From contig JWIH01000003.1 of NCBI GenBank assembly GCA_000814665.1, positions 1-61,679 of the forward strand: DNA of 61,679 nucleotides, given 5' to 3'. Positions 1 through 61,679 of this stretch are shown here, piece after piece (position 1 is the first letter of the stretch; the number at the start of each line of letters is the position of its first letter). Source of the DNA: Pseudoalteromonas flavipulchra NCIMB 2033 = ATCC BAA-314. Its GTDB lineage: Bacteria; Pseudomonadota; Gammaproteobacteria; Enterobacterales; Alteromonadaceae. Both the position numbers and the translations under genes were made by a program. The notes below the pieces were generated by a model. The model made no database searches. It saw nothing but the letters and a program-made list of their open reading frames with translations, and was not told the DNA's origin.

Positions 1-782
<782 letters not shown>

Positions 783-895
783 TACAACGCCAAAGTGGTT
801 TAGCGACAGAAGTTAATAGACTAAAGTAGACAAAAGAATTTAATAGCTTTTTCCGGATTTACATTGATGAGGTAGACTTCATTGATGAACAGAAT

Positions 896-1012
896 TTCCT
901 GGTGACTATAGCGTTTTGGACCCACCTGACCCCATGCCGAACTCAGAAGTGAAACAAAACAGCGTCGATGATAGTGTGGATTACCCATGTGAAAGTAGAA
1001 CATCGCCAGGGC
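896..1012 (+). rRNA. rrf: 5S rRNA
   Basis: A complete 5S gene about 115 bp downstream of 23S. The terminal helix pairs CCTGG (898-902) with CCAGG (1006-1010). The core CCCACCTGACCCCATGCCGAACTCAGAAGTGAAAC is present at about 920-955 apart from normal variation. Helix IV/V (GTGTGGATTACCCATG) looks one or two pairs shorter than the usual GTGGGG...CCCCATG form. No tRNA gene lies between 23S and 5S. The ends are estimated from the helix and could be off by one or two bases. Confidence 0.93.
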
Positions 1013-1020
1013 CTTATAAG

Positions 1021-1054
1021 AAAAACCCGTTGCAGTAATGCAGCGGGTTTTTTT
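1021..1054 (+). terminator. Rho-independent terminator of the rRNA operon
   Basis: The stem ACCCGTTGCA / TGCAGCGGGT (one wobble pair) closes a GTAA loop and is followed by seven T residues, directly after 5S. A second near-copy lies 162 bp downstream. Confidence 0.9.
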
Positions 1055-1183
1055 CTATGTGTGATTTGAAAGCCTCGCGAGATGAACTCACTCCTACCAC
1101 ACTATCAGCACAGTACAACATGGTAGGAGGTGGTTTATCCGCTGATAGGTTGCAATGAAGTTCCGGCAAAAAACATGTACATC

Positions 1184-1215
1184 AAAACCCGTTGCAGTAA
1201 TGCGACGGGTTTTTT
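1184..1215 (+). terminator. Second copy of the rrn terminator
   Basis: The stem ACCCGT / ACGGGT has inner TGC-GCA pairing and ends in a run of six T. It is a near-duplicate of the hairpin at 1021-1054 and would act as a back-up stop for rRNA transcription. Confidence 0.8.
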
Positions 1216-1441
1216 GCTGTTTGGGATATAGAAAACCTCGCGAGGTAAACTCGCTCCCACCACACATAAGCACAATGCACATGGTAAGAGGTGGTTTATC
1301 AGCCCTAAACCTTAATAATCTATTTCTTATTGCGTAGGGCCGTAGGTTATTTTTTGAGGCACAGACTTCGCTTCTTGTTTAATGCTGCACTAATTAATGC
1401 TATCAGCAGATACACTTAAAATATGTCGAATAAAGAAACAT

Positions 1442-1469
1442 TTGCGATTTTTTTTGAGCTGTATATACT
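1442..1469 (+). promoter_or_regulatory. lexA promoter (-35 TTGCGA, -10 TATACT)
   Basis: TTGCGA at 1442-1447 and TATACT at 1464-1469 are separated by 16 bp. The -10 hexamer is embedded in the upstream SOS box, the arrangement expected for LexA self-repression. Confidence 0.65.
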
Positions 1470-1474
1470 TACAG
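1459..1474 (+). promoter_or_regulatory. SOS box 1 (LexA operator)
   Basis: CTGTATATACTTACAG matches the gammaproteobacterial LexA consensus CTG-N10-CAG with an AT-rich alternating centre. It overlaps the -10 element of lexA. Confidence 0.92.
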
Positions 1475-1485
1475 TAAATAAACCA

Positions 1486-1501
1486 CTGTATGGAACACCA
1501 G
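1486..1501 (+). promoter_or_regulatory. SOS box 2 (LexA operator)
   Basis: CTGTATGGAACACCAG is a second CTG-N10-CAG site 27 bp downstream of box 1. It overlaps the upstream in-frame ATG at 1490 and ends three bases before the ATG at 1505, which supports the downstream start. E. coli lexA also has two boxes, there 21 bp apart. Confidence 0.7.
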
Positions 1502-1504
1502 TTA

Positions 1505-2119
1505 ATGCGTCCTCTAACAAAACGACAAGAACAAATCTTTGAATTAATAAAAGTATTCATAAAAGATACTGGCATGCCTCCAACTCGTGCTGAAATAGCT
1601 GATGCTTTGGGTTTTAAGAGTGCAAATGCAGCGGAAGAGCATCTTAAGGCGCTTGCGAAAAAGGGAGTTATCGAAATGGTCCCAGGCGCAAGCCGAGGGA
1701 TTCGACTTGTAGAGGATGAATCCGAACAACTTGGTTTACCTATTATTGGCCGTGTTGCTGCTGGTGAGCCTATTCTGGCAGAGCAACATGTAGAGAGCCA
1801 CTGTAATGTAGATGCGAGTTTTTTTAAACCTAATGCTGATTACCTTTTAAGAGTTAATGGTATGAGCATGAAGGATATTGGCATTATGGATGGTGATCTA
1901 CTAGCTGTTCACAGCACTCAGGTGGCTGAAAATGGCCAAGTGATAGTGGCTCGCGTAGAAGAGGACGTGACAGTTAAACGCTTTGAAAAGAAAGGGAAGA
2001 AAGTTTTATTGCATGCTGAGAATGAAGAATTTAAAGCGATTGAAGTGGATCTAGAGCATCAAAATTTCTCCATTGAAGGGTTAGCTGTCGGCGTTATCCG
2101 AAGTGCTGACTGGATGTAG
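1505..2119 (+). CDS. lexA: LexA repressor, SOS regulator
   Basis: LexA represses the SOS DNA-damage regulon and inactivates itself by RecA-stimulated autocleavage. The N-terminus [15 protein letters not shown] and the segment [15 protein letters not shown] form the winged-helix DNA-binding domain. The cleavage site is in VAAGEP (Ala-Gly), and the catalytic Ser lies in [10 protein letters not shown] with the Lys in VTVKRF. The ATG at 1505 gives 204 residues and the canonical MRPLT/MKALT beginning; the in-frame ATG at 1490 would add five residues and lies in SOS box 2. No sulA or dinF follows; a dinF-like gene is 18 kb away. Autoregulation is supported by the two boxes upstream. Confidence 0.97.
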
Positions 2120-2479
2120 TTTATGAGAGCGAGTGTAGCGTTAAATATAAAGTTGCGCTTGCTTTAACTATATTTTGTTTAAAAAGTGATAATTAACTTT
2201 TCTAACTATGTGAAAGTAGGATGATTATAGTGACTTTAATCATTTAGTAATATTTTTAGTTTTCTGATCTTTATACACTATTTTTCATCATTCTTTGTTT
2301 TACCCCCTATAGTCCCCAGTTTTGATTCTAAAGTCAGTCTTCTCGAAAATCTTGCAATTTGTTTGTTTTTTGACTAATTGGTTAATAGTCGTGCAGTAAG
2401 TCTATGAACAAATAGACAATATGACAGTCATCCAATAATAACAAAAGACAACCACGAGTTGTCTTGAAGGAGACGTCAA
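2120..2479. other. Intergenic region lexA-coxB
   Basis: About 360 bp of AT-rich non-coding DNA. There is no clear lexA terminator and no RNA gene. TTGACT at 2370 could be a -35 element, but I see no convincing -10 at the right distance. The only strong structure is the hairpin at 2445-2465 just before the coxB ribosome binding site. Confidence 0.6.
2445..2465 (+). promoter_or_regulatory. Hairpin in the coxB leader next to the ribosome binding site
   Basis: AAGACAAC and GTTGTCTT are perfect 8-bp arms around a 5-nt loop. The hairpin ends directly before the Shine-Dalgarno GAAGGAG (2466-2472) and the ATG at 2480. It has no T-tract, so it is not a terminator. It could stabilise the 5' end of the cox mRNA, bind a regulator, or be an operator read as DNA. 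Confidence 0.5.
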
Positions 2480-3622
2480 ATGAAAATTTGTCGATTAGTT
2501 GTAGCATTCATCGCAGTGCTAATCGCCATGCCCTCACTTGCTAACAGCGCTTACAATATGAGGCAAGGTGTTACAGACATTAGTCATCAAGTGTATGAGC
2601 TTCACATGACCATATTTCTAATATGTTGTGTCATTGGGGTTATTGTATTCGGGATTATGTTTTGGGCGCTTATAAAACACAGAAAGTCAAAAGGCGTTGT
2701 TGCAGCGCAATTTCATGAAAGCACCAAAGTGGAAATACTTTGGACAGCAATTCCTTTCCTGATACTCATTGGTATGGCAATACCAGCCACAAAAACGCTT
2801 ATTGCTATGGAAGACACGAGTAAAGCTGATCTGACCATTAAGGTCACAGGCTCTCAGTGGAAATGGCACTATGAGTATATGGGGTATGATGTTGAATTCT
2901 ATTCTTTGCTCTCTACTCCGAAAGATGAAATTAGTGATCTCAAAGAAAAAAATGAAAATTACCTGCTTGAAGTTGATAAGCATTTAGTTATTCCCACCGA
3001 TAGGAAAGTTCGCTTTTTGATGACCTCAGATGATGTCATCCATTCTTGGTGGGTGCCCGATTTTGCGGTGAAGAAGGATGCCAATCCAGGCTTTATAAAT
3101 GAGGCATGGACAAAGGTAAACGATGAAGGAATTTACAGAGGCCAATGTGCTGAATTATGTGGCAAAGATCATGGCTTTATGCCTGTCGTTGTCGAGGCCG
3201 TAAGTCCCGATAAATTTGATAGTTGGCTCAACGATGCTAAAGCTGAAAAAGCAAAAGCAGAGGCTGAGTCACAAGCTGTTGCCCAACAAACCCTTTCGAA
3301 AGAAGAGTTAATGGAGGTTGGTGAACAAACTTACATGGCTTATTGCGCAGCTTGCCATCAACCAACCGGGCTTGGGCTACCAGGTGTCTTCCCTGCAATG
3401 AAAGGGAGTAAAGTCGTCACTGGAGATATTAAAGCTCATATAGATATTCTACTTTTAGGTCGCCCAGGAACTGCGATGCAATCTTTCGCAAAGCAATTAA
3501 CAATCAAGCAGATAGCGGGGGTTATCACCTATAAAAGAAATAGTTGGGGTAATGACACCGGCGATGTTATTCAGCCAAGCCAAATACAGCGTGAGATAGA
3601 TGCATTAGAGGAGGGTAAGTAA
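2480..3622 (+). CDS. coxB: Cytochrome c oxidase subunit II with C-terminal cytochrome c domain
   Basis: Subunit II takes electrons from cytochrome c through the binuclear CuA centre. A signal peptide (about residues 1-22) is followed by two membrane helices (about 43-65 and 90-108), then a periplasmic cupredoxin domain. CuA ligands are visible in VIHSWWVPDF and GQCAELCGKDHGFM. A fused class I cytochrome c follows, with CAACH at about 288-292 and a likely axial Met near 332, so this is a caa3-like subunit II. The strong SD GAAGGAG supports the start. The stop overlaps the coxA start (TAATG), indicating translational coupling and the first gene of the cox operon. Confidence 0.96.
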   Translation: MKICRLVVAFIAVLIAMPSLANSAYNMRQGVTDISHQVYELHMTIFLICCVIGVIVFGIMFWALIKHRKSKGVVAAQFHESTKVEILWTAIPFLILIGMAIPATKTLIAMEDTSKADLTIKVTGSQWKWHYEYMGYDVEFYSLLSTPKDEISDLKEKNENYLLEVDKHLVIPTDRKVRFLMTSDDVIHSWWVPDFAVKKDANPGFINEAWTKVNDEGIYRGQCAELCGKDHGFMPVVVEAVSPDKFDSWLNDAKAEKAKAEAESQAVAQQTLSKEELMEVGEQTYMAYCAACHQPTGLGLPGVFPAMKGSKVVTGDIKAHIDILLLGRPGTAMQSFAKQLTIKQIAGVITYKRNSWGNDTGDVIQPSQIQREIDALEEGK

Positions 3623-5196
3623 TGAGTGCCATCGTAGAAGAACATTCACACCATACAGCTCCAAAAGGCTTAAAGCGCTGGCTGTTTACCACTAATCATA
3701 AAGACATTGGAACTCTGTATTTATTGTTCTCACTAACCATGTTTTTAATTGGTGGTGCTATGGCTATGGTGATCCGAGCCGAGCTTTTCCAACCTGGGTT
3801 ACAGCTTGTAGAACCGCATTTTTTTAATCAAATGACGACAGTACATGGACTAATAATGGTATTTGGCGCAGTAATGCCCGCATTTACTGGTCTTGCCAAC
3901 TGGATGATCCCAATGATGATTGGTGCTCCTGATATGGCGTTACCGAGAATGAATAACTGGAGTTTTTGGATACTACCCTTTGCATTTGCAATTTTACTGA
4001 TGTCGTTATTTTTGGAAGGCGGCGGGCCTGCTTTCGGTTGGACTTTTTATGCGCCACTATCTACAACGTACAGCAATGACAATACTGCATTTTTTGTTTT
4101 TGCGATCCATATAATGGGCATTAGCTCTATTATGGGTGCTATCAACGTTATCGTGACCATCGTCAATCTTAGAGCTCCAGGTATGACATGGATGAAGTTG
4201 CCTTTATTTGTCTGGACTTGGCTGATAACTGCATTTCTTCTGATTGCTGTTATGCCCGTACTCGCTGGCGCTGTGACTATGGTATTGACTGATAAGTTCT
4301 TTGGAACGAGCTTTTTTGATGCAGCAGGTGGTGGTGATCCTGTTATGTTCCAGCATATATTCTGGTTCTTTGGTCATCCTGAAGTGTACATCATGATATT
4401 ACCTGCCTTCGGCATAATCTCTACGATAGTACCGACATTTTCAAGAAAGAAACTGTTTGGCTATGCATCAATGGTTTATGCAACCGCTTCAATTGCTCTG
4501 TTGTCGTTCGTCGTTTGGGCTCATCATATGTTTACTACGGGCATGCCTTTAGCTGGTGAGTTGTTTTTTATGTATGCAACTATGCTCATATCAGTGCCTA
4601 CTGGCGTTAAGGTTTTTAATTGGGTAGCTACAATGTGGCGAGGTGCTATTAGTTTTGAGGTGCCCATGCTTTTTGCCATTGCGTTTATCGTACTTTTCAC
4701 AATTGGCGGATTTTCCGGTTTGATGTTAGCAATTACGCCTGCAGATTTCCAATATCACGATACCTACTTCGTTGTCGCGCATTTCCATTACGTGTTAGTT
4801 ACGGGAGCTATATTCTCAATAATGGCCGCCGCATATTATTGGTTACCAAAGTGGACAGGGTACATGTTTGATATCAAATTGGCTAAATTTCACTTTTGGC
4901 TCTCCTTGGTTAGTGTGAACGTACTGTTCTTCCCAATGCACTTTGTTGGTCTTGCTGGCATGCCAAGGCGGATCCCTGATTATGCTCTACAGTTCGCTGA
5001 TTTCAACGCGCTCATTAGTATCGGAGGGTTTGCATTCGGTCTTTCTCAACTGTTGTTTGTTGCAGTGGTTTATAAATGTATAAAAGGTGGAGAGCAGGCC
5101 TCTGGGAAAGTATGGGATGGGGCAGAGGGATTAGAGTGGCAAGTACCATCTCCGGCTCCTTATCATACCTTTTCAACGCCACCGGAGATTAAGTAA
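3622..5196 (+). CDS. coxA: Cytochrome c oxidase subunit I
   Basis: This is the catalytic subunit of the aa3-type haem-copper oxidase, which reduces O2 to water at the haem a3-CuB site while pumping protons. It has 524 residues and twelve hydrophobic helices. HPEVYIM carries the CuB His and the His-Tyr crosslink pair, WAHHMFTTG supplies two more CuB ligands, and AHFHYVLVTG supplies the haem ligands. The start codon overlaps the coxB stop, and the stop overlaps the ctaG start (TAATG). The product requires haem A from the ctaA and cyoE products and copper delivery by CtaG and SCO, all encoded just downstream. Confidence 0.98.
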   Translation: MSAIVEEHSHHTAPKGLKRWLFTTNHKDIGTLYLLFSLTMFLIGGAMAMVIRAELFQPGLQLVEPHFFNQMTTVHGLIMVFGAVMPAFTGLANWMIPMMIGAPDMALPRMNNWSFWILPFAFAILLMSLFLEGGGPAFGWTFYAPLSTTYSNDNTAFFVFAIHIMGISSIMGAINVIVTIVNLRAPGMTWMKLPLFVWTWLITAFLLIAVMPVLAGAVTMVLTDKFFGTSFFDAAGGGDPVMFQHIFWFFGHPEVYIMILPAFGIISTIVPTFSRKKLFGYASMVYATASIALLSFVVWAHHMFTTGMPLAGELFFMYATMLISVPTGVKVFNWVATMWRGAISFEVPMLFAIAFIVLFTIGGFSGLMLAITPADFQYHDTYFVVAHFHYVLVTGAIFSIMAAAYYWLPKWTGYMFDIKLAKFHFWLSLVSVNVLFFPMHFVGLAGMPRRIPDYALQFADFNALISIGGFAFGLSQLLFVAVVYKCIKGGEQASGKVWDGAEGLEWQVPSPAPYHTFSTPPEIK

Positions 5197-5774
5197 TGCA
5201 ACATGGACGCCTGCTTAAGAAGCTTATTTTGTTGACGCTAGGTATGTTTGCTTTTGCCTTTGCACTGGTTCCTCTATATGACGTTTTTTGTGATGTCACA
5301 GGCCTAAATGGTAAGCCATCCATGGAAATCGCAAAGCAGAGCGAGTCAATTGCGCAAAGTCGACAAGTAGATGTGAGCTTCACAACGCACAGTCAAAGCC
5401 AGGCGCCATTTAAGGTCGATGCAGTCGAGCACTCGGTTAGAGTTCAACCCGGTAAGCTAACCGATGTCAAATTCATTGCAAAAAACTTGAGTGATAGTGA
5501 GCGTGTGTTGCAAGCGATCCCTTCAGTGTCTCCAGGGAAAGCGGCAAAGTATTTACACAAAATGGCCTGCTTTTGTTTTGATCAGCAACCAATGAAAGGC
5601 AAAGAAGAAGTTGAGTTTGTCTTGAGGTTCTATGTAGATACGGAGCTCCCAAGTGATGTTGAGGAACTCACGCTTTCATATACGTTGTTTGATATTACAG
5701 AGCGAGTTAGCAAACAAAACAGTGATGGACTGAATATGCTAGCCGCTCGAGAGGAGTTCAAATATGAACCATGA
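5196..5774 (+). CDS. ctaG: Cytochrome c oxidase assembly protein CtaG/Cox11 (CuB insertion)
   Basis: Cox11/CtaG delivers copper to the CuB site of subunit I. It has a single N-terminal membrane helix (LILLTLGMFAFAFALVPLYD) followed by a periplasmic Ig-like domain. The family signatures PLYDVFCDVTGLNG and the copper-binding Cys-x-Cys in KMACFCFDQQ are present. At 192 residues it has normal length. It starts inside the coxA stop codon and overlaps coxC by 11 bp, so it is part of the same translationally coupled operon. Confidence 0.96.
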   Translation: MQHGRLLKKLILLTLGMFAFAFALVPLYDVFCDVTGLNGKPSMEIAKQSESIAQSRQVDVSFTTHSQSQAPFKVDAVEHSVRVQPGKLTDVKFIAKNLSDSERVLQAIPSVSPGKAAKYLHKMACFCFDQQPMKGKEEVEFVLRFYVDTELPSDVEELTLSYTLFDITERVSKQNSDGLNMLAAREEFKYEP

Positions 5775-6639
5775 ACAAGAAAAATATTATGTGCCTGAGC
5801 AAAGTCCATGGCCAATCGTCGGGGCTTTTGCACTTTTCTTTATCGCTGTTGGCGCTGGCTTAACGATTATTCAACTTAAATCAACCAGTAATAGTGGAGT
5901 AATGCTACTGCTCGTGGGTATTGCTGTGCTGATCTATATGATTTTTGGTTGGTTCAGGAATGTGATCCAAGAATCTCAAACTGGATTATATTCTGCCCAA
6001 ATGGATCGTTCGTTCAAGCAAGGAATGGGATGGTTTATCTTTTCCGAAGTTATGTTTTTTGCTGCTTTTTTTGGTGCACTTTTTTATGCACGAATGATAG
6101 CTGTGCCGTGGTTAGGCGGTGCAAGTAATAACGCCAGCACCAACGAGGTTTTATGGCCTCAATTTGAAGCTGTATGGCCATTGCTCACAACTCCAGATGG
6201 AACTGTCACTCAAGCTATGGGTTGGCAGGGACTTCCGCTGATCAATACGATTATTCTATTAGCATCATCAGTAACGCTTAGCTTTGCTCACGTAGCTTTA
6301 GAAAAAGAGCAAAGGGCGAAAGTGAAGGCATTCTTAGGATTAACAGTACTACTTGGCGTCGCATTCTTAACCTTGCAAGTGGAAGAGTATATTCACGCTT
6401 ATCAAGATCTGGGGCTAACTCTCCAGTCGGGGGTTTACGGTAATACATTCTTTTTACTGACAGGATTTCATGGCTTCCATGTCACACTTGGTGCGGTTAT
6501 TCTTTTCGTTATATGGATCAGGGTGTTGAAGGGTCACTTTACCGCTAAGAATCACTTTGCTTTTCAAGCTGGGGCTTGGTATTGGCATTTTGTTGATGTT
6601 GTTTGGTTGTGCCTGTTTGTATTTGTTTATGTGTTGTAA
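5764..6639 (+). CDS. coxC: Cytochrome c oxidase subunit III
   Basis: Subunit III is a non-catalytic core subunit that stabilises the oxidase and proton uptake. The 291 residues contain about seven membrane helices. Signatures are WFIFSEVMFFAAFFGALFYA, GFHGFHVTLGA and the C-terminal AWYWHFVDVVWLCLF. The start overlaps the end of ctaG by 11 bp. The last 95 bp are also read on the opposite strand as the tail of the DUF2909 gene. Confidence 0.97.
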   Translation: MNHEQEKYYVPEQSPWPIVGAFALFFIAVGAGLTIIQLKSTSNSGVMLLLVGIAVLIYMIFGWFRNVIQESQTGLYSAQMDRSFKQGMGWFIFSEVMFFAAFFGALFYARMIAVPWLGGASNNASTNEVLWPQFEAVWPLLTTPDGTVTQAMGWQGLPLINTIILLASSVTLSFAHVALEKEQRAKVKAFLGLTVLLGVAFLTLQVEEYIHAYQDLGLTLQSGVYGNTFFLLTGFHGFHVTLGAVILFVIWIRVLKGHFTAKNHFAFQAGAWYWHFVDVVWLCLFVFVYVL

Positions 6640-6841
6640 CAACGGGTGAAGAGTGTAGTTTTATAAAGCCAAATTGAGCAGCAAGACAGATTAGAAGTAC
6701 GACAGCTATTGATGCATAAACTCTTTGTTGCAATAGCCTCGCCATCGACTCTTGTTGCTCTGACTTGAGCATGACTAGCATAGCTCTAAATAGATTTAGA
6801 AAAACGAGTAGTAGCAGTACAACAATAATAATTTTAATCAT
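6545..6841 (-). CDS. DUF2909-family twin-helix membrane protein, antisense inside the cox operon
   Basis: A small protein with two hydrophobic helices (about residues 3-24 and 44-62). The first has the MIKIIIVVLLLLVF start typical of DUF2909 proteins, which are often encoded inside cox loci; their function is not known to me. Family members usually run about 65-75 residues. This one carries a further ~30-residue polar tail rich in Gln and Lys (from about residue 68), and that tail is what overlaps the 3' end of coxC. Its start is only 12 bp from the start of the SURF1 gene on the other strand. Its promoter must therefore lie within SURF1 coding sequence. Confidence 0.8.
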   Translation of the reverse strand: MIKIIIVVLLLLVFLNLFRAMLVMLKSEQQESMARLLQQRVYASIAVVLLICLAAQFGFIKLHSSPVVTTHKQIQTGTTKQHQQNANTKPQLEKQSDS

Positions 6842-6853
6842 AAGGGGTGTCCG

Positions 6854-7582
6854 ATGGATTTAGGTGCACTTTTTAAAGGTAGATCAAAACCCCCCATATT
6901 GGCAGCATTAATCGTTGTTCTTTTATGTGGCTCGCTCTCTTATTGGCAGTGGCAAAGAGCGCAGCAAAAACATGTGTTGCAGCATAAAGTTGAGATTGAA
7001 AAATCGCTAGGCTTAGCTAATGAGCAGCCAGTAACATCCCAGCCGCTCACGCAATATGTTAATGCTGAAGTGTCGATTACAGGGAATTTTGTAGGCGATG
7101 CGGTTTGGTATCTAGATAATCAAGTCGTGAAAGGCCGAGTCGGTTTTGATGTAATTGGTATTATAAAAATTTCCGAAACTGATGAGTATCTAGCTGTTAA
7201 TTTAGGTTTTGTGCCACAGCAGGCTAGTCGCGTGCCTACCGTTTTTTCTCTTCCAAGTGACACCGTTTCTCTACCTGTCTATATCAAATCTAGTGCTAGT
7301 AAGCGGTTCACCTTAGCTAAGTCTGCGGCTGAGGAGGCAACAAAACAATCTGTGATTCAGTATATTGATGTTGATTACTTATCTGCGGAGTCAGGTAAAC
7401 CTCTTTTACCTCTAATTGCCTACATGACTAAAAACAGATTTGCAGGGACTGAGCCCCATTATCAACCGGTCGTAATGTCACCGCAAAAACATGAAGCTTA
7501 TGCTTTACAGTGGTTGCTTATTGCCTTGGCCGCGGTAGTAATTGGCTGGAAACTTTCAAAAAAGGAGAATAAAGATGTCTAA
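6854..7582 (+). CDS. SURF1 family cytochrome oxidase biogenesis protein
   Basis: SURF1/Shy1 proteins help insert haem a into cytochrome oxidase. The family layout is present: an N-terminal membrane helix ending in SYWQWQRAQQK, a soluble periplasmic region, and a C-terminal helix (YALQWLLIALAAVVIGWKLSKK). The conserved NLGFVPQ is present where the family has N(R/L)G(W/F)VP. At 242 residues the length is usual. The SD AAGGGGTG (6842-6849) fills the 12-bp gap to the divergent DUF2909 gene. The stop lies inside the next gene's leader. Confidence 0.93.
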   Translation: MDLGALFKGRSKPPILAALIVVLLCGSLSYWQWQRAQQKHVLQHKVEIEKSLGLANEQPVTSQPLTQYVNAEVSITGNFVGDAVWYLDNQVVKGRVGFDVIGIIKISETDEYLAVNLGFVPQQASRVPTVFSLPSDTVSLPVYIKSSASKRFTLAKSAAEEATKQSVIQYIDVDYLSAESGKPLLPLIAYMTKNRFAGTEPHYQPVVMSPQKHEAYALQWLLIALAAVVIGWKLSKKENKDV

Positions 7583-8066
7583 AAGCGCGGCATGGTTTAT
7601 AGGGCTGTTTATATTCCCCTTACTATTGGCATTTGTTGCCTTGAAGGTCGGCTGGATACCACATAGCACGACTAATCACGGTGAATTTTTAAGTCAGGAG
7701 GTTCGCCAATCAGAGCTGGTTTTAGATACTGAGTGGAGTATCGTTTATCAGCGACCAAAGCAGTGTAATAAGCAATGTTCTTTACTACTAGATAGCTTAC
7801 CTAATTTGTATTTAGCGCTGGGGAAAAACCAGCAGAAAGTATCGCTCGTGGTATTACAAGAGCGAAATGAAAAAGGTATTGAGTACGCTACTTCTTTGCC
7901 GATATACCTCAACCAGTTAGATGACAACTATCTCTATCTGGTTGATAAAAAGGGGTTATTTGTACTTAAGTATGCACCAGTAGCAAGCTTAGAAGAAATG
8001 CGAAATGTACAAAAAGGGCTACTGAGTGATCTGAAGAAATTATTGAACTACTCTCGTTCAAGTTAG
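7575..8066 (+). CDS. Small SCO-like membrane-anchored protein of the cox locus
   Basis: A 163-residue protein with one N-terminal membrane helix (about 5-25) and a periplasmic domain. I do not recognise a named family, but the domain follows a shrunken thioredoxin/SCO plan: EWSIVYQRPKQCNKQC puts a Cys-x3-Cys where SCO proteins have CPDVC, and a late YLYLVDKKGLFVLKY strand resembles the SCO C-terminal sheet. The conserved SCO histidine is not evident. The ATG at 7575 has the SD AAAGGAG; an upstream in-frame start at 7542 would overlap SURF1. By position it should be an oxidase assembly factor, perhaps for copper or thiol handling (inference). Confidence 0.75.
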   Translation: MSKSAAWFIGLFIFPLLLAFVALKVGWIPHSTTNHGEFLSQEVRQSELVLDTEWSIVYQRPKQCNKQCSLLLDSLPNLYLALGKNQQKVSLVVLQERNEKGIEYATSLPIYLNQLDDNYLYLVDKKGLFVLKYAPVASLEEMRNVQKGLLSDLKKLLNYSRSS

Positions 8067-8075
8067 GAGGTAAAT

Positions 8076-9089
8076 ATGTCCAAGGTAAGAATAAAAATCG
8101 CAATATTTGCCTGTTTCGTCGCAATAACGGTAGTGACACTTGGCGCCTTCACACGTTTAAGTGATGCGGGACTTGGATGTCCAGATTGGCCTGGGTGTTA
8201 CGGCTTTTTAACAGTACCAAATGAGACTCATGAACTATCTGCGGCTAAAGACAGTTTTCCACATTTAGAAATAGAAGCAGAAAAAGCATGGATTGAAATG
8301 ATCCATCGCTATTTTGCCAGTTTCCTCGGGTTACTTATTTTGGCACTTGCATGCATAAGGCTGTTCAAGAAGCAAAAAACAAAAATCCCTAATCGTCACT
8401 ACTACTTACTGCTATTGCTTGTGTTATTTCAAGGGGCACTTGGGATGTGGACCGTGACGATGAATTTACAGCCAGTCATTGTGATGGGTCATTTACTAGG
8501 TGGGTTTAGTATTCTTGCATTGCTGGTGTTATTGGTTTTAAGGCTGAAATACACCACTATTACTGCTAGTGTAACTAGCCTTACCTGTCGTTTATGTTAT
8601 GTGGCTCTTGGTGTGTTGATTATACAAATTGCGCTAGGTGGATGGCTTGCAGCCAATTATGCTGCTCCACATTGTACAGGGTTGCCGCTATGTGACAATC
8701 TTCAACTTTTCTCTTGGCAGAGTTTATTCACACTTCCTGAAGCTTCAGCGACTTATGAGTTTGGTGTTTTGCCATTCGAATCTAGAGTATCTATTCACTT
8801 TATCCATCGGATATGGGCAGTTATTACCGTTTTAACGCTACTTGCTGCATGTTGGCCACTCCTTAGAGCTGGTCAAAACCGCTTACTCCGACGCTCAGCA
8901 CTTGTTGTGTTAACTTTGGTTGCGATACAGGTTTTGGTGGGGGGGGCAATCGTACACTTCCAATTTCCTCTGCTGTTAACCTTATTCCATAACTTCATGG
9001 CAGCAATGGTGTTATTAGCAATGGTGAAATTGTGTTTCTTTATCAGCCTGACGCAAAAAGTAGGAGTAAAATATGCTTCAATTAACTAG
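8076..9089 (+). CDS. ctaA: Haem A synthase
   Basis: CtaA (COX15) oxidises the C8 methyl of haem O to the formyl group of haem A. The 337 residues form about eight membrane helices. The signatures LGAFTRLSDAGLGCPDWPGCYG, MIHRYFASFLG, VMGHLLGGF and FIHRIWA carry the conserved His residues of the two haem sites. The SD AGGAGG precedes the start. It overlaps cyoE by 17 bp, coupling the two consecutive enzymes of haem A synthesis. Confidence 0.96.
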   Translation: MSKVRIKIAIFACFVAITVVTLGAFTRLSDAGLGCPDWPGCYGFLTVPNETHELSAAKDSFPHLEIEAEKAWIEMIHRYFASFLGLLILALACIRLFKKQKTKIPNRHYYLLLLLVLFQGALGMWTVTMNLQPVIVMGHLLGGFSILALLVLLVLRLKYTTITASVTSLTCRLCYVALGVLIIQIALGGWLAANYAAPHCTGLPLCDNLQLFSWQSLFTLPEASATYEFGVLPFESRVSIHFIHRIWAVITVLTLLAACWPLLRAGQNRLLRRSALVVLTLVAIQVLVGGAIVHFQFPLLLTLFHNFMAAMVLLAMVKLCFFISLTQKVGVKYASIN

Positions 9090-9972
9090 TTTTTCAGAGC
9101 TTCAAAAAGCAACTACTTTATTCAAAGCCTACTTTGGCATGTGTAAGTTCAAAGTGGTATGTATGTTGGTTATTACTGCTTGGGTCGGGATGATGTTAGC
9201 ACCACAAAGTGATAAAACATTATTGGCACAATTAATGAGTTTGTTTGGCATTGGTTTACTTTCAAGTAGTGCAGCAGCTGTAAATCATATCGTGGATAGA
9301 GAAATAGATAAAAAGATGGCGCGAACACGAAACCGACCGTTAGCGACAGACTCTGTTTCTGTATCATCAGCGTTAATCTTTGCGACGGGCCTCGCTATTT
9401 CTGGGTATGCTCTATTAACTATTTTCGCCAATCAGTTATGTGCGCTACTTACCTTAGCCGCGCTATTCGGTTATGCCGTGGTTTATACGTTATTGTTAAA
9501 GCGCGCAACACCTCAAAACATAGTAATTGGGGGGTTAGCAGGAGCGATGCCACCCTTGCTAGGTTGGGTCAGTGAGACTGGTCAGCTTGGTGCAGAACCT
9601 TGGTTGTTAGTAATGATCATTTTTGCTTGGACACCTCCCCACTTTTGGGCATTAGCTATTGCTCGTAAACGAGACTACGAAAAAGCCGAAGTCCCCATGT
9701 TACCAGTAACGCATGGAAACGAATTTACAAAACTCTGTGTGCTATTTTATACCATCATTTTAACTTTAGTCTGTTTGCTACCTTACCTAGTGGGAATGTC
9801 TGGTTGGATCTACTTGTTGGTCTCTGGCATGGCAAATGTCGCTTTTATTTACAAAGCCACCAAGCTTATGAGAACAAATAGTTTAGAGTATGCTATGAGG
9901 GTATTTTATTTCTCTATCTGGCATCTTTTGATAGTGTTCATTGCACTCTTTGTGGATAAAGCATTTATATGA
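9073..9972 (+). CDS. cyoE: Protohaem IX farnesyltransferase (haem O synthase)
   Basis: CyoE/CtaB transfers farnesyl to haem b, giving haem O, the substrate of CtaA. It is a UbiA-superfamily prenyltransferase with about nine membrane helices. The aspartate-rich motif NHIVDREIDKKMARTRNRP and the second motif around ARKRDYEKAEVPMLPVTHG are visible. The length of 299 residues is normal. It overlaps the end of ctaA, and its last four bases overlap the SCO gene (ATGA), so the whole run is translationally coupled. Confidence 0.97.
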   Translation: MLQLTSFSELQKATTLFKAYFGMCKFKVVCMLVITAWVGMMLAPQSDKTLLAQLMSLFGIGLLSSSAAAVNHIVDREIDKKMARTRNRPLATDSVSVSSALIFATGLAISGYALLTIFANQLCALLTLAALFGYAVVYTLLLKRATPQNIVIGGLAGAMPPLLGWVSETGQLGAEPWLLVMIIFAWTPPHFWALAIARKRDYEKAEVPMLPVTHGNEFTKLCVLFYTIILTLVCLLPYLVGMSGWIYLLVSGMANVAFIYKATKLMRTNSLEYAMRVFYFSIWHLLIVFIALFVDKAFI

Positions 9973-10562
9973 AAAAATTTATCTTAATTATCTCTATGTT
10001 AATTCTGTTTGGTTGTGGGCCTGCACCAGATGTCTCTGAAAAAGTGGTTTGGTATCCAAAGCCTAAGGACGTGAATGCGTTTGAATTAAGGGATCAATAC
10101 GGTGAGGTTGTCTCAAACCAAGACTTTACCGGTAAATGGAATTTGCTGTTTTTGGGTTACACCAGCTGTCCCGACGTGTGTCCAATGACGTTGTTGAAAT
10201 TAACTCACGTATATCAATCCGTAAAAAGCAAAGGTGACTTACAAGTATGGTTTGTATCGGTCGATCCTAACCGAGATACTGAAGAGAAGCGTTTGGCCTA
10301 CATCAAGCACTTTGATCCTGATTTTAAAGCGGTATCTGCCGAGCATTCGGCTTTATTTCCTTTTGTGAGAGATCTCGGTTTAATCTACGCAATAAATCAG
10401 GAACAGACAGAAGAGTATTATGTTGATCATAGTGCGTCTGTAGCATTAATTAACCCAAAAGGTCAGCTTGAGGCTATTTTCAAACCTACACATACAGCTG
10501 GAGCTGTCCCTACAATCGATGACAAACTACTTCTCGCTGACCTAGAGGAGATCATCAATTAG
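9969..10562 (+). CDS. SCO1/SenC family copper chaperone lipoprotein
   Basis: SCO proteins deliver or reduce copper for the CuA site of subunit II. The N-terminus is a lipoprotein signal with lipobox LFGC (Cys16). A thioredoxin fold follows, with the copper motif SCPDVCPM at about 66-72 and the third ligand His in YYVDHSASVAL (about 154). At 197 residues the length is typical. It is the last gene of the cox operon; a hairpin terminator candidate follows. Confidence 0.95.
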   Translation: MKKFILIISMLILFGCGPAPDVSEKVVWYPKPKDVNAFELRDQYGEVVSNQDFTGKWNLLFLGYTSCPDVCPMTLLKLTHVYQSVKSKGDLQVWFVSVDPNRDTEEKRLAYIKHFDPDFKAVSAEHSALFPFVRDLGLIYAINQEQTEEYYVDHSASVALINPKGQLEAIFKPTHTAGAVPTIDDKLLLADLEEIIN

Positions 10563-10570
10563 TCTTATAT

Positions 10571-10594
10571 CGACACTGGTCGACCCCAGTGTCG
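10571..10594 (+). terminator. Hairpin at the end of the cox operon
   Basis: Perfect 9-bp arms CGACACTGG / CCAGTGTCG enclose a 6-nt loop. The following TTGTACTATCTT is only weakly T-rich, so it may be an inefficient or Rho-assisted stop. Confidence 0.6.
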
Positions 10595-10717
10595 TTGTAC
10601 TATCTTACCTCTAACGCTTTAATTATTTGCGGATTTTTAATCAATCTTTGTGGCATTTTTACCATCACGGTCTAAGCTAATTTTATTACTCATTTTTACA
10701 AGGATAGTCTTCAGCTC

Positions 10718-10990
10718 ATGTTGAAACTTCCACCTGAAATGGCGATTAACCATGTGGAAAGCCTGTACCATCAGATTTTCCAGGACTCTATGGAAACATC
10801 AGACATCACGATTGATATTAGTGAAGTGCAAAGAGCCGACACAGCATCTATACAACTGCTCTGTGCCGTGCAAAAACACTTGCTCTCGTTAGAACATAAA
10901 ATTGTATGGCATGGTGAAAGTGACGCTTTAGCGCAGGCGGTAAATGAGTTGGGATTAACCCATTATTTATTCCATAGTATTGAAAATTAA
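10718..10990 (+). CDS. STAS-domain protein heading the chemosensory operon
   Basis: A 90-residue single STAS domain (anti-sigma-factor-antagonist fold). The stretch ITIDISEVQRADTASIQLLCAVQKHL has the hallmark beta-strand-loop-helix, with Thr/Ser residues where SpoIIAA-like proteins are phosphorylated. Stand-alone STAS genes commonly precede cheY-cheA in F7-type clusters. It may bind a partner in the array or be a phosphorylation-controlled switch (inference). It is 9 bp from cheY and in the same operon. Confidence 0.85.
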   Translation: MLKLPPEMAINHVESLYHQIFQDSMETSDITIDISEVQRADTASIQLLCAVQKHLLSLEHKIVWHGESDALAQAVNELGLTHYLFHSIEN

Positions 10991-10999
10991 GAGGTGAAT

Positions 11000-11362
11000 A
11001 TGAAAAAGATTTTAGCTGTGGATGATTCGGCGTCAATGCGCCAAATGGTTGGCTTTACTTTGAAAAAAGCAGGTTTTGATGTCACGGAAGCCAAAGATGG
11101 CAGTGAAGCACTATCTATTGCCAAGCAACAAGGGTTCGATGCCGTGATCTCTGATGTAAACATGCCTGTAATGGATGGGATCACACTTATTAAGGAGCTG
11201 CGTAGCCTACCCAACTATAAGTTCACCCCTTTACTAATGCTGACCACCGAGTCTGGATTGGATAAAAAAACAGAAGGTAAAGCGGCGGGAGCAACTGGTT
11301 GGATAGTGAAACCATTCAACCCTGAACAATTGCTAGCGGTATTGAAAAAAGTCATAAGATAG
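11000..11362 (+). CDS. cheY: CheY-like response regulator
   Basis: A stand-alone receiver domain of 120 residues. The acidic pocket DD is in ILAVDDSAS, the phospho-acceptor Asp in AVISDVNMPVMDG (about 52), Thr in LMLTTES and Lys in WIVKPFNP. The ATG at 11000 is preferred over the in-frame GTG two codons upstream because the SD AAGAGG then has proper spacing and the protein starts with the usual MKKILAVDDS. It should receive phosphate from the adjacent CheA; the target is unknown for F7 systems. Confidence 0.95.
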   Translation: MKKILAVDDSASMRQMVGFTLKKAGFDVTEAKDGSEALSIAKQQGFDAVISDVNMPVMDGITLIKELRSLPNYKFTPLLMLTTESGLDKKTEGKAAGATGWIVKPFNPEQLLAVLKKVIR

Positions 11363-11380
11363 ATACAGAGAGGCGTCGAT

Positions 11381-13471
11381 ATGAGTATTGATTTAAGCCA
11401 ATTTTTTGATGTCTTTTTTGAAGAGAGCTTTGAAGGTCTAGACATAATGGAAGCTGAGCTGCTGAATTTACAGCCAGGCCATGAAGACTCAGAAACGATC
11501 AATACTATATTTCGCGCAGCACACAGCATCAAAGGTGGCAGTGGAACATTTGGTTTTACTTCTGTCGCTAACTTCACGCATGTGTTGGAAACCTTACTCG
11601 ATCAGATCAGGGATGGGCGTCGACAGTTGACCGCTGAACATGTCAATTTGCTGCTCCAATCTGTTGATTGTTTAAGGGCCTTACTAACCGCATTACAAGC
11701 CGAAGAAGAGCCAGATCTTTCCAATGCGAATGAGTTGAAAGTTAAATTTGAAGAGATTTTAGGTGGTAAAGAGAGTGTTAGCTCAGATACTGCCGATAGC
11801 ATACCTCAAGGGCAAGAATCTCAAACCTATCAAATAGACTTTAAACCGCTCCCCCACTTGTTTAAAACCGGTAACGAACCGCTCTATATGTTAAGCGAGC
11901 TATCGGAATTGGGGGATTTAGAAACTCATGCGTTTTGTGATGCAATACCTGAAATTGATGACTTCAATCCAGAGGATTGCTACCTCAGTTGGCGGTTATA
12001 CTTAACAACCAGTCATCCAGAGTCGGCGATTAAAGAAGTATTTGAGTGGGTTGAGGATGATGCTGAAATTTCTATTACCTTATGTGGTGGTTTATTTGAA
12101 GATGATGTGAGTGTCTCCACAACGCCAGAACCAGAGAGTGAGAAGAAAGAAACGTCGAGCAACGACACTCAAAATATTGATGTACCAAAAACACCCTCAG
12201 CGACAGCGACAAAGGCTAAGCCTGAGGCTAGCAAGAAATCAGCAGAGTCGACTTCGATCCGTGTTGGGATTGATAAAGTAGATTCGCTTATCAATATGGT
12301 AGGGGAGTTGGTTATTACCCAAGCTATGTTGACTCAATTAGGCGAGCAAGAACCGACCGAAAATACACTTGCTGCGATGCAAGAAGGCCTCGCTCAATTA
12401 GCCCATAATACGCGAGATTTGCAAGAAAATGTAATGCGAATCAGGATGTTACCTATTAGTTTTGTCTTCAGCCGATTTCCTCGCTTAGTAAGAGATACGT
12501 CACAGAAGTTGAATAAACAGGTTGAACTAAAGCTGCTAGGAGAGCAAACAGAATTAGATAAAACCGTGATGGAAAAGATTTCCGATCCTATGGTTCATTT
12601 AGTAAGAAACTCTTTGGATCACGGCTTAGAAACACCGGAAGACAGAATTAAAGCCGGAAAAGATCCCGTGGGTACGGTGACACTGAATGCTTTCCACCAA
12701 GGTGGAAATATTGTGATTGAAATCATGGATGATGGCAGAGGCTTGAATACCGAAAAAATAAAAAGTAAAGCGATTGCCAATGGCCTTATTCAAGCAACTG
12801 ATGAGCTGACTATTGAAGAGGTTAATGAACTTATTTTTAGGCCTGGGTTTTCAACAGCCGATGAAGTGAGTGATATCTCTGGTCGCGGCGTGGGTATGGA
12901 TGTTGTTCGACGAAATATTCAAGCATTAAACGGCAGCGTTGAAGTGACTTCTGCAAAAGGGGTTGGCTCAACGTTTACAATTAGGTTGCCATTAACGCTG
13001 GCCATTCTTGATGGTCAACTGGTTAAAGTTGCAAAGCATACCTACATCATTCCACTTATTTCTATTGTTGAGTCTTTACAAATAGATATTAAAAAAGTGA
13101 GCAAAGTAGGTAATGGCTTAGAGGTGCTTCGGTTACGAGATGAATACATACCAATACTAAGGCTATATCAACTATTTAACCATGGTGGTGCAATAGAAGA
13201 GTTGGATAAAACACTGTTAGTAGTTGTAGAGAGTGATAATCACAAAGTGGGATTGTTGGTGGATGATTTACTGGCGCAACAACAGGTCGTTATTAAAAGT
13301 CTCGAAGCGAATTATCAGAAAGTAAATGGGATCTCAGGGGCGACAATTTTAGGTGATGGCAGAGTCTCTTTAATTGTCGATATTAGTGGTCTTATCAAAC
13401 TGAGTGGCTTAAAGCGTCCAGGAACTCAAGAGTTATTAGTAGAACAAGAGTTAGATGAGGTGGTGTCATGA
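11381..13471 (+). CDS. cheA: Chemotaxis sensor histidine kinase CheA
   Basis: CheA autophosphorylates in response to receptor arrays and passes phosphate to CheY and CheB. The domains in order are: Hpt with FRAAHSIKGGSGTFGF (His48); an acidic variable linker and P2-like region (about 130-290); dimerisation helices; HATPase with N box VHLVRNSLDHGLE (about 402), G1 DDGRGLN and G2 ISGRGVGMDVV; and a C-terminal CheW-like domain. The 696 residues are usual. It overlaps cheW by 4 bp. The P2 region differs from E. coli, as expected for a non-flagellar paralogue. Confidence 0.97.
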   Translation: MSIDLSQFFDVFFEESFEGLDIMEAELLNLQPGHEDSETINTIFRAAHSIKGGSGTFGFTSVANFTHVLETLLDQIRDGRRQLTAEHVNLLLQSVDCLRALLTALQAEEEPDLSNANELKVKFEEILGGKESVSSDTADSIPQGQESQTYQIDFKPLPHLFKTGNEPLYMLSELSELGDLETHAFCDAIPEIDDFNPEDCYLSWRLYLTTSHPESAIKEVFEWVEDDAEISITLCGGLFEDDVSVSTTPEPESEKKETSSNDTQNIDVPKTPSATATKAKPEASKKSAESTSIRVGIDKVDSLINMVGELVITQAMLTQLGEQEPTENTLAAMQEGLAQLAHNTRDLQENVMRIRMLPISFVFSRFPRLVRDTSQKLNKQVELKLLGEQTELDKTVMEKISDPMVHLVRNSLDHGLETPEDRIKAGKDPVGTVTLNAFHQGGNIVIEIMDDGRGLNTEKIKSKAIANGLIQATDELTIEEVNELIFRPGFSTADEVSDISGRGVGMDVVRRNIQALNGSVEVTSAKGVGSTFTIRLPLTLAILDGQLVKVAKHTYIIPLISIVESLQIDIKKVSKVGNGLEVLRLRDEYIPILRLYQLFNHGGAIEELDKTLLVVVESDNHKVGLLVDDLLAQQQVVIKSLEANYQKVNGISGATILGDGRVSLIVDISGLIKLSGLKRPGTQELLVEQELDEVVS

Positions 13472-13989
13472 TCACTGAAAAAGCCTCGATTAATGAACAA
13501 GTCATGCTTGCAGACAGAGATGACGATACACAATTTCTCACCTTTATGATGGCGGGCGAAGAGTATGGCATGGATATTCTGGCCGTACAGGAAATAAGAG
13601 GGTGGGAAGAAGTCACTGCAATTCCAAATGCTCCTATGTATGTAAACGGTGCGATTAATTTACGTGGCACGATAGTGCCAATCATAGATTTAAGGGTTCG
13701 ATTCGGCTTACCACAAATCGAATATGGAGCGCTAACCGTGGTTATCGTTGTCTCCGTTGTAATAAAAGAGGCAACAAAAATTATGGGGTTAGTTGTTGAT
13801 GCGGTGTCTGACGTATACAGCATCAACGAAGAAACAGCGAAGGATGTTCCAGATTTTCAAGACTCGGAAAATAGTCAATTTGTACAAGGACTTGTAAATG
13901 TTGGTGAAAAAATGGTCGTACTTTTAAATTTGAAGAAGATATTAGATCTTGAAGTAAAGCAGAATGAGCAATTGGTTGTCGGGGGATAA
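13468..13989 (+). CDS. cheW: Chemotaxis adaptor CheW
   Basis: CheW couples CheA to receptors in signalling arrays. It is a single CheW-type SH3-like domain of 173 residues, with [18 protein letters not shown], the [18 protein letters not shown] signature and the closing [19 protein letters not shown]. Its start overlaps the cheA stop (ATGA) and its stop is one base from the receptor start. Confidence 0.97.
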
Positions 13990-13990
13990 C

Positions 13991-16678
13991 ATGAGCGATC
14001 AAGCATTAGCAAGTCAACTCAACAATAGAGTTCTGATTGCGGGTGCCATAATATTTGTGGGCTTGGCAATTAGTGTTCAAATGTTGAATATTAATATGTC
14101 TACACAAGCCTATGTGGCGATGGTTATAGCAGCTGTCAGTGTGGTGCTGGCAATTTTACTACTTAAGCAAAGCGCAAACATTCTGCTTTCTAAGTTACAG
14201 GATGTTGAGGAAATTGTTCCCGCGATAGAGAGTAAAGATGTTAGCTTACTCAATGCGAGTAATGCATCACGCCAATCATCTTTATACAAAGCGGTTGCTA
14301 ATTTATTAAATGGTGACGCAGTAGATGGTCAAGACCATAGCCATAGTTTGTTGCTAGCTTTAAAGGTCTGTCAGGCCAATGTTATGCTTGCAGATGCCTC
14401 TCTCAACATTGTGTATTTGAACGATTCAGTAACCAGTATGCTGCGTAAAAATCAGGCTAAGTTACAGCAAGAGTTACCTGGTTTTAATGTTGATAGCTTG
14501 ATTGGTGCCAACATTGATACGTTCCATAAAAACCCTAGCCATCAGAGAGGCATACTCGCTAATTTGACCCGTCCATATGTCACACAAATCAAAGTGGCAG
14601 GTTTGACCTTTGATCTTATTGCCACGCCTGTTTTCGATGATGAAGGACAAAGGATCGCGACTTTAGTTGAGTGGAAAGACCTTACAAGAGAATTAGCGTT
14701 AGAGAAAAAGCAGGCGGATTTGGCGAGCCACAATGCTCGTATATCGAGCGCGCTGGACGTTTGTCAGGCAAACGTAATGCTAGCGGACGAAGGGTTGAAT
14801 ATTATTTATGTTAATGATTCGGTTGTGCGAATGCTGAGAGACAATCAAACGCAGCTTAGAAAATCATTACCGAACTTTGATGTGGATACACTTGTAGGGC
14901 AATGTATTGATGTATTTCATGCAAACCCCAGCCATCAAAGAAACCTGCTTGAGAAACTGAGCGATGTATACAGCACAGATATCAAAGTCGCTGGCTTCAC
15001 CTTTGGTTTAATTGCGACCCCTGTGTTTGATGATGAGAAAAAGCGGATTGGTACTGTCGTTGAGTGGGACGACAAAACAGAGCGTTTAGTTCGTGAAGAG
15101 GAAGAAAAAACTGCCGCAGCTGAAAACTTGCGCGTCCGAAGAGCATTAGACAACGTTTCAACGAATACGATGATAGCAAATGAGCAGTTTGAGATCGTTT
15201 ACTTGAATCGTGCAGTGAAAGATATGATGAGAAATGCTGAGAGTGATTTAAGGCGTGACCTGCCTAATTTTGATAGTAACCATCTTTTGGGGGCGAATAT
15301 TGATGTATTCCACCGTAACCCAAGTCACCAACGCAGTATGCTCTCTCGGCTTGAAACCGAGTATAAAACGGAAATTGTTGTCGGCGGAAGAACCTTTGGC
15401 CTAGTCGCGAATCCGATATTTGATGGTAATAACGAACGCGTGGGCACCGTTGTCGAATGGGAAGATAGAACCAAAGAAGTCACGATCGAGAAAGAGGTGA
15501 ATGGCCTAGTTCAGTCGGCTAATGCCGGTAATCTTAGTGTTCGTTTATCAGAAGATGGGAAAGATGGCTTCTACTTACGACTAACCAAAGGGTTAAATAG
15601 TTTAGTGTCTACAGTTGATGAAACGGTTACAGATATGGGGGACATGTTAGACGCCTTAGCAACTGGTAATTTAACCAGACGTATTGAAGGCGATTATCGT
15701 GGGGCTTATGAAAAGCTGAAAAAAGACGCAAATACTACAGCTGAGAAGTTAACTGAGGTGTTAGGTCGGATCCGTACTTCTGCAAATTTAGTTGCCAGTG
15801 GTGCTGATGAAATTTCCCAGGGTAACGCGGATTTGAGTCAGCGAACCGAAGAGCAAGCCTCCTCACTAGAAGAAACTGCTTCTAGCATGGAAGAAATGAC
15901 GAGCACAGTTAGACAAAATGCAGATAACGCGAAAGTAGCTAATGAGTTGGCCGAAGATACTTGTGACAAGGCGACCAAAGGCGGCGAAGTAGTCACACGC
16001 GCAGTTGAAAGCATGTCTGAAATTAATGATTCAAGTAAGAAAATTGCTGACATTATAGGTGTTATTGATGAAATCGCTTTCCAGACAAACCTTTTGGCAT
16101 TAAACGCAGCCGTTGAAGCTGCTCGGGCCGGAGAGCAAGGTCGAGGCTTTGCTGTGGTTGCTGGTGAAGTGCGCAATCTCGCTCAGCGTTCTGCAGCAGC
16201 AGCGAAAGAGATTAAAGATCTAATCAGAGATAGTGTAAGTAAAGTCGAAGATGGCACGTTACTGGTTAATGAATCTGGTGAAACACTAAAAGAAATAGTT
16301 GAGTCAGTTAAGCGAGTAACGAACATGATTTCCGACATTGCCGAAGCTTCTATTGAGCAGAGTTCAGGTATTGAGCAGGTTAATAAAGCAGTGTCACAAA
16401 TGGATGAAATGACGCAGCAAAATGCTGCCTTAGTTGAAGAAGCATCGGCCGCTGGGGAGTCGATGGCTGAGCAAGCAAATGATATGAGAAGATTATTAAA
16501 CTTCTTCACACTTGATGAATCTTCACATCGTAGTTTAGAAATATCTGAGTCACCGAAGAACTATAAGGCGCCAGAAAAACAATTACCAAAACGGACAATG
16601 AACTCCAATAAGCCTCCCCAGCAAAACACGAGAAGTAATCAGTTTGCAGATGACTCGGAAGAGTGGGAAGAGTTTTAG
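13991..16678 (+). CDS. aer2: Aer2-like methyl-accepting receptor with three PAS-heme-type domains
   Basis: A receptor of 895 residues. Two closely spaced N-terminal helices (about 15-32 and 40-58) leave no periplasmic sensor domain. Three PAS modules repeat every ~130 residues (from about 123, 253 and 385). Each carries D-x-FHxNPSHQR (His about 177, 309 and 440) and a late VEW. In the Pseudomonas Aer2 PAS the H-x4-H pair and this Trp bind haem and O2, so all three look like gas-sensing haem PAS domains (inference). HAMP-like segments (about 503-590) and the MCP hairpin [21 protein letters not shown] follow, then a ~45-residue linker ending in EWEEF, an xWxxF CheR tether. The start at 13991 has SD GGGGGA; an in-frame ATG at 13964 lies inside cheW. 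Confidence 0.85.
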
Positions 16679-16695
16679 GGTTAGGTAATAGATCA

Positions 16696-16724
16696 ATTCC
16701 TTAGTGGGGGTTGGCTGAAGGAAT
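16696..16724 (+). promoter_or_regulatory. Hairpin covering the cheR ribosome binding site
   Basis: ATTCCTT (16696-16702) pairs perfectly with AAGGAAT (16718-16724) around a 15-nt loop. The right arm contains the Shine-Dalgarno AAGGAA of cheR (ATG at 16731). If it folds in mRNA it would lower CheR translation relative to the receptor upstream. Confidence 0.45.
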
Positions 16725-16730
16725 ACGACG

Positions 16731-17561
16731 ATGCGAGAGTTTCTGTTGACCGATAAGGATTTTTCCGAAATTTCGGCTCGGGTCTATGACACATGCGGCA
16801 TAGTACTCGGGCCGCATAAAAGGGAAATGGTTTATTCCAGGTTGGCAAGACGCATAAGAGCCAACGGGCTAAATTCATTTGAGGCGTATTTATCTTTTTT
16901 GGAAGAAAATCAAGATGTTGAGTTTAGTCATTTTATTAATGCAATAACAACTAACTTAACTTCTTTCTTTCGAGAAAATCATCACTTCGAGTTCTTAACG
17001 AAAAGAATAGTTCCTGAAATTATTGCCCGACATAAACACGACAGAAGAGTTCGGATCTGGTCTGCTGGATGCTCTACAGGTGAAGAGCCTTATAGCATCG
17101 CGATGACCATTGCGAATGCTTTTCCAAGTGGTTGGGACGTCAAAGTGCTAGCAACAGATCTAGATTCCAACGTCTTGGGCAAAGCGAGTCTCGGAGAATA
17201 TACGGCAAATAACGTCACGGGTTTAGATGAAGATAAGCTCAAAAAATGGTTTCTTAGAAGTGCAGATGGAGCAATGTATAAAGTGAAGCCTAAATTGCAA
17301 TCTTTCATCCATTTTAAACGACTTAATCTTCTAGAACCATGGCCAATGAAAGGACCCTTTGATGTTATTTTCTGTCGTAATGTTTTGATTTATTTTGATA
17401 AAGAAACCAAAGATAAACTCTTTGAGCAATATCATGACATGTTAGTTCCCAATGGTTACTTACTTATCGGGCACTCCGAAACGATGGGAAAAGAGCACCT
17501 AGAATTTAAAAATCTAGGTAAAACCATTTATCAAAAAGGCCAGTTGAATGAGAGAGTTTAG
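16731..17561 (+). CDS. cheR: Chemotaxis protein methyltransferase CheR
   Basis: CheR methylates receptor glutamates with S-adenosylmethionine. The N-terminal all-helical domain spans about 1-75, and the SAM-binding domain has RIWSAGCSTGEEPYSIAM, the KVLATDLDSNVL strand and DVIFCRNVLIYFD. It is 276 residues. It follows the receptor by 50 bp, the widest gap in the operon. The preceding receptor ends with a CheR-tether pentapeptide, so this CheR is expected to be of the pentapeptide-dependent type (inference). Confidence 0.96.
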   Translation: MREFLLTDKDFSEISARVYDTCGIVLGPHKREMVYSRLARRIRANGLNSFEAYLSFLEENQDVEFSHFINAITTNLTSFFRENHHFEFLTKRIVPEIIARHKHDRRVRIWSAGCSTGEEPYSIAMTIANAFPSGWDVKVLATDLDSNVLGKASLGEYTANNVTGLDEDKLKKWFLRSADGAMYKVKPKLQSFIHFKRLNLLEPWPMKGPFDVIFCRNVLIYFDKETKDKLFEQYHDMLVPNGYLLIGHSETMGKEHLEFKNLGKTIYQKGQLNERV

Positions 17562-18162
17562 ACCCGTTCTCAGAGGCTTCGAGCATGTAAAACGCTTTTG
17601 GGATTCAGGGCGTGCCAAAGTCGTCGCAAAAGTACTTCCGGGGGAATTTTATGTATCCAAGCAGGACGAATTGATTTCGACTGTACTAGGTTCCTGTATT
17701 GCCGCCTGTGTATATGACGAGAAGCTGGGGATTGGTGGCATGAATCACTTTATGTTACCCGGAGCGAAGGCACTAAAAGAAGTACATGCGGATGACCTAA
17801 ATTGTCGTTATGGTAACTGGGCGATGGAGTATCTGATAAATGAAGTACTCAAAAATGGGGCGTCTAGAAGCAATTTAAAAATCAAACTTTTTGGCGGTGG
17901 AAAAATTATTAGCGCAATGACTGATATTGGGGAAGGGAACATCAGGTTTGCTCAAGCCTATGTGGAAGAGGAAAGTTTGAATTTAATTTCACAAGATGTA
18001 GGCGGCCCCTGGCCAAGAAAAGTTATCTTTCATCCTCAAAGTGGCAAAGCGCAAGTGAAAAAGTTACGAACCATGCACAATAACACAATTGAACAACGTG
18101 AAGTGCGTTACTTACATGACATTGAGGCTCAAGACAATAAAACGGATATTGAGCTATTTTAG
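17548..18162 (+). CDS. cheD: Chemoreceptor glutamine deamidase CheD
   Basis: CheD deamidates receptor glutamines to glutamates. The catalytic Cys is in STVLGSCIAACVYD and the His in GGMNHFMLPG, with the later KLFGGGKI strand. It is 204 residues and overlaps cheR by 14 bp. The first ~35 residues precede the conserved core and could be partly untranslated if an internal start is used. CheD next to cheR and cheB is characteristic of F7 systems such as Pseudomonas che2. Confidence 0.95.
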   Translation: MREFRPVLRGFEHVKRFWDSGRAKVVAKVLPGEFYVSKQDELISTVLGSCIAACVYDEKLGIGGMNHFMLPGAKALKEVHADDLNCRYGNWAMEYLINEVLKNGASRSNLKIKLFGGGKIISAMTDIGEGNIRFAQAYVEEESLNLISQDVGGPWPRKVIFHPQSGKAQVKKLRTMHNNTIEQREVRYLHDIEAQDNKTDIELF

Positions 18163-18171
18163 GTGTGAAAT

Positions 18172-19200
18172 ATGATCAAAGTTCTGATTGTTGACGACTC
18201 GCCGTTAATTCGTGGGTTGTTAAAAGAAATTTTAGGTCAGGCGGATGGTATTAAAGTCGTTGGCACCGCGGAAGACCCTTATGAAGCTAGAGAGCTCATT
18301 AAGTCTACTTCACCTGACGTATTAACTTTGGATATAGAAATGCCAAAAATGAATGGCATTAATTTTCTTAAAAATTTAATGCGCTTAAGGCCTATGCCTG
18401 TTGTGATGATCTCTACGTTGACCCAAGAGGGATCTCCCGCCACGATAGAAGCACTAGAATTAGGTGCCGTTGATTTTATTTCTAAGCCCACCAGCAATGT
18501 TGCTGATACCTTAATGTCTTATTCCGATTTACTGGTTAAGAAGATTAGAGTAGCGGCCGGTGCACGAGTGAGGGCTTTTAAAGCACCAAAACAGGAAAGC
18601 GAATTAGAAATTGGCCGTAATTATACATTTTCGCGTAATACTATTTTAGCCATAGGCGCCTCAACAGGGGGAACTGAAGCTATCAGAGAGGTGCTTATGC
18701 GATTACCAACACACGCGCCTCCTGTTGTTATCACACAACATATCCCACCAGTTTTCAGTACCTCATTCGCACAAAGAATGGATCGCACCTGTGCGGTATC
18801 AGTCAAAGAAGCGGAAGAGGGAGATGTTTTATTACCAGGTCATGTATTCATAGCACCGGGAGACAAACATCTTAAGGTGGCACACACAGCAACCGGATAT
18901 GTCTGCCGATTAGATGATACTGAGCCTGTTAATCGTCATAAACCTTCCGTTGAAGTGTTATTTAACTCCCTTGTGCCAATGGGTAAGCATGTTTGTGCTG
19001 CTATGCTCACGGGAATGGGCAGTGATGGAGCAAAAGCAATGCTAGCTTTGAAAGCTGCAGGTGCTAAAACATTTGCACAAGATGAACTTAGCTGTGTGGT
19101 ATGGGGAATGCCTAGAGCTGCGTACGAGCTTGGTGCAGTGCAAAGCCTAGTACCTTTGAGTAAAGTGACTGAAACCATGCTGAGCGCGGTTAAAAAGTAA
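18172..19200 (+). CDS. cheB: Chemotaxis response regulator methylesterase CheB
   Basis: CheB demethylates receptors when phosphorylated by CheA. The receiver domain has VDDSPLIRGLL and the phospho-acceptor Asp54 in VLTLDIEMPKMNG, with KP in ISKPT. The methylesterase domain has the catalytic Ser in GASTGGTEAI, His in TQHIPP and Asp in MLTGMGSDGAKAM. It is 342 residues and the last gene of the operon. Confidence 0.97.
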   Translation: MIKVLIVDDSPLIRGLLKEILGQADGIKVVGTAEDPYEARELIKSTSPDVLTLDIEMPKMNGINFLKNLMRLRPMPVVMISTLTQEGSPATIEALELGAVDFISKPTSNVADTLMSYSDLLVKKIRVAAGARVRAFKAPKQESELEIGRNYTFSRNTILAIGASTGGTEAIREVLMRLPTHAPPVVITQHIPPVFSTSFAQRMDRTCAVSVKEAEEGDVLLPGHVFIAPGDKHLKVAHTATGYVCRLDDTEPVNRHKPSVEVLFNSLVPMGKHVCAAMLTGMGSDGAKAMLALKAAGAKTFAQDELSCVVWGMPRAAYELGAVQSLVPLSKVTETMLSAVKK

Positions 19201-19203
19201 GGA

Positions 19204-19223
19204 TAGGAGCTAGTTTGCTCCTA
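19204..19223. repeat. Short palindrome between convergent genes
   Basis: TAGGAGC / GCTCCTA arms surround TAGTTT. It lies between the ends of cheB (+) and the deacetylase gene (-). It has no T-tract on either side, so it is at best a weak terminator. The GTAGGAGC core is reminiscent of the REP-like sequence at 1070-1130. Confidence 0.45.
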
Positions 19224-19233
19224 CCCAAAGCTG

Positions 19234-20277
19234 TTATTTTTCAATAACCCAAGGTTGTGAAAACCAATAATATCGTCCTGTGTCTTTGATTGAAGGTGCA
19301 GTACAGTTATATCGTGACCGTCCTATGGATAGTGCTTTCGGGGTTTGGATACGTACGCTGGTTTCTGATAGCCACGTCAGCTCAGCTTGCCCAACACCTG
19401 AAACGTAGCATGCAAATTGACTCTGATGAAAATCCTTATTGTTAAAATGCAACGTGATTGCTGGGGTTTTATTGTTCGTGACGCTATCAAGGTACTCTAA
19501 TTTTTGTAGAGAGAACGCTTTGGTCTCGAGCTTAGTTTTTAATGTTTCTAAGTTGCTGTAGTTTCCCGATGCAGGAAAGCGAGCGATACGTGTAAAATCT
19601 GAAGAAATACCAACCGCACCAGAGTGTTGCCCAATACCAATAAGTCCAATCTCTGCTACTAGCTTTTGTAATTCATGATTAAATTCGCCGTACGGGTATG
19701 CGAGGTAGGGGTAATCGTGGCCAATCTCTTCTTTAATTCGCTGCTGTGACCATCTGATATCGTGCTCAACACGCGCACGCCACTGCGCCGCTGTTTCATC
19801 TTTTAGTTTGAGGTGGAGGTAATCGTGCTTAGCACTATGATTTGCGATAATAGCTCCACGTTTTGCTAATGCTCTCAGTTCATCCCACGTCATGACATAG
19901 CTTTTCTTTTCGTCAATAAGTTGAGGGTTGACGAAAATAGTATAGGGAAAGCCAAAAGATTCCAGGATCGGGGCGGCCGCAGTGATATTGTTTTCATAGC
20001 CATCATCAAAGGTGATAGCTAACGTTTTTTCTGCTAGAGACTTACCGGACTTCAGGCTATCTAACAAATGTGGTAAAGGTATCACCGAAAAACCATGTTC
20101 TTTAATGTGGTTAAGATGAGATTTAAAGGTTTCTTCACTCACGCTGGTGACCGCTGGGAGTTTCTCACTCACGTGATGATACTGTAAGATAACCGCACTC
20201 CAACTATTTGCTGAGAATAGGGCCAAACCAAAAATAATATGTTGTATCAATTTCTTAAATGCCATAAAGCGCAACAT
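19234..20277 (-). CDS. Secreted polysaccharide deacetylase (NodB-like) family protein
   Basis: Carbohydrate esterase 4 fold enzymes remove N-acetyl groups from polysaccharide or peptidoglycan; the substrate here is unknown. A signal peptide (about 8-27, cleavage after NSWSA) precedes the NodB domain. Motif 1 is LAITFDDGYENN (catalytic and metal Asp) and motif 2 is IANHSAKHDYLHL (two metal His). YLAYPYGEFN is also present. A ~75-residue C-terminal beta-rich extension follows, with a Cys pair. The ATG at 20277 has GAGG upstream; an in-frame ATG at 20265 is the alternative. Either start overlaps the start of divergent dinF. Confidence 0.9.
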   Translation of the reverse strand: MLRFMAFKKLIQHIIFGLALFSANSWSAVILQYHHVSEKLPAVTSVSEETFKSHLNHIKEHGFSVIPLPHLLDSLKSGKSLAEKTLAITFDDGYENNITAAAPILESFGFPYTIFVNPQLIDEKKSYVMTWDELRALAKRGAIIANHSAKHDYLHLKLKDETAAQWRARVEHDIRWSQQRIKEEIGHDYPYLAYPYGEFNHELQKLVAEIGLIGIGQHSGAVGISSDFTRIARFPASGNYSNLETLKTKLETKAFSLQKLEYLDSVTNNKTPAITLHFNNKDFHQSQFACYVSGVGQAELTWLSETSVRIQTPKALSIGRSRYNCTAPSIKDTGRYYWFSQPWVIEK

Positions 20278-21573
20278 CTGAGCCTCTTACTACTTGCAGG
20301 TCCGATGATACTATCAAATATTACGGTGCCACTGTTAGGATTAGTCGATACGGCAGTAATTGGTCATATGGGGGATGCGCATTTTTTGGCTGGGATTGCG
20401 CTTGGCTCTAGCGCTATCTCGGTACTATTTTGGCTTGCAAGTTTTCTGCGAATGAGTACAACAGGAGTGATCGCTCAATCAAGCGGCCAGCAAGACCATG
20501 ACAAGCTAATACGTTCACTATATACCAGTATGCTCATTGCGTTGCTCTTCGCCATGAGTTTGATTGTGTTATCTCCTATGCTGATCCAAGTTATTGCTCA
20601 GCTTTCAAATGCTTCTAGTGAAGTATTTGAGCAAGCAAAATTATATTTTCAGATCCGTGTATTTAGTGCGCCTGCAGCAATGTTAAATCTTGTGTTGCTG
20701 GGCTTTATGCTTGGGATGCATTACGGACGAGGACCATTCTATCTGGTGTTGTTCACAAACATAGTGAATATAGCTTTGGACATTTTATTTGTTGTCGGAT
20801 TTGAGTGGGGAGTCGCAGGCGCAGCTTGGGCTTCACTGATTGCAGACTATTCGACATTAGGCTTATCCTTGTTTTTGAGCGCATTGGTCGCAAGGCGTCA
20901 CGGTATTGCATTGAAGTTCACTCTACCAAAGCGCGCCGAGTGGCTCAGTTTACTCACCTTGAATCGTGATATTTTTATTCGCTCCTTGATCTTACAACTC
21001 TGCTTTAGTTTCATGACTTTTTATGGCGCAAGGCTTGGTGAGATCACGCTAGCGGCTAACGCCGTATTACTTAATTTTTTGATGTTAGTTAGTTTTGCGA
21101 TGGACGGCATCGCTTACGCTGCGGAGGCTAAGGTCGGCAGAGCAAAAGGACAAGGCTCGTTGGGGCAATTGCAATTATGGGTAAAAGTAAGCCTGTTTTG
21201 GGGGGCTGCATTTGCGCTTTTATACAGCGCTATTTTTTATCTAGCTGGTGGCTGGATCATCAGCTTATTAACCAATATCCCCGAAGTGATAACATTGGCA
21301 GGTACTTACTTACCTTGGTTGGTGCTATTACCTTTGATTGCCATGAGTTGCTTTTTGTTTGACGGCATCTTTGTTGGGCTTACTCGTGCTAAAGAAATGC
21401 GAAACAGCATGTTAGTTTCTGCGGTATTCGGTTTCTTCTTGCCGTTTTTGATTGCATTGCCACTCGGTAACCATGCACTCTGGCTTGCGATGAGTTGTTT
21501 TATGGGGTTGCGTGGATTAACCTTAGCATATAAATATCACCAGCTCACTCGAGAGGTCGCCTTACTCGAATAA
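20239..21573 (+). CDS. dinF: MATE family efflux transporter DinF
   Basis: A cation-coupled MATE transporter with about twelve membrane helices in 444 residues. The segments PMILSNITVPLLGLVDTAVIGH, FLRMSTTGVIAQ and LNRDIFIRSLILQLCF match DinF closely. In E. coli dinF follows lexA and is SOS-inducible; here the gene is 18 kb from lexA and I see no SOS box in front of it. The start overlaps the divergent deacetylase gene by up to 39 bp and has no clear SD, so its expression may be low or use a distant promoter inside that gene. Confidence 0.92.
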   Translation: MLYQFLKCHKAQHLSLLLLAGPMILSNITVPLLGLVDTAVIGHMGDAHFLAGIALGSSAISVLFWLASFLRMSTTGVIAQSSGQQDHDKLIRSLYTSMLIALLFAMSLIVLSPMLIQVIAQLSNASSEVFEQAKLYFQIRVFSAPAAMLNLVLLGFMLGMHYGRGPFYLVLFTNIVNIALDILFVVGFEWGVAGAAWASLIADYSTLGLSLFLSALVARRHGIALKFTLPKRAEWLSLLTLNRDIFIRSLILQLCFSFMTFYGARLGEITLAANAVLLNFLMLVSFAMDGIAYAAEAKVGRAKGQGSLGQLQLWVKVSLFWGAAFALLYSAIFYLAGGWIISLLTNIPEVITLAGTYLPWLVLLPLIAMSCFLFDGIFVGLTRAKEMRNSMLVSAVFGFFLPFLIALPLGNHALWLAMSCFMGLRGLTLAYKYHQLTREVALLE

Positions 21574-21583
21574 TGGGGCTATG

Positions 21584-21862
21584 TTAAGCAAATGGGTCGT
21601 TATCTTTTAGAGTTTGGCGGCGTTTTTCTCTGGCTTCTATCACTTGAGAAAAGCGATTAGCAAAAATACCAATATAACCGTAAAAGGCACAGCACAAACC
21701 AGGAAGTAAAAGCACCAAACCTGCGATTTGAAAGCGATGATCTTGATAGTAACCCAGTGCGATAAAAGCACCAGCGAGTAACACAATAACAAGGCCAAAA
21801 AGGAAGAACTTGAGGCTTCGCTTAGGGTGAGACCCTAAGCGATAAATGAGGGTTTTGCTCAT
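21584..21862 (-). CDS. Small two-helix membrane protein of unknown function
   Basis: A 92-residue protein with two membrane helices (about 18-37 and 44-68) and a charged C-terminus rich in Arg/Lys/Glu. I do not recognise a characterised family. Its first base is shared with the end of nfuA (stop/start overlap on the minus strand), so it is co-transcribed with nfuA. It ends 10 bp from the convergent dinF stop. Confidence 0.75.
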   Translation of the reverse strand: MSKTLIYRLGSHPKRSLKFFLFGLVIVLLAGAFIALGYYQDHRFQIAGLVLLLPGLCCAFYGYIGIFANRFSQVIEAREKRRQTLKDNDPFA

Positions 21863-22437
21863 TAATAGTAAGAGTGTTCGCCGCGAGCGTGCTCCGTGAT
21901 GTCACGTACGCCGTTGATTTCTTCAAACTTAGCGATCATCTCTTTTTCGATGCCTTCTTTTAATGTGACATCAATCATTGAGCAGCCGTTACAACCACCG
22001 CCGAATTGAAGTACAGCAATACCATCTGCGGTAATTTCTACTAGGCTAACTTGACCACCGTGATTGGCCAGTTGTGGATTTACTTCTGTCACAAGCATGT
22101 GCTCTACGCGCTCAGCTAGGCTCGCATCGTCACGTAATCGTTTAGCTTTGGCATTTGGTGCCTTAAGCGTCAACTGACTCCCCATTTTATCGGTAACGAA
22201 GTCGATATCGGCTTCTTCTAAAAATGGTGCGCTTTCTTCATCAACGATGGCTTCAAAACCATTAAACGGTAAGCGGATATCGCTTTGTTCAACGGCATCT
22301 GCTGGGCAATATGACACGCCACACTCAGCTTGAGAGGTGCCTGGATTAACCACGAAAACTCTAATATTAGTGCCTTCAGCCTGATCGGCTAATAGTTTCG
22401 CGAAATGGCTTTGGGCAGAATCTGAAATATGGATCAT
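21862..22437 (-). CDS. nfuA: Fe-S biogenesis protein NfuA
   Basis: NfuA carries and transfers [4Fe-4S] clusters to target enzymes under stress. It has a degenerate A-type domain at the N-terminus without the cluster cysteines, and a C-terminal Nfu domain with [11 protein letters not shown] (Cys149 and Cys152). Its 191 residues match E. coli in length and Cys spacing. It starts the two-gene minus-strand operon with the small membrane protein. An IscR type-1-like site lies 10 bp upstream of its start. Confidence 0.97.
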
Positions 22438-22446
22438 AATTCGCTC

Positions 22447-22473
22447 TATACTTGACTAAATTACTCGGTTAAT
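22447..22473 (+). promoter_or_regulatory. Candidate type-1 IscR binding site upstream of nfuA
   Basis: The sequence TACTTGACTAAATTACTCGG matches the type-1 IscR pattern (TTGAC...ACTCGG), as in the E. coli isc promoter. It sits in the divergent gap between nfuA (-) and the M14 carboxypeptidase (+). Cluster-loaded IscR would adjust nfuA to iron-sulfur demand. The TTGACT also looks like a -35 element reading toward the peptidase, so the affected strand is uncertain. Confidence 0.75.
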
Positions 22474-22582
22474 ACGTATCATACTCTCCTCGTCGTGTTG
22501 TCGCTAGTGTTCGGCGTAAAAATTTGGCAATCGGCGGTGCGCTTGTTAGCTTGAAAAGTAATCGGAATTAAAGGACATTATC

Positions 22583-25105
22583 ATGCGGTTAATAAGCTGT
22601 ATTATCGTGCTGTTGAGCTTTAGCTTGCAGGCCAAGCCCATTGCCTATTATTTTGGCGATGAAGTAAAATTTGATCCCACAATAACTACGCCAAAACAAG
22701 CATTTGGATATGAAGTTGGGCAGTGGCATTTGCGCCACGATCAAATCGTTAATTATCTACATACCCTTGCAAGTGAAAGCCCAAGGTTGAGTGTCGAAAC
22801 AATCGGGTTTAGCCATGAGCGACGTCCTTTGTTACTCCTAAAAGCGAGCTCGCCACAAAACCAACAAAACTTGGCACGTATTCAGCAAGATCATATTGCT
22901 TCATTGAGCAGTAGCCAAAACCGTTCAGACCAGCCTGTTGTGATGTGGATGGGCTATAGCGTGCACGGTAATGAGTCTTCAGGAAGCAATGCCGCGGTAC
23001 TCATGGCATATTATTTAGCCGCGGCGCAGGGTGAGTCTGTTACGCAGCTCCTTGATAATGCGGTGATATTGTTAGACCCAGCCTTGAACCCTGATGGCTT
23101 ATCACGTTTTGCTACATGGGCAAATGCCAATAAGAGCATGTCTCTATCAACCGATCCTGCACATCGTGAGCATAATGAGTCTTGGCCTTCTAGTCGCACT
23201 AACCATTATTGGTTTGACCTCAATCGTGATTGGTTACTACTACAGCATCCTGAATCAAAAGCACGGATCAAAGCGTTCCATCGTTGGAAACCTAACGTAC
23301 TGACCGATTTTCATGAAATGGGACCAAATAGTACGTATTTTTTCCAACCAGGGATCCCATCAAGGACTCACCCAATTACCCCATTACAAAACGTAGCGCT
23401 AACCAACGAGATTGGTAAGTTTCATGCCAAAGCTCTTGATGCGCAAGGGGAGTTATATTTTACTCAAGAGAGTTTTGATGACTTTTATTATGGTAAAGGT
23501 TCTACGTACCCTGACGTAAATGGTGCGGTTGGCATTTTATTCGAACAAGCGAGTAGTAGAGGGCATGCACAAGAAACTCAGTATGGCGTGTTGAGTTTTC
23601 CTGAAACGATTAAAAATCAGGTCACGACGAGTCTCTCGACATTTCAAGCCAGCACGACGCATCGACGCGCTTTACTTGATTATCAGCAGCAGTTTTATCA
23701 ACAAGTGAACGAGCTTGCGAGTAAAGATGAAATCAACGGTTACGTTGTTGCTCGCGGCAAAGATAACTACCGTTTTCAAGCGTTTGTGGATTTATTGAAG
23801 CAGCATCAGATAGAGGTGAAATACCTCTCAAAAGCCAAAGAAGTTGATAACACCGAATATCAGCAAGGGGATTTATACATTCCACTGGCCCAGCCGCAAT
23901 ATCGCTTGATAAAAGCACTATTTAGCACACAGACGCATTTTAAGGACAACACGTTCTACGATGTTTCAGGTTGGACGATGCCGTATGCTTATGATTTAGA
24001 TTTTGCCGCAGTAAAAAGTGGCTGGGGTTTAAAGCTTCAAGGTGAATCGAGCACTGACTCAAATCTATTGGCTCCCGTTGCAGGAAGTTATGCCTACACC
24101 ATAGAGTGGCATCATTACCTGGCGCCACAATTAGCAAATCGACTCTTACAGGCTGGAGTGAAAGTAGCAGCTGCAATGTCACCATTTTCAGCGTCAACCA
24201 CCTCAGGCTCTCATGACTTTCAGGCCGGGACATTGGTGATTACAAGTGGTATTCAGCAGCAAGCGGACTGGTTTACTCAGCTTGAAACAATCGCCAGAGA
24301 GCTTTCACTTCCAGTATATAGTGTGACTACAGGCCTTACCCAAAGTGGCGTCGATTTTGGTTCAAGACAGATGCTGCAGCTGCAAAAGCCAGAAGTGCTC
24401 ATCATAGGTGGTGCGGGTGTAAGTCAATATGAAGCGGGTGAGCTTTGGTATCATTTGGATAGGCATTTAAAACTTGCCCCGTCGATTGTGGAAAAGCAGC
24501 ATATCGAGAAACTCGATCTTACGCGCTATACCCACATTTTATTGGCTGATGGTAAATATGGAGATTTAAGTGACAAGAGCAAAGCTAAGCTCTTGAGTTG
24601 GGTTGCTAAAGGCGGTGTGATTTGGGGGCAAAAGCGTGGTGCGCAGTGGCTAATCGAACAGCAGCTACTAGACGCTGAAATGGTTTCAAGCAAAGAAATG
24701 CGAGCCCAGTTTGACAGCAAAAATCTCACCTTTGCAGATCAAGATAGCCTTTCGGCAAAACAGCGGATTGCCGGCGCAATTTTTGATGCGCGTTTGGATT
24801 TAAGCCATCCTTTGTCTTTTGGCTTTGAGAACCAGGAATTACCTGTCTTTAAAAATAGCACTTGGGTGATGCATCGTAATAATAAACCATTTATCGAGTC
24901 GTTGACGTATACTAAAAAGCCTTTATTGGCAGGGTATGCTGATAATATTAACGTTGAACAGATCGCAGGTTCTTCTGTCTTGATTGCGTCAAAGTCTGGA
25001 CGTGGAGTGGCTGTAGGAATGACTGACAATCCGGTATTTCGTGGCTTTTGGTTCGGTTCTAGCCGACTGCTAAATAACGCGTTGTTCTTTGCACACGGCA
25101 TATAA
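22583..25105 (+). CDS. Secreted M14 zinc carboxypeptidase with C-terminal amidotransferase-like domain
   Basis: An 840-residue exported metallopeptidase with signal peptide (about 1-17). The zinc ligands are visible as HGNESSG (His about 127, Glu about 130) and the third His in LTDFHEMGPNS (about 241). The catalytic Glu may lie in GILFEQASSRG. After the peptidase domain, the region from about 600 (VLIIGGAGVSQYEAGELWYHLD) resembles a class I glutamine-amidotransferase-like fold, an architecture known in large bacterial M14 proteins. Likely a periplasmic or secreted peptidase for nutrient peptides or peptidoglycan; specificity is unknown. It stands alone. Confidence 0.9.
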   Translation: MRLISCIIVLLSFSLQAKPIAYYFGDEVKFDPTITTPKQAFGYEVGQWHLRHDQIVNYLHTLASESPRLSVETIGFSHERRPLLLLKASSPQNQQNLARIQQDHIASLSSSQNRSDQPVVMWMGYSVHGNESSGSNAAVLMAYYLAAAQGESVTQLLDNAVILLDPALNPDGLSRFATWANANKSMSLSTDPAHREHNESWPSSRTNHYWFDLNRDWLLLQHPESKARIKAFHRWKPNVLTDFHEMGPNSTYFFQPGIPSRTHPITPLQNVALTNEIGKFHAKALDAQGELYFTQESFDDFYYGKGSTYPDVNGAVGILFEQASSRGHAQETQYGVLSFPETIKNQVTTSLSTFQASTTHRRALLDYQQQFYQQVNELASKDEINGYVVARGKDNYRFQAFVDLLKQHQIEVKYLSKAKEVDNTEYQQGDLYIPLAQPQYRLIKALFSTQTHFKDNTFYDVSGWTMPYAYDLDFAAVKSGWGLKLQGESSTDSNLLAPVAGSYAYTIEWHHYLAPQLANRLLQAGVKVAAAMSPFSASTTSGSHDFQAGTLVITSGIQQQADWFTQLETIARELSLPVYSVTTGLTQSGVDFGSRQMLQLQKPEVLIIGGAGVSQYEAGELWYHLDRHLKLAPSIVEKQHIEKLDLTRYTHILLADGKYGDLSDKSKAKLLSWVAKGGVIWGQKRGAQWLIEQQLLDAEMVSSKEMRAQFDSKNLTFADQDSLSAKQRIAGAIFDARLDLSHPLSFGFENQELPVFKNSTWVMHRNNKPFIESLTYTKKPLLAGYADNINVEQIAGSSVLIASKSGRGVAVGMTDNPVFRGFWFGSSRLLNNALFFAHGI

Positions 25106-25190
25106 GGTCCAGAACGGTTTATCTGTACAGCGAGATTTTTAGTGATTTGATTGATATCTATTGTCGTGATATCAAGCAAATAATACGCTT

Positions 25191-25862
25191 TTAAGCGTCG
25201 AATGGTGTGAGGCTGATAGCCATCGCCCACACCATTTTCGCCCCGTTTTGTTTACACACTTTTGCCGCTGCATTCATGGTCGCGCCCGTTGTGATCACAT
25301 CCTCAAGTAATACGATATTTTTCCCCTCAACAGATTGGTTGAGCGCAAAGGCATTGTTTAAGTTACGTTTTCGTTTAGCCTTGGTCAGCTCAGATTGCGG
25401 CTTGGTGTGCTTTGTTCTTTTCAGTATTGTCTGGGTGAGTGGTAGCCCTTGCCAAACTTGCTCAACTTGATTGTAACCTCGTCGGATTAACCGTCTTCGG
25501 TGTAATGGCATACAACAAACAAGGTCTACGGGGAAAGCATCCTCTTCACTGAAGCGTTGCCATAGTGTTTGAGCCAGCAGGTTCAAGGCACATTGATACG
25601 CTTTGCTATGGTTAAACTTTACTCCTTGCAACCATGTGTTTATAGGCGTACGGTACCAACTCGCCACGGTTAACCCATCGCAGTCTTCAAGGCTAACCAT
25701 ACGTTGGATATTGGGGTAATTAAGTAGATTAATCTCTTGATCCATAAAGTCTAAGCACGCTTGTAAGCAGTGTGGACAAAGCAAGGCTTCTGTTGTGCGT
25801 TGTTCACAGCATACACAAGGCTGACACCACTTTTTAGGTAATAACCGATTAAGTTGGATCAT
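25191..25862 (-). CDS. comF: ComF/GntX family phosphoribosyltransferase-like protein
   Basis: ComF-type proteins combine an N-terminal zinc-binding Cys cluster with a phosphoribosyltransferase fold. They are linked to DNA uptake in competent bacteria and to use of DNA as a nutrient in E. coli (GntX). Here Cys pairs occur in WCQPCVCCEQR and LLCPHCLQ. The PRPP loop is VVLLEDVITTGATM. The start at 25862 (223 residues) has SD GGAAAG and matches GntX length. Upstream in-frame starts at 25889 and 25946 exist, and the longest would overlap bioH by 27 bp. Divergent to bioH, as in E. coli. Confidence 0.9.
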   Translation of the reverse strand: MIQLNRLLPKKWCQPCVCCEQRTTEALLCPHCLQACLDFMDQEINLLNYPNIQRMVSLEDCDGLTVASWYRTPINTWLQGVKFNHSKAYQCALNLLAQTLWQRFSEEDAFPVDLVCCMPLHRRRLIRRGYNQVEQVWQGLPLTQTILKRTKHTKPQSELTKAKRKRNLNNAFALNQSVEGKNIVLLEDVITTGATMNAAAKVCKQNGAKMVWAMAISLTPFDA

Positions 25863-25919
25863 TGCTTTCCATCCCGGGTTAGCTATCATGGCGTCAAGTT
25901 TGGTATAGAGAACAGATAA

Positions 25920-26651
25920 ATGCAAAATGAAGTTGTGCTGCTCCATGGTTGGGGGATGAACAAAGCGGTGTGGCAGTTATGCGAGGAAGCCTTAGCACCT
26001 ACAACAGCAATTAAAGCGGTCAATCTTCCTGGATTTGGTGGCACACCAAGCGCCGAGGGTGATTATTCTCTTGAGCGTAATGCTTTACTTATTGCTGAGC
26101 AGCTGATGCCACAAAGCGTGTTGATAGGCTGGTCTTTGGGGGGCTTATTTGCATTGTATTTAGCTGCTCATTTTCCAGACAAAGTTAGCAAGGTTATTTT
26201 GGTCGCTTCAACGCCATTTTTTTGTGAGCAAACTGATTGGCCCGGAATAGCCCCTAAAGTGCTAAACAACTTTGAGACTCAACTGCAAACCAATAGCGGA
26301 AAAACGATAGAAAGGTTTTTAGCTATTCAAGCGATGGGCAGTGAACATGCCAGAGAAGACATCAAACAACTCAAAGCGCTACTAGGCACACTGCCGGAAG
26401 CGGAGGCGAAAGCACTAGCTGGTGGACTGGAGATATTGAAATCGCAGGACTTACGTGATGAATTTTCACGGCTGCAACTCCCCACAATAGGCATATTCGG
26501 CCGTTTAGACTCTCTTGTGCCACAAGTGGCTGTAGAGAAAATGCAGGTACTCAATCCAAATTTTAAGGCTCATACGCTTGCAAAGGCCTCTCATGCGCCT
26601 TTTATCTCTCATAAAGAAGCCTTTTTATCACTCCTTAAATCAATTATTTAG
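25920..26651 (+). CDS. bioH: Pimeloyl-[acyl-carrier protein] methyl ester esterase BioH
   Basis: BioH frees pimeloyl-ACP from its methyl ester, the step that ends the disguised fatty-acid synthesis of the biotin pimelate chain. It is an alpha/beta hydrolase of 243 residues. LLHGWGMNKAVW is the oxyanion loop, the nucleophile Ser is in GWSLGGLFALYLA, the Asp in FGRLDSLVP and the His in ASHAPFISH. Adjacent divergence from comF/gntX is the E. coli arrangement, which supports the call. A terminator follows. Confidence 0.95.
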   Translation: MQNEVVLLHGWGMNKAVWQLCEEALAPTTAIKAVNLPGFGGTPSAEGDYSLERNALLIAEQLMPQSVLIGWSLGGLFALYLAAHFPDKVSKVILVASTPFFCEQTDWPGIAPKVLNNFETQLQTNSGKTIERFLAIQAMGSEHAREDIKQLKALLGTLPEAEAKALAGGLEILKSQDLRDEFSRLQLPTIGIFGRLDSLVPQVAVEKMQVLNPNFKAHTLAKASHAPFISHKEAFLSLLKSII

Positions 26652-26665
26652 ATATTTGGAATAAT

Positions 26666-26690
26666 AAAGCGGCAAAAAATTGCCGCTTTT
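26666..26690 (+). terminator. Rho-independent terminator after bioH
   Basis: AAAGCGGCAA / TTGCCGCTTT is a perfect 10-bp stem with an AAAA loop followed by T-rich sequence. Confidence 0.9.
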
Positions 26691-26755
26691 ACTTTTCTTT
26701 GTTGATGTTTTGCGCAATAATTAGTCAGTAAGAAAAGGTTTATCTAGGTGCGAAT

Positions 26756-27064
26756 ATGCCAATAGGTGATGTGTTAAATAATGGAATTGACGGTTATAAC
26801 CGCGCTGCTCAGGGGATTGCCCAAGCAAGTGCTGATATTAACCGCGCTGCCATCGATCAACAAAGTGATTCTGAACGTGCATCTGGGCGGCAGTTGCAAG
26901 GTGCTAGTGCCGGTGAAGCTGTGACGGCTCCTGTGAGCGAAACCCCAAGCTTGACCGAATCAGTGGTAGCCTTAAAAGTTGAAGAGTTTAACGCGAAAGC
27001 CAATGTGCAAACTATTCGCACTGCAGATGAAGTGCTAGGTACGTTGATTGATATTAAAGTGTAA
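26756..27064 (+). CDS. Small protein resembling the C-terminal tail of flagellar rod/hook proteins
   Basis: A 102-residue polar protein without signal peptide or membrane helix. Its last ~30 residues (EEFNAKANVQTIRTADEVLGTLIDIKV, about 76-102) closely resemble the C-terminal helix of axial flagellar proteins such as FlgF, FlgG and FlgC (NAKVIKTADEMLGTLLDI). The N-terminal INxAAxxI-like repeats also look helical. It lacks the rest of a rod protein, and no flagellar genes are nearby. Its stop overlaps the next gene's start (TAATG), so the two are co-translated. Confidence 0.7.
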   Translation: MPIGDVLNNGIDGYNRAAQGIAQASADINRAAIDQQSDSERASGRQLQGASAGEAVTAPVSETPSLTESVVALKVEEFNAKANVQTIRTADEVLGTLIDIKV

Positions 27065-27948
27065 TGAACATAGTAACGCCACCACCGGCGATGAATTTAA
27101 ACACTGCCAACGTGTACACCGAAACGGTTGTACGCGATAATCAGCTGCGTGAAGCGATCCCAAAACCTGCACCAACTAATCCCTCATTTACCGAAAACCG
27201 CAACCTTTCCGATTCTGAAAAAGGCCGCTCTTCTAACGTAGACGATGCAAAAGTTTACGGTTCTGATGGTAAAACAGAGCAAAGCAAAACCATTCAAGGC
27301 AAAGAGCAAGGTGAAAAAGGCGAAGGCCAAGAAAAAGAAAAGAATGAACAAGAGCAGCAACAAACAGAGCAAGATGAGCAGGTCGTTCAAGAATTAAAAT
27401 CTCGAGATAGAGAAGTAAGATTACATGAGCAGGCTCATGCCAGAGTAGGCGGGCAATATGCCGGATCACCGAGTTATGAATATCAGCGCGGTCCTGATGG
27501 TAATAACTACGCTATTGGCGGTGAGGTGATGATCGACGTTGCGCCGCTTGAAGGTGATCCGCAGGGCACGATTGAAAAAATGCAAACGGTGAGAGCGGCA
27601 GCGTTAGCACCAGCAGAACCATCTGGCGCTGACAGAGCCATCGCAGCAGATGCGACTCAAAAACTCTCGGCGGCGCAGGCTGAGTTGGCAAAAGCTTCTA
27701 TCAGTGGTGAAGAACAAAGTGATAGCAAGCGGGTGCAAAACATTCAAACTCGCCGCTTGAGTGGTGAGCAGGCAAAAGCAGAGAGTGAAGAAGAGCAAGC
27801 CAAGCTTAAGCAGGATGCAGATCCTTATGCTGTTGCGATGCCAATTGAAGCCGACCCTGAAATCCAAGCAAGATCGCTCAGGATCTCAAATTTTTATCAA
27901 CATGTAGCGATGCCTAATCAACCCGCATCGCTATCAGTGCAAATTTAA
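27064..27948 (+). CDS. SprA-related putative metalloprotease (CJM1_0395-type)
   Basis: A 294-residue protein. A low-complexity Lys/Glu/Gln-rich region (about 50-115) precedes the conserved core. The core begins REVRLHEQAHARVGGQYAG, with the zinc-protease-like HEQAH at about 121-125, followed by YEYQRGPDGNNYAIGGEVMID and a long Ala-rich helical stretch. This is the SprA-related family (PF12118 in my memory). No signal peptide is seen; the biochemical role is not established to my knowledge. Coupled to the flagellar-tail-like gene upstream by TAATG. Confidence 0.8.
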   Translation: MNIVTPPPAMNLNTANVYTETVVRDNQLREAIPKPAPTNPSFTENRNLSDSEKGRSSNVDDAKVYGSDGKTEQSKTIQGKEQGEKGEGQEKEKNEQEQQQTEQDEQVVQELKSRDREVRLHEQAHARVGGQYAGSPSYEYQRGPDGNNYAIGGEVMIDVAPLEGDPQGTIEKMQTVRAAALAPAEPSGADRAIAADATQKLSAAQAELAKASISGEEQSDSKRVQNIQTRRLSGEQAKAESEEEQAKLKQDADPYAVAMPIEADPEIQARSLRISNFYQHVAMPNQPASLSVQI

Positions 27949-28015
27949 CCGTAGGTATTGGCCTTCTCCTCCGCGGGTCATTGCAGTGAAAACGAGTTAA
28001 AACCCCCGACAAACG

Positions 28016-28041
28016 AAAAGCGCGACCAAGGCCGCGCTTTT
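28016..28041 (+). terminator. Terminator after the SprA-related gene
   Basis: AAAAGCGCG / CGCGCTTTT arms with an 8-nt centre, then TCTTTGTT. The arms are A-rich on the left and T-rich on the right, so it could also work on the minus strand. Confidence 0.75.
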
Positions 28042-28060
28042 CTTTGTTCGTTGCACTTTT

Positions 28061-28259
28061 GAACCTGAACTCGGGATAACAACTTGTTCTCTAGCAGCTG
28101 TTATCCCTTACTACTGCGTTAAATTTGCTTGCAATAGGCCAGCTATTGACGCACAAATTTGCCTTGTATTAAGGAATAACTCCTGGCTAGAGCGATATTA
28201 CGCTTTTGAACCTAGTGATTTTTGTGAATTAACTAACTTCTTATCTCGAGTTCAGGTTG
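28061..28259. repeat. Nested inverted-repeat element (MITE/BIME-like)
   Basis: About 199 bp between convergent genes. The outer terminal arms 28061-28079 and 28241-28259 are inverted copies matching at 17 of 19 positions. Inside, 28100-28180 is an imperfect 80-bp palindrome: GTTATCCCTTA pairs with TAAGGAATAAC, GCGTTAAATTTGC with the related GCACAAATTTGC stretch, and CAATAG with CTATTG at the centre near 28140. GGATAACA at 28074 can alternatively pair with TGTTATCC at 28099. It contains no open frame. I believe similar sequences recur in Pseudoalteromonas genomes, from memory and unchecked. Confidence 0.75.
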
Positions 28260-28265
28260 TTGAAG

Positions 28266-30578
28266 TTACTTCTTCAGCTTTGCGAAGGCTTCAGCAAACG
28301 CATTACCCATCGCGGCGTTACCTGCATCTCGTGACTTTGGCTTAGAAGACTTAGGCGCCGCTTTCCCTTTGTGCGGCTTCGCGTTTTGTTTTTGCGCTGG
28401 AGCTTGAGATATTTCATCGTTTAGGCGCATGGTAAAGCTAATGCGTTTACGAGGCACATCAACCTCAATCACTTTGACCTTAACGATATCTCCCGCTTTA
28501 ACGACTTCACGCGGATCGGAAATAAACTTATCCGTGAGTGCTGAAATGTGAACAAGTCCATCTTGATGCACTCCTACATCCACAAAAGCCCCAAAATTGG
28601 CAACATTAGAGACCACACCTTCTAAAATCATACCGACTTTAAGATCTGTGATTGTCTCAACACCAGCTTTAAACTGCGCTGTTTTAAATTCTGGGCGAGG
28701 ATCTCGGCCTGGCTTATCTAACTCTTTGATAATATCAGTGACCGTTGGTACCCCAAACTTATCATCTACATAGTCGTTTGCCACAAGGCCATTCAAGACT
28801 TCGCGATTACCGATAAGGGTATTCACTTCTAAATTTTGCTTCTTACAAATCGCTTTGACAACAGGGTAAGCTTCAGGGTGCACTGCTGATGCATCCAGTG
28901 GATCGTCGCCATTGGCGATACGTAAGAAACCAGCTGCTTGTTCAAATGCTTTAGGTCCTAATCGCTCAACTTTCTTAAGCGCCTTGCGATCCGTAAAAGA
29001 GCCATTTTCGTCGCGGTATTTTACGATATTGCTGGCTAATGTTTTATTCAAACCCGAGACGCGCGTTAATAATGGTATCGATGCCGTGTTCACATCGACA
29101 CCTACTGAGTTTACGCAGTCTTCGACCACAGCCGTTAGTGTTTGTCCTAACTGGCTTTGAGAAACATCATGCTGATATTGGCCAACACCGATTGATTTAG
29201 GTTCGATTTTCACAAGTTCTGCTAGCGGATCTTGTAATCTTCTTGCGATAGAAACTGCACCACGTAGAGATACATCAAGATCTGGAAATTCGTTTGCGGC
29301 AAATTCAGAGGCTGAGTACACCGATGCGCCCGCTTCACTCACCATGATTTTGTTGAGCTTTAATTCGGTAGCGCTTTTTAGTAGTTCTGCGGCCAGTTTG
29401 TCGGTTTCGCGAGACGCGGTTCCGTTACCGATAGCAATAAGCTCAACTTTGTATTGGCGGCACATTTGCTCTAATGTCTTCAGCGACTTATCCCACTGGT
29501 TTTGAGGGGCATGAGGGTGGATAGTACTGGTTGCAATCAGTTTACCTGTGGCATCGACAATGGCGACTTTACACCCAGTACGTAATCCCGGATCGATACC
29601 CATTGTCACTTTTGCACCAGCAGGCGCAGCCATCAGCAGATCTTTTAGGTTTTTCGCGAAAACTTCGATAGCGTCTAGCTCTGACTTTTCACGCATTGAC
29701 CCTAAGAATTCATTTTCCAAGTGCAGGGCGATTTTAATCTTCCATGCCCACTGGACCACACCCATTAACCAATCACTGGCAGCTTTACCAGAGACGGCTA
29801 GGCGGTAATGATCAGCAATGATCTGTGCACAAAATTGAGCAGGGTCCTCTGCGCTTGGTTCTGGGTTGATAGATAACTGCAAAAAGCCTTCGTTACGTGC
29901 TCTTAGCATCGCCAGCGCGCGGTGTGATGGAATTTTATTTAGCAGCTCATTATGTTCAAAGTAGTCACGGTATTTGCTTCCTGCTTCTTCTTTACCCGCA
30001 ATGACTCTTGCTTCGATTTGCGCGTTGTCTTTAAGGTGTGCACGGAGTTTAGCAAGTAGCTTTGCGTCTTCTGCAAAACGCTCCATGAGAATAAATTTAG
30101 CGCCATCTAAAGCCGCTTTGCTGTCTGCAACGCCTTTGCTCTCATTAATGAAAGGAGTCGCTTGTTGTTCTGGGTCTAACGTTGGATCTGCAAATAAAGC
30201 GTCCGCTAGGGGTTCCAAACCTGCTTCTATCGCGATTTGGCCTTTTGTTCTGCGCTTTGGTTTGTATGGGAGATATAAATCTTCGAGTACGGTTTTGCTG
30301 TCAGCGGCTTGTATTTCTGCATTTAACTCGGCAGTGAGTTTACCCTGTTCATCGATGGTTTTTAAAATAAACTCGCGACGTTCATCAAGCTCTCGTAAGT
30401 AACCTAACCTTTGCTCAAGCAAACGCAGTTGAGTGTCATCTAAGCCACCCGTTACCTCTTTACGGTAACGTGCAATAAATGGAACGGTTGCCCCTTCGTC
30501 TAGCAAACTAATAGCAGCATTAACTTGCTGTTCTCTGGCGTTAAGCTCCGTTGCTAAACGTTGTGTGATATTGCTCAT
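28266..30578 (-). CDS. tex: Tex family RNA-binding transcription accessory protein
   Basis: Tex is a nucleic-acid-binding factor related to eukaryotic Spt6, influencing transcription and gene expression in many bacteria. The 770 residues include an N-terminal helical region, the YqgF/RNase H-like domain starting at [19 protein letters not shown], helix-hairpin-helix motifs ([19 protein letters not shown] and following) and a C-terminal S1 domain ([20 protein letters not shown], about 655-720). A basic Lys/Pro-rich tail follows. Encoded alone, convergent with the SprA-related gene across the inverted-repeat element. Confidence 0.97.
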
Positions 30579-30661
30579 GCAAAATCCTTATACTCTTCTT
30601 AATCGGTCTGTGTTGCCTAGACAATACTCATCTTTGGCAAACAAAATTTAGCTCAATGTTA

Positions 30662-31147
30662 TCATTGTTCGGTGTTTCTGCGATATTCGATTTGGTTGAT
30701 ATACCAAAGTCTTCGGCCGTGCGGTGTGGTGACCGTAATTTCATCATCGACTTGTTTGCTTAATAAGGCCCTAGCCATTGGCGCATCGATGGAGATGTAG
30801 TCATTGCGTTCGTATATTTCATCAGGTCCAACAATCCGAAATGCACGAACCTCGCCTTCTTCGCTTTCCACTTCTACCCAAGCGCCAAAAAATACTTTAC
30901 CCTCTTGTTCGGGACTGTATTCCACGACTTTGAGTTCGGGCATACGCTTTCGTAAAAAGCGTACCCGTCTATCTATTTGCCTTAATAAACGTTTATTGAA
31001 GGTGTAGTCGGCATTTTCGGAGCGATCGCCTAAACTCGCTGCCCAATTCACAATTTTGGTGATCTCTGGGCGCTTTTCAAACCACAGGTGATCATGTTCT
31101 TGCTGCAGTTGGCGGTATCCTTCGGGCGTGATCAAATTCGTTTTCAT
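30662..31147 (-). CDS. greB: Transcription elongation factor GreB
   Basis: GreB stimulates transcript cleavage by backtracked RNA polymerase. The N-terminal coiled coil reaches the acidic tip in LGDRSENADYTFNKRLLRQID (Asp/Glu pair), and the C-terminal FKBP-like domain carries YISIDAPMARALL and DDEITVTTPHGRR. The CAT at 31145-31147 gives 161 residues starting MKTNLITPEGY, matching E. coli GreB (158). The open frame extends 37 codons further upstream without resemblance to GreB, so the longer start is rejected. Divergent from ompR. Confidence 0.95.
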   Translation of the reverse strand: MKTNLITPEGYRQLQQEHDHLWFEKRPEITKIVNWAASLGDRSENADYTFNKRLLRQIDRRVRFLRKRMPELKVVEYSPEQEGKVFFGAWVEVESEEGEVRAFRIVGPDEIYERNDYISIDAPMARALLSKQVDDEITVTTPHGRRLWYINQIEYRRNTEQ

Positions 31148-31361
31148 GTTTCTCAGGTATTTTGGGTTAAACCCTTGTAATGTTCGGTAACAATCTAGTA
31201 TCAATGTATGGTGTCGAAAAGCACCAAATTCAATTATATTTAAGCATAATAATATCATGGTCCATTATCGCCATGAGCGTTAAATGAACAGGATGATGAT
31301 TTGTGCACGAAATGTCGCAGATCAGCAAGCTTTAGTAAATTAATAAATAGAAGAAATATAA

Positions 31362-32081
31362 ATGGGAAATGAAACCACCAAAGTGCTCGTAGTTGACGAC
31401 GATATGCGTTTGCGCAGTCTTTTAGAGCGTTATCTCGTAGAGCAGGGATTTATCGTCCGCAGCGCAGCCAATTCTGAACAAATGGATAGACTACTTGAAC
31501 GCGAAAACTTTCACTTGATGGTGTTAGACTTGATGCTTCCTGGAGAAGATGGCCTTTCCATTTGTCGTCGTTTAAGACAAAAAGAGAATGAGATCCCAAT
31601 TGTCATGTTGACGGCGAAAGGTGACGAAGTTGACCGTATTATTGGTCTTGAGCTTGGCGCGGATGATTACATTCCAAAGCCTTTCAACCCAAGAGAACTG
31701 TTGGCGCGAATAAAAGCCATTCTTCGTCGTCGTGCCAAAGAAGTACCAGGTGCGCCTGCGGCAGAAGAAAATGAAGTGAGCTTTGGTAACTTTACCCTTA
31801 ATTTAGCGACGCGAGAGATGCAACATGGGGAAGCGACAATTTCACTTACCTCAGGTGAGTTTGCGGTACTTAAAGCACTGGTGAGTCACCCTCGAGAGCC
31901 GCTTAGTCGAGATAAGTTAATGAACCTTGCTAGAGGGCGTGATTATAGCGCACTTGAGCGTAGCATTGACGTTCAGGTTTCGCGCTTGCGTCGTATGATT
32001 GAAGATGACGCCTCTAATCCTCGCTATATACAAACGGTGTGGGGTCTTGGGTACGTATTTGTGCCTGACGGCGTGAAGTAG
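31362..32081 (+). CDS. ompR: Response regulator OmpR
   Basis: OmpR is the DNA-binding response regulator of the EnvZ osmosensing pair, controlling outer-membrane porins. The receiver domain has [16 protein letters not shown], the phospho-acceptor Asp in [12 protein letters not shown] (about 55), [36 protein letters not shown] and a winged-helix output domain ending [11 protein letters not shown]. It has 239 residues, as in E. coli. The stop is 5 bp from envZ, a two-gene operon. Confidence 0.96.
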
Positions 32082-32086
32082 CCAGC

Positions 32087-33406
32087 ATGTTACCTCGCAG
32101 TGCATTCGGGCAAACCGTCTTCTTTGTCGGCGCGTTACTATTGATAAATCAAGTCGTGTCTTACATTACCGTTACCTTATACGTCTTCAAACCAACTTTT
32201 GAACAAGTGAACCTGATGCTTGCTAAGCAGGTTAAAACGGTTTTCATTGATTGGGAGAATGGTGTTGAAGTTGATAACAGTGTATCTCGCAAATTCTTCG
32301 AGATAACGGGTATTGAGGTGATGACGCAAAGAGAGGCCTATGTAAATGGGCTGGGGCAGGCCAAAGAATATACATTGCTGTCTCGTAGTATGTCGGATCA
32401 GCTTAATGGTTCCGCGCGAGTCAGGATAAGCCAAGGAGATCCGGTTGTTTATTGGGTCGAAGCACCGCAAGCGCCAGGGTATTGGGTAAGAGTACCGCTT
32501 AGCGGACTCAGTGAAACAAAAATGGAGTTTTTAGTTTTTTACCTCTCCAGTATTGGTTTTTTAAGTGTGTTAGGGGGGTGGCTTTTTGCTAGGCATCTCA
32601 ACAAACCGCTAAAATCGCTACAAATTGCAGCTAGTCGAGTAGGCGTCGGGGATTTTTCAACACGTCTTGTCGAAGAAGGTTCTACTGAAGTTATAGAGGT
32701 GACTCGGGCATTTAATAAAATGTCTAAGGGGATCGCAGACCTAGAAAGTGATAGGCGACTGTTAATGGCTGGTGTTTCACACGATTTACGTACACCCTTA
32801 ACCCGAATTCGTCTAGCAACTGAAATGATGTCGGATGAAGAAGACTACCTGCGCGAGGGAATAATCGACGATATTGAAGATATGAATGCGATTATAGACC
32901 AATTCATCGAATATCTCCGTCATCACAACGGTGCAGAAATGTCGGCAGATGACGTTAACACGGTTATTGAAGAAGTGGTTCATGCAGAGCAGCAACATCA
33001 GCGACCAATTCACCTGCAAGCAGAGGAATACTTACCTGCGGTGATGATGAATGCTGTTGCGTTAAAGCGGGTGTTCACTAATATGATTGAAAATGCGATC
33101 CGTTATTCTGAACAAGATATTGAGGTGACGACAGAGTACAGCCCCAAGCACCGTGCTGTTATCATAAAAGTAATGGACAGAGGGCCAGGTATCCCTGAGT
33201 CAGAGTTAGAGTCTGTATTCGAACCATTTAAACAGGGAGATCAGGCTAGAGGGAGTGAGGGGAGTGGCTTAGGGCTTGCCATTATCAAGCGTATCGTGAC
33301 CACACACGGCGGTAAAGTAAGATTGCGAAATCGAGATGGCGGTGGTCTGATCGCGGAGGTTTCTTTGCCAGCTTACCGTGGTAAACTTGAGGAAAATAAC
33401 AATTAA
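32087..33406 (+). CDS. envZ: Osmosensor histidine kinase EnvZ
   Basis: EnvZ phosphorylates and dephosphorylates OmpR. It has two membrane helices (about 9-28 and 145-166) around a ~115-residue periplasmic domain, a HAMP domain (about 167-220), DHp with [21 protein letters not shown] (His about 231), and HATPase with N box [11 protein letters not shown]1 [10 protein letters not shown] and G2 [13 protein letters not shown]. The 439 residues are close to E. coli's 450. Immediately downstream of ompR. Confidence 0.95.
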
Positions 33407-33412
33407 TAAACT

Positions 33413-33454
33413 TTAACGGCTTGAGGTATAACACTGGTTTTTCCGGGCCGTTAA
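33413..33454 (+). promoter_or_regulatory. Inverted repeat between envZ and the three-gene membrane operon
   Basis: TTAACGGC (33413-33420) and GCCGTTAA (33447-33454) form perfect 8-bp arms around 26 nt. It lies 6 bp after the envZ stop and just before the SD AAGGA (33463-33467) of the next gene. It has no T-tract. It could be an operator for the unknown operon or a weak transcript boundary. Confidence 0.35.
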
Positions 33455-33475
33455 GTAATAGTAAGGAATGCTATT

Positions 33476-34132
33476 GTGGCTATAGAAGTATCCAGCGCAC
33501 GATTGATCCCTGTTTTGAGGCGTATTGTCGCTGTCAAAAAGTTTGCCAAACTCCACCCAACGCTCATTCCCTTTATGCTCTATCTGGCCGTCAGTGGTAT
33601 CGCTCTGTTTTATGTTGCTCGTTTGCTTAATTCGTTTGGGTTTTCTGCACTGAAGCACATAGGGATAAGTGACTTTTTAACCGTGATCATGACTAATTTT
33701 TTATTTCTACCGGCATTTACTTTCGTTGTCTTCAGCTTACTCACGATAATCAGGCAAGATAAAAAGCTTGTTCAGGTTAAGTTTCTTGGCGTTGATAAGT
33801 TGAACTATATAGTTAACCAGCCACTCTATAATTTTCCACTTTCCACAACGATTATTACTACGCTTATTTTGTCTACATATGCGGCTGATTTCGCAGCAAA
33901 AAGTGCTGTAAGAGACGTAAAGGCTTTACAGCGTGGAAACACTGATATTTATTTAAGTTATCCGATAGATTGGTTTGGCGAACAAGTAATGACAATTCCT
34001 TCAGTTGTAATTGTGTTGTCGACTTCACGATATACTTTTATATATCACCCTGAAACAAAAAAGGCGGTGGCCATTCCCGATGCGAATTTAGGTAGCATTA
34101 CTACACTCTCGGCTTCAGGGGGAGGGAAATGA
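33476..34132 (+). CDS. Membrane protein of unknown function, paralogue 1 of a tandem pair
   Basis: A 218-residue protein with a GTG start and SD AAGGA. Three hydrophobic segments lie at about 29-50, 65-90 and 118-138, then a soluble C-terminal domain with a beta-rich end (LSTSRYTFIYHP). I do not recognise a family. It shares layout and scattered sequence with the next gene: LLNSFGFSALKHIGISDFL here corresponds to LFNAFSIEIIKYMELSDLL there, and RYTFIYHPETKKAVAIP to RYVFLYEKSKNRSVILS. Its stop overlaps the next start (ATGA). First of a tightly coupled three-gene operon downstream of envZ. Confidence 0.75.
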   Translation: MAIEVSSARLIPVLRRIVAVKKFAKLHPTLIPFMLYLAVSGIALFYVARLLNSFGFSALKHIGISDFLTVIMTNFLFLPAFTFVVFSLLTIIRQDKKLVQVKFLGVDKLNYIVNQPLYNFPLSTTIITTLILSTYAADFAAKSAVRDVKALQRGNTDIYLSYPIDWFGEQVMTIPSVVIVLSTSRYTFIYHPETKKAVAIPDANLGSITTLSASGGGK

Positions 34133-34803
34133 AAAAAATTACCAATGACGCTGAATATTACGCTTGGTTCGATGAAGTAAGTAAAAAGATCGCAAAATTT
34201 ATTTATGAACAACCTGGTGTTCTTATTACTTTGGGATATCTGACACTAAATTTGGCAGGCTTCGTGTATCTTACTTCTTTATTCAATGCTTTTTCTATCG
34301 AGATCATCAAATATATGGAACTTAGCGACTTATTGATGTCATTCTTGGCAGAGCCAGATATTCTTTTTGCAACATCTTGCGCAATTGCAGTGGGAGGAGG
34401 AGTGGCTTATGTAGTGAGTAAATTCGATAGAAAGCGGGCTCAGGTTAAAGAGCTTAAGGGGTGGAAAAGCTGGCTCTTGAGCCACCGTATTTTATATCGA
34501 CTCAATCCTTTCTATAGTTTAGTTGTTGTAGCTATGCTTATTTATCCAAATGCATACGCTGGACTATTGGGCTCTTGGAACGCTGAGAGTATAAAAGAAG
34601 GTAATGGTAAGCTATACAACTTCGATTTAATTAACTCGATTAGCCTTGATCAACAAAAAAGGCGTCATTTTCAAGATATGCAAATCATACTGGAGTCTGA
34701 ACGCTATGTTTTTCTCTATGAAAAATCTAAAAATCGTTCAGTGATCCTATCGAGAGATAATATCGCGAGTATTCAGATAGTTGCGCAGGGTGTGGATAAT
34801 TGA
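34129..34803 (+). CDS. Membrane protein of unknown function, paralogue 2 of a tandem pair
   Basis: A 224-residue relative of the preceding gene. An N-terminal ~30 residues of cytoplasmic type (NDAEYYAWFDEVSKKIAKFI) is followed by hydrophobic segments at about 33-55, 76-97 and 127-149, then a soluble domain ending ERYVFLYEKSKNRSVILSRDN. The shared pattern is membrane segment, F-x(6)-I-K-Y/H-x(3)-S-D-hydrophobic, membrane segments, and a terminal R-Y-x-F-x-Y strand. The divergence is large, so the duplication is old and the two probably form a hetero-oligomer (inference). It overlaps the third gene by TGATG. Confidence 0.75.
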   Translation: MKKITNDAEYYAWFDEVSKKIAKFIYEQPGVLITLGYLTLNLAGFVYLTSLFNAFSIEIIKYMELSDLLMSFLAEPDILFATSCAIAVGGGVAYVVSKFDRKRAQVKELKGWKSWLLSHRILYRLNPFYSLVVVAMLIYPNAYAGLLGSWNAESIKEGNGKLYNFDLINSISLDQQKRRHFQDMQIILESERYVFLYEKSKNRSVILSRDNIASIQIVAQGVDN

Positions 34804-35549
34804 TGCGAAGCATATCGAAGAAGGTGCCATATCGTGATTTGACCTATACCCAAAATGTTTTAACAAATGCTCAGTTGGTTCAATTAAAGTGCATCATTGC
34901 AACAAGCTTTTCCAATGTAGAGGTAGAGCATTACTTTGCACTGTACTTTGAAAAAGGTGAAAGTACAAAGCGTAGACTCCGGTTATTTTTATCAGGCGGG
35001 GATATTGTCGGCTATTGCTTATTGACCTTTGATGATAGCAACAAGGATGTATGCATTGTTGGCGCTTCAGCTGCATTTTTACCTGACTTTAGAGGGAAAA
35101 ACAGCACCTTTAGGTTTTCTCTTATAGAAGTATTAAAACGTTATATACGTAACCCACGTAGAAAACTGTTATATGCAGATACTATGCTCAGCCCCGCTAT
35201 GTTCAGGGCGATGGCAAAAAATATCGCCGAAGTTTATCCAAATAACTTACCTCAAAATAGTGCGATAGCAACGCTCTATGACACCATTAACCCGAGTGGC
35301 TTGGTAAGCCCTCATAATGGCCTAAGGTGTTTGAAGGCTGTTGGACGCAAAACCAATTACAGCGAGGCTGAAATCGCACGCTTTAGAGAAAGCAGCAAAA
35401 CTGAGATTGCACTTTACTGCAGTGTTAATCCTGACTTTGATAAGGGAATTGCGCTTGTTGTTATCATTCCTATTTCGCTTACACAATTTATCTTAACACT
35501 AAAGAAAATATTATCGAGTAGAGTATCCGGTGTGTTAGGGCGAGGATAA
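34803..35549 (+). CDS. GNAT-like acetyltransferase-fold protein with C-terminal membrane anchor
   Basis: A 248-residue protein. SGGDIVGYCLLTFDD followed by GASAAFLPDFRGKNSTFRF (about 92-105) resembles GNAT motifs: the strand, the R-G-K-N-S turn in place of Q/RxxGxG/A, then a helix. The match is partial and the acetyl-CoA loop is not canonical. A hydrophobic segment near the C-terminus (IALVVIIPISLTQFIL, about 216-232) suggests tail anchoring. An in-frame TTG one codon upstream is an alternative start. Its start overlaps the stop of the membrane gene, so all three products are made together. Substrate unknown. Confidence 0.7.
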   Translation: MRSISKKVPYRDLTYTQNVLTNAQLVQLKCIIATSFSNVEVEHYFALYFEKGESTKRRLRLFLSGGDIVGYCLLTFDDSNKDVCIVGASAAFLPDFRGKNSTFRFSLIEVLKRYIRNPRRKLLYADTMLSPAMFRAMAKNIAEVYPNNLPQNSAIATLYDTINPSGLVSPHNGLRCLKAVGRKTNYSEAEIARFRESSKTEIALYCSVNPDFDKGIALVVIIPISLTQFILTLKKILSSRVSGVLGRG

Positions 35550-35801
35550 GTACCGTCGCTAGATATGTGTTATTGCTTCTAAGTCTGTCAAAAGGTCTTA
35601 GCCGATTAAGCTGGTTTAACTTTATGATATATCTCCTTTTTCCTTAATATTTACTATGCTGAATTCAGTTCCTATTGTGCACTACTGAAGAGTAAGTTCG
35701 ATTTCCCAAGCAACGTTTTATTGTTTTTAGTATGTTGATTTAATGTTTTATTTATGTAAGTCTTTTGGGCGATAGTTAACTTAATATAAAAGGAAAATTG
35801 T

Positions 35802-36167
35802 ATGAATAAGCTATTACCCGCAGTTGCTTTACTTGTGGCAACTTTAACTATGAGCAATCAAGCACATGCCAATGAAAAAAATGTAACAGTTGGTGAGTTT
35901 GGCGAAATTAGTGCTAATGGAGATATTGGCACTGCATCTATGTCTATTCCAGAGTTTAAGCAGTACTTTCGGTATATTATAGACACGGACGAAGTCGCTA
36001 ATATCACTTCACAATGTCGTATCTTGACTTACGTATACCATGATATTGATTTTAATTATATATACCCTGTTGAGTTTCGAATTGAGGCATACTCAAAGAC
36101 TAAGCTTTATAAAACATATAAAGGCCAAAGAGGACGCTTTCCTTCTGAGCAACGGCTATGTAATTGA
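35802..36167 (+). CDS. Small secreted protein of unknown function
   Basis: A 121-residue protein with a clear signal peptide (MNKLLPAVALLVATLTMSNQAHA, cut after residue 23). The mature ~98-residue domain is rich in Tyr and has exactly two Cys, in SQCRIL and at the penultimate position (RLCN), which could form one disulfide. SD AAAGGAAA precedes the start. I recognise no family. The 250 bp upstream are AT-rich with no other gene; a terminator follows, so it is a single-gene unit between the three-gene membrane operon and pckA. Confidence 0.75.
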   Translation: MNKLLPAVALLVATLTMSNQAHANEKNVTVGEFGEISANGDIGTASMSIPEFKQYFRYIIDTDEVANITSQCRILTYVYHDIDFNYIYPVEFRIEAYSKTKLYKTYKGQRGRFPSEQRLCN

Positions 36168-36192
36168 TTAAAAAGCTTTAGCGTAAAACAAT

Positions 36193-36215
36193 AAACCCAC
36201 TTGAAGTGGGTTTTT
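36193..36215 (+). terminator. Rho-independent terminator after the small secreted protein gene
   Basis: AAACCCACT / AGTGGGTTT with a TGA loop and five trailing T on the + strand. Confidence 0.88.
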
Positions 36216-36220
36216 GGATC

Positions 36221-36249
36221 AAAAAAACGCCCAAACAAGGGGCGCTTTT
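36221..36249 (-). terminator. Rho-independent terminator of pckA
   Basis: Read on the minus strand, a CGCCC/GGGCG stem is followed by seven T (the seven A at 36221-36227). It lies back to back with the + strand terminator just upstream. Confidence 0.8.
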
Positions 36250-36270
36250 GATAAAGGAATCTTTCTTAGG

Positions 36271-37809
36271 TTAGCCGCGAGGACCTGCTGCTTTGATTGC
36301 TTCAGAAACATCGTATTTAGCGAAGTTTTCTTTGAAGTCAGCCGCAAGTTTAGCTGCATATTCCGCATACTTAGCCTGATCTTGCCATGTATTTACCGGA
36401 TTAAGTAGCTTGCTATCAACACCTTCCACTGCCACTGGTACATCTAAATTTAGTGCCTCAATGTGCTGTGTCTCAACGCCCTCTAATGTATCGTTTACGA
36501 TTGCATCAATCACGGCGCGAGTTGTTGGAATGTCAAAACGCTTACCAATGCCATAAGGGCCACCAGTCCAACCTGTGTTTACTAGGTAAACTTTAGCGCC
36601 AAACTCACGTACGCGTTTCATTAGTAGCTCAGCGTACACGCCTGCTGGACGCGGGAAGAAAGGAGCACCAAAACAAGTTGAGAAAGTTGATTCGATATCA
36701 GAGGTTGAACCAATCTCAGTTGAGCCTACTTTCGCTGTGTAGCCACTAAGGAAGTGATAAGCCGCAGCTTCTTCGCTTAGGATTGAAACTGGAGGTAATA
36801 CGCCACTCACATCACAAGTTAAGAATACAACTGCACGAGGCTCGCCCGCGCGGTTTTCAACTTTACGCTTTTCAACATGCTCAAGAGGGTAAGCTGCACG
36901 CGTATTTTGCGTTAAGCTTGAATCGGTATAGTCAGGAGTACGCGTTTCATCTAGCACGACGTTTTCTAAAATAGTACCGAAACGGATTGCATCCCAAATA
37001 ACTGGCTCGTTCTTTTGTGACAGGTCGATACATTTCGCATAACAACCGCCTTCAATGTTGAATACACTACCAGGTGCCCAACCGTGCTCATCATCACCGA
37101 TAAGAAAACGCTTAGGATCCGCAGAAAGCGTAGTTTTACCTGTTCCTGATAGACCAAAGAATAACGTTGTGTCGCCAGCTTCACCTACGTTTGCACTACA
37201 GTGCATAGGTAGCACGCCTTTTGCTGGTAGTAAGAAGTTCTGTACAGAGAACATCGACTTCTTCATTTCACCGGCGTAATGCATACCTGCGATAAGCACT
37301 TTGCGCTGTGCAAAGTTGATGATAACGGTACCATCGCTGTTTGTGCCATCACGCTCAGGATCACAAACAAAAGAAGGAACGTTCATCACCTGCCATTCAG
37401 GTAAATCAGTTTTGTTATAAGAGTTAGGTTCGATAAACATGTTTTTAGCGAAAATGTGATGCCAAGCAGTTTCAGTCGTTACAACGACTGGTAAATAGTG
37501 CTCTGGATCCGCACCGACTTCTAAGTGAGAGACGAAGTGGTCATTTTCAAGAACGTGCGCTTCTACGCGAGCCCATAAAGCATCAAACTTAGCTCCTTCG
37601 AATGGGCGGTTTACGTTACCCCATTGGATGTCATTTTCTGTGCTTGATTCTTTTACGATGAAACGGTCGTTTGGTGAACGTCCAGTACGACGACCAGTTT
37701 TTGCAACAAAAGCTCCATTTGCGGCTAAAGTGCCCTCGCCACGACGGATAGCGTGTTCGACAAGTTCAGCTGCGGTTAAATCGACAAAACGAGTAGCGCT
37801 TGAAGTCAT
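36271..37809 (-). CDS. pckA: Phosphoenolpyruvate carboxykinase (ATP)
   Basis: PckA converts oxaloacetate and ATP to phosphoenolpyruvate, CO2 and ADP, the entry step of gluconeogenesis. [14 protein letters not shown], the P-loop [16 protein letters not shown] (about 220-232), the LIGDDEHGW metal motif and [15 protein letters not shown] are all present. At 512 residues it is somewhat shorter than the E. coli enzyme because the N-terminal segment is reduced. The promoter region carries a striking paired operator (37960-38005), suggesting control by a carbon-source regulator. Confidence 0.97.
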
Positions 37810-37959
37810 GTTTATACCTAAAAAGTGAGAGTTGAACGGGATAGCTCTGGGGTACTCTTGCCCTTAGCTAAATTTATAGTAACAGATGAAATTGAGATAT
37901 TCGAGCCTTTAGAGTGCTTAAAATTACATAAAAACGTCAAAAAACTTGAATAATTTCAA

Positions 37960-38005
37960 TGATACCGGTGTCATAACTTTTATATGTTTTATGACACCGG
38001 TATCA
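37960..38005. promoter_or_regulatory. Paired operator-like inverted repeat upstream of pckA
   Basis: TGATACCGGTGTCAT (37960-37974) and ATGACACCGGTATCA (37991-38005) are perfect 15-bp inverted copies around a 16-bp AT-rich spacer. Each arm is itself a near-palindrome, TGAYACCGGTRTCA, with a central CCGG, the shape of LacI/GalR-family operators. The two centres are 32 bp apart, about three DNA turns, so two dimers could sit on the same face. It is about 155 bp upstream of the pckA start. It has no T-run, so it is not a terminator. Confidence 0.75.
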
Positions 38006-38017
38006 CCCAATAGCCAT

Positions 38018-38043
38018 AAAAAAACCGCCAAAAATGGCGGTTT
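38018..38043 (-). terminator. Rho-independent terminator of the hslR-hslO operon
   Basis: On the minus strand AAACCGCCA / TGGCGGTTT has a 4-nt loop and is followed by a run of T (complement of A at 38018-38024). Confidence 0.88.
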
Positions 38044-38072
38044 CATTTTGTAATTAAGGGCTAAAGCGCAAC

Positions 38073-38918
38073 TTAATTAAATAACGATTTAATATCTTGC
38101 TCGTTAAAAACGTAGTTTTTCAAGCAGTAATGACAGCTAATATTGACTTCTCCGTGTTTTTGCAAGTCTTCCATCAAGGCTTCTAGTCCGACATTGGCCA
38201 GCGCATTCTCGGTTTTTTCACGGCTACATCCACATACAAACGAGATAGCTTGTGGTTCAAAAAGTTGAGGATTGTCTTCGTGATACAGTCTTGTTAGTAC
38301 GGTATTGGCGTCTAAATCTAGTAGCTCTCTATCTTTAATCGTGTCGCTTAGTGCTTCAAGATGTTGGAAATCGGCAACAGACTTTTCTTTATTGACAGGC
38401 AGTACTTGTAAAAACAGACCTGCCGCTTTCACTTTATCGCCAACTAGGCTTGTTGCGAACCATAAACGGGTTTTCAATTGCTCTGATTGCTCGAAGTACT
38501 CTTCTAAACATTCGGCAAGTGATGCTTTAGAAAGAGGAACTATGCCTTGATAGCGTTCGCCTTTTGTCGGCGTAATGGTGATAACCATATACCCTTTGCC
38601 CATGAGCTCAGGTACAGATGATCCTGAAACCTCAGATTGCAGCCTTGCCACGCCGCGCATCTGTTGTTTGTGATTACCATTGATCACCGCATATTTTACT
38701 GGACCATCACCTTGAAGCTGAACCGCAATGTCACCTTCAAATTTTAACGTAGCGGTAAGCAAACTCGTCGCAACCAATAACTCGCCTAATAGCTGTTGCA
38801 CAGGCTCTGGGTAGTTGTGACCGCTAATGATGTCAGTAAAAGTTTGTTCTATTTGTACAAGCTCACCACGTACATCTAACTTGTCGAAAATATAGCGATG
38901 AAGTAAATCAGTCTGCAT
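38073..38918 (-). CDS. hslO: Redox-regulated chaperone Hsp33
   Basis: Hsp33 is a holdase activated by oxidation that protects proteins during oxidative heat stress. The zinc-switch cysteines are visible near the C-terminus as CGCSREK and CHYC. The core has YVINGNHKQQMRGVARL and GYMVITITPTKGERYQGIVPL. The ATG at 38918 gives 281 residues; a TTG one codon upstream is alternative and has better spacing to AGGA. It lies 11 bp after hslR, as in E. coli. Confidence 0.96.
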   Translation of the reverse strand: MQTDLLHRYIFDKLDVRGELVQIEQTFTDIISGHNYPEPVQQLLGELLVATSLLTATLKFEGDIAVQLQGDGPVKYAVINGNHKQQMRGVARLQSEVSGSSVPELMGKGYMVITITPTKGERYQGIVPLSKASLAECLEEYFEQSEQLKTRLWFATSLVGDKVKAAGLFLQVLPVNKEKSVADFQHLEALSDTIKDRELLDLDANTVLTRLYHEDNPQLFEPQAISFVCGCSREKTENALANVGLEALMEDLQKHGEVNISCHYCLKNYVFNEQDIKSLFN

Positions 38919-38929
38919 CAATGAAAATC

Positions 38930-39340
38930 CTAGTTTGATTTCAATTTAAGTAATTCACGGCGTTGTTTCTTGTCCGGCTTAGTGGCAGGACGAGGCGCAA
39001 ACAAACTATTGTTTTGGCGCGCCAACGCGTTTTGCGTTCGTTTTTCAATACTTGCTTCAGACTCTTCATAAAGAGTTTGAGCAATTGGAGCCGCTTGTCG
39101 CTTTTCCATGATTTTGAGTATGGTTACTTCTTTCTCTTCATATCCTTGGGCTAATTTCACTACCGCGCCGACTTCAACCGTTTTACTTGGTTTACAGCGT
39201 TGACCGTTGTAATGTACTTTGCCACCTTGGACCATATCGCGAGCAAGCGCTCGTGTTTTGTAAAAGCGAGCTGCCCATAACCACTTATCAATACGAACTT
39301 TCTGTTCAGATTGGTTGTTTTCCTGTTGGAGTTTTGTCAC
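38930..39340 (-). CDS. hslR: Ribosome-associated heat-shock protein Hsp15
   Basis: Hsp15 binds free 50S subunits carrying stalled nascent chains and helps recycle them. The S4 RNA-binding domain is evident: VRIDKWLWAARFYKTRALARDMVQGGKV (about 16-44) and HYNGQRCKPSKTVEVG. A basic C-terminal tail (PATKPDKKQRRELLKLK) is typical. It is 136 residues and leads the hslR-hslO operon. Confidence 0.95.
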   Translation of the reverse strand: MTKLQQENNQSEQKVRIDKWLWAARFYKTRALARDMVQGGKVHYNGQRCKPSKTVEVGAVVKLAQGYEEKEVTILKIMEKRQAAPIAQTLYEESEASIEKRTQNALARQNNSLFAPRPATKPDKKQRRELLKLKSN

Positions 39341-39556
39341 AATTCGTTAACTATTTGCTAGTGTGAAATTTAACCTAACAAATTTAGCATATTTCGTTAT
39401 GCAAACAAAGTAGAAGACAGGCACTAAACTTGTGAGTTAATCGCACTTTACCTAAAAAATGAACTAATATGTGTGTCTATGTTCCAAGGTTAAGTTTAGA
39501 TTCAGTTAATTGGCCTACGGTGTACCTATTTAATTAAAAGTTTAACAAATGCACGC

Positions 39557-39585
39557 TTGTTGAAAAAATTTCGAGGCGGTACACT
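39557..39585 (+). promoter_or_regulatory. Candidate promoter of the gsp operon
   Basis: TTGTTG (39557-39562) and TACACT (39580-39585) are separated by 17 bp, 32 bp before the gspC ATG. The rest of the divergent hslR-gspC gap (39341-39556) is AT-rich without other structure that I could support. Confidence 0.5.
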
Positions 39586-39616
39586 GGGGCGTTCAAGAGA
39601 ATAAGAAAAGTATTAT

Positions 39617-40501
39617 ATGGAATTACAGTTACAACAGCTTCAGAAGTTTTGGCTTGGTTTGCCTCATGCAAAATTGAGTCGTATCATTGTTGTCCTGTCG
39701 GTTGTTTACGTTGCGTTTCTCTTTTCGCAATTATTTTGGTTGTTATGGCCTGTGCCACAAACTCAACCCTTGCTCCCTGCATCACAACTGTATAGTCAAT
39801 CAAGTAGCGGTATCACAAGCCAAGGAATCGTCGCTCAAAATTTGTTTGGTGAGGCAAATGCTAAGCCTGATACCAAACCACAGCCTGTGGTTTCTGATGC
39901 ACCGGAAACAACGCTTAACGTTAGGCTAACTGGTATCGTGGCTGTCAGCCAAGATGATGGTGCAGGCCTTGCTATTATTGAATCTCAGGGGCGTCAAGAA
40001 ACCTATTCTGTTGACGCGCCAATCACAGGCACTCGCGCAAAGCTTGCTCGGGTATTACCTGATCGTGTGATTTTAGATGTTAGTGGGCGTTTTGAAACGC
40101 TTATGTTAGATGGCATAGAGTTTAGTCGCACTGTGGCGATGCCAACTAAGCCAAAGAAAATCGTCAACAGCACAACTTCACCTACCCCACCTCGAAATGA
40201 ATTAGCTAATCGTCGCCAGGAATTGCTCAGCGATCCAGGTAAATTATTTGATTATATTAAGATTGCTCCGGAACAGCGTAACGGCGAAGTTATTGGCTAT
40301 CGCCTCTCACCTGGAAAGGATCCTGAATTGTTCGAACAGGTGGGGCTTAAAGCGAATGATTTAGCAATCGCAATTAATGGGTTTCAGCTCACGGATATGA
40401 AACAGGCTATGTCAGCTATAAATGAACTTAGAACGAGCACAGATGCAAACATCACGATCGAGCGAGACGGTCAGGTGATGGATGTGCAGTTTAGCCTGTA
40501 A
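39617..40501 (+). CDS. gspC: Type II secretion protein GspC
   Basis: GspC is the inner-membrane protein that bridges the secretion platform to the secretin. It has an N-terminal membrane helix (about 22-45), a periplasmic HR domain (LNVRLTGIVAVSQ...AGLAIIES) and a C-terminal PDZ domain (GYRLSPGKDPELFEQVGLKANDLAIAINGFQL, about 215-290). The 294 residues are normal. First gene of the gspC-N operon, 27 bp before gspD. Confidence 0.95.
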   Translation: MELQLQQLQKFWLGLPHAKLSRIIVVLSVVYVAFLFSQLFWLLWPVPQTQPLLPASQLYSQSSSGITSQGIVAQNLFGEANAKPDTKPQPVVSDAPETTLNVRLTGIVAVSQDDGAGLAIIESQGRQETYSVDAPITGTRAKLARVLPDRVILDVSGRFETLMLDGIEFSRTVAMPTKPKKIVNSTTSPTPPRNELANRRQELLSDPGKLFDYIKIAPEQRNGEVIGYRLSPGKDPELFEQVGLKANDLAIAINGFQLTDMKQAMSAINELRTSTDANITIERDGQVMDVQFSL

Positions 40502-40528
40502 AGTTACTAATTTTGGAGTTTTAGAATA

Positions 40529-42595
40529 ATGGGTAAAAAGCTACACCTCACAAAAACCAAAAAAGGGTTAGCTAAGTATGCAACGCTCTTGATTGCTGCT
40601 GGTATTTCACTTTCTGTTTCTGCGGTTGAATATGCCGCGAACTTCAAAGGTACCGATATTAATGAATTCATTAATATCGTTAGTGATAAGCTGAATAAAA
40701 CTATCATCATAGACCCTAACGTGCGCGGAAATATCAATGTTCGCAGTTATGAGCTGATGGATGAAAAACTTTATTATCAGTTCTTTTTAAACGTGCTTGA
40801 AGTATATGGTTATTCAGTTATTGAAATGGATAGCGGTGTGCTTAAGGTAGTTCGTAGTTCTGATGGTAAAAAGTCGAACGTGCCTTTGGTATCTGGTGAA
40901 GAGCTAGGGAATGGTGACGTAATGGTAACACGCGTTGTTCGCGTGAAGAACGTTAGTGTGCAAGAGCTTGGTCCACTTATTCGTCAATTCAGTGACCAAA
41001 AAGATGGTGGTCACGTAACCAATCTAAATTCAGCAAACGTGATGATGCTAACCGGCCATGCGTCCTCGGTGAATCGCCTTGTTGATATTATCAAAACGGT
41101 TGACCAAGCGGGCGATAAGCGTGTTGATATCGTTAAGCTGAAGCATGCCACTGCCGAAGATGTTGTTAAAGTCGTTGAAAAGATTTTCCAAGACTCAGGG
41201 AAAGGCGGTGTACCAGACTTCCTTATCCCGAAAATTGTGTCAGATACTCGTACCAACAGCGTCATTGTTAGTGGCGAGTCACAGGCCCGTAGCCGCGCGG
41301 CTGAACTCATCAAGCGTTTAGATGATGAACTACAATCTCAAGGCAATACTCAGGTTTTCTATCTGAATTACGCAAAAGCGGAAGATTTGGTTAAGGTTCT
41401 TCAAGGCGTGAGTAAATCAATTGAAGAAGAGCAAGCCGCAGGTCAGCAAGCAAGAACTCGCAGTAGTAGCAAAAATGAAACCAGTATTGAGGCGCATGAA
41501 GACTCAAACTCGCTGGTGATTACCGCACAGCCAGATACAATGCGCTCATTAACTCAGGTGATTAAAAAGTTAGATATTCGTCGAGCTCAAGTACTGGTTG
41601 AAGCGATCGTTGTTGAGGTTTCTGAGGCCGATGGTATTAACCTTGGCTTACAATGGATCTCTGAAAAAGGCGGTATGCTGCAGTTTAATGATGGCAACAC
41701 CGTTCCGATCGGTTCACTAGCTGTTGCTGCTGAACAAGCACGTGATAGAGAGATTAAAGGAACTATCGTTGGAACAGACGATAATGATGTATCTAATACC
41801 ACCACTACCGAGCGCGGTGATTATAGCGGTTTGGCAGGCCTACTGAAAAATATCAATGGCTTGGCGGCTGGTATTGTGAAGAATGACTGGGGTGCAATCA
41901 TTCAAGCGGTAACTACGGATACCAACTCAAATATTCTAGCTACACCGTCTGTTACCACTATGGATAACGAAGAAGCGTCCATGATCGTCGGTGAAGAAGT
42001 ACCGATCGTGACTGGTTCTACTGCAAACGACAATAACTCAAACCCATTCCAAACGGTAGACCGCCAAGAAGTGGGTATTAAATTAAAAGTAACCCCTCAG
42101 ATTAACGATGGTACAGCCGTTCAACTGACGATAGAACAAGAAGTATCAAGCGTGAAAGGTGCGACGTCGGTGGATATTCGAGTGGCTAAACGTGCTATCA
42201 ATACCACGGTTATCGCTGATGATGGCGGCATGGTTATCTTAGGTGGTTTGATTGACGAAACCGTTCAAGAAAGTGTTTCTAAAGTACCACTATTAGGTGA
42301 TATTCCAGTGTTAGGTCACCTATTTAGATCAACAGGGACTAAGAAGGAAAAGCGTAACTTACTCGTCTTTATCCGTCCGACTATTGTACGTGATAGCCGC
42401 AGTATGAACGAGATTAGCCATTCAAAATATAACTTTATCCGTGGTGAGCAGCATAAACAAAGAGAAGATGGTATCGAGTTAATGCCATTTGAAGATACGC
42501 CAATCCTTCCTAAGTGGGACGACAAGCTTACTTTGCCACCGACGTATGAAGAGTTCTTGAAAGAACAAAACAGAAAAGAGCGTGAAAATGATTGA
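40529..42595 (+). CDS. gspD: Type II secretion outer-membrane secretin GspD
   Basis: GspD forms the large outer-membrane channel of the system. It has a signal peptide (about 15-33), N0-N3 periplasmic domains ([24 protein letters not shown] and the repeated NSVIVSG/NSLVIT motifs) and the secretin domain with [15 protein letters not shown] (about 590). It is 688 residues. No gspS pilotin gene is present in this window. It overlaps gspE by 14 bp. Confidence 0.97.
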
Positions 42596-44174
42596 TGAAA
42601 AAGTCACGCCAGATTTAGGAGCTGAAGCTGAAGAGATGGCAGCGCAGCTACAAAGCGCTGAGCCAATACTAGGCGAAGTGGCTGACATGCCTGTCGTACC
42701 AACGATTTCATTGCGTTTACCATTTTCGTTTGCACGTCGAAAAGGGGTGTTACTCAGCCCCGATGGCGATCAGGCTAAGCTCTTTCACAAAGGCACACTT
42801 GATCTTGAAACGCTGATGGAAGTACGCCGCGTTGCAGGCAAAACATTACATCTTGAAGCGCTAGATGAAGACCGCTTTGAACATATGCTTGAAGCGTCTT
42901 ATCAAAGAGACAGCTCTGAAACACAACAGATGATGGAAGACATCGGCAACGAGATGGACTTGTTCTCGCTTGCTGAAGAATTGCCACAAACAGAAGATCT
43001 GCTTGCTGCGGATGATGATGCGCCTATTATCAAGCTCATTAACGCCATGTTGAGTGAAGCGATAAAAGAAGGTGCGTCGGATATTCATATCGAAACCTTT
43101 GAGCAAGAACTGGTTATTCGCTTTAGGGTTGATGGCGTACTGAAAGAAGTATTGAAGCCAAATCGTAAGTTGTCTTCATTATTAGTGTCTCGTATCAAAG
43201 TAATGGCTAAGCTCGACATCGCAGAAAAACGAGTGCCGCAAGATGGCCGTATTAGTCTGCGGATTGCAGGGCGAGCCGTGGATGTGCGTGTATCAACGAT
43301 GCCATCAAGCTTTGGTGAGCGAGTGGTGCTGCGTCTACTAGACAAAAATAATGCGCGATTAGATCTCGAGGATTTGGGCATGACCCAAGCAAACCGCGAT
43401 GCGTTTGCAGAGATAATTGCTAAACCGCACGGTATTATACTGGTTACCGGTCCAACGGGTTCAGGTAAAAGTACGACCTTGTACGCCGGCATGACACAAA
43501 TCAATTCTAGGGATCGTAATATTTTAACGGTTGAAGATCCGATTGAATATGAGATCCCAGGCATTGGCCAAACACAAGTAAATCCAAAAGTGGATATGAC
43601 ATTCGCTCGAGGTTTACGTGCGATCCTACGTCAAGATCCCGATGTGGTGATGGTTGGTGAGATCCGAGATTTAGAAACCGCGCAAATTGGTGTTCAAGCA
43701 TCTTTGACCGGCCACTTGGTATTATCCACACTACACACGAATACGGCCGCCGGTGCTATCACGCGTATGGAAGATATGGGGGTTGAGCCGTTTCTTTTGA
43801 GTTCATCACTGCTAGGCGTGTTGTCACAGCGACTGGTAAGAACGCTTTGCCCTAACTGTAAAGAAGCGCATTTGGCGGATGAACGAGAATGTGAACTACT
43901 GGGTGTGGCTAAAGACAGTGGCACGCAAATCTTCCGTGCTGTCGGCTGTGAAGAGTGTAATTTCAATGGTTACAAAGGCCGTACAGGTATTCATGAGCTT
44001 CTCATCGTTGATGAGCCTATCCGTGAACTTATTCATAACGGTAAAGGTGAGCAAGCGGTAGAGAAGTATATTCGTAAGCGTACGCCAAGCATCCGACAAG
44101 ATGGCTGTTCGCGAGTACTTGCTGGTCAAACAACCTTAGAAGAAGTAATGCGTGTAACGCGTGAGGAAGGCTAA
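42582..44174 (+). CDS. gspE: Type II secretion ATPase GspE
   Basis: GspE powers pseudopilus assembly from the cytoplasmic side. An N-terminal domain precedes Walker [15 protein letters not shown] (about 290), Asp box [20 protein letters not shown], Walker [15 protein letters not shown] and the His box [15 protein letters not shown]. The zinc-binding tetracysteine module CPNC...CEEC (about 423-457) is complete. It is 530 residues and its last base overlaps the gspF start region. Confidence 0.97.
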
Positions 44175-45400
44175 TGGCTGCGTTTGAATACCGCGCCTTA
44201 GATGGTAAAGGCAAAGAGAAGAAAGGAATTTTAGAAGCAGACACGGCAAAGCAAGTTAGGCAGATGCTGAGAGAAAAAGCCATGATGCCACTTGAAGTTT
44301 TGCCTGCTGCGGAGAAAGATAAAAACCAAAGTAGCGGTGGCTTTACGCTTTTTAAAGGCTACCGTCCCTCGGTATCAGACCTTGCTTTGATCACGCGCCA
44401 GTTGGCGACCTTGATCCAATCTTCTTTACCTGTTGAGGCTGCGGTGATGGCTGTGGCTGAGCAATGTGAAAAGCCAAGATTAAAGCGTATGCTGATGGCG
44501 GTAAGATCAAAAGTCGTTGAAGGTTACACACTTGCAGATGGTATGTCGGAGTTTCCTCACGTATTTGATCACTTGTACCGCTCAATGGTTGCCGCTGGAG
44601 AAAAATCAGGGCACTTAGATGAAGTACTAAATCGCTTGGCCGATTACACTGAACAGCGCCAACATATGCGTAGTCAAATTACACAAGCGATGGTGTATCC
44701 CATTATTTTGGTTATCTTTGCTATCGCGATTGTTTCCATTCTATTGGGAACGGTAGTACCAAAGATCTTGAAGACCTTTGAGAAGTCTAAGCAAGCACTG
44801 CCTTGGACAACCGAGTGGGTTATGGCTGCCAGTAATTTTGTACAAAACTACTGGATGATCACGTTGGCAGTGGTTGTCATTGGCACCTACGCGATTAAAA
44901 AAGCATTACAAAAACCTAAGATCCGCTTTTGGTACGATAGCAAGTTGCTGAGTTTACCGGGTCTTGGAAAGGTAACTCGCAGTGTCAATACTGCACGATT
45001 TGCGCGTACCTTAAGTATTCTCTCATCGAGTTCTGTTCCGCTACTTGAGGGCATGAAAATCTCAGGTCAAGTACTTGAGAACGAAAAAATCAAAGCCTCC
45101 GTTGCAGAAGCCGCTACTCGGGTGAGTGAAGGTGCAAGCCTTAGAGCGTCGTTGCAACAGACTAAAATGTTCCCACCTATGATGCTGCACATGATTGCCA
45201 GCGGTGAAAAGTCGGGTGAATTAGAACAGATGCTTGAACGTGCAGCGAATAACCAAGAAAGAGAATTTGAAAGTATGGTAAATGTCTCGCTGAAGTTGCT
45301 AGAACCTGCGATGATAGCGACGATGGCAATTATTGTACTGTTTATAGTTATGGCGATTCTTCAGCCTATTATGGCGATGAACAAAGCCGTAGGATTGTAG
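44174..45400 (+). CDS. gspF: Type II secretion inner-membrane platform protein GspF
   Basis: GspF is the multi-pass platform protein that couples GspE to pseudopilin assembly. Two repeated GspF cytoplasmic domains (LALITRQLATLIQSSLPVEAAV and FARTLSILSSSSVPLLEGM) are separated and followed by membrane helices, three in all (about 172-195, 220-240 and 375-398). The 408 residues are normal. It shares one base with the end of gspE. Confidence 0.97.
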   Translation: MAAFEYRALDGKGKEKKGILEADTAKQVRQMLREKAMMPLEVLPAAEKDKNQSSGGFTLFKGYRPSVSDLALITRQLATLIQSSLPVEAAVMAVAEQCEKPRLKRMLMAVRSKVVEGYTLADGMSEFPHVFDHLYRSMVAAGEKSGHLDEVLNRLADYTEQRQHMRSQITQAMVYPIILVIFAIAIVSILLGTVVPKILKTFEKSKQALPWTTEWVMAASNFVQNYWMITLAVVVIGTYAIKKALQKPKIRFWYDSKLLSLPGLGKVTRSVNTARFARTLSILSSSSVPLLEGMKISGQVLENEKIKASVAEAATRVSEGASLRASLQQTKMFPPMMLHMIASGEKSGELEQMLERAANNQEREFESMVNVSLKLLEPAMIATMAIIVLFIVMAILQPIMAMNKAVGL

Positions 45401-45464
45401 TCAAAAAGGAAAGGCCATCGCATGTTTTTGCATGGTCATCAATAACAGCATTGAGGTAAACATT

Positions 45465-45890
45465 GTGAAAAAACAATCAGGTTTCTCACTACTAGAAGTG
45501 ATGGTGGTACTTGTTATCATCGGTATGATCTTATCTATCGTTGCGCCTAACGTGATGGGTCAACAAGAAGAAGCAGCAAAAGAAAAGGCACGTCTAGATA
45601 TTCGTCAGATTGAAGACGCAATGAAGATGTACAAACTAAAAAACAAACGCTATCCAACCACAGAGCAAGGTTTGGAAGCTTTGGTGACGCAAACCAATAT
45701 TGACCCGGTACCAAAACGTTTCCCTGAAGGTGGCTTTATTTCTAAGCTTCCAGAAGATCCATGGGGTAATCCTTACCAATTAGTAAGTCCTGGCGAAATG
45801 AGCCAAATCGATATCTTTTCAATGGGTCCGGATGGCGAAGTTGGCACTGATGATGATATCGGTAACTGGGATACGGAAGACGAACGTTAA
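45465..45890 (+). CDS. gspG: Type II secretion major pseudopilin GspG
   Basis: GspG is the main subunit of the pseudopilus. With the GTG start at 45465 the leader is MKKQSG followed by FSLLEVMVVLVIIGMILS, the exact class III prepilin signal cleaved after Gly with Glu at +5. SD GAGGT (45453-45457) fits this start; the in-frame ATG at 45432 would add 11 residues to an already complete leader. The mature part has the typical YPTTEQGLEALV, DPWGNPYQL and a C-terminal Ca-binding loop GPDGEVGTDDDIGNW. It is 141 residues. Confidence 0.96.
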   Translation: MKKQSGFSLLEVMVVLVIIGMILSIVAPNVMGQQEEAAKEKARLDIRQIEDAMKMYKLKNKRYPTTEQGLEALVTQTNIDPVPKRFPEGGFISKLPEDPWGNPYQLVSPGEMSQIDIFSMGPDGEVGTDDDIGNWDTEDER

Positions 45891-45893
45891 TCT

Positions 45894-46487
45894 ATGTTAG
45901 CACCTCTGCATAAACCGGCATTAGCTAAGGTAAAGGGCTTCAGTTTACTTGAAGTCCTTATTGTCTTGGTGATCATTGCTTTTTCAGTAAACCTCATTAC
46001 TTATACTGTCAGTGATAGTGATGAGGAAGAGCTCGAAACCATGGCTATGCGTGTGCAGGGGACGATTAATCTCGCGTCAGAGTTTGCAGTACTTAATCAG
46101 GTTGAACTTGGTTTTCACCTAGATAAAGGTGTGATTGAGTTTTTGGTTTTTGACGGTGAGAAGTGGCGAACTTTCGAAGCCGACGATATCTACAAACCTA
46201 TTGAGCTGCCTGAGCAGTACAAAGTGGAATTGATCTTAGAAGATCTGCCGTGGTCTCAAGATAACTTACTTGAGCAAGCAAATTGGCGAGAGTTGATGAG
46301 TGGCGGCGACGACGACAATTTACTTGAACTTAAAAAGCTTAAGATCCCGCAAGTACTTATTTTATCTTCCGGTGAAGTCAGCGCATTTAGATTAAGTGTG
46401 GAAAATAAAGAACTGCAAGAGCCAATATATTTTGTCGAAGGCGAATTTATGGCGCCGGTAGGGCTGAAGCGGGAACCTGAAGAATGA
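45894..46487 (+). CDS. gspH: Type II secretion minor pseudopilin GspH
   Basis: A minor pseudopilin with prepilin motif KVKG-FSLLEVLIVLVIIAF, preceded by an unusually long leader of 15 residues. The start ATG at 45894 is 3 bp after gspG; no shorter in-frame ATG precedes the motif. It is 197 residues, with an acidic globular domain. It overlaps gspI by 4 bp. Confidence 0.93.
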   Translation: MLAPLHKPALAKVKGFSLLEVLIVLVIIAFSVNLITYTVSDSDEEELETMAMRVQGTINLASEFAVLNQVELGFHLDKGVIEFLVFDGEKWRTFEADDIYKPIELPEQYKVELILEDLPWSQDNLLEQANWRELMSGGDDDNLLELKKLKIPQVLILSSGEVSAFRLSVENKELQEPIYFVEGEFMAPVGLKREPEE

Positions 46488-46861
46488 ACGCTAGAAAAAG
46501 CGTAGGCTTTACCTTACTTGAAGTCATGGTTGCGCTAAGTATTTGTGCTGTCGCTGGTATTGCTGCAATGCAAGCGACAAGCGAACATATAAATCATATC
46601 AGCTCGCTTGAAGAGCAGACCTATGCGTCGTGGGTGGCAGAAAATCGTTTGGTATTTTTGCGTGCGCAAGGCGATGACTGGCATGGGAAGAATGGTAACA
46701 AAGGCGAAGAGGAAATGGCCGGGGTCACTTGGTATTGGCAACAGCATATCCAACAAACCGCAGATCCTAGCTTTGTAAAGCTCACCGTGCACGTTTTCCG
46801 CGAACCTGAACTCAAAAACTCAGTGTATGACATCACCACTTTTATGTACAGGAGTAAGTAG
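46484..46861 (+). CDS. gspI: Type II secretion minor pseudopilin GspI
   Basis: A minor pseudopilin of the tip complex. Prepilin leader MNARKSVG precedes FTLLEVMVALSICAVAGIAA, and the family signature YASWVAENRLVFLR follows. It is 125 residues. Start overlaps gspH (ATGA); stop overlaps the GTG start of gspJ (TAGTG). Confidence 0.95.
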   Translation: MNARKSVGFTLLEVMVALSICAVAGIAAMQATSEHINHISSLEEQTYASWVAENRLVFLRAQGDDWHGKNGNKGEEEMAGVTWYWQQHIQQTADPSFVKLTVHVFREPELKNSVYDITTFMYRSK

Positions 46862-47499
46862 TGACAGTGCATACACCTCAGCGTGGTTTCACGCTAATAG
46901 AAGTATTGTTGGCACTGGCTATTTTAGCGGTGGTGGTGACGGCGACTCATCAAATTTTAGATTCAACGTTGAAGGCCCAAGCGGCTTCAGCGGAAAAAAT
47001 TGCCGAAATTGAAGGTCTACAAACGACTTTCCGCTTGATGGATCAGGATTTTAATCAGATCACTAAGCGAGAAGTCAGAAATGAAGCAGGGGATTTTAGC
47101 CCAACTTATATCATCCATGGCCGTTATGAACTCGAGAGCCAATATGATGGTATCGCTTTTGTTCGTGATGGTTGGACTAACCCTATTAGTTTATTGCCAC
47201 GTTCTGAACTGCAGGCTGTCGGTTATCGGGTTATCGATGACAAACTGGAGCGTATTTATCGAGTATATGTTGACCAGCTTGATGGAACAGAGCCCCGCGC
47301 GCAGGTCATCTTGGAAGATGTCGAAGAATTAAAGTTTGAATTTTTGGACGACAAACTAAAATGGCAAGCTGATTGGAAGTCGAAATCGTTACCTAAAGCG
47401 ATTAAAGTGACGTTGCAAAGAAAAGACTCGGATCCAATAAGCCGTTTATTTTTGACGCCAGGCAGTGGTGTCGCTGATGATAAGGGGCAACAGCCATGA
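46861..47499 (+). CDS. gspJ: Type II secretion minor pseudopilin GspJ
   Basis: A tip-complex pseudopilin with leader MTVHTPQRG before FTLIEVLLALAILAVVVTA. The conserved IEGLQTTFRLMDQDFNQI follows. It starts with GTG at 46861, sharing its first base with the gspI stop. It is 212 residues and overlaps gspK by 4 bp. Confidence 0.95.
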   Translation: MTVHTPQRGFTLIEVLLALAILAVVVTATHQILDSTLKAQAASAEKIAEIEGLQTTFRLMDQDFNQITKREVRNEAGDFSPTYIIHGRYELESQYDGIAFVRDGWTNPISLLPRSELQAVGYRVIDDKLERIYRVYVDQLDGTEPRAQVILEDVEELKFEFLDDKLKWQADWKSKSLPKAIKVTLQRKDSDPISRLFLTPGSGVADDKGQQP

Positions 47500-48497
47500 A
47501 GCAGCAAGGTGCGGCGCTTGTTATCGTACTTTTCATCGTTGCGTTGGCAGCGACAATTGCCGCTGAAATGGCGAGTAGTTTAATGGTGCAGGTACAAAAG
47601 GCCTCGAATATTCAAACTCAGCAACAAGCCAAGTGGTATAGCTATGGCGCTGAGGAATTAGTCAAAAGAGCGTTGATACAAGCGAAAAAAGATGATCCTG
47701 ATAGCGTTAATCTAGACCAGCCTTGGGCTCGTGAAGAAGTGCCTTACCCTGTCGATCATGGTACGTTGAGCGGTAAAGTGACAGACTTACAGGCATGCCT
47801 AAACCTGAATGCCTTGAGAGCAAAGTCACAAACAAATGGAAATGACCAAGGTGGTCGGCAGATTGGTGGAAAGAATACAAACCCAGCCCATGCTGCGCTA
47901 TTGGAACTTTTGAAGAATATTGAGGATTTGCCGAGTAACGAAAGCGAGGAAGCTCTTGCTGATAGTGTCTACGATTGGCTTGACGAAGACAGCATTACTT
48001 ACCGCTCAGGGGCAGAAGAAGACGAGTATATGTCTAATCAGACGCCTTATTTAACGGCTAATAATTTGATGGCGTCTGTCAGTGAGCTACGCGTGATTAA
48101 GGGCTTTAACCCGCTGGTGATGGAAAAGATTAAGCCTTATGTTTGCGTGATCCCCGGAAGTGAGGAACTCGCGGTAAACGTCAATACGATATTGCCAGAA
48201 CAAGCGCTTCTACTCAGTGCGCTTATACCTGGTTTATCGAAGTCAGGTGCTGAAGCTATTATTTCAGCAAGACCAAAAAAAGGTTTTACCGATATTAATG
48301 AATTTTACACGGAAGTCGCGAATCAAGGGGTCAAAGACCCTAACAAGACTTCCAAAACTTTTACGATTAACAGCAATTATTTTCAGTTGCGAGCAACAGC
48401 TGTGTTTGATGAGCGACGCTTTTCTCTCACATCAATTATAGAAACAAAAGATGGTAAAGCGTACGTGCTTGCTCGTAAATTTGGAGGCGTAGAGTGA
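47496..48497 (+). CDS. gspK: Type II secretion minor pseudopilin GspK
   Basis: GspK caps the pseudopilus tip and, as is usual for the family, lacks Glu+5. The leader MKQQG precedes AALVIVLFIVALAATIAAEM. The large alpha-helical insert contains the conserved DSVYDWLDEDS and the NVNTILPEQALLLSALIPGLS segment. It is 333 residues and overlaps gspL by 4 bp. Confidence 0.95.
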   Translation: MKQQGAALVIVLFIVALAATIAAEMASSLMVQVQKASNIQTQQQAKWYSYGAEELVKRALIQAKKDDPDSVNLDQPWAREEVPYPVDHGTLSGKVTDLQACLNLNALRAKSQTNGNDQGGRQIGGKNTNPAHAALLELLKNIEDLPSNESEEALADSVYDWLDEDSITYRSGAEEDEYMSNQTPYLTANNLMASVSELRVIKGFNPLVMEKIKPYVCVIPGSEELAVNVNTILPEQALLLSALIPGLSKSGAEAIISARPKKGFTDINEFYTEVANQGVKDPNKTSKTFTINSNYFQLRATAVFDERRFSLTSIIETKDGKAYVLARKFGGVE

Positions 48498-49699
48498 CAG
48501 AACAATTATTGGTCCGTGTGGATCAGTCACACCAGGCGACAATACACTGGTTAGTGTGGTCAACAGAACAACAACAAATTATTGCCAGTGGTGAACTAGA
48601 AGGGAGTGAACAGCTTAGTAGCCTTGCCGAAAAAGCGCAAACGAGACCGGTTGTTTTGTTACTACCAGCGACTGCGGTGCAATTACGCACGCTAGAATTA
48701 CCTGCAAAATGGAATAGGAAACTAGAGCAAGCCTTACCGTTTATGCTTGAGGAACATGTTGCAACCGACATCGATGCGCTATTTATCGCAATTGGTAAAC
48801 CGGGCATGAAAGCCGACACACATACTATCGATGTCGCGATTTGTGATAGCAGTTGGCTACAAAGCTGGTTTAGTGCCTTCGATGATGCAGGGATCAGTGT
48901 AAATAAAGCGCTACCGGATGCTTTATGTTTGCCGCTTCATGAAGAGATGACTAGTGCCGTGCAGTTAGGTCAGCAATGGCTATTCAAACACAATACTTGG
49001 CAAGTTGGCACTGCTGAACTTAGCTGGGTTAACGAGTACCTCACCATTGCGGGTGTTAAGCAGCTGGCGCATTTTAGCCCGGCAAGCGATTTCTCAGAAA
49101 CGATAACGCTTACAGCGCAACAACAAGATTACGATTTACCTTTAGCCATCTTCGCGAAATCGTTATCAAACATTGATTTTAATTTGCGTCAAGGTCGGTT
49201 CGCTGCGAAGAAAAAGCAACCGCAGTGGTGGCGTGACTGGCGCAGTGGCCTAATAGCGGCGAGCGTGGCAGTAGTGAGCTTTATCGCAATTAAAGGCACT
49301 CAGCTGTATGTGATAAGTCATCAAGCTAATCAGCTAGAAACCCAAGCTGTCGCTATGTATCAACAGGCATTTCCAAATAAAGTAGTGCGTCCGCACTTAT
49401 TGAAAAAACAGATCCAAAATGAGCTTGATGCGTTATCTGGCACGGAACAAGGCGGTTTGCTCGAATTAACGAATCACTTTGTGGCAATTTATGAAGAGGT
49501 TGATGCTTTCGCTCCTGAGACGCTGCGTTACGACAAACGTAGAAATGAACTCAGAATTAGAGCACGCGCAAAAGAGTTCCAGGTATTTGGTCAGGTCAAA
49601 GCAATTTTAGAGCAACGCGGTGTAAGCGTCGAACAGGGCGCCCTGAACAATGATGGTGACTTTGTGGTGGGTGAAATTCGTATTCGAGGTGCAGCATGA
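48494..49699 (+). CDS. gspL: Type II secretion inner-membrane protein GspL
   Basis: GspL links GspE to the membrane platform. An actin-like cytoplasmic domain (about 1-245) is followed by one membrane helix (about 252-272) and a periplasmic ferredoxin-like domain. A GTG start is used, overlapping the gspK stop. The LPFMLEEHVATDIDALF segment is conserved in GspL. It is 401 residues and overlaps gspM by 4 bp. Confidence 0.94.
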   Translation: MTEQLLVRVDQSHQATIHWLVWSTEQQQIIASGELEGSEQLSSLAEKAQTRPVVLLLPATAVQLRTLELPAKWNRKLEQALPFMLEEHVATDIDALFIAIGKPGMKADTHTIDVAICDSSWLQSWFSAFDDAGISVNKALPDALCLPLHEEMTSAVQLGQQWLFKHNTWQVGTAELSWVNEYLTIAGVKQLAHFSPASDFSETITLTAQQQDYDLPLAIFAKSLSNIDFNLRQGRFAAKKKQPQWWRDWRSGLIAASVAVVSFIAIKGTQLYVISHQANQLETQAVAMYQQAFPNKVVRPHLLKKQIQNELDALSGTEQGGLLELTNHFVAIYEEVDAFAPETLRYDKRRNELRIRARAKEFQVFGQVKAILEQRGVSVEQGALNNDGDFVVGEIRIRGAA

Positions 49700-50169
49700 A
49701 GCAGCAAGTAGTGAACTATTGGCGTGGTTTAAAAGAGCAAGAACAAAAACTGCTGATCGTTGCCGGCGTTATTTTTGTCGTTTTTGTTCTGATAATGGGT
49801 ATATTCAAACCTTTGAATCAAGCTGTCAGCGATGCCGAAACTAAGCTAAAACGTAACCACGAACTCGTAAATTGGGTTGGTCAAAGCGTGAGTAAGCTGA
49901 AATCTAGCAGTCCCACACAGGTGATCAGCGGCGGCAATATCAGTCAGATAGTTAATAATACCCGTGGCCGTTTTCAAATTGATATCAGCAAAATGCAACC
50001 TAGTGGCGAAAGCTTGCGTTTAACCATCGATGATGTGGAATTTAATAAACTTGTTGCTTGGATAGATGAACTGACAAATAAGCATGGAGTAAAAGTAGAA
50101 AACCTAGACCTTACACAAGGGAATTTACCTGGCTTTGTACGTGTTAGTCGCTTGGTTTTAGAGAAATAA
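49696..50169 (+). CDS. gspM: Type II secretion inner-membrane protein GspM
   Basis: GspM pairs with GspL. It has a short cytoplasmic start (YWRGLKEQEQKLL), a membrane helix (about 20-38) and a small periplasmic domain with LVNWVGQSVSKLKSS and a late KVENLDLTQG strand. It is 157 residues, 2 bp before gspN. Confidence 0.94.
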   Translation: MKQQVVNYWRGLKEQEQKLLIVAGVIFVVFVLIMGIFKPLNQAVSDAETKLKRNHELVNWVGQSVSKLKSSSPTQVISGGNISQIVNNTRGRFQIDISKMQPSGESLRLTIDDVEFNKLVAWIDELTNKHGVKVENLDLTQGNLPGFVRVSRLVLEK

Positions 50170-50171
50170 TT

Positions 50172-50930
50172 ATGAAAAAAACACTATCTCTACTCATTAT
50201 ATTTTTACTCGCATTTATTATTTTTAGTGCTTTTACTATGCCAGCTGCGGTGTTGCTGCAAGTTTTTAAAGGCCAATTGCCAGCTAATTTGCAGCTAGGT
50301 GCAGTAAATGGTTCTGTTTGGCATGGTCAAGTGAGCGGTGTGAGATTCAATAACATTCAATTGAATCAGGTTAAGTGGGAGCTTGAACCGTCGTCATTAC
50401 TACTCGGTGAGTTGGCAGGCAATGTACAGTTTGGTAATGCGAGAGATAAAAATGAGATCTCAGGAAAAGCTAATTTCTCATCGAATTTAGTAAGTAAATC
50501 CATGACGGTAAATAATGCCTCACTTCGTTTCAGTGTTGAACAGGCTATGGACCAAGTAACTCTGCCATTGCCGGTTGATGCCAAAGGGCGCGTTATTGTT
50601 AATGTGAAGGAGTACCAAAGTGGTGCACCGTATTGCGAAGGACTAAATGGTGAGATAAGTAGTCCAAATATTGATGTTAAAGGCATGAATGGTTGGTTTA
50701 GTATCGGTGATCTTAGTGGCCAGCTCGATTGTAAATCAGGAGATATTGCCGTGGTTGTTGACCCTGAAAACCGCTTGGGCTTACAGGCTGATGCGACACT
50801 TGCTGCCAACTTCCAGTTTCGCGTATCTGGTAATATCAAGCCAGATGCAAGTCTACCGAAAGAAGTACACGATGCGGTTAAGTTTTTGGGGAGACCGGAT
50901 GGCGAAGGTCGCTACCCAGTAAATTTATAA
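50172..50930 (+). CDS. gspN: Type II secretion protein GspN
   Basis: GspN is an accessory inner-membrane-anchored component not required in all systems. It has an N-terminal hydrophobic segment (about 5-25) and then a beta-rich periplasmic domain with LGAVNGSVWHGQVSGV and VKWELEPSSLLLGELAGNV. It is 252 residues and the last gsp gene. No prepilin peptidase (gspO/pilD) follows, so processing must depend on a gene elsewhere. Confidence 0.92.
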   Translation: MKKTLSLLIIFLLAFIIFSAFTMPAAVLLQVFKGQLPANLQLGAVNGSVWHGQVSGVRFNNIQLNQVKWELEPSSLLLGELAGNVQFGNARDKNEISGKANFSSNLVSKSMTVNNASLRFSVEQAMDQVTLPLPVDAKGRVIVNVKEYQSGAPYCEGLNGEISSPNIDVKGMNGWFSIGDLSGQLDCKSGDIAVVVDPENRLGLQADATLAANFQFRVSGNIKPDASLPKEVHDAVKFLGRPDGEGRYPVNL

Positions 50931-51036
50931 TATACTTCTGTCATATCAGACTTTAGTTAATCTAATCTCAGGTTAGTTATTAATATAAAAGCATTTTTGT
51001 AGGCGCTGATACGGCGCCTAAGTTCAAGGCAACACT

Positions 51037-51606
51037 ATGCACGACTTCTCTTTTACTGCAGCTGATCAGCTGAATTTAGAAAACTACTTTTCTGCGCGCA
51101 AACTTTCTATTGATATTGCTTTTTTACAAGGATATTTATTTGCTACCTGTATAGACCCAAACGGTATCGAGGTAGATAAGTGGCTTAAGACTTTAACCAA
51201 CGCAGATCCCGAACTAGATGAGAGTATTGCATTTGCATTGATGGCTTTACATCATGAAATTTCTGAGCAGGTATACGAAACTGAATTTCAATTGCCTTGG
51301 AGTGGTGAAACACCACTTGAGCAAAAAATTAATTGGGCCGAAGGGTTTTTAATGGCGGCGACGCCCTTTTATGAGCAATTGATGTCCAGTCCGCTCGCCG
51401 ACGATATTAAACAAGCTTTGCAAGTGAGCACAGAACAACTGGGGCTTTTTGCACTTGGTGAGCAACAGTTAACGATTTACTGTGACAAAGTAGGACAGTC
51501 ACTGACCGAGTTTCAACTAACTCAAGCGCAATTGGCTGACGAGTTTGCCGCTTCTTATGCTGAGTTAGTCGAAGTTGCCGCAGTGAATAGCGGACTATTT
51601 GATTAA
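51037..51606 (+). CDS. UPF0149 (YecA/YgfB-like) family protein
   Basis: A 189-residue acidic, helical protein. SIDIAFLQGYLFATCIDPNGIEVDKWL and INWAEGFLMAATPFYEQLM match the YecA/YgfB helical repeat family. The C-terminal SEC-C zinc tail of YecA is absent, so it is closer to the YgfB form. Its role is uncertain; YgfB-like proteins have been linked to gene regulation in Pseudomonas. It stands alone after gspN, with its own 100-bp leader. Confidence 0.8.
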   Translation: MHDFSFTAADQLNLENYFSARKLSIDIAFLQGYLFATCIDPNGIEVDKWLKTLTNADPELDESIAFALMALHHEISEQVYETEFQLPWSGETPLEQKINWAEGFLMAATPFYEQLMSSPLADDIKQALQVSTEQLGLFALGEQQLTIYCDKVGQSLTEFQLTQAQLADEFAASYAELVEVAAVNSGLFD

Positions 51607-51617
51607 TCAAAAATGCT

Positions 51618-51821
51618 TTACGCGAGATCTAACTCGATAAATGTGCAACCCTGTTGGCATTGTGCCACAGCTCGATTTGATGTCGATTGGCTTAAACTGA
51701 GTGCAATGGGTTGCTGACAGCTGGGGCAATTGACAACACGTCCCTGGCTAAGCTTTTTGATGAGTGCTTTTTGATCATTAAAGGATTTTGCCGACTTTTT
51801 ATTTAATTGACTAAAGTCCAT
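51618..51821 (-). CDS. Small putative zinc-binding protein
   Basis: A 67-residue protein. Its C-terminal half has two Cys pairs, CPSC (about 32-35) and CQQGC (about 55-59), the spacing of a zinc ribbon or knuckle. The N-terminal half is basic and helical. I recognise no named family. Its start overlaps the end of the next upstream minus-strand gene, so the two are co-transcribed. Confidence 0.65.
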   Translation of the reverse strand: MDFSQLNKKSAKSFNDQKALIKKLSQGRVVNCPSCQQPIALSLSQSTSNRAVAQCQQGCTFIELDLA

Positions 51822-52180
51822 TATAATCCCTTCGCTTCATGAATGGCTTGCTCTGCAATTTCACAGATTTTGACGAGATCGGGGCCGTAAAAATACAAGT
51901 TATAGTCGTTTTCTTTACAATACTTGAGGTGGAAAAGCCTTACTTTTTCATCTGTTGCAAGGGCTTCGTCAATATAGCGCTTTTCGTCATCTGTCATGGT
52001 AATTGTTTTTACGACATTGGCTCTGGCGATCCTTGCGGCCGTACTGCGTTGTACTTTGCTGGACTCGCTTAGCACTTCAACGCCTTGACCGAGTAATCTA
52101 TCTCTTGGCTCTTTAATCAATGGATGATCCACAGTAAACAGAGCAACGACTATAATGGCTAATACTAAGAATTTTTTCAT
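51821..52180 (-). CDS. Small membrane-anchored/periplasmic protein of unknown function
   Basis: With the ATG at 52180 the protein is 119 residues and begins MKKFLVLAIIVVALFTV, a signal peptide or membrane anchor. The rest is charged and helical, with two Cys (KYCKEND and VKICEIA) about 20 residues apart. A longer reading from a TTG at 52210 would put ten residues before the signal and is less likely. No family recognised. It heads a two-gene unit with the zinc-ribbon-like protein, divergent from ccoG. Confidence 0.7.
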   Translation of the reverse strand: MKKFLVLAIIVVALFTVDHPLIKEPRDRLLGQGVEVLSESSKVQRSTAARIARANVVKTITMTDDEKRYIDEALATDEKVRLFHLKYCKENDYNLYFYGPDLVKICEIAEQAIHEAKGL

Positions 52181-52318
52181 AATCTGACGCTGATTTGATC
52201 TAGCTAACAAAAATCTTGTTCCTAGTGTAATAAACTTGTCTGTCAGGTCGCAACAAGTCTCTCATCATTTATGGTGGGTTTTAGCTCAACTTACTATTAA
52301 TCATAGAGTTTCAAAGCG

Positions 52319-52324
52319 TATAAT
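52319..52324 (+). promoter_or_regulatory. Candidate -10 element upstream of ccoG
   Basis: A perfect TATAAT at 52319-52324, but with only weak -35 sequence at the right spacing. No FNR/ANR dyad (TTGAT-N4-ATCAA) was found in the ccoG upstream region. Confidence 0.4.
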
Positions 52325-52429
52325 AGTAAGCGCTAAACTATGTCATGGGGCACATTGCAATAGTTTAGCCTGTATTTTTTAAGGTCACTGTAGCAAGTGC
52401 ATCTCGTTCCAAAGCACTAAGGAGCTTCC

Positions 52430-53887
52430 ATGGAGAACGAAAGAATCAAGGTTAAAAACATACCGTCTGAAGTAAAAATTCAAAAGCCAATAGGTGGCAC
52501 TGAAGGGAAATCGCTCAATAGCTCTACGCCCGATCGTTTTAATCCTCGTAATCGCATATATGTCCGGGCGGTGTCTGGCCTACATCAACTGCTAAGAAGG
52601 CGTATCGGCTTTATTGGTATGTTGGCATTTATGGCTTTACCTTGGTTAAATTTTCACGGCCATCAAGCGGTGTTGTTCGATATTTTTGAGCAGAAGTTTA
52701 ATATTTTTGGCATGACACTATGGCCACAAGATCTGACTATCTTTGCTTTTATTCTGATGATAGCGGCATTTGCTCTGTTCTTGGTGACCACCTTCTATGG
52801 CCGGGTATGGTGCGGCTACACCTGCCCGCAAACCGTTTGGACGTTTATCTTTATTTGGTTTGAAGAAAAGTTTGAAGGAACGGCAAACCAACGGAAAAAG
52901 CTAGATCAGAGGGCGATGGATTTTGACAAGTTTTGGCGAAAAACGGCAAAACACGGTAGCTGGATACTCTTTTCACTGTATACCGCAATCACTTTTGTTG
53001 GTTACTTTACCCCAATCCGCTCGTTGATCCCTGATTTACTTACTTTCTCTGCAGGCTTTTATTCCGTCATTAGCATTATCGTGTTTACCATTTGTACTTA
53101 TGGTAATGCCGGTTGGATGAGGGAAATCATGTGTTTACACATCTGTCCTTACTCTCGTTTCCAATCAGCCATGTTTGATAAGGACACATTTACCGTCGCC
53201 TATGATAGCGAACGAGGTGAAAGTCGAGGTCCTCGAGGACGCAAACAAGATCCAAAAGCGCTAGGGCTAGGAGATTGTATTGATTGCAACCTGTGCGTTC
53301 AGGTTTGTCCTACCGGTATCGACATTCGTAATGGCTTGCAATATGAATGCATCAACTGTGGTGCGTGTATTGATGCCTGCGATGGTGTTATGGATAAGAT
53401 GAACTACCCGCGTGGATTGATTGCTTACACTACAGAGCGCAATTTAGAATCATCCAGCGAAAAGACCAAACCAGTACGTGGTAAATTAATCGGTTATTTA
53501 ATGATTCTGGTCGTTATCACTGGTGCATTAGTTGCGAACATTGCGATGCGTAAGCCGATGGATCTTGATATTATTCGGGATAGAAATCAGCTTTATCGTG
53601 TCAATATTGAGGGATTGGTAGAAAATACCTATACCTTGAAGGTGATAAACAAAGCGCAAGTTGAGCAGAAATTTTCTATTGCAATAACAGGTCTAAGTAA
53701 TTATCAGGTGATCGGTAAGCAAGAGGTGCACTTAGCAGCAGGCACGACATTAGATGTGCCACTCTCTGTTGTGATTGATCCATATGATTTGAAAAAGCCA
53801 GTCACTGAATTTGAGTTTGTGCTTATTAACCAAGACGATCCTGAAGAACGGCTGGCGCAGCCGACCAATTTCTTCAAAGGAAGATAA
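52430..53887 (+). CDS. ccoG: Cytochrome c oxidase accessory protein CcoG (FixG/RdxA)
   Basis: CcoG is a membrane iron-sulfur protein implicated in copper handling for cbb3-type oxidases. It has about five membrane helices (first about 62-82), the WCGYTCPQTVW motif in the membrane region, a pair of [4Fe-4S] motifs CIDCNLCVQVCP and CINCGACIDAC, and a C-terminal Ig-like domain. The 485 residues are usual. The ccoNOPQ and ccoIS genes it normally serves are not in this window, and the oxidase locus here is of the aa3 type. Confidence 0.95.
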   Translation: MENERIKVKNIPSEVKIQKPIGGTEGKSLNSSTPDRFNPRNRIYVRAVSGLHQLLRRRIGFIGMLAFMALPWLNFHGHQAVLFDIFEQKFNIFGMTLWPQDLTIFAFILMIAAFALFLVTTFYGRVWCGYTCPQTVWTFIFIWFEEKFEGTANQRKKLDQRAMDFDKFWRKTAKHGSWILFSLYTAITFVGYFTPIRSLIPDLLTFSAGFYSVISIIVFTICTYGNAGWMREIMCLHICPYSRFQSAMFDKDTFTVAYDSERGESRGPRGRKQDPKALGLGDCIDCNLCVQVCPTGIDIRNGLQYECINCGACIDACDGVMDKMNYPRGLIAYTTERNLESSSEKTKPVRGKLIGYLMILVVITGALVANIAMRKPMDLDIIRDRNQLYRVNIEGLVENTYTLKVINKAQVEQKFSIAITGLSNYQVIGKQEVHLAAGTTLDVPLSVVIDPYDLKKPVTEFEFVLINQDDPEERLAQPTNFFKGR

Positions 53888-53893
53888 CAAGGT

Positions 53894-53922
53894 AAAAGCG
53901 AGGTATAAAACCTCGCTTTTTT
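53894..53922 (+). terminator. Rho-independent terminator after ccoG
   Basis: AAAAGCGAGGT / ACCTCGCTTTT with a 5-nt loop, followed by more T. It ends 10 bp before srkA, separating the two units. Confidence 0.9.
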
Positions 53923-53931
53923 ATAAACATT

Positions 53932-54906
53932 ATGAACGATTTTAGTTTTAACGCGTTGACACCGGATCTTATTTTAGATGCGATTGAGGCACTTGAGATA
54001 TATCCGACAACGGGATTATTGGCCTTAAACAGCTATGAAAACCGTGTTTATCAATTTGGTGCTGAGGACGGCAAACGTTATGTGGTGAAGTTTTACCGCC
54101 CAGCGCGTTGGACGGATGAACAAATTCTTGAAGAGCATGAATTCGCACTGGCAGCGAAAGAAGCTGAAGTGCCTGTTGTAGCGCCTTTACTTATTACTGG
54201 GCGTAGTCTGCATTTTTATGAAGGTTATCGCTATACGTTGTTTCCAAGCGTTGGTGGACGTCAGTTTGAGCTCGATAATCTAGATCACTTAGAAATTTTA
54301 GGTCGCTACCTAGGGCGCTTGCATTGTCTGTCGGCTGAGCGAGCATTCGAGCATAGACCACAGCTCAATACCCAGCGTTTTTTGGTTGATGCGCAACAAA
54401 CACTGCTAAAAAGCCAGTTAGTGCCTAGTCATCTACATACTCCATTTGTTACTATTCTTGAGCAAGTTATTAACAAAGCAACCTCAAAGTATCAAGTTGC
54501 CAAAACACTTCGGCTTCATGGGGATTGTCATGCTGGAAATTTATTGTGGTCTAGAGATCAATTAATGTTGGTGGATCTTGACGATTGTCAGCAAGGCCCT
54601 GCAATACAAGACTTGTGGATGATGTTAAATGGCGACCGCAACGAGCAATTGGTACAGTTAGACACCCTGCTTATGGGTTACGAAGAATTTATGCCGTTTG
54701 ATGCAAAAGAGCTTGCGTTAATTGAGCCGCTACGTGCCATGAGAATGGTGAATTATATGGCTTGGTTGGCACAGCGCTGGCAGGATCCTGCATTCGAACG
54801 GAACTTTTCTTGGTTTGCGACAGACAAATACTGGGAACAACAGATCCTAGCGTTAAAAGAGCAATTTGCTGCATTAGATGAACCAAGTTTGAGCCTATTT
54901 CCTTAA
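53932..54906 (+). CDS. srkA: Stress response serine/threonine kinase SrkA (YihE)
   Basis: SrkA/YihE is an aminoglycoside-phosphotransferase-fold protein kinase that counters stress-induced death in E. coli. FNALTPDLILDAIEAL and the LNSYENRVYQFG start are family features. LRLHGDCHAGNLLW is the catalytic loop (Asp acting as base) and LMLVDLDDCQQGPAIQDLWMML the metal motif. It is 324 residues. It lies 16 bp before dsbA, the E. coli yihE-dsbA order. Confidence 0.94.
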   Translation: MNDFSFNALTPDLILDAIEALEIYPTTGLLALNSYENRVYQFGAEDGKRYVVKFYRPARWTDEQILEEHEFALAAKEAEVPVVAPLLITGRSLHFYEGYRYTLFPSVGGRQFELDNLDHLEILGRYLGRLHCLSAERAFEHRPQLNTQRFLVDAQQTLLKSQLVPSHLHTPFVTILEQVINKATSKYQVAKTLRLHGDCHAGNLLWSRDQLMLVDLDDCQQGPAIQDLWMMLNGDRNEQLVQLDTLLMGYEEFMPFDAKELALIEPLRAMRMVNYMAWLAQRWQDPAFERNFSWFATDKYWEQQILALKEQFAALDEPSLSLFP

Positions 54907-54922
54907 AATTAGAGAGAGTAAC

Positions 54923-55546
54923 ATGCTAAAAAAATTAAAAATCGCACTTATTGCATTACTTTTGCCTATTGCTGCGATGGCTTCAGACTTTACCGAAGGT
55001 GAACACTACACGACCTTAACAACCGAACAGAGTAAATCAGAGAAAGTTACTGAGTTTTTCTCTTTTTACTGTCCTCACTGTTTCCGCTTTGAGCCAATTG
55101 CAAAAGCGATTGAAAAGAACTTACCTGAGGGGGCGTACTTTGAAAAAAGCCATGTGAACTTCCTGCGAGGTGTTCCTACAGAAACGCAGAGCAACCTAAG
55201 CTATGCCTATATTATTGCTGATCAAGCAGGCAAAGCGGATGTGATTGCTGAGAAGATTTTTAATGCTATTCATGTTGAAAGAAACAAACTGTTAGACATT
55301 AAAGATTTGAAAACGCTAATGGAGTTAAATGGGATTTCTGCTGAAAATTTTGATCAGGCTGTAACGAGCATGCCAGTCGTGAGTGCGGAAAATAACATGC
55401 TTAAAGCACAAGAAAAGTTTTCTGAAGCGGGTGCGCTTACAGGCGTTCCAACTTTTATCGTAAACGACAAATACAGAATCGAAATGAAAGGTATCAAGAG
55501 TCAAGAGCAGCTTGATGAATTGATCGCATATCTATTAAAAAAATAA
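54923..55546 (+). CDS. dsbA: Thiol:disulfide interchange protein DsbA
   Basis: DsbA introduces disulfides into exported proteins, here including many secreted through the type II system. A signal peptide (about 1-20, ending AMA) precedes the thioredoxin domain with FSFYCPHCFRFE, the classic CPHC site (about 49-52), and the cis-Pro loop TGVPTFIV. It is 207 residues. SD GAGAGAG precedes the start. An 18-bp gap separates it from a second DsbA-type gene. Confidence 0.96.
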   Translation: MLKKLKIALIALLLPIAAMASDFTEGEHYTTLTTEQSKSEKVTEFFSFYCPHCFRFEPIAKAIEKNLPEGAYFEKSHVNFLRGVPTETQSNLSYAYIIADQAGKADVIAEKIFNAIHVERNKLLDIKDLKTLMELNGISAENFDQAVTSMPVVSAENNMLKAQEKFSEAGALTGVPTFIVNDKYRIEMKGIKSQEQLDELIAYLLKK

Positions 55547-55564
55547 CGACTGGAGAAAGTTAGT

Positions 55565-56194
55565 ATGTTGAAAGTATTAAAAGGCTTAGCGGTTGCACTA
55601 ATGCTTCCTCTTCTTGCTCAGGCTGCGCCATTTGAAGAAGGTGTACATTATGAAGTTATTGCTGAGCGTGGCACGAAAAAGCCTGAGGTAATGGAGTATT
55701 TTTCTTTTTATTGTCCAGCCTGTAACGCAATGGAAAATTTAATCGTTGACGTTAAACCAAAGTTGGACGAGGGCGTTAAGTTTAAAAAAAGCCATATAGA
55801 TTTTGTTGGTCCAAGAGAGCCTGAGATCCAACAGGTGTTGGCACAAGCACTTGCAACTGCTGAAGTGCTGCCACAAAAAGACAAGATAGTTGCAGCCATG
55901 TTTAATCATATCCATGGCAAGCGTGCAAAAATCAATGAACTTGCTGATGTAAAAGATATCTTTATTGCACAAGGTGTTGAAGAAGAGAAGTTTGATAAAC
56001 TTTATGCCAGTTTCTCTGTTCGTACTAAAGCTTCAAAAATGCAACGTATGCAGAAGACTCTTTCTGATAAAGGCGCGCTAACAGGAGTACCAATGTTCGT
56101 GGTAAACGGTAAATACAAGCTATTACTTCGTGAATCTGGTACGACTAAGCCTGAGCAAATTGCTGCTTTGGTGAATTATTTAGCAAAGAAATAA
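55565..56194 (+). CDS. DsbA-like thiol:disulfide oxidoreductase, tandem paralogue with CPAC
   Basis: A 209-residue relative of the neighbouring DsbA. It has a signal peptide (about 1-20, ending AQA) and a thioredoxin domain with FSFYCPACNAME (CPAC in place of CPHC) and a cis-Pro loop GVPMFVV. CPHC to CPAC should raise stability of the oxidised form and lower oxidising power (inference), so it may serve other substrates. The two genes form one operon with srkA, ended by a hairpin at 56215. Confidence 0.9.
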   Translation: MLKVLKGLAVALMLPLLAQAAPFEEGVHYEVIAERGTKKPEVMEYFSFYCPACNAMENLIVDVKPKLDEGVKFKKSHIDFVGPREPEIQQVLAQALATAEVLPQKDKIVAAMFNHIHGKRAKINELADVKDIFIAQGVEEEKFDKLYASFSVRTKASKMQRMQKTLSDKGALTGVPMFVVNGKYKLLLRESGTTKPEQIAALVNYLAKK

Positions 56195-56214
56195 AATCTA
56201 ATTTGTATTAGACT

Positions 56215-56242
56215 AGCCCTGCAATTATTGCGGGGCTTTTTT
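56215..56242 (+). terminator. Terminator of the srkA-dsbA unit, overlapping the DUF523 leader
   Basis: AGCCCTGCAA / TTGCGGGGCT (one wobble) with a TTA loop and a run of T immediately before the DUF523 ATG at 56243. The right arm GCGGGG is also the only plausible ribosome binding site for that gene. Confidence 0.82.
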
Positions 56243-56701
56243 ATGTTTAAAATTTTAGTTTCTAGCTGTTTATTAGGTTATCCGGTGAGGTATGACGCCT
56301 CTTCACAAAGCCTTCAAGACAATACATTACAGTATTGGCGGCAAAAAAATTGGGTCTTACCGCTATGCCCCGAAGTATCTGGTGGTTTACCAACACCTCG
56401 TCCATCGGCTGAAATAGCAGATGGTAAAGTTTTGAGTAAACAAGGGGATGATTTTACCTCCGCGTTTGAACTCGGTGCTAAAAAAGCGCTAGCGGCTTGC
56501 CTTCAGCACGATATAAAGTTTGCCTTGTTAAAAGAGTCCAGTCCGTCTTGCGGCAGCAATCTGATTTACGATGGTAGTCATACCGGTAAAAAAATAGTAG
56601 GGCAGGGGCTGACGGCGTCTTTATTACAGCAATCCGGTATTCAGGTTTTTAGCGAAACTCAGCTGCCAGCACTTATCACAGCGATGGCAGCCAGTCGTTA
56701 A
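56243..56701 (+). CDS. DUF523 domain protein
   Basis: A 152-residue cytoplasmic protein. ILVSSCLLGYPVRYDA at the N-terminus, LPLCPEVSGGLPTPRPSAEI and ALLKESSPSCGSNLIYDG are the conserved DUF523 motifs, with three conserved Cys that suggest a metal or Fe-S site. Function is not established to my knowledge. The ATG at 56243 is preferred over an in-frame TTG at 56228 inside the terminator loop. It may be expressed by readthrough of that terminator. Confidence 0.88.
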   Translation: MFKILVSSCLLGYPVRYDASSQSLQDNTLQYWRQKNWVLPLCPEVSGGLPTPRPSAEIADGKVLSKQGDDFTSAFELGAKKALAACLQHDIKFALLKESSPSCGSNLIYDGSHTGKKIVGQGLTASLLQQSGIQVFSETQLPALITAMAASR

Positions 56702-56711
56702 TCGTTAGAGA

Positions 56712-57806
56712 TCACTTTCTCACTAAGTAAACGCCAGATTCAATATGATGGGTATAAGGGAACTGATCGAAAATCGCCATACGTGCGATTTTATGTGTTT
56801 CACATAACAAGGCTAAATCACGCTCTAACGTGTCTGGATTACATGAGATATAAATAATGTTGTCGTAGTTGCTAACTAAGCGACAGGTCAATTCATCCAT
56901 ACCAGCACGAGGCGGATCGACAAGAATCGTTTGGCAATCATAGGACTGTAAATCAATACCATCTAATCGAGAAAACTTCTGCCCTTTCATGGCTTGTGTA
57001 AACTCTTCACTCGACATGCGAATAATATCTAAGTTATCGACTTTATTTGCTGCAATATTAAATTGTGCAGACTTTACTGATGATTTAGAGATCTCAGTAG
57101 CCAGCACTTTATTGAATGAGCCTGCCAATGCGATTGAAAAGTTACCGTTACCACAATAAAGCTCTAATAGGTCGTTGCTTAGCGGTTCACTAATGGACTG
57201 CGCCCAAGCTAGCATTTTCTGATTCACTTCCGCATTCGGTTGCGTAAAGCTGTTCTCAACCTGCTGATAAATATATTCTTTACCGTTAACGCTTAGTTTT
57301 TCAGTTACATAGTCGTTGCCAAACACAACCTTTTGTTTTCTAGCACGACCGATAAAATCAACTTTATAGGTTTGTTGCAATTCGGCTCTTAATGTCTGCA
57401 TGGCAGTTTGCCACGCTTCATCTAACTGCTTGTGATAAAGTAAGCTGATCAGTACTTCACCGCTCAGCGTCGTGAGATAGTCGATCTGAAACAGTTTACG
57501 ACGCAATATTTCGTTGCCTTTCAGCTGATGTATCATCACCTGCATCATTTCATTGACAAGTGGTGCGCCAGGATCAAAGCTATCAACACGGATCTTTTCT
57601 TTTGTTTGTTGGTCAAACATGATGTGATACAGATCTTCACCCTCATGCCATACTCTAAATTCACAGCGCTGGCGGTAATGGCGAGTTGCAGATTCATACA
57701 CTTCAAGTGCAGGTGCATCAAACTGTGCAAATTGTGTTGTGATACGCTCAGCTTTATCTGCTAACTGTTGCTCGTATGCTGAATCATCAATTTTTATTAC
57801 TGCCAT
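56712..57806 (-). CDS. trmA: tRNA (uracil-5-)-methyltransferase TrmA
   Basis: TrmA makes ribothymidine at position 54 of tRNA. SAM-binding DLLELYCGNGNFSIALA, the TILVDPPRAGMD motif and the catalytic Cys in IIYISCNPDTLERDLALL (about 321) are present. Its 364 residues match E. coli. Unlike RumA it has no Fe-S cysteine cluster at the N-terminus, which supports TrmA. Convergent with the DUF523 gene, 10 bp apart. Confidence 0.97.
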   Translation of the reverse strand: MAVIKIDDSAYEQQLADKAERITTQFAQFDAPALEVYESATRHYRQRCEFRVWHEGEDLYHIMFDQQTKEKIRVDSFDPGAPLVNEMMQVMIHQLKGNEILRRKLFQIDYLTTLSGEVLISLLYHKQLDEAWQTAMQTLRAELQQTYKVDFIGRARKQKVVFGNDYVTEKLSVNGKEYIYQQVENSFTQPNAEVNQKMLAWAQSISEPLSNDLLELYCGNGNFSIALAGSFNKVLATEISKSSVKSAQFNIAANKVDNLDIIRMSSEEFTQAMKGQKFSRLDGIDLQSYDCQTILVDPPRAGMDELTCRLVSNYDNIIYISCNPDTLERDLALLCETHKIARMAIFDQFPYTHHIESGVYLVRK

Positions 57807-57970
57807 GCTAAAACCATCTATGTTGAATTAAGAGGCGCTATTTTAGGGAGCGTTGCTAATTTGTCCAGTCTAGCATCACTGATGCGTCTGGTTTGCTGTT
57901 TTTTTAATCATTATACTTTAGCTTTGCGCAAATATGCCGATAATCTAACTAATATATTGGAGGGCATACC

Positions 57971-59098
57971 ATGAAAATCGGGCAATTAAATCAGTTGCTC
58001 AATCCAGCGATGCAGCATAAGCCTGGAAAGAGCAAAGGGATAGGACCAAATATCCAAATTAATTCAGACAGCTATGCGGGGAATAAATCTAAGCTAGCAG
58101 CTAAAATTCTTGATGATAAGCTTGCAGAAGCGTTGGGGATTGAGAAGCCGACACAAGATAAAAAAGACAAGCCACTATTTGATTTTGAATCTATTGTCAA
58201 AAATGTACTCGATTTTGTTCAGGGTGCAGTGAAGAAAGCCAAAGTCGACGGCAAAAATGATGACGAATTGAAATCTATGCTAGATGGGGCACGTAAGGGC
58301 GTGCTACAGGGTATTGATGAAGCCAGCGAAGAGTTAAAAGGCATGGGCGCTTTCAACTCCGACATCGGAGATGGTATTGAAAAATCACGAGAAGGGATTT
58401 TTAAAGGTTTAGATGATTTTGAAAAAGAATTGTTTGAAGAAAAGTCGCCAAAGGCATTAGCGATCAGTGCCGCACAGTTTGCGAGCCTCTCTAATCAGGC
58501 TGAATATGCATTTACTACAGCTGAAGGGGATGAAGTCGTTATTTCATTCTCCGATGCGTATGCTCAGGGGGCCGCTGCGAGTGTCGCGCAAAAAGGTAAT
58601 GATTATGGCATGGCATATGGCACTAAGTCCTCTCATGAGGTTAGTTTCTCAATTAAGGTAAATGGTGAGCTGAACGAAGAGGAGCAGCAGGCAATTAACG
58701 ATATGATGGAAGATATCCGTAATGTCAGTGATTCTTTTTTCGGTGGTGAATACGATGAAGCTTTCGATTTGGCAAAGTCGCTTAGCTTAAACTCAGATCA
58801 GATCACTAATTTCACGATGGATCTAAGACAAAGTAAGACGTCTGCTGCGATTGCTCAATATCAGCAAGGCAATCCAATGAAAGAGTTAGAGAAGGCATTT
58901 ATGCCACTCAATAAGCAGTTAGCAGATGTGCAAGAGCAAGCTAAGGGACTCAATGCCGATAATGAGTTGCCAAACCTGCTTGCTTGGATGAATGAAGGTC
59001 AGTCGAGACTAAATGAGTTTTTGGATTATGCTAGTAGCTTTTTTAGTAAACTGAATGAACTAAATAAAGAGCAAGTAGAGCAAAAACAAACAAGCTAA
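57971..59098 (+). CDS. DUF5610 domain protein
   Basis: A 375-residue acidic protein with no signal peptide or membrane segment. The central region (DFESIVKNVLDFVQGAVKKA through GIFKGLDDFEKELF, about 70-155) is the DUF5610-type helical domain. A middle beta-rich part (EYAFTTAEGDEVVISFSDAYAQ) and a helical C-terminus rich in Asn/Gln/Lys follow. Function is unknown. SD GGAGGG (57960-57965) is strong. It stands alone, ahead of murI but separated by a hairpin. Confidence 0.75.
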   Translation: MKIGQLNQLLNPAMQHKPGKSKGIGPNIQINSDSYAGNKSKLAAKILDDKLAEALGIEKPTQDKKDKPLFDFESIVKNVLDFVQGAVKKAKVDGKNDDELKSMLDGARKGVLQGIDEASEELKGMGAFNSDIGDGIEKSREGIFKGLDDFEKELFEEKSPKALAISAAQFASLSNQAEYAFTTAEGDEVVISFSDAYAQGAAASVAQKGNDYGMAYGTKSSHEVSFSIKVNGELNEEEQQAINDMMEDIRNVSDSFFGGEYDEAFDLAKSLSLNSDQITNFTMDLRQSKTSAAIAQYQQGNPMKELEKAFMPLNKQLADVQEQAKGLNADNELPNLLAWMNEGQSRLNEFLDYASSFFSKLNELNKEQVEQKQTS

Positions 59099-59126
59099 GC
59101 CAGTTTATTTTCGCGAGGACTCATGG

Positions 59127-59164
59127 CAAACTTCATACTTCATTGATTTGAGGTATGAAGTTTG
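59127..59164 (+). promoter_or_regulatory. Hairpin that includes the murI start codon
   Basis: CAAACTTCATAC (59127-59138) and GTATGAAGTTTG (59153-59164) are perfect 12-bp inverted arms around 14 nt. The right arm contains part of the SD GAGGT (59150-59154) and the whole TTG start at 59162. No T-run follows, so it is unlikely to be a terminator of the DUF5610 gene. If it forms it would restrict MurI translation. Confidence 0.55.
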
Positions 59165-59938
59165 TCGCATATTTTGGTTTTCGATTCGGGGATCGGTGGC
59201 ACCAGTGTGCTGTCGCACTTAAAGGCATGTTTGCAGGGGGTTTCATTTAGTTATGTTATGGACAATGCTTTTCTCCCATATGGCCTTCAGCCTCAAGAGC
59301 TAATCAAATCACGTGTCAAGGGACTTATTCGTTGGCAACAGCAATACTTGGACAATGTTGATCTCATCGTCATTGCATGTAATACCGCTTCAACATACGC
59401 ATTAGAAGAAGCCAGAAAACATACCCAGATACCAATTATAGGTGTGGTTCCTGCTGTTAAGCCTGCTGCATCTAGTTCAAAGACCAAGCACATCGCACTA
59501 TTAGCAACACCGGCAACGTCAAATAATGCATATACGCATAAGCTCATCATGGATTTTACCTCAGGTTGTAAAGTTGAAACTTTGCATTCAACGGAGCTTG
59601 TAAGGATCGCTGAGCACTTTTATTGGCATAATGAGTTGGATAAAGAGGCACTGTGCGCGGAAATAGCTCGGCTTAACATTCCAGCCACTGTTGATAGGCT
59701 AGTGTTGGGGTGTACACATTTTCCTTTGATAGCTCACGATATCAAGAATTGCTTACAGAAGCATGTTGAGCTGGTTGATTCAGGCAAAGCAATAGCCAAC
59801 CGTGCAGTGTCATTGTTGGGAAGTCAAATAGTAGTAGGAGAAAAGGTGCCGAGTGCATCGGAAGTGTGTTTCTATGCAACGGCACCAGTAATGGATAGTA
59901 AAGAAGTAATCTCTATAATTAATTTAAATAAAGATTAA
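59162..59938 (+). CDS. murI: Glutamate racemase MurI
   Basis: MurI makes D-glutamate for peptidoglycan. ILVFDSGIGGTSVLSHL has the conserved N-terminal Asp-Ser; catalytic Cys residues are in VIACNTAS (about 72) and LVLGCTHFPL (about 183). It is 258 residues. The TTG start is set by the family N-terminus and the SD GAGGT seven bases away; the nearby ATG at 59155 is in another frame. Rare TTG initiation and the overlapping hairpin both point to low expression. Confidence 0.93.
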   Translation: MSHILVFDSGIGGTSVLSHLKACLQGVSFSYVMDNAFLPYGLQPQELIKSRVKGLIRWQQQYLDNVDLIVIACNTASTYALEEARKHTQIPIIGVVPAVKPAASSSKTKHIALLATPATSNNAYTHKLIMDFTSGCKVETLHSTELVRIAEHFYWHNELDKEALCAEIARLNIPATVDRLVLGCTHFPLIAHDIKNCLQKHVELVDSGKAIANRAVSLLGSQIVVGEKVPSASEVCFYATAPVMDSKEVISIINLNKD

Positions 59939-60406
59939 TTAAGCGGGTGAGTGATCCATCTCACCTTCAGGCTTTTGCTTTGCTTCTCTTACTTTTAATG
60001 TACGCTGTTGAAATTCACGCTCATTGAGTTGAGTGATCGCCTTTTCTGCATCTTGCTTAGACATCTCAACAAAACCAAAACCACGTCGTTTGCCTGTGTT
60101 TTTATCCTTAAGTAGACGAACTGAAAATACTTGCCCTTGCTCTTCGAAAAGTTCGCGGACAACATGTTCGTTGGCTCGATATGGTAGATTGCCTACATAT
60201 AATGTAGTAGTTGATAAGTTTGATTGTTTTTCTTGTTGTGTATCACTTTTTAAAAACTGGCTTACTACACTACCGATGATAATACCTACGGCAAGCATAA
60301 GAGCAGCGTCGAGCTGTGTAGAGCTTAATGCAAGATCAACAATGAAAAAGCTCGTTACTGCAATAACCAAAGTGATCAAAATTACTTTATGATCAAAAGA
60401 CTTCAT
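59939..60406 (-). CDS. Membrane-anchored RNA-binding protein with RRM domain
   Basis: A 155-residue protein with two N-terminal hydrophobic helices (about 7-27 and 32-52), then one RRM. RNP2 is LYVGNLPY (about 70) and RNP1 is KRRGFGFVEM (about 107), with aromatic residues in place. A charged tail follows. The domain order implies RNA binding at the inner membrane. The RNA target is unknown. It ends directly at the convergent murI stop. Confidence 0.88.
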   Translation of the reverse strand: MKSFDHKVILITLVIAVTSFFIVDLALSSTQLDAALMLAVGIIIGSVVSQFLKSDTQQEKQSNLSTTTLYVGNLPYRANEHVVRELFEEQGQVFSVRLLKDKNTGKRRGFGFVEMSKQDAEKAITQLNEREFQQRTLKVREAKQKPEGEMDHSPA

Positions 60407-60600
60407 ATAAATATACCAATTAAAAGAAGGTTAAACATTAATTTAACAAATGAGTTAGCTATCTTAACGAGTTAATTAAACTTCGCAATAATTAATATAG
60501 TTCTGATAGTAAGATTTGTCCTTTTTTGCATGGTTTTTATACTAAAAAGTGGGTTTTGGTTAATGTTTGTTCGAACGATCAAAAAGATCGAAAAAAAGGG

Positions 60601-60628
60601 TTGCACTAAAATCGGATCGCCCTATAAT
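60601..60628 (+). promoter_or_regulatory. rrn promoter P1
   Basis: TTGCAC (60601-60606) and a perfect TATAAT (60623-60628) with 16-bp spacing, followed by a GC-rich discriminator GCGACCCC typical of stringently controlled rRNA promoters. Confidence 0.88.
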
Positions 60629-60736
60629 GCGACCCCACTGACACGGGGCACTACGCTGAAAAGCAAAGCAGCAACGAGTTAGCGTCAAGTGAAACTTAAG
60701 TTCGAAACTTCTTATAAAGAAATTCAAAATTAAGTA

Positions 60737-60764
60737 TTGACAAAAAATCGGGAATGCTTAGAAT
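60737..60764 (+). promoter_or_regulatory. rrn promoter P2
   Basis: TTGACA (60737-60742) and TAGAAT (60759-60764) with 16-bp spacing, about 136 bp downstream of P1. Confidence 0.75.
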
Positions 60765-60773
60765 GCACATCCC

Positions 60774-60795
60774 TCGAAACAACGAAATGTTTCGA
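60774..60795 (+). promoter_or_regulatory. boxB-like hairpin of the rrn leader
   Basis: TCGAAAC / GTTTCGA arms with an 8-nt loop, three bases before boxA. Confidence 0.65.
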
Positions 60796-60797
60796 AA

Positions 60798-60810
60798 TGT
60801 TCTTTAAAAA
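60798..60810 (+). promoter_or_regulatory. boxA anti-termination element
   Basis: TGTTCTTTAAAAA matches the rrn boxA pattern TGYTCTTTAAMAA, recognised by NusB-S10 to keep RNA polymerase processive over rRNA. Confidence 0.82.
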
Positions 60811-61020
60811 TATGAAGCAATCATCTGTGTGGGCACTCGTACAGATTGAGTTCTAACAGCAGATTCTAGTTCGCTAGATGACACAAACAAATTTAGAGTC
60901 TCAATTGAGCTGAGTGACCAACAGAATAAACATAGTTTATTCAGCACAGTCAATTCGATACCGAAAGGTATCAAAATCAGAATTCAATGAGCACGAAACT
61001 TAGGTTTCGAAAAAACTTTT

Positions 61021-61679
<659 letters not shown>

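Follow-up and report, generated by a model that had tools for sequence, protein, structure and literature searches.

Behind ompR and envZ in Pseudoalteromonas flavipulchra NCIMB 2033 stand three overlapping genes, here called A, B and C, which raise the question of whether they form one dedicated membrane system or are separate additions to a signalling locus. The original prediction had proposed an unrecognised operon of two paralogous membrane proteins and a tail-anchored protein with a GNAT-like core, possibly a membrane acyl-modifying or immunity-type module. We analysed the whole 61,679-nucleotide stretch that carries the genes (the window) together with related loci in other genomes. We favor another reading, to which we give a probability of about 0.6: C would be an acyltransferase-like protein linked to EnvZ, and A and B would be a separate, hetero-oligomeric membrane pair, together making up the tail of the ompR-envZ locus. 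This figure covers the reading as a whole; its anatomy is rated higher and its functional side lower.

The three open reading frames lie where they had been placed, and their overlaps (ATGA between A and B, TGATG between B and C) suggest that A, B and C are cotranscribed (Table 1). An AAGGA stands 5′ of the GTG start of A within the gap that follows envZ, and a TTG one codon before the ATG of C is a possible alternative start. In the window, as in the OmpR-EnvZ operon, ompR and envZ score above their equivalog cutoffs and are surrounded by greB, pckA, hslO, and the gene for Hsp15, all identified with NCBIfam models; tex was assigned by eye, and the NCBIfam scan gave no confirmation of it. In E. 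coli the gene order is likewise tex-greB-ompR-envZ-pckA-hslO-hslR, so that A-B-C, which occupy the space between envZ and pckA in the window, interrupt an old gene block at a single point. What differs from the OmpR-EnvZ operon is the addition of C behind envZ, with A-B in between in 4 genomes.

Table 1. Features of the ompR-envZ-A-B-C locus (window coordinates).
Feature	Position	Strand	Basis
ompR, response regulator	31362..32081	+	NCBIfam OmpR equivalog, 451.9 bits (cutoff 331)
envZ, sensor histidine kinase	32087..33406	+	NCBIfam EnvZ equivalog, 575.2 bits (cutoff 415)
envZ-A gap, 69 nt	33407..33475	+	no promoter- or terminator-like site reported
Gene A, 218 aa, GTG start	33476..34132	+	ORF; hydropathy; family alignment
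Gene B, 224 aa, paralogue of A	34129..34803	+	ORF; sequence match; AF2 model
Membrane part of B	34213..34596	+	AF2 model; charges
Small β-barrel of B, residues 162-217, predicted periplasmic	34612..34779	+	model; structure comparison; charges
Gene C, 248 aa from ATG, GNAT fold	34803..35549	+	ORF; structure model
CoA pyrophosphate loop position in C, R97-G-K-N-S-T102	35091..35108	+	alignments; model placement
C-terminal end of C: core strand 216-224, helix 226-246	35448..35540	+	model; hydropathy
pckA, convergent flank	36271..37809	-	NCBIfam PEP carboxykinase

No convincing match was found in Pfam, NCBIfam, PADLOC, or PHROGs for A, B, C, or a small gene D (35802-36167; 121 aa with a signal peptide apparent by eye). 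Gene D is 99% identical in L001 and 88% identical in L003, but in L002 and L009 it was not found in the C-pckA interval, so its distribution is patchy. Both contig ends carry rRNA genes (the LSU end and 5S at 1-1011, the SSU start at 61020-61679), and the contig looks like a stretch between two rRNA operons.

A and B are strongly diverged paralogues, as had been proposed. A matches B of the same genome at an E value of 7e-8 with 23% identity, and orthologues of the two cross-match at 1e-7 to 7e-7 with identities of 23 to 25%. A relationship between A/B and C was also considered, and the comparison gave no sign of one. Family features were read from an alignment of 27 members (A6), some of whose rows start at an inner codon; left out were G202 (missed in ORF picking), G013 (in-frame stop), G483 (weak), the A genes of G039 (frameshift) and G072 (insertion), together with near-duplicates, L062 and L064 among them. 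The shared three-segment layout holds insofar as each protein has three hydrophobic segments, but the third segment of A is weak, its hydropathy of 1.22 being lower than that of a barrel stretch at 1.42. The loop motif first written as I-K/H-x-x-x-S-D is present in both proteins but is correctly read as K-x4-S-D, and only the D and one tyrosine are invariant among the 27 aligned members. RY-x-F-x-Y likewise occurs in both, but it lies 27 to 28 residues before the end and is not a terminal strand; in the AF2 model of B it falls inside the barrel. For A/B, the claim that no described system is known stands: the best single-member scores were E = 0.0042 in Pfam (among the 25 of 30 matched families listed for 27 members) and E = 0.0019 in NCBIfam, each reached by one member, and the family matched varies between members. 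Solved structures searched by sequence gave nothing below E = 0.35 for the A/B family or for C.

The predicted helices of B span residues 29 to 53, 76 to 106, and 127 to 156, with a basic TM2-TM3 loop (AF2 model and charges); much of residues 105 to 125 has a pLDDT below 50 in this model. With moderate confidence, we assign the C terminus of B to a small β-barrel of SH3/Sm-like type and, by homology with B and at similar strength, describe A as three predicted TM helices followed by a C-terminal barrel. Charges predict an N-in/C-out topology with a periplasmic barrel, a pattern that places the barrel outside in 27 of 27 family members, by rule only. A viral structure library held no match to B at E = 1e-3. 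The model of B has a five-stranded barrel, 52 to 53 residues of which superimpose at 2.5 to 2.8 Å on several Hfq chains; unlike Sm/Hfq proteins, SH3 domains, and the MscS β domain, the A/B barrel has three predicted TM helices as its membrane anchor, and its predicted location is outside the cytoplasm. Homology with Hfq was rejected at an hhalign probability of 6.8% against 13 Hfq rows, the aligned columns being those of the barrel (13 of 25 loci were used; L171 and L190 were dropped for a wrong frame and the rest for brevity).

MscS channels have three helices followed by a small β domain, which is cytoplasmic. The model of B shows the same order of parts, and A and B might accordingly be pictured as reduced MscS-like channels, with three helices and then an Sm-type β domain. 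We consider this very unlikely, however: hhalign gave a probability of 0.7% against 10 MscS relatives (10 of 30 loci used, 11 inspected), the Pfam families listed for the 27 members (25 of 30) include none of MscS type, and the charge rule predicts the A/B barrel to lie on the opposite side of the membrane from that of MscS.

We assign a GNAT fold to C with high confidence from its structure model (pLDDT 93), in line with the GNAT-like core first noticed. The proposed C-terminal hydrophobic anchor fared differently. The tail is hydrophobic by sequence (19-residue hydropathy of 2.26 for residues 215 to 233, and at least 1.6 in 45 of 64 aligned rows), but the model makes residues 216 to 224 a core strand (pLDDT 96 to 97) and residues 226 to 246 a helix with a mean hydropathy of 0.9, with no membrane span. 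The alignment (A3) holds the window protein and 63 of the 120 matches listed, from 170 found. GNAT proteins carry a CoA loop motif, Q/R-x-x-G-x-G/A, after strand 4. In the model of C, loop R97-T102 sits between strand 83-92 and helix 102-116; R97 is invariant in 64 of 64 rows, whereas N and T stand where G and G/A are usual, and the wider C-family consensus is R-x-G-G-N-T as against R-G-K-N-S-T in the window. C is 10 to 13% identical to members of the GNAT superfamily (AAC(2′)-Ia, NatC, ElaA, and FeeM), from which it is set apart by a C-terminal helix and by the long, largely helical stretch that separates strand 121-128 from strand 216-224. It reaches no Pfam or NCBIfam GNAT acetyltransferase model. 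An arginyltransferase model was touched weakly by 3 of the 64 rows (best E = 0.047). A FeeM-like role for C, in which it would draw on acyl-ACP as an N-acyltransferase and produce an N-acyl signal or lipid, seems to us quite improbable: FeeM lies within 1 Z unit of aminoglycoside and protein N-acetyltransferases, which amounts to a tie, and a fold held in common says nothing about substrate.

We surveyed 108 Pseudoalteromonas genomes, among which G000 is that of the window. C is present in 33, standing between envZ and pckA in 20 (with A-B intervening in 4 of these) and elsewhere in 13. In all 16 envZ-pckA loci that carry C without A-B, C starts between -8 and +25 nt from the envZ end, as measured to the nearest start codon. 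A GTG of C falls inside the envZ end in 9 of the 16, one of which (G061) has an internal stop in C, and 6 of the other 7 have an alternative later ATG or GTG at 66 to 67 nt. This spacing is strong positional evidence that the ompR-envZ operon of these 16 genomes includes C, probably as its third gene. In two further Pseudoalteromonas genomes (L074 and L133), C stands directly behind a different and much longer gene (1324 and 1297 aa) that falls into one cluster with envZ, a second linkage of C to a likely histidine kinase. When the neighbors of C were clustered in 23 loci (22 different, since L010 is the L128 contig), partners recurred only by lineage. Two candidates for a fixed partner were rejected, a lipoprotein-like gene (7 of 23 loci; the one example tested scored below the DUF4350 cutoff) and a gene judged by eye to be aldo/keto-reductase-like (4 of 23 loci).

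Is the trio nevertheless a unit? A single dedicated membrane acyl-modifying module, in which C would acylate A, B, or a substrate presented or exported by A-B, would suit the tight overlaps in the window, as well as loci L003 and L009, where B and C likewise stand close together (8 nt apart in L003, overlapping by 1 nt in L009). The survey makes this unlikely. The trio was found in just 4 of the 108 genomes (G000, G046, G039, and G072), always in the envZ-pckA gap, and A is apparently broken in 2 of them, by an apparent frameshift in the draft genome G039 and by an IS3-type element in G072 (L067:5639-6855; two ORFs, type assigned by eye). B and C beside this element stay open. C occurs without A-B in 29 of its 33 genomes, 16 times directly behind envZ, and A-B, present in 7 of the 108, occur without C in 3. 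Co-occurrence within the genus is not above chance (Fisher p = 0.20, uncorrected for kinship), and G185 and G202, two genomes outside the genus that hold both families, have the A/B-type and C genes far apart. Recurrence of the trio is limited to a few genomes whose flanks are closely alike (envZ 96 to 99% identical) and in which it seems to be decaying, and the survey rules it out as a conserved system; the conservation on which the proposed three-gene unit would depend is nearly absent.

The A/B family itself is wider than the pair. Eleven of the 108 Pseudoalteromonas genomes carry it, 7 as the A-B pair and 4 as a single gene, one with an internal stop. In three genomes of a second lineage (G040-G042), the pair adjoins pckA, with no envZ in the fetched stretch; C was not found in these genomes, and two of them show a 4-nt overlap of A with B. 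The family profile matched 17 of 394 genomes of the order, and a wider profile matched 7 of 369 genomes of the class, some weakly or with stops (the window's own genome is counted in each). Elsewhere in the order, beyond Pseudoalteromonas, the family matches stand singly in surroundings that vary, with two, far apart, in G159, and no fixed partner of the family was seen there by eye. One lone gene, in G240 from another family of the order, lies directly upstream of a greB homologue (L099:8510-9931), a gene of the same block that holds A-B in the window, a placement that might be ancestral.

In a tree of 27 rows, partly other than those of A6 and without L108, L113, and the P proteins, the A copies form one clade (100/100) and the B copies another (100/99). 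Because each clade spans two Pseudoalteromonas lineages, the A/B duplication probably predates the split of these lineages. Between the window and L003, B is 67% and C 70% identical, compared with 97% for envZ and 98% for pckA, but at synonymous sites envZ has diverged strongly as well (pS 0.80 for envZ, 0.71 for A, 0.65 for B, and 0.78 for C). dN/dS came to 0.06 for A (from a single comparison whose dS was close to saturation), to 0.06 and 0.14 for B, and to 0.14-0.19 for C where computable, other comparisons being saturated. From these values, the three genes look constrained yet faster-evolving than their neighbors. The G+C content of B (0.372, against 0.428 overall) is the lowest of the 49 window ORFs of at least 170 aa and would fit arrival from elsewhere.

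The greater divergence of B and C than of the flanking genes, along with the patchy distribution, is also what an anti-phage or toxin-immunity cassette might show, the other function suggested at the outset. We regard such a cassette as very unlikely. In PADLOC, A reached only a chance-level E value of 0.27, B and C had no match at E = 10, and none of the 27 A/B-family members matched at E = 0.1; by eye, no defense genes were seen beside C or the A/B-family relatives, and dN/dS is low wherever it could be computed.

In the preferred reading, an EnvZ-linked C and a separate A-B pair, C would be made together with EnvZ and OmpR and would serve as a cytoplasmic output enzyme of osmotic or envelope signalling, transferring an acetyl or acyl group onto some small molecule or protein. 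A and B would be inner-membrane proteins with periplasmic small β-barrels, likely forming a hetero-oligomer that would assemble by way of both the barrels and the helices and probably has a structural or sensing role in the membrane. Of the proposed hetero-oligomer, the paralogous pair is borne out, and joint working of the two is plausible. The pair may have entered the space between envZ and C, or have persisted there, without becoming an obligate partner of C; it would have either joined the operon in one lineage or been lost from relatives. A bolder version, which we treat as a long shot, has A and B alternating in a membrane-anchored periplasmic Sm-type hetero-ring that tunes EnvZ, with C as the chemical output arm; if true, OmpR-EnvZ would here have acquired two additions, an acyltransferase and an Lsm-like ring in the periplasm.

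Among the matches listed from open-licence papers, there was nothing on an acetyltransferase in a Pseudoalteromonas ompR-envZ operon or on a periplasmic Sm-like membrane family. Two features of the locus vary known themes: a gene of enzyme fold linked to envZ, and a membrane family without a name that joins helices to a barrel. The trio should not receive annotation as a system. EnvZ-OmpR is a model signalling pair, and an enzyme-fold gene that overlaps the envZ end in part of the genus would be a candidate for output by chemistry rather than by gene expression. The architecture of the A/B family, in which three helices precede a small barrel predicted to be periplasmic, has no name yet; it is found as single genes in several families of the order and is split into two partners in the window, a good case for how a homo-oligomer might turn into a hetero-oligomer.
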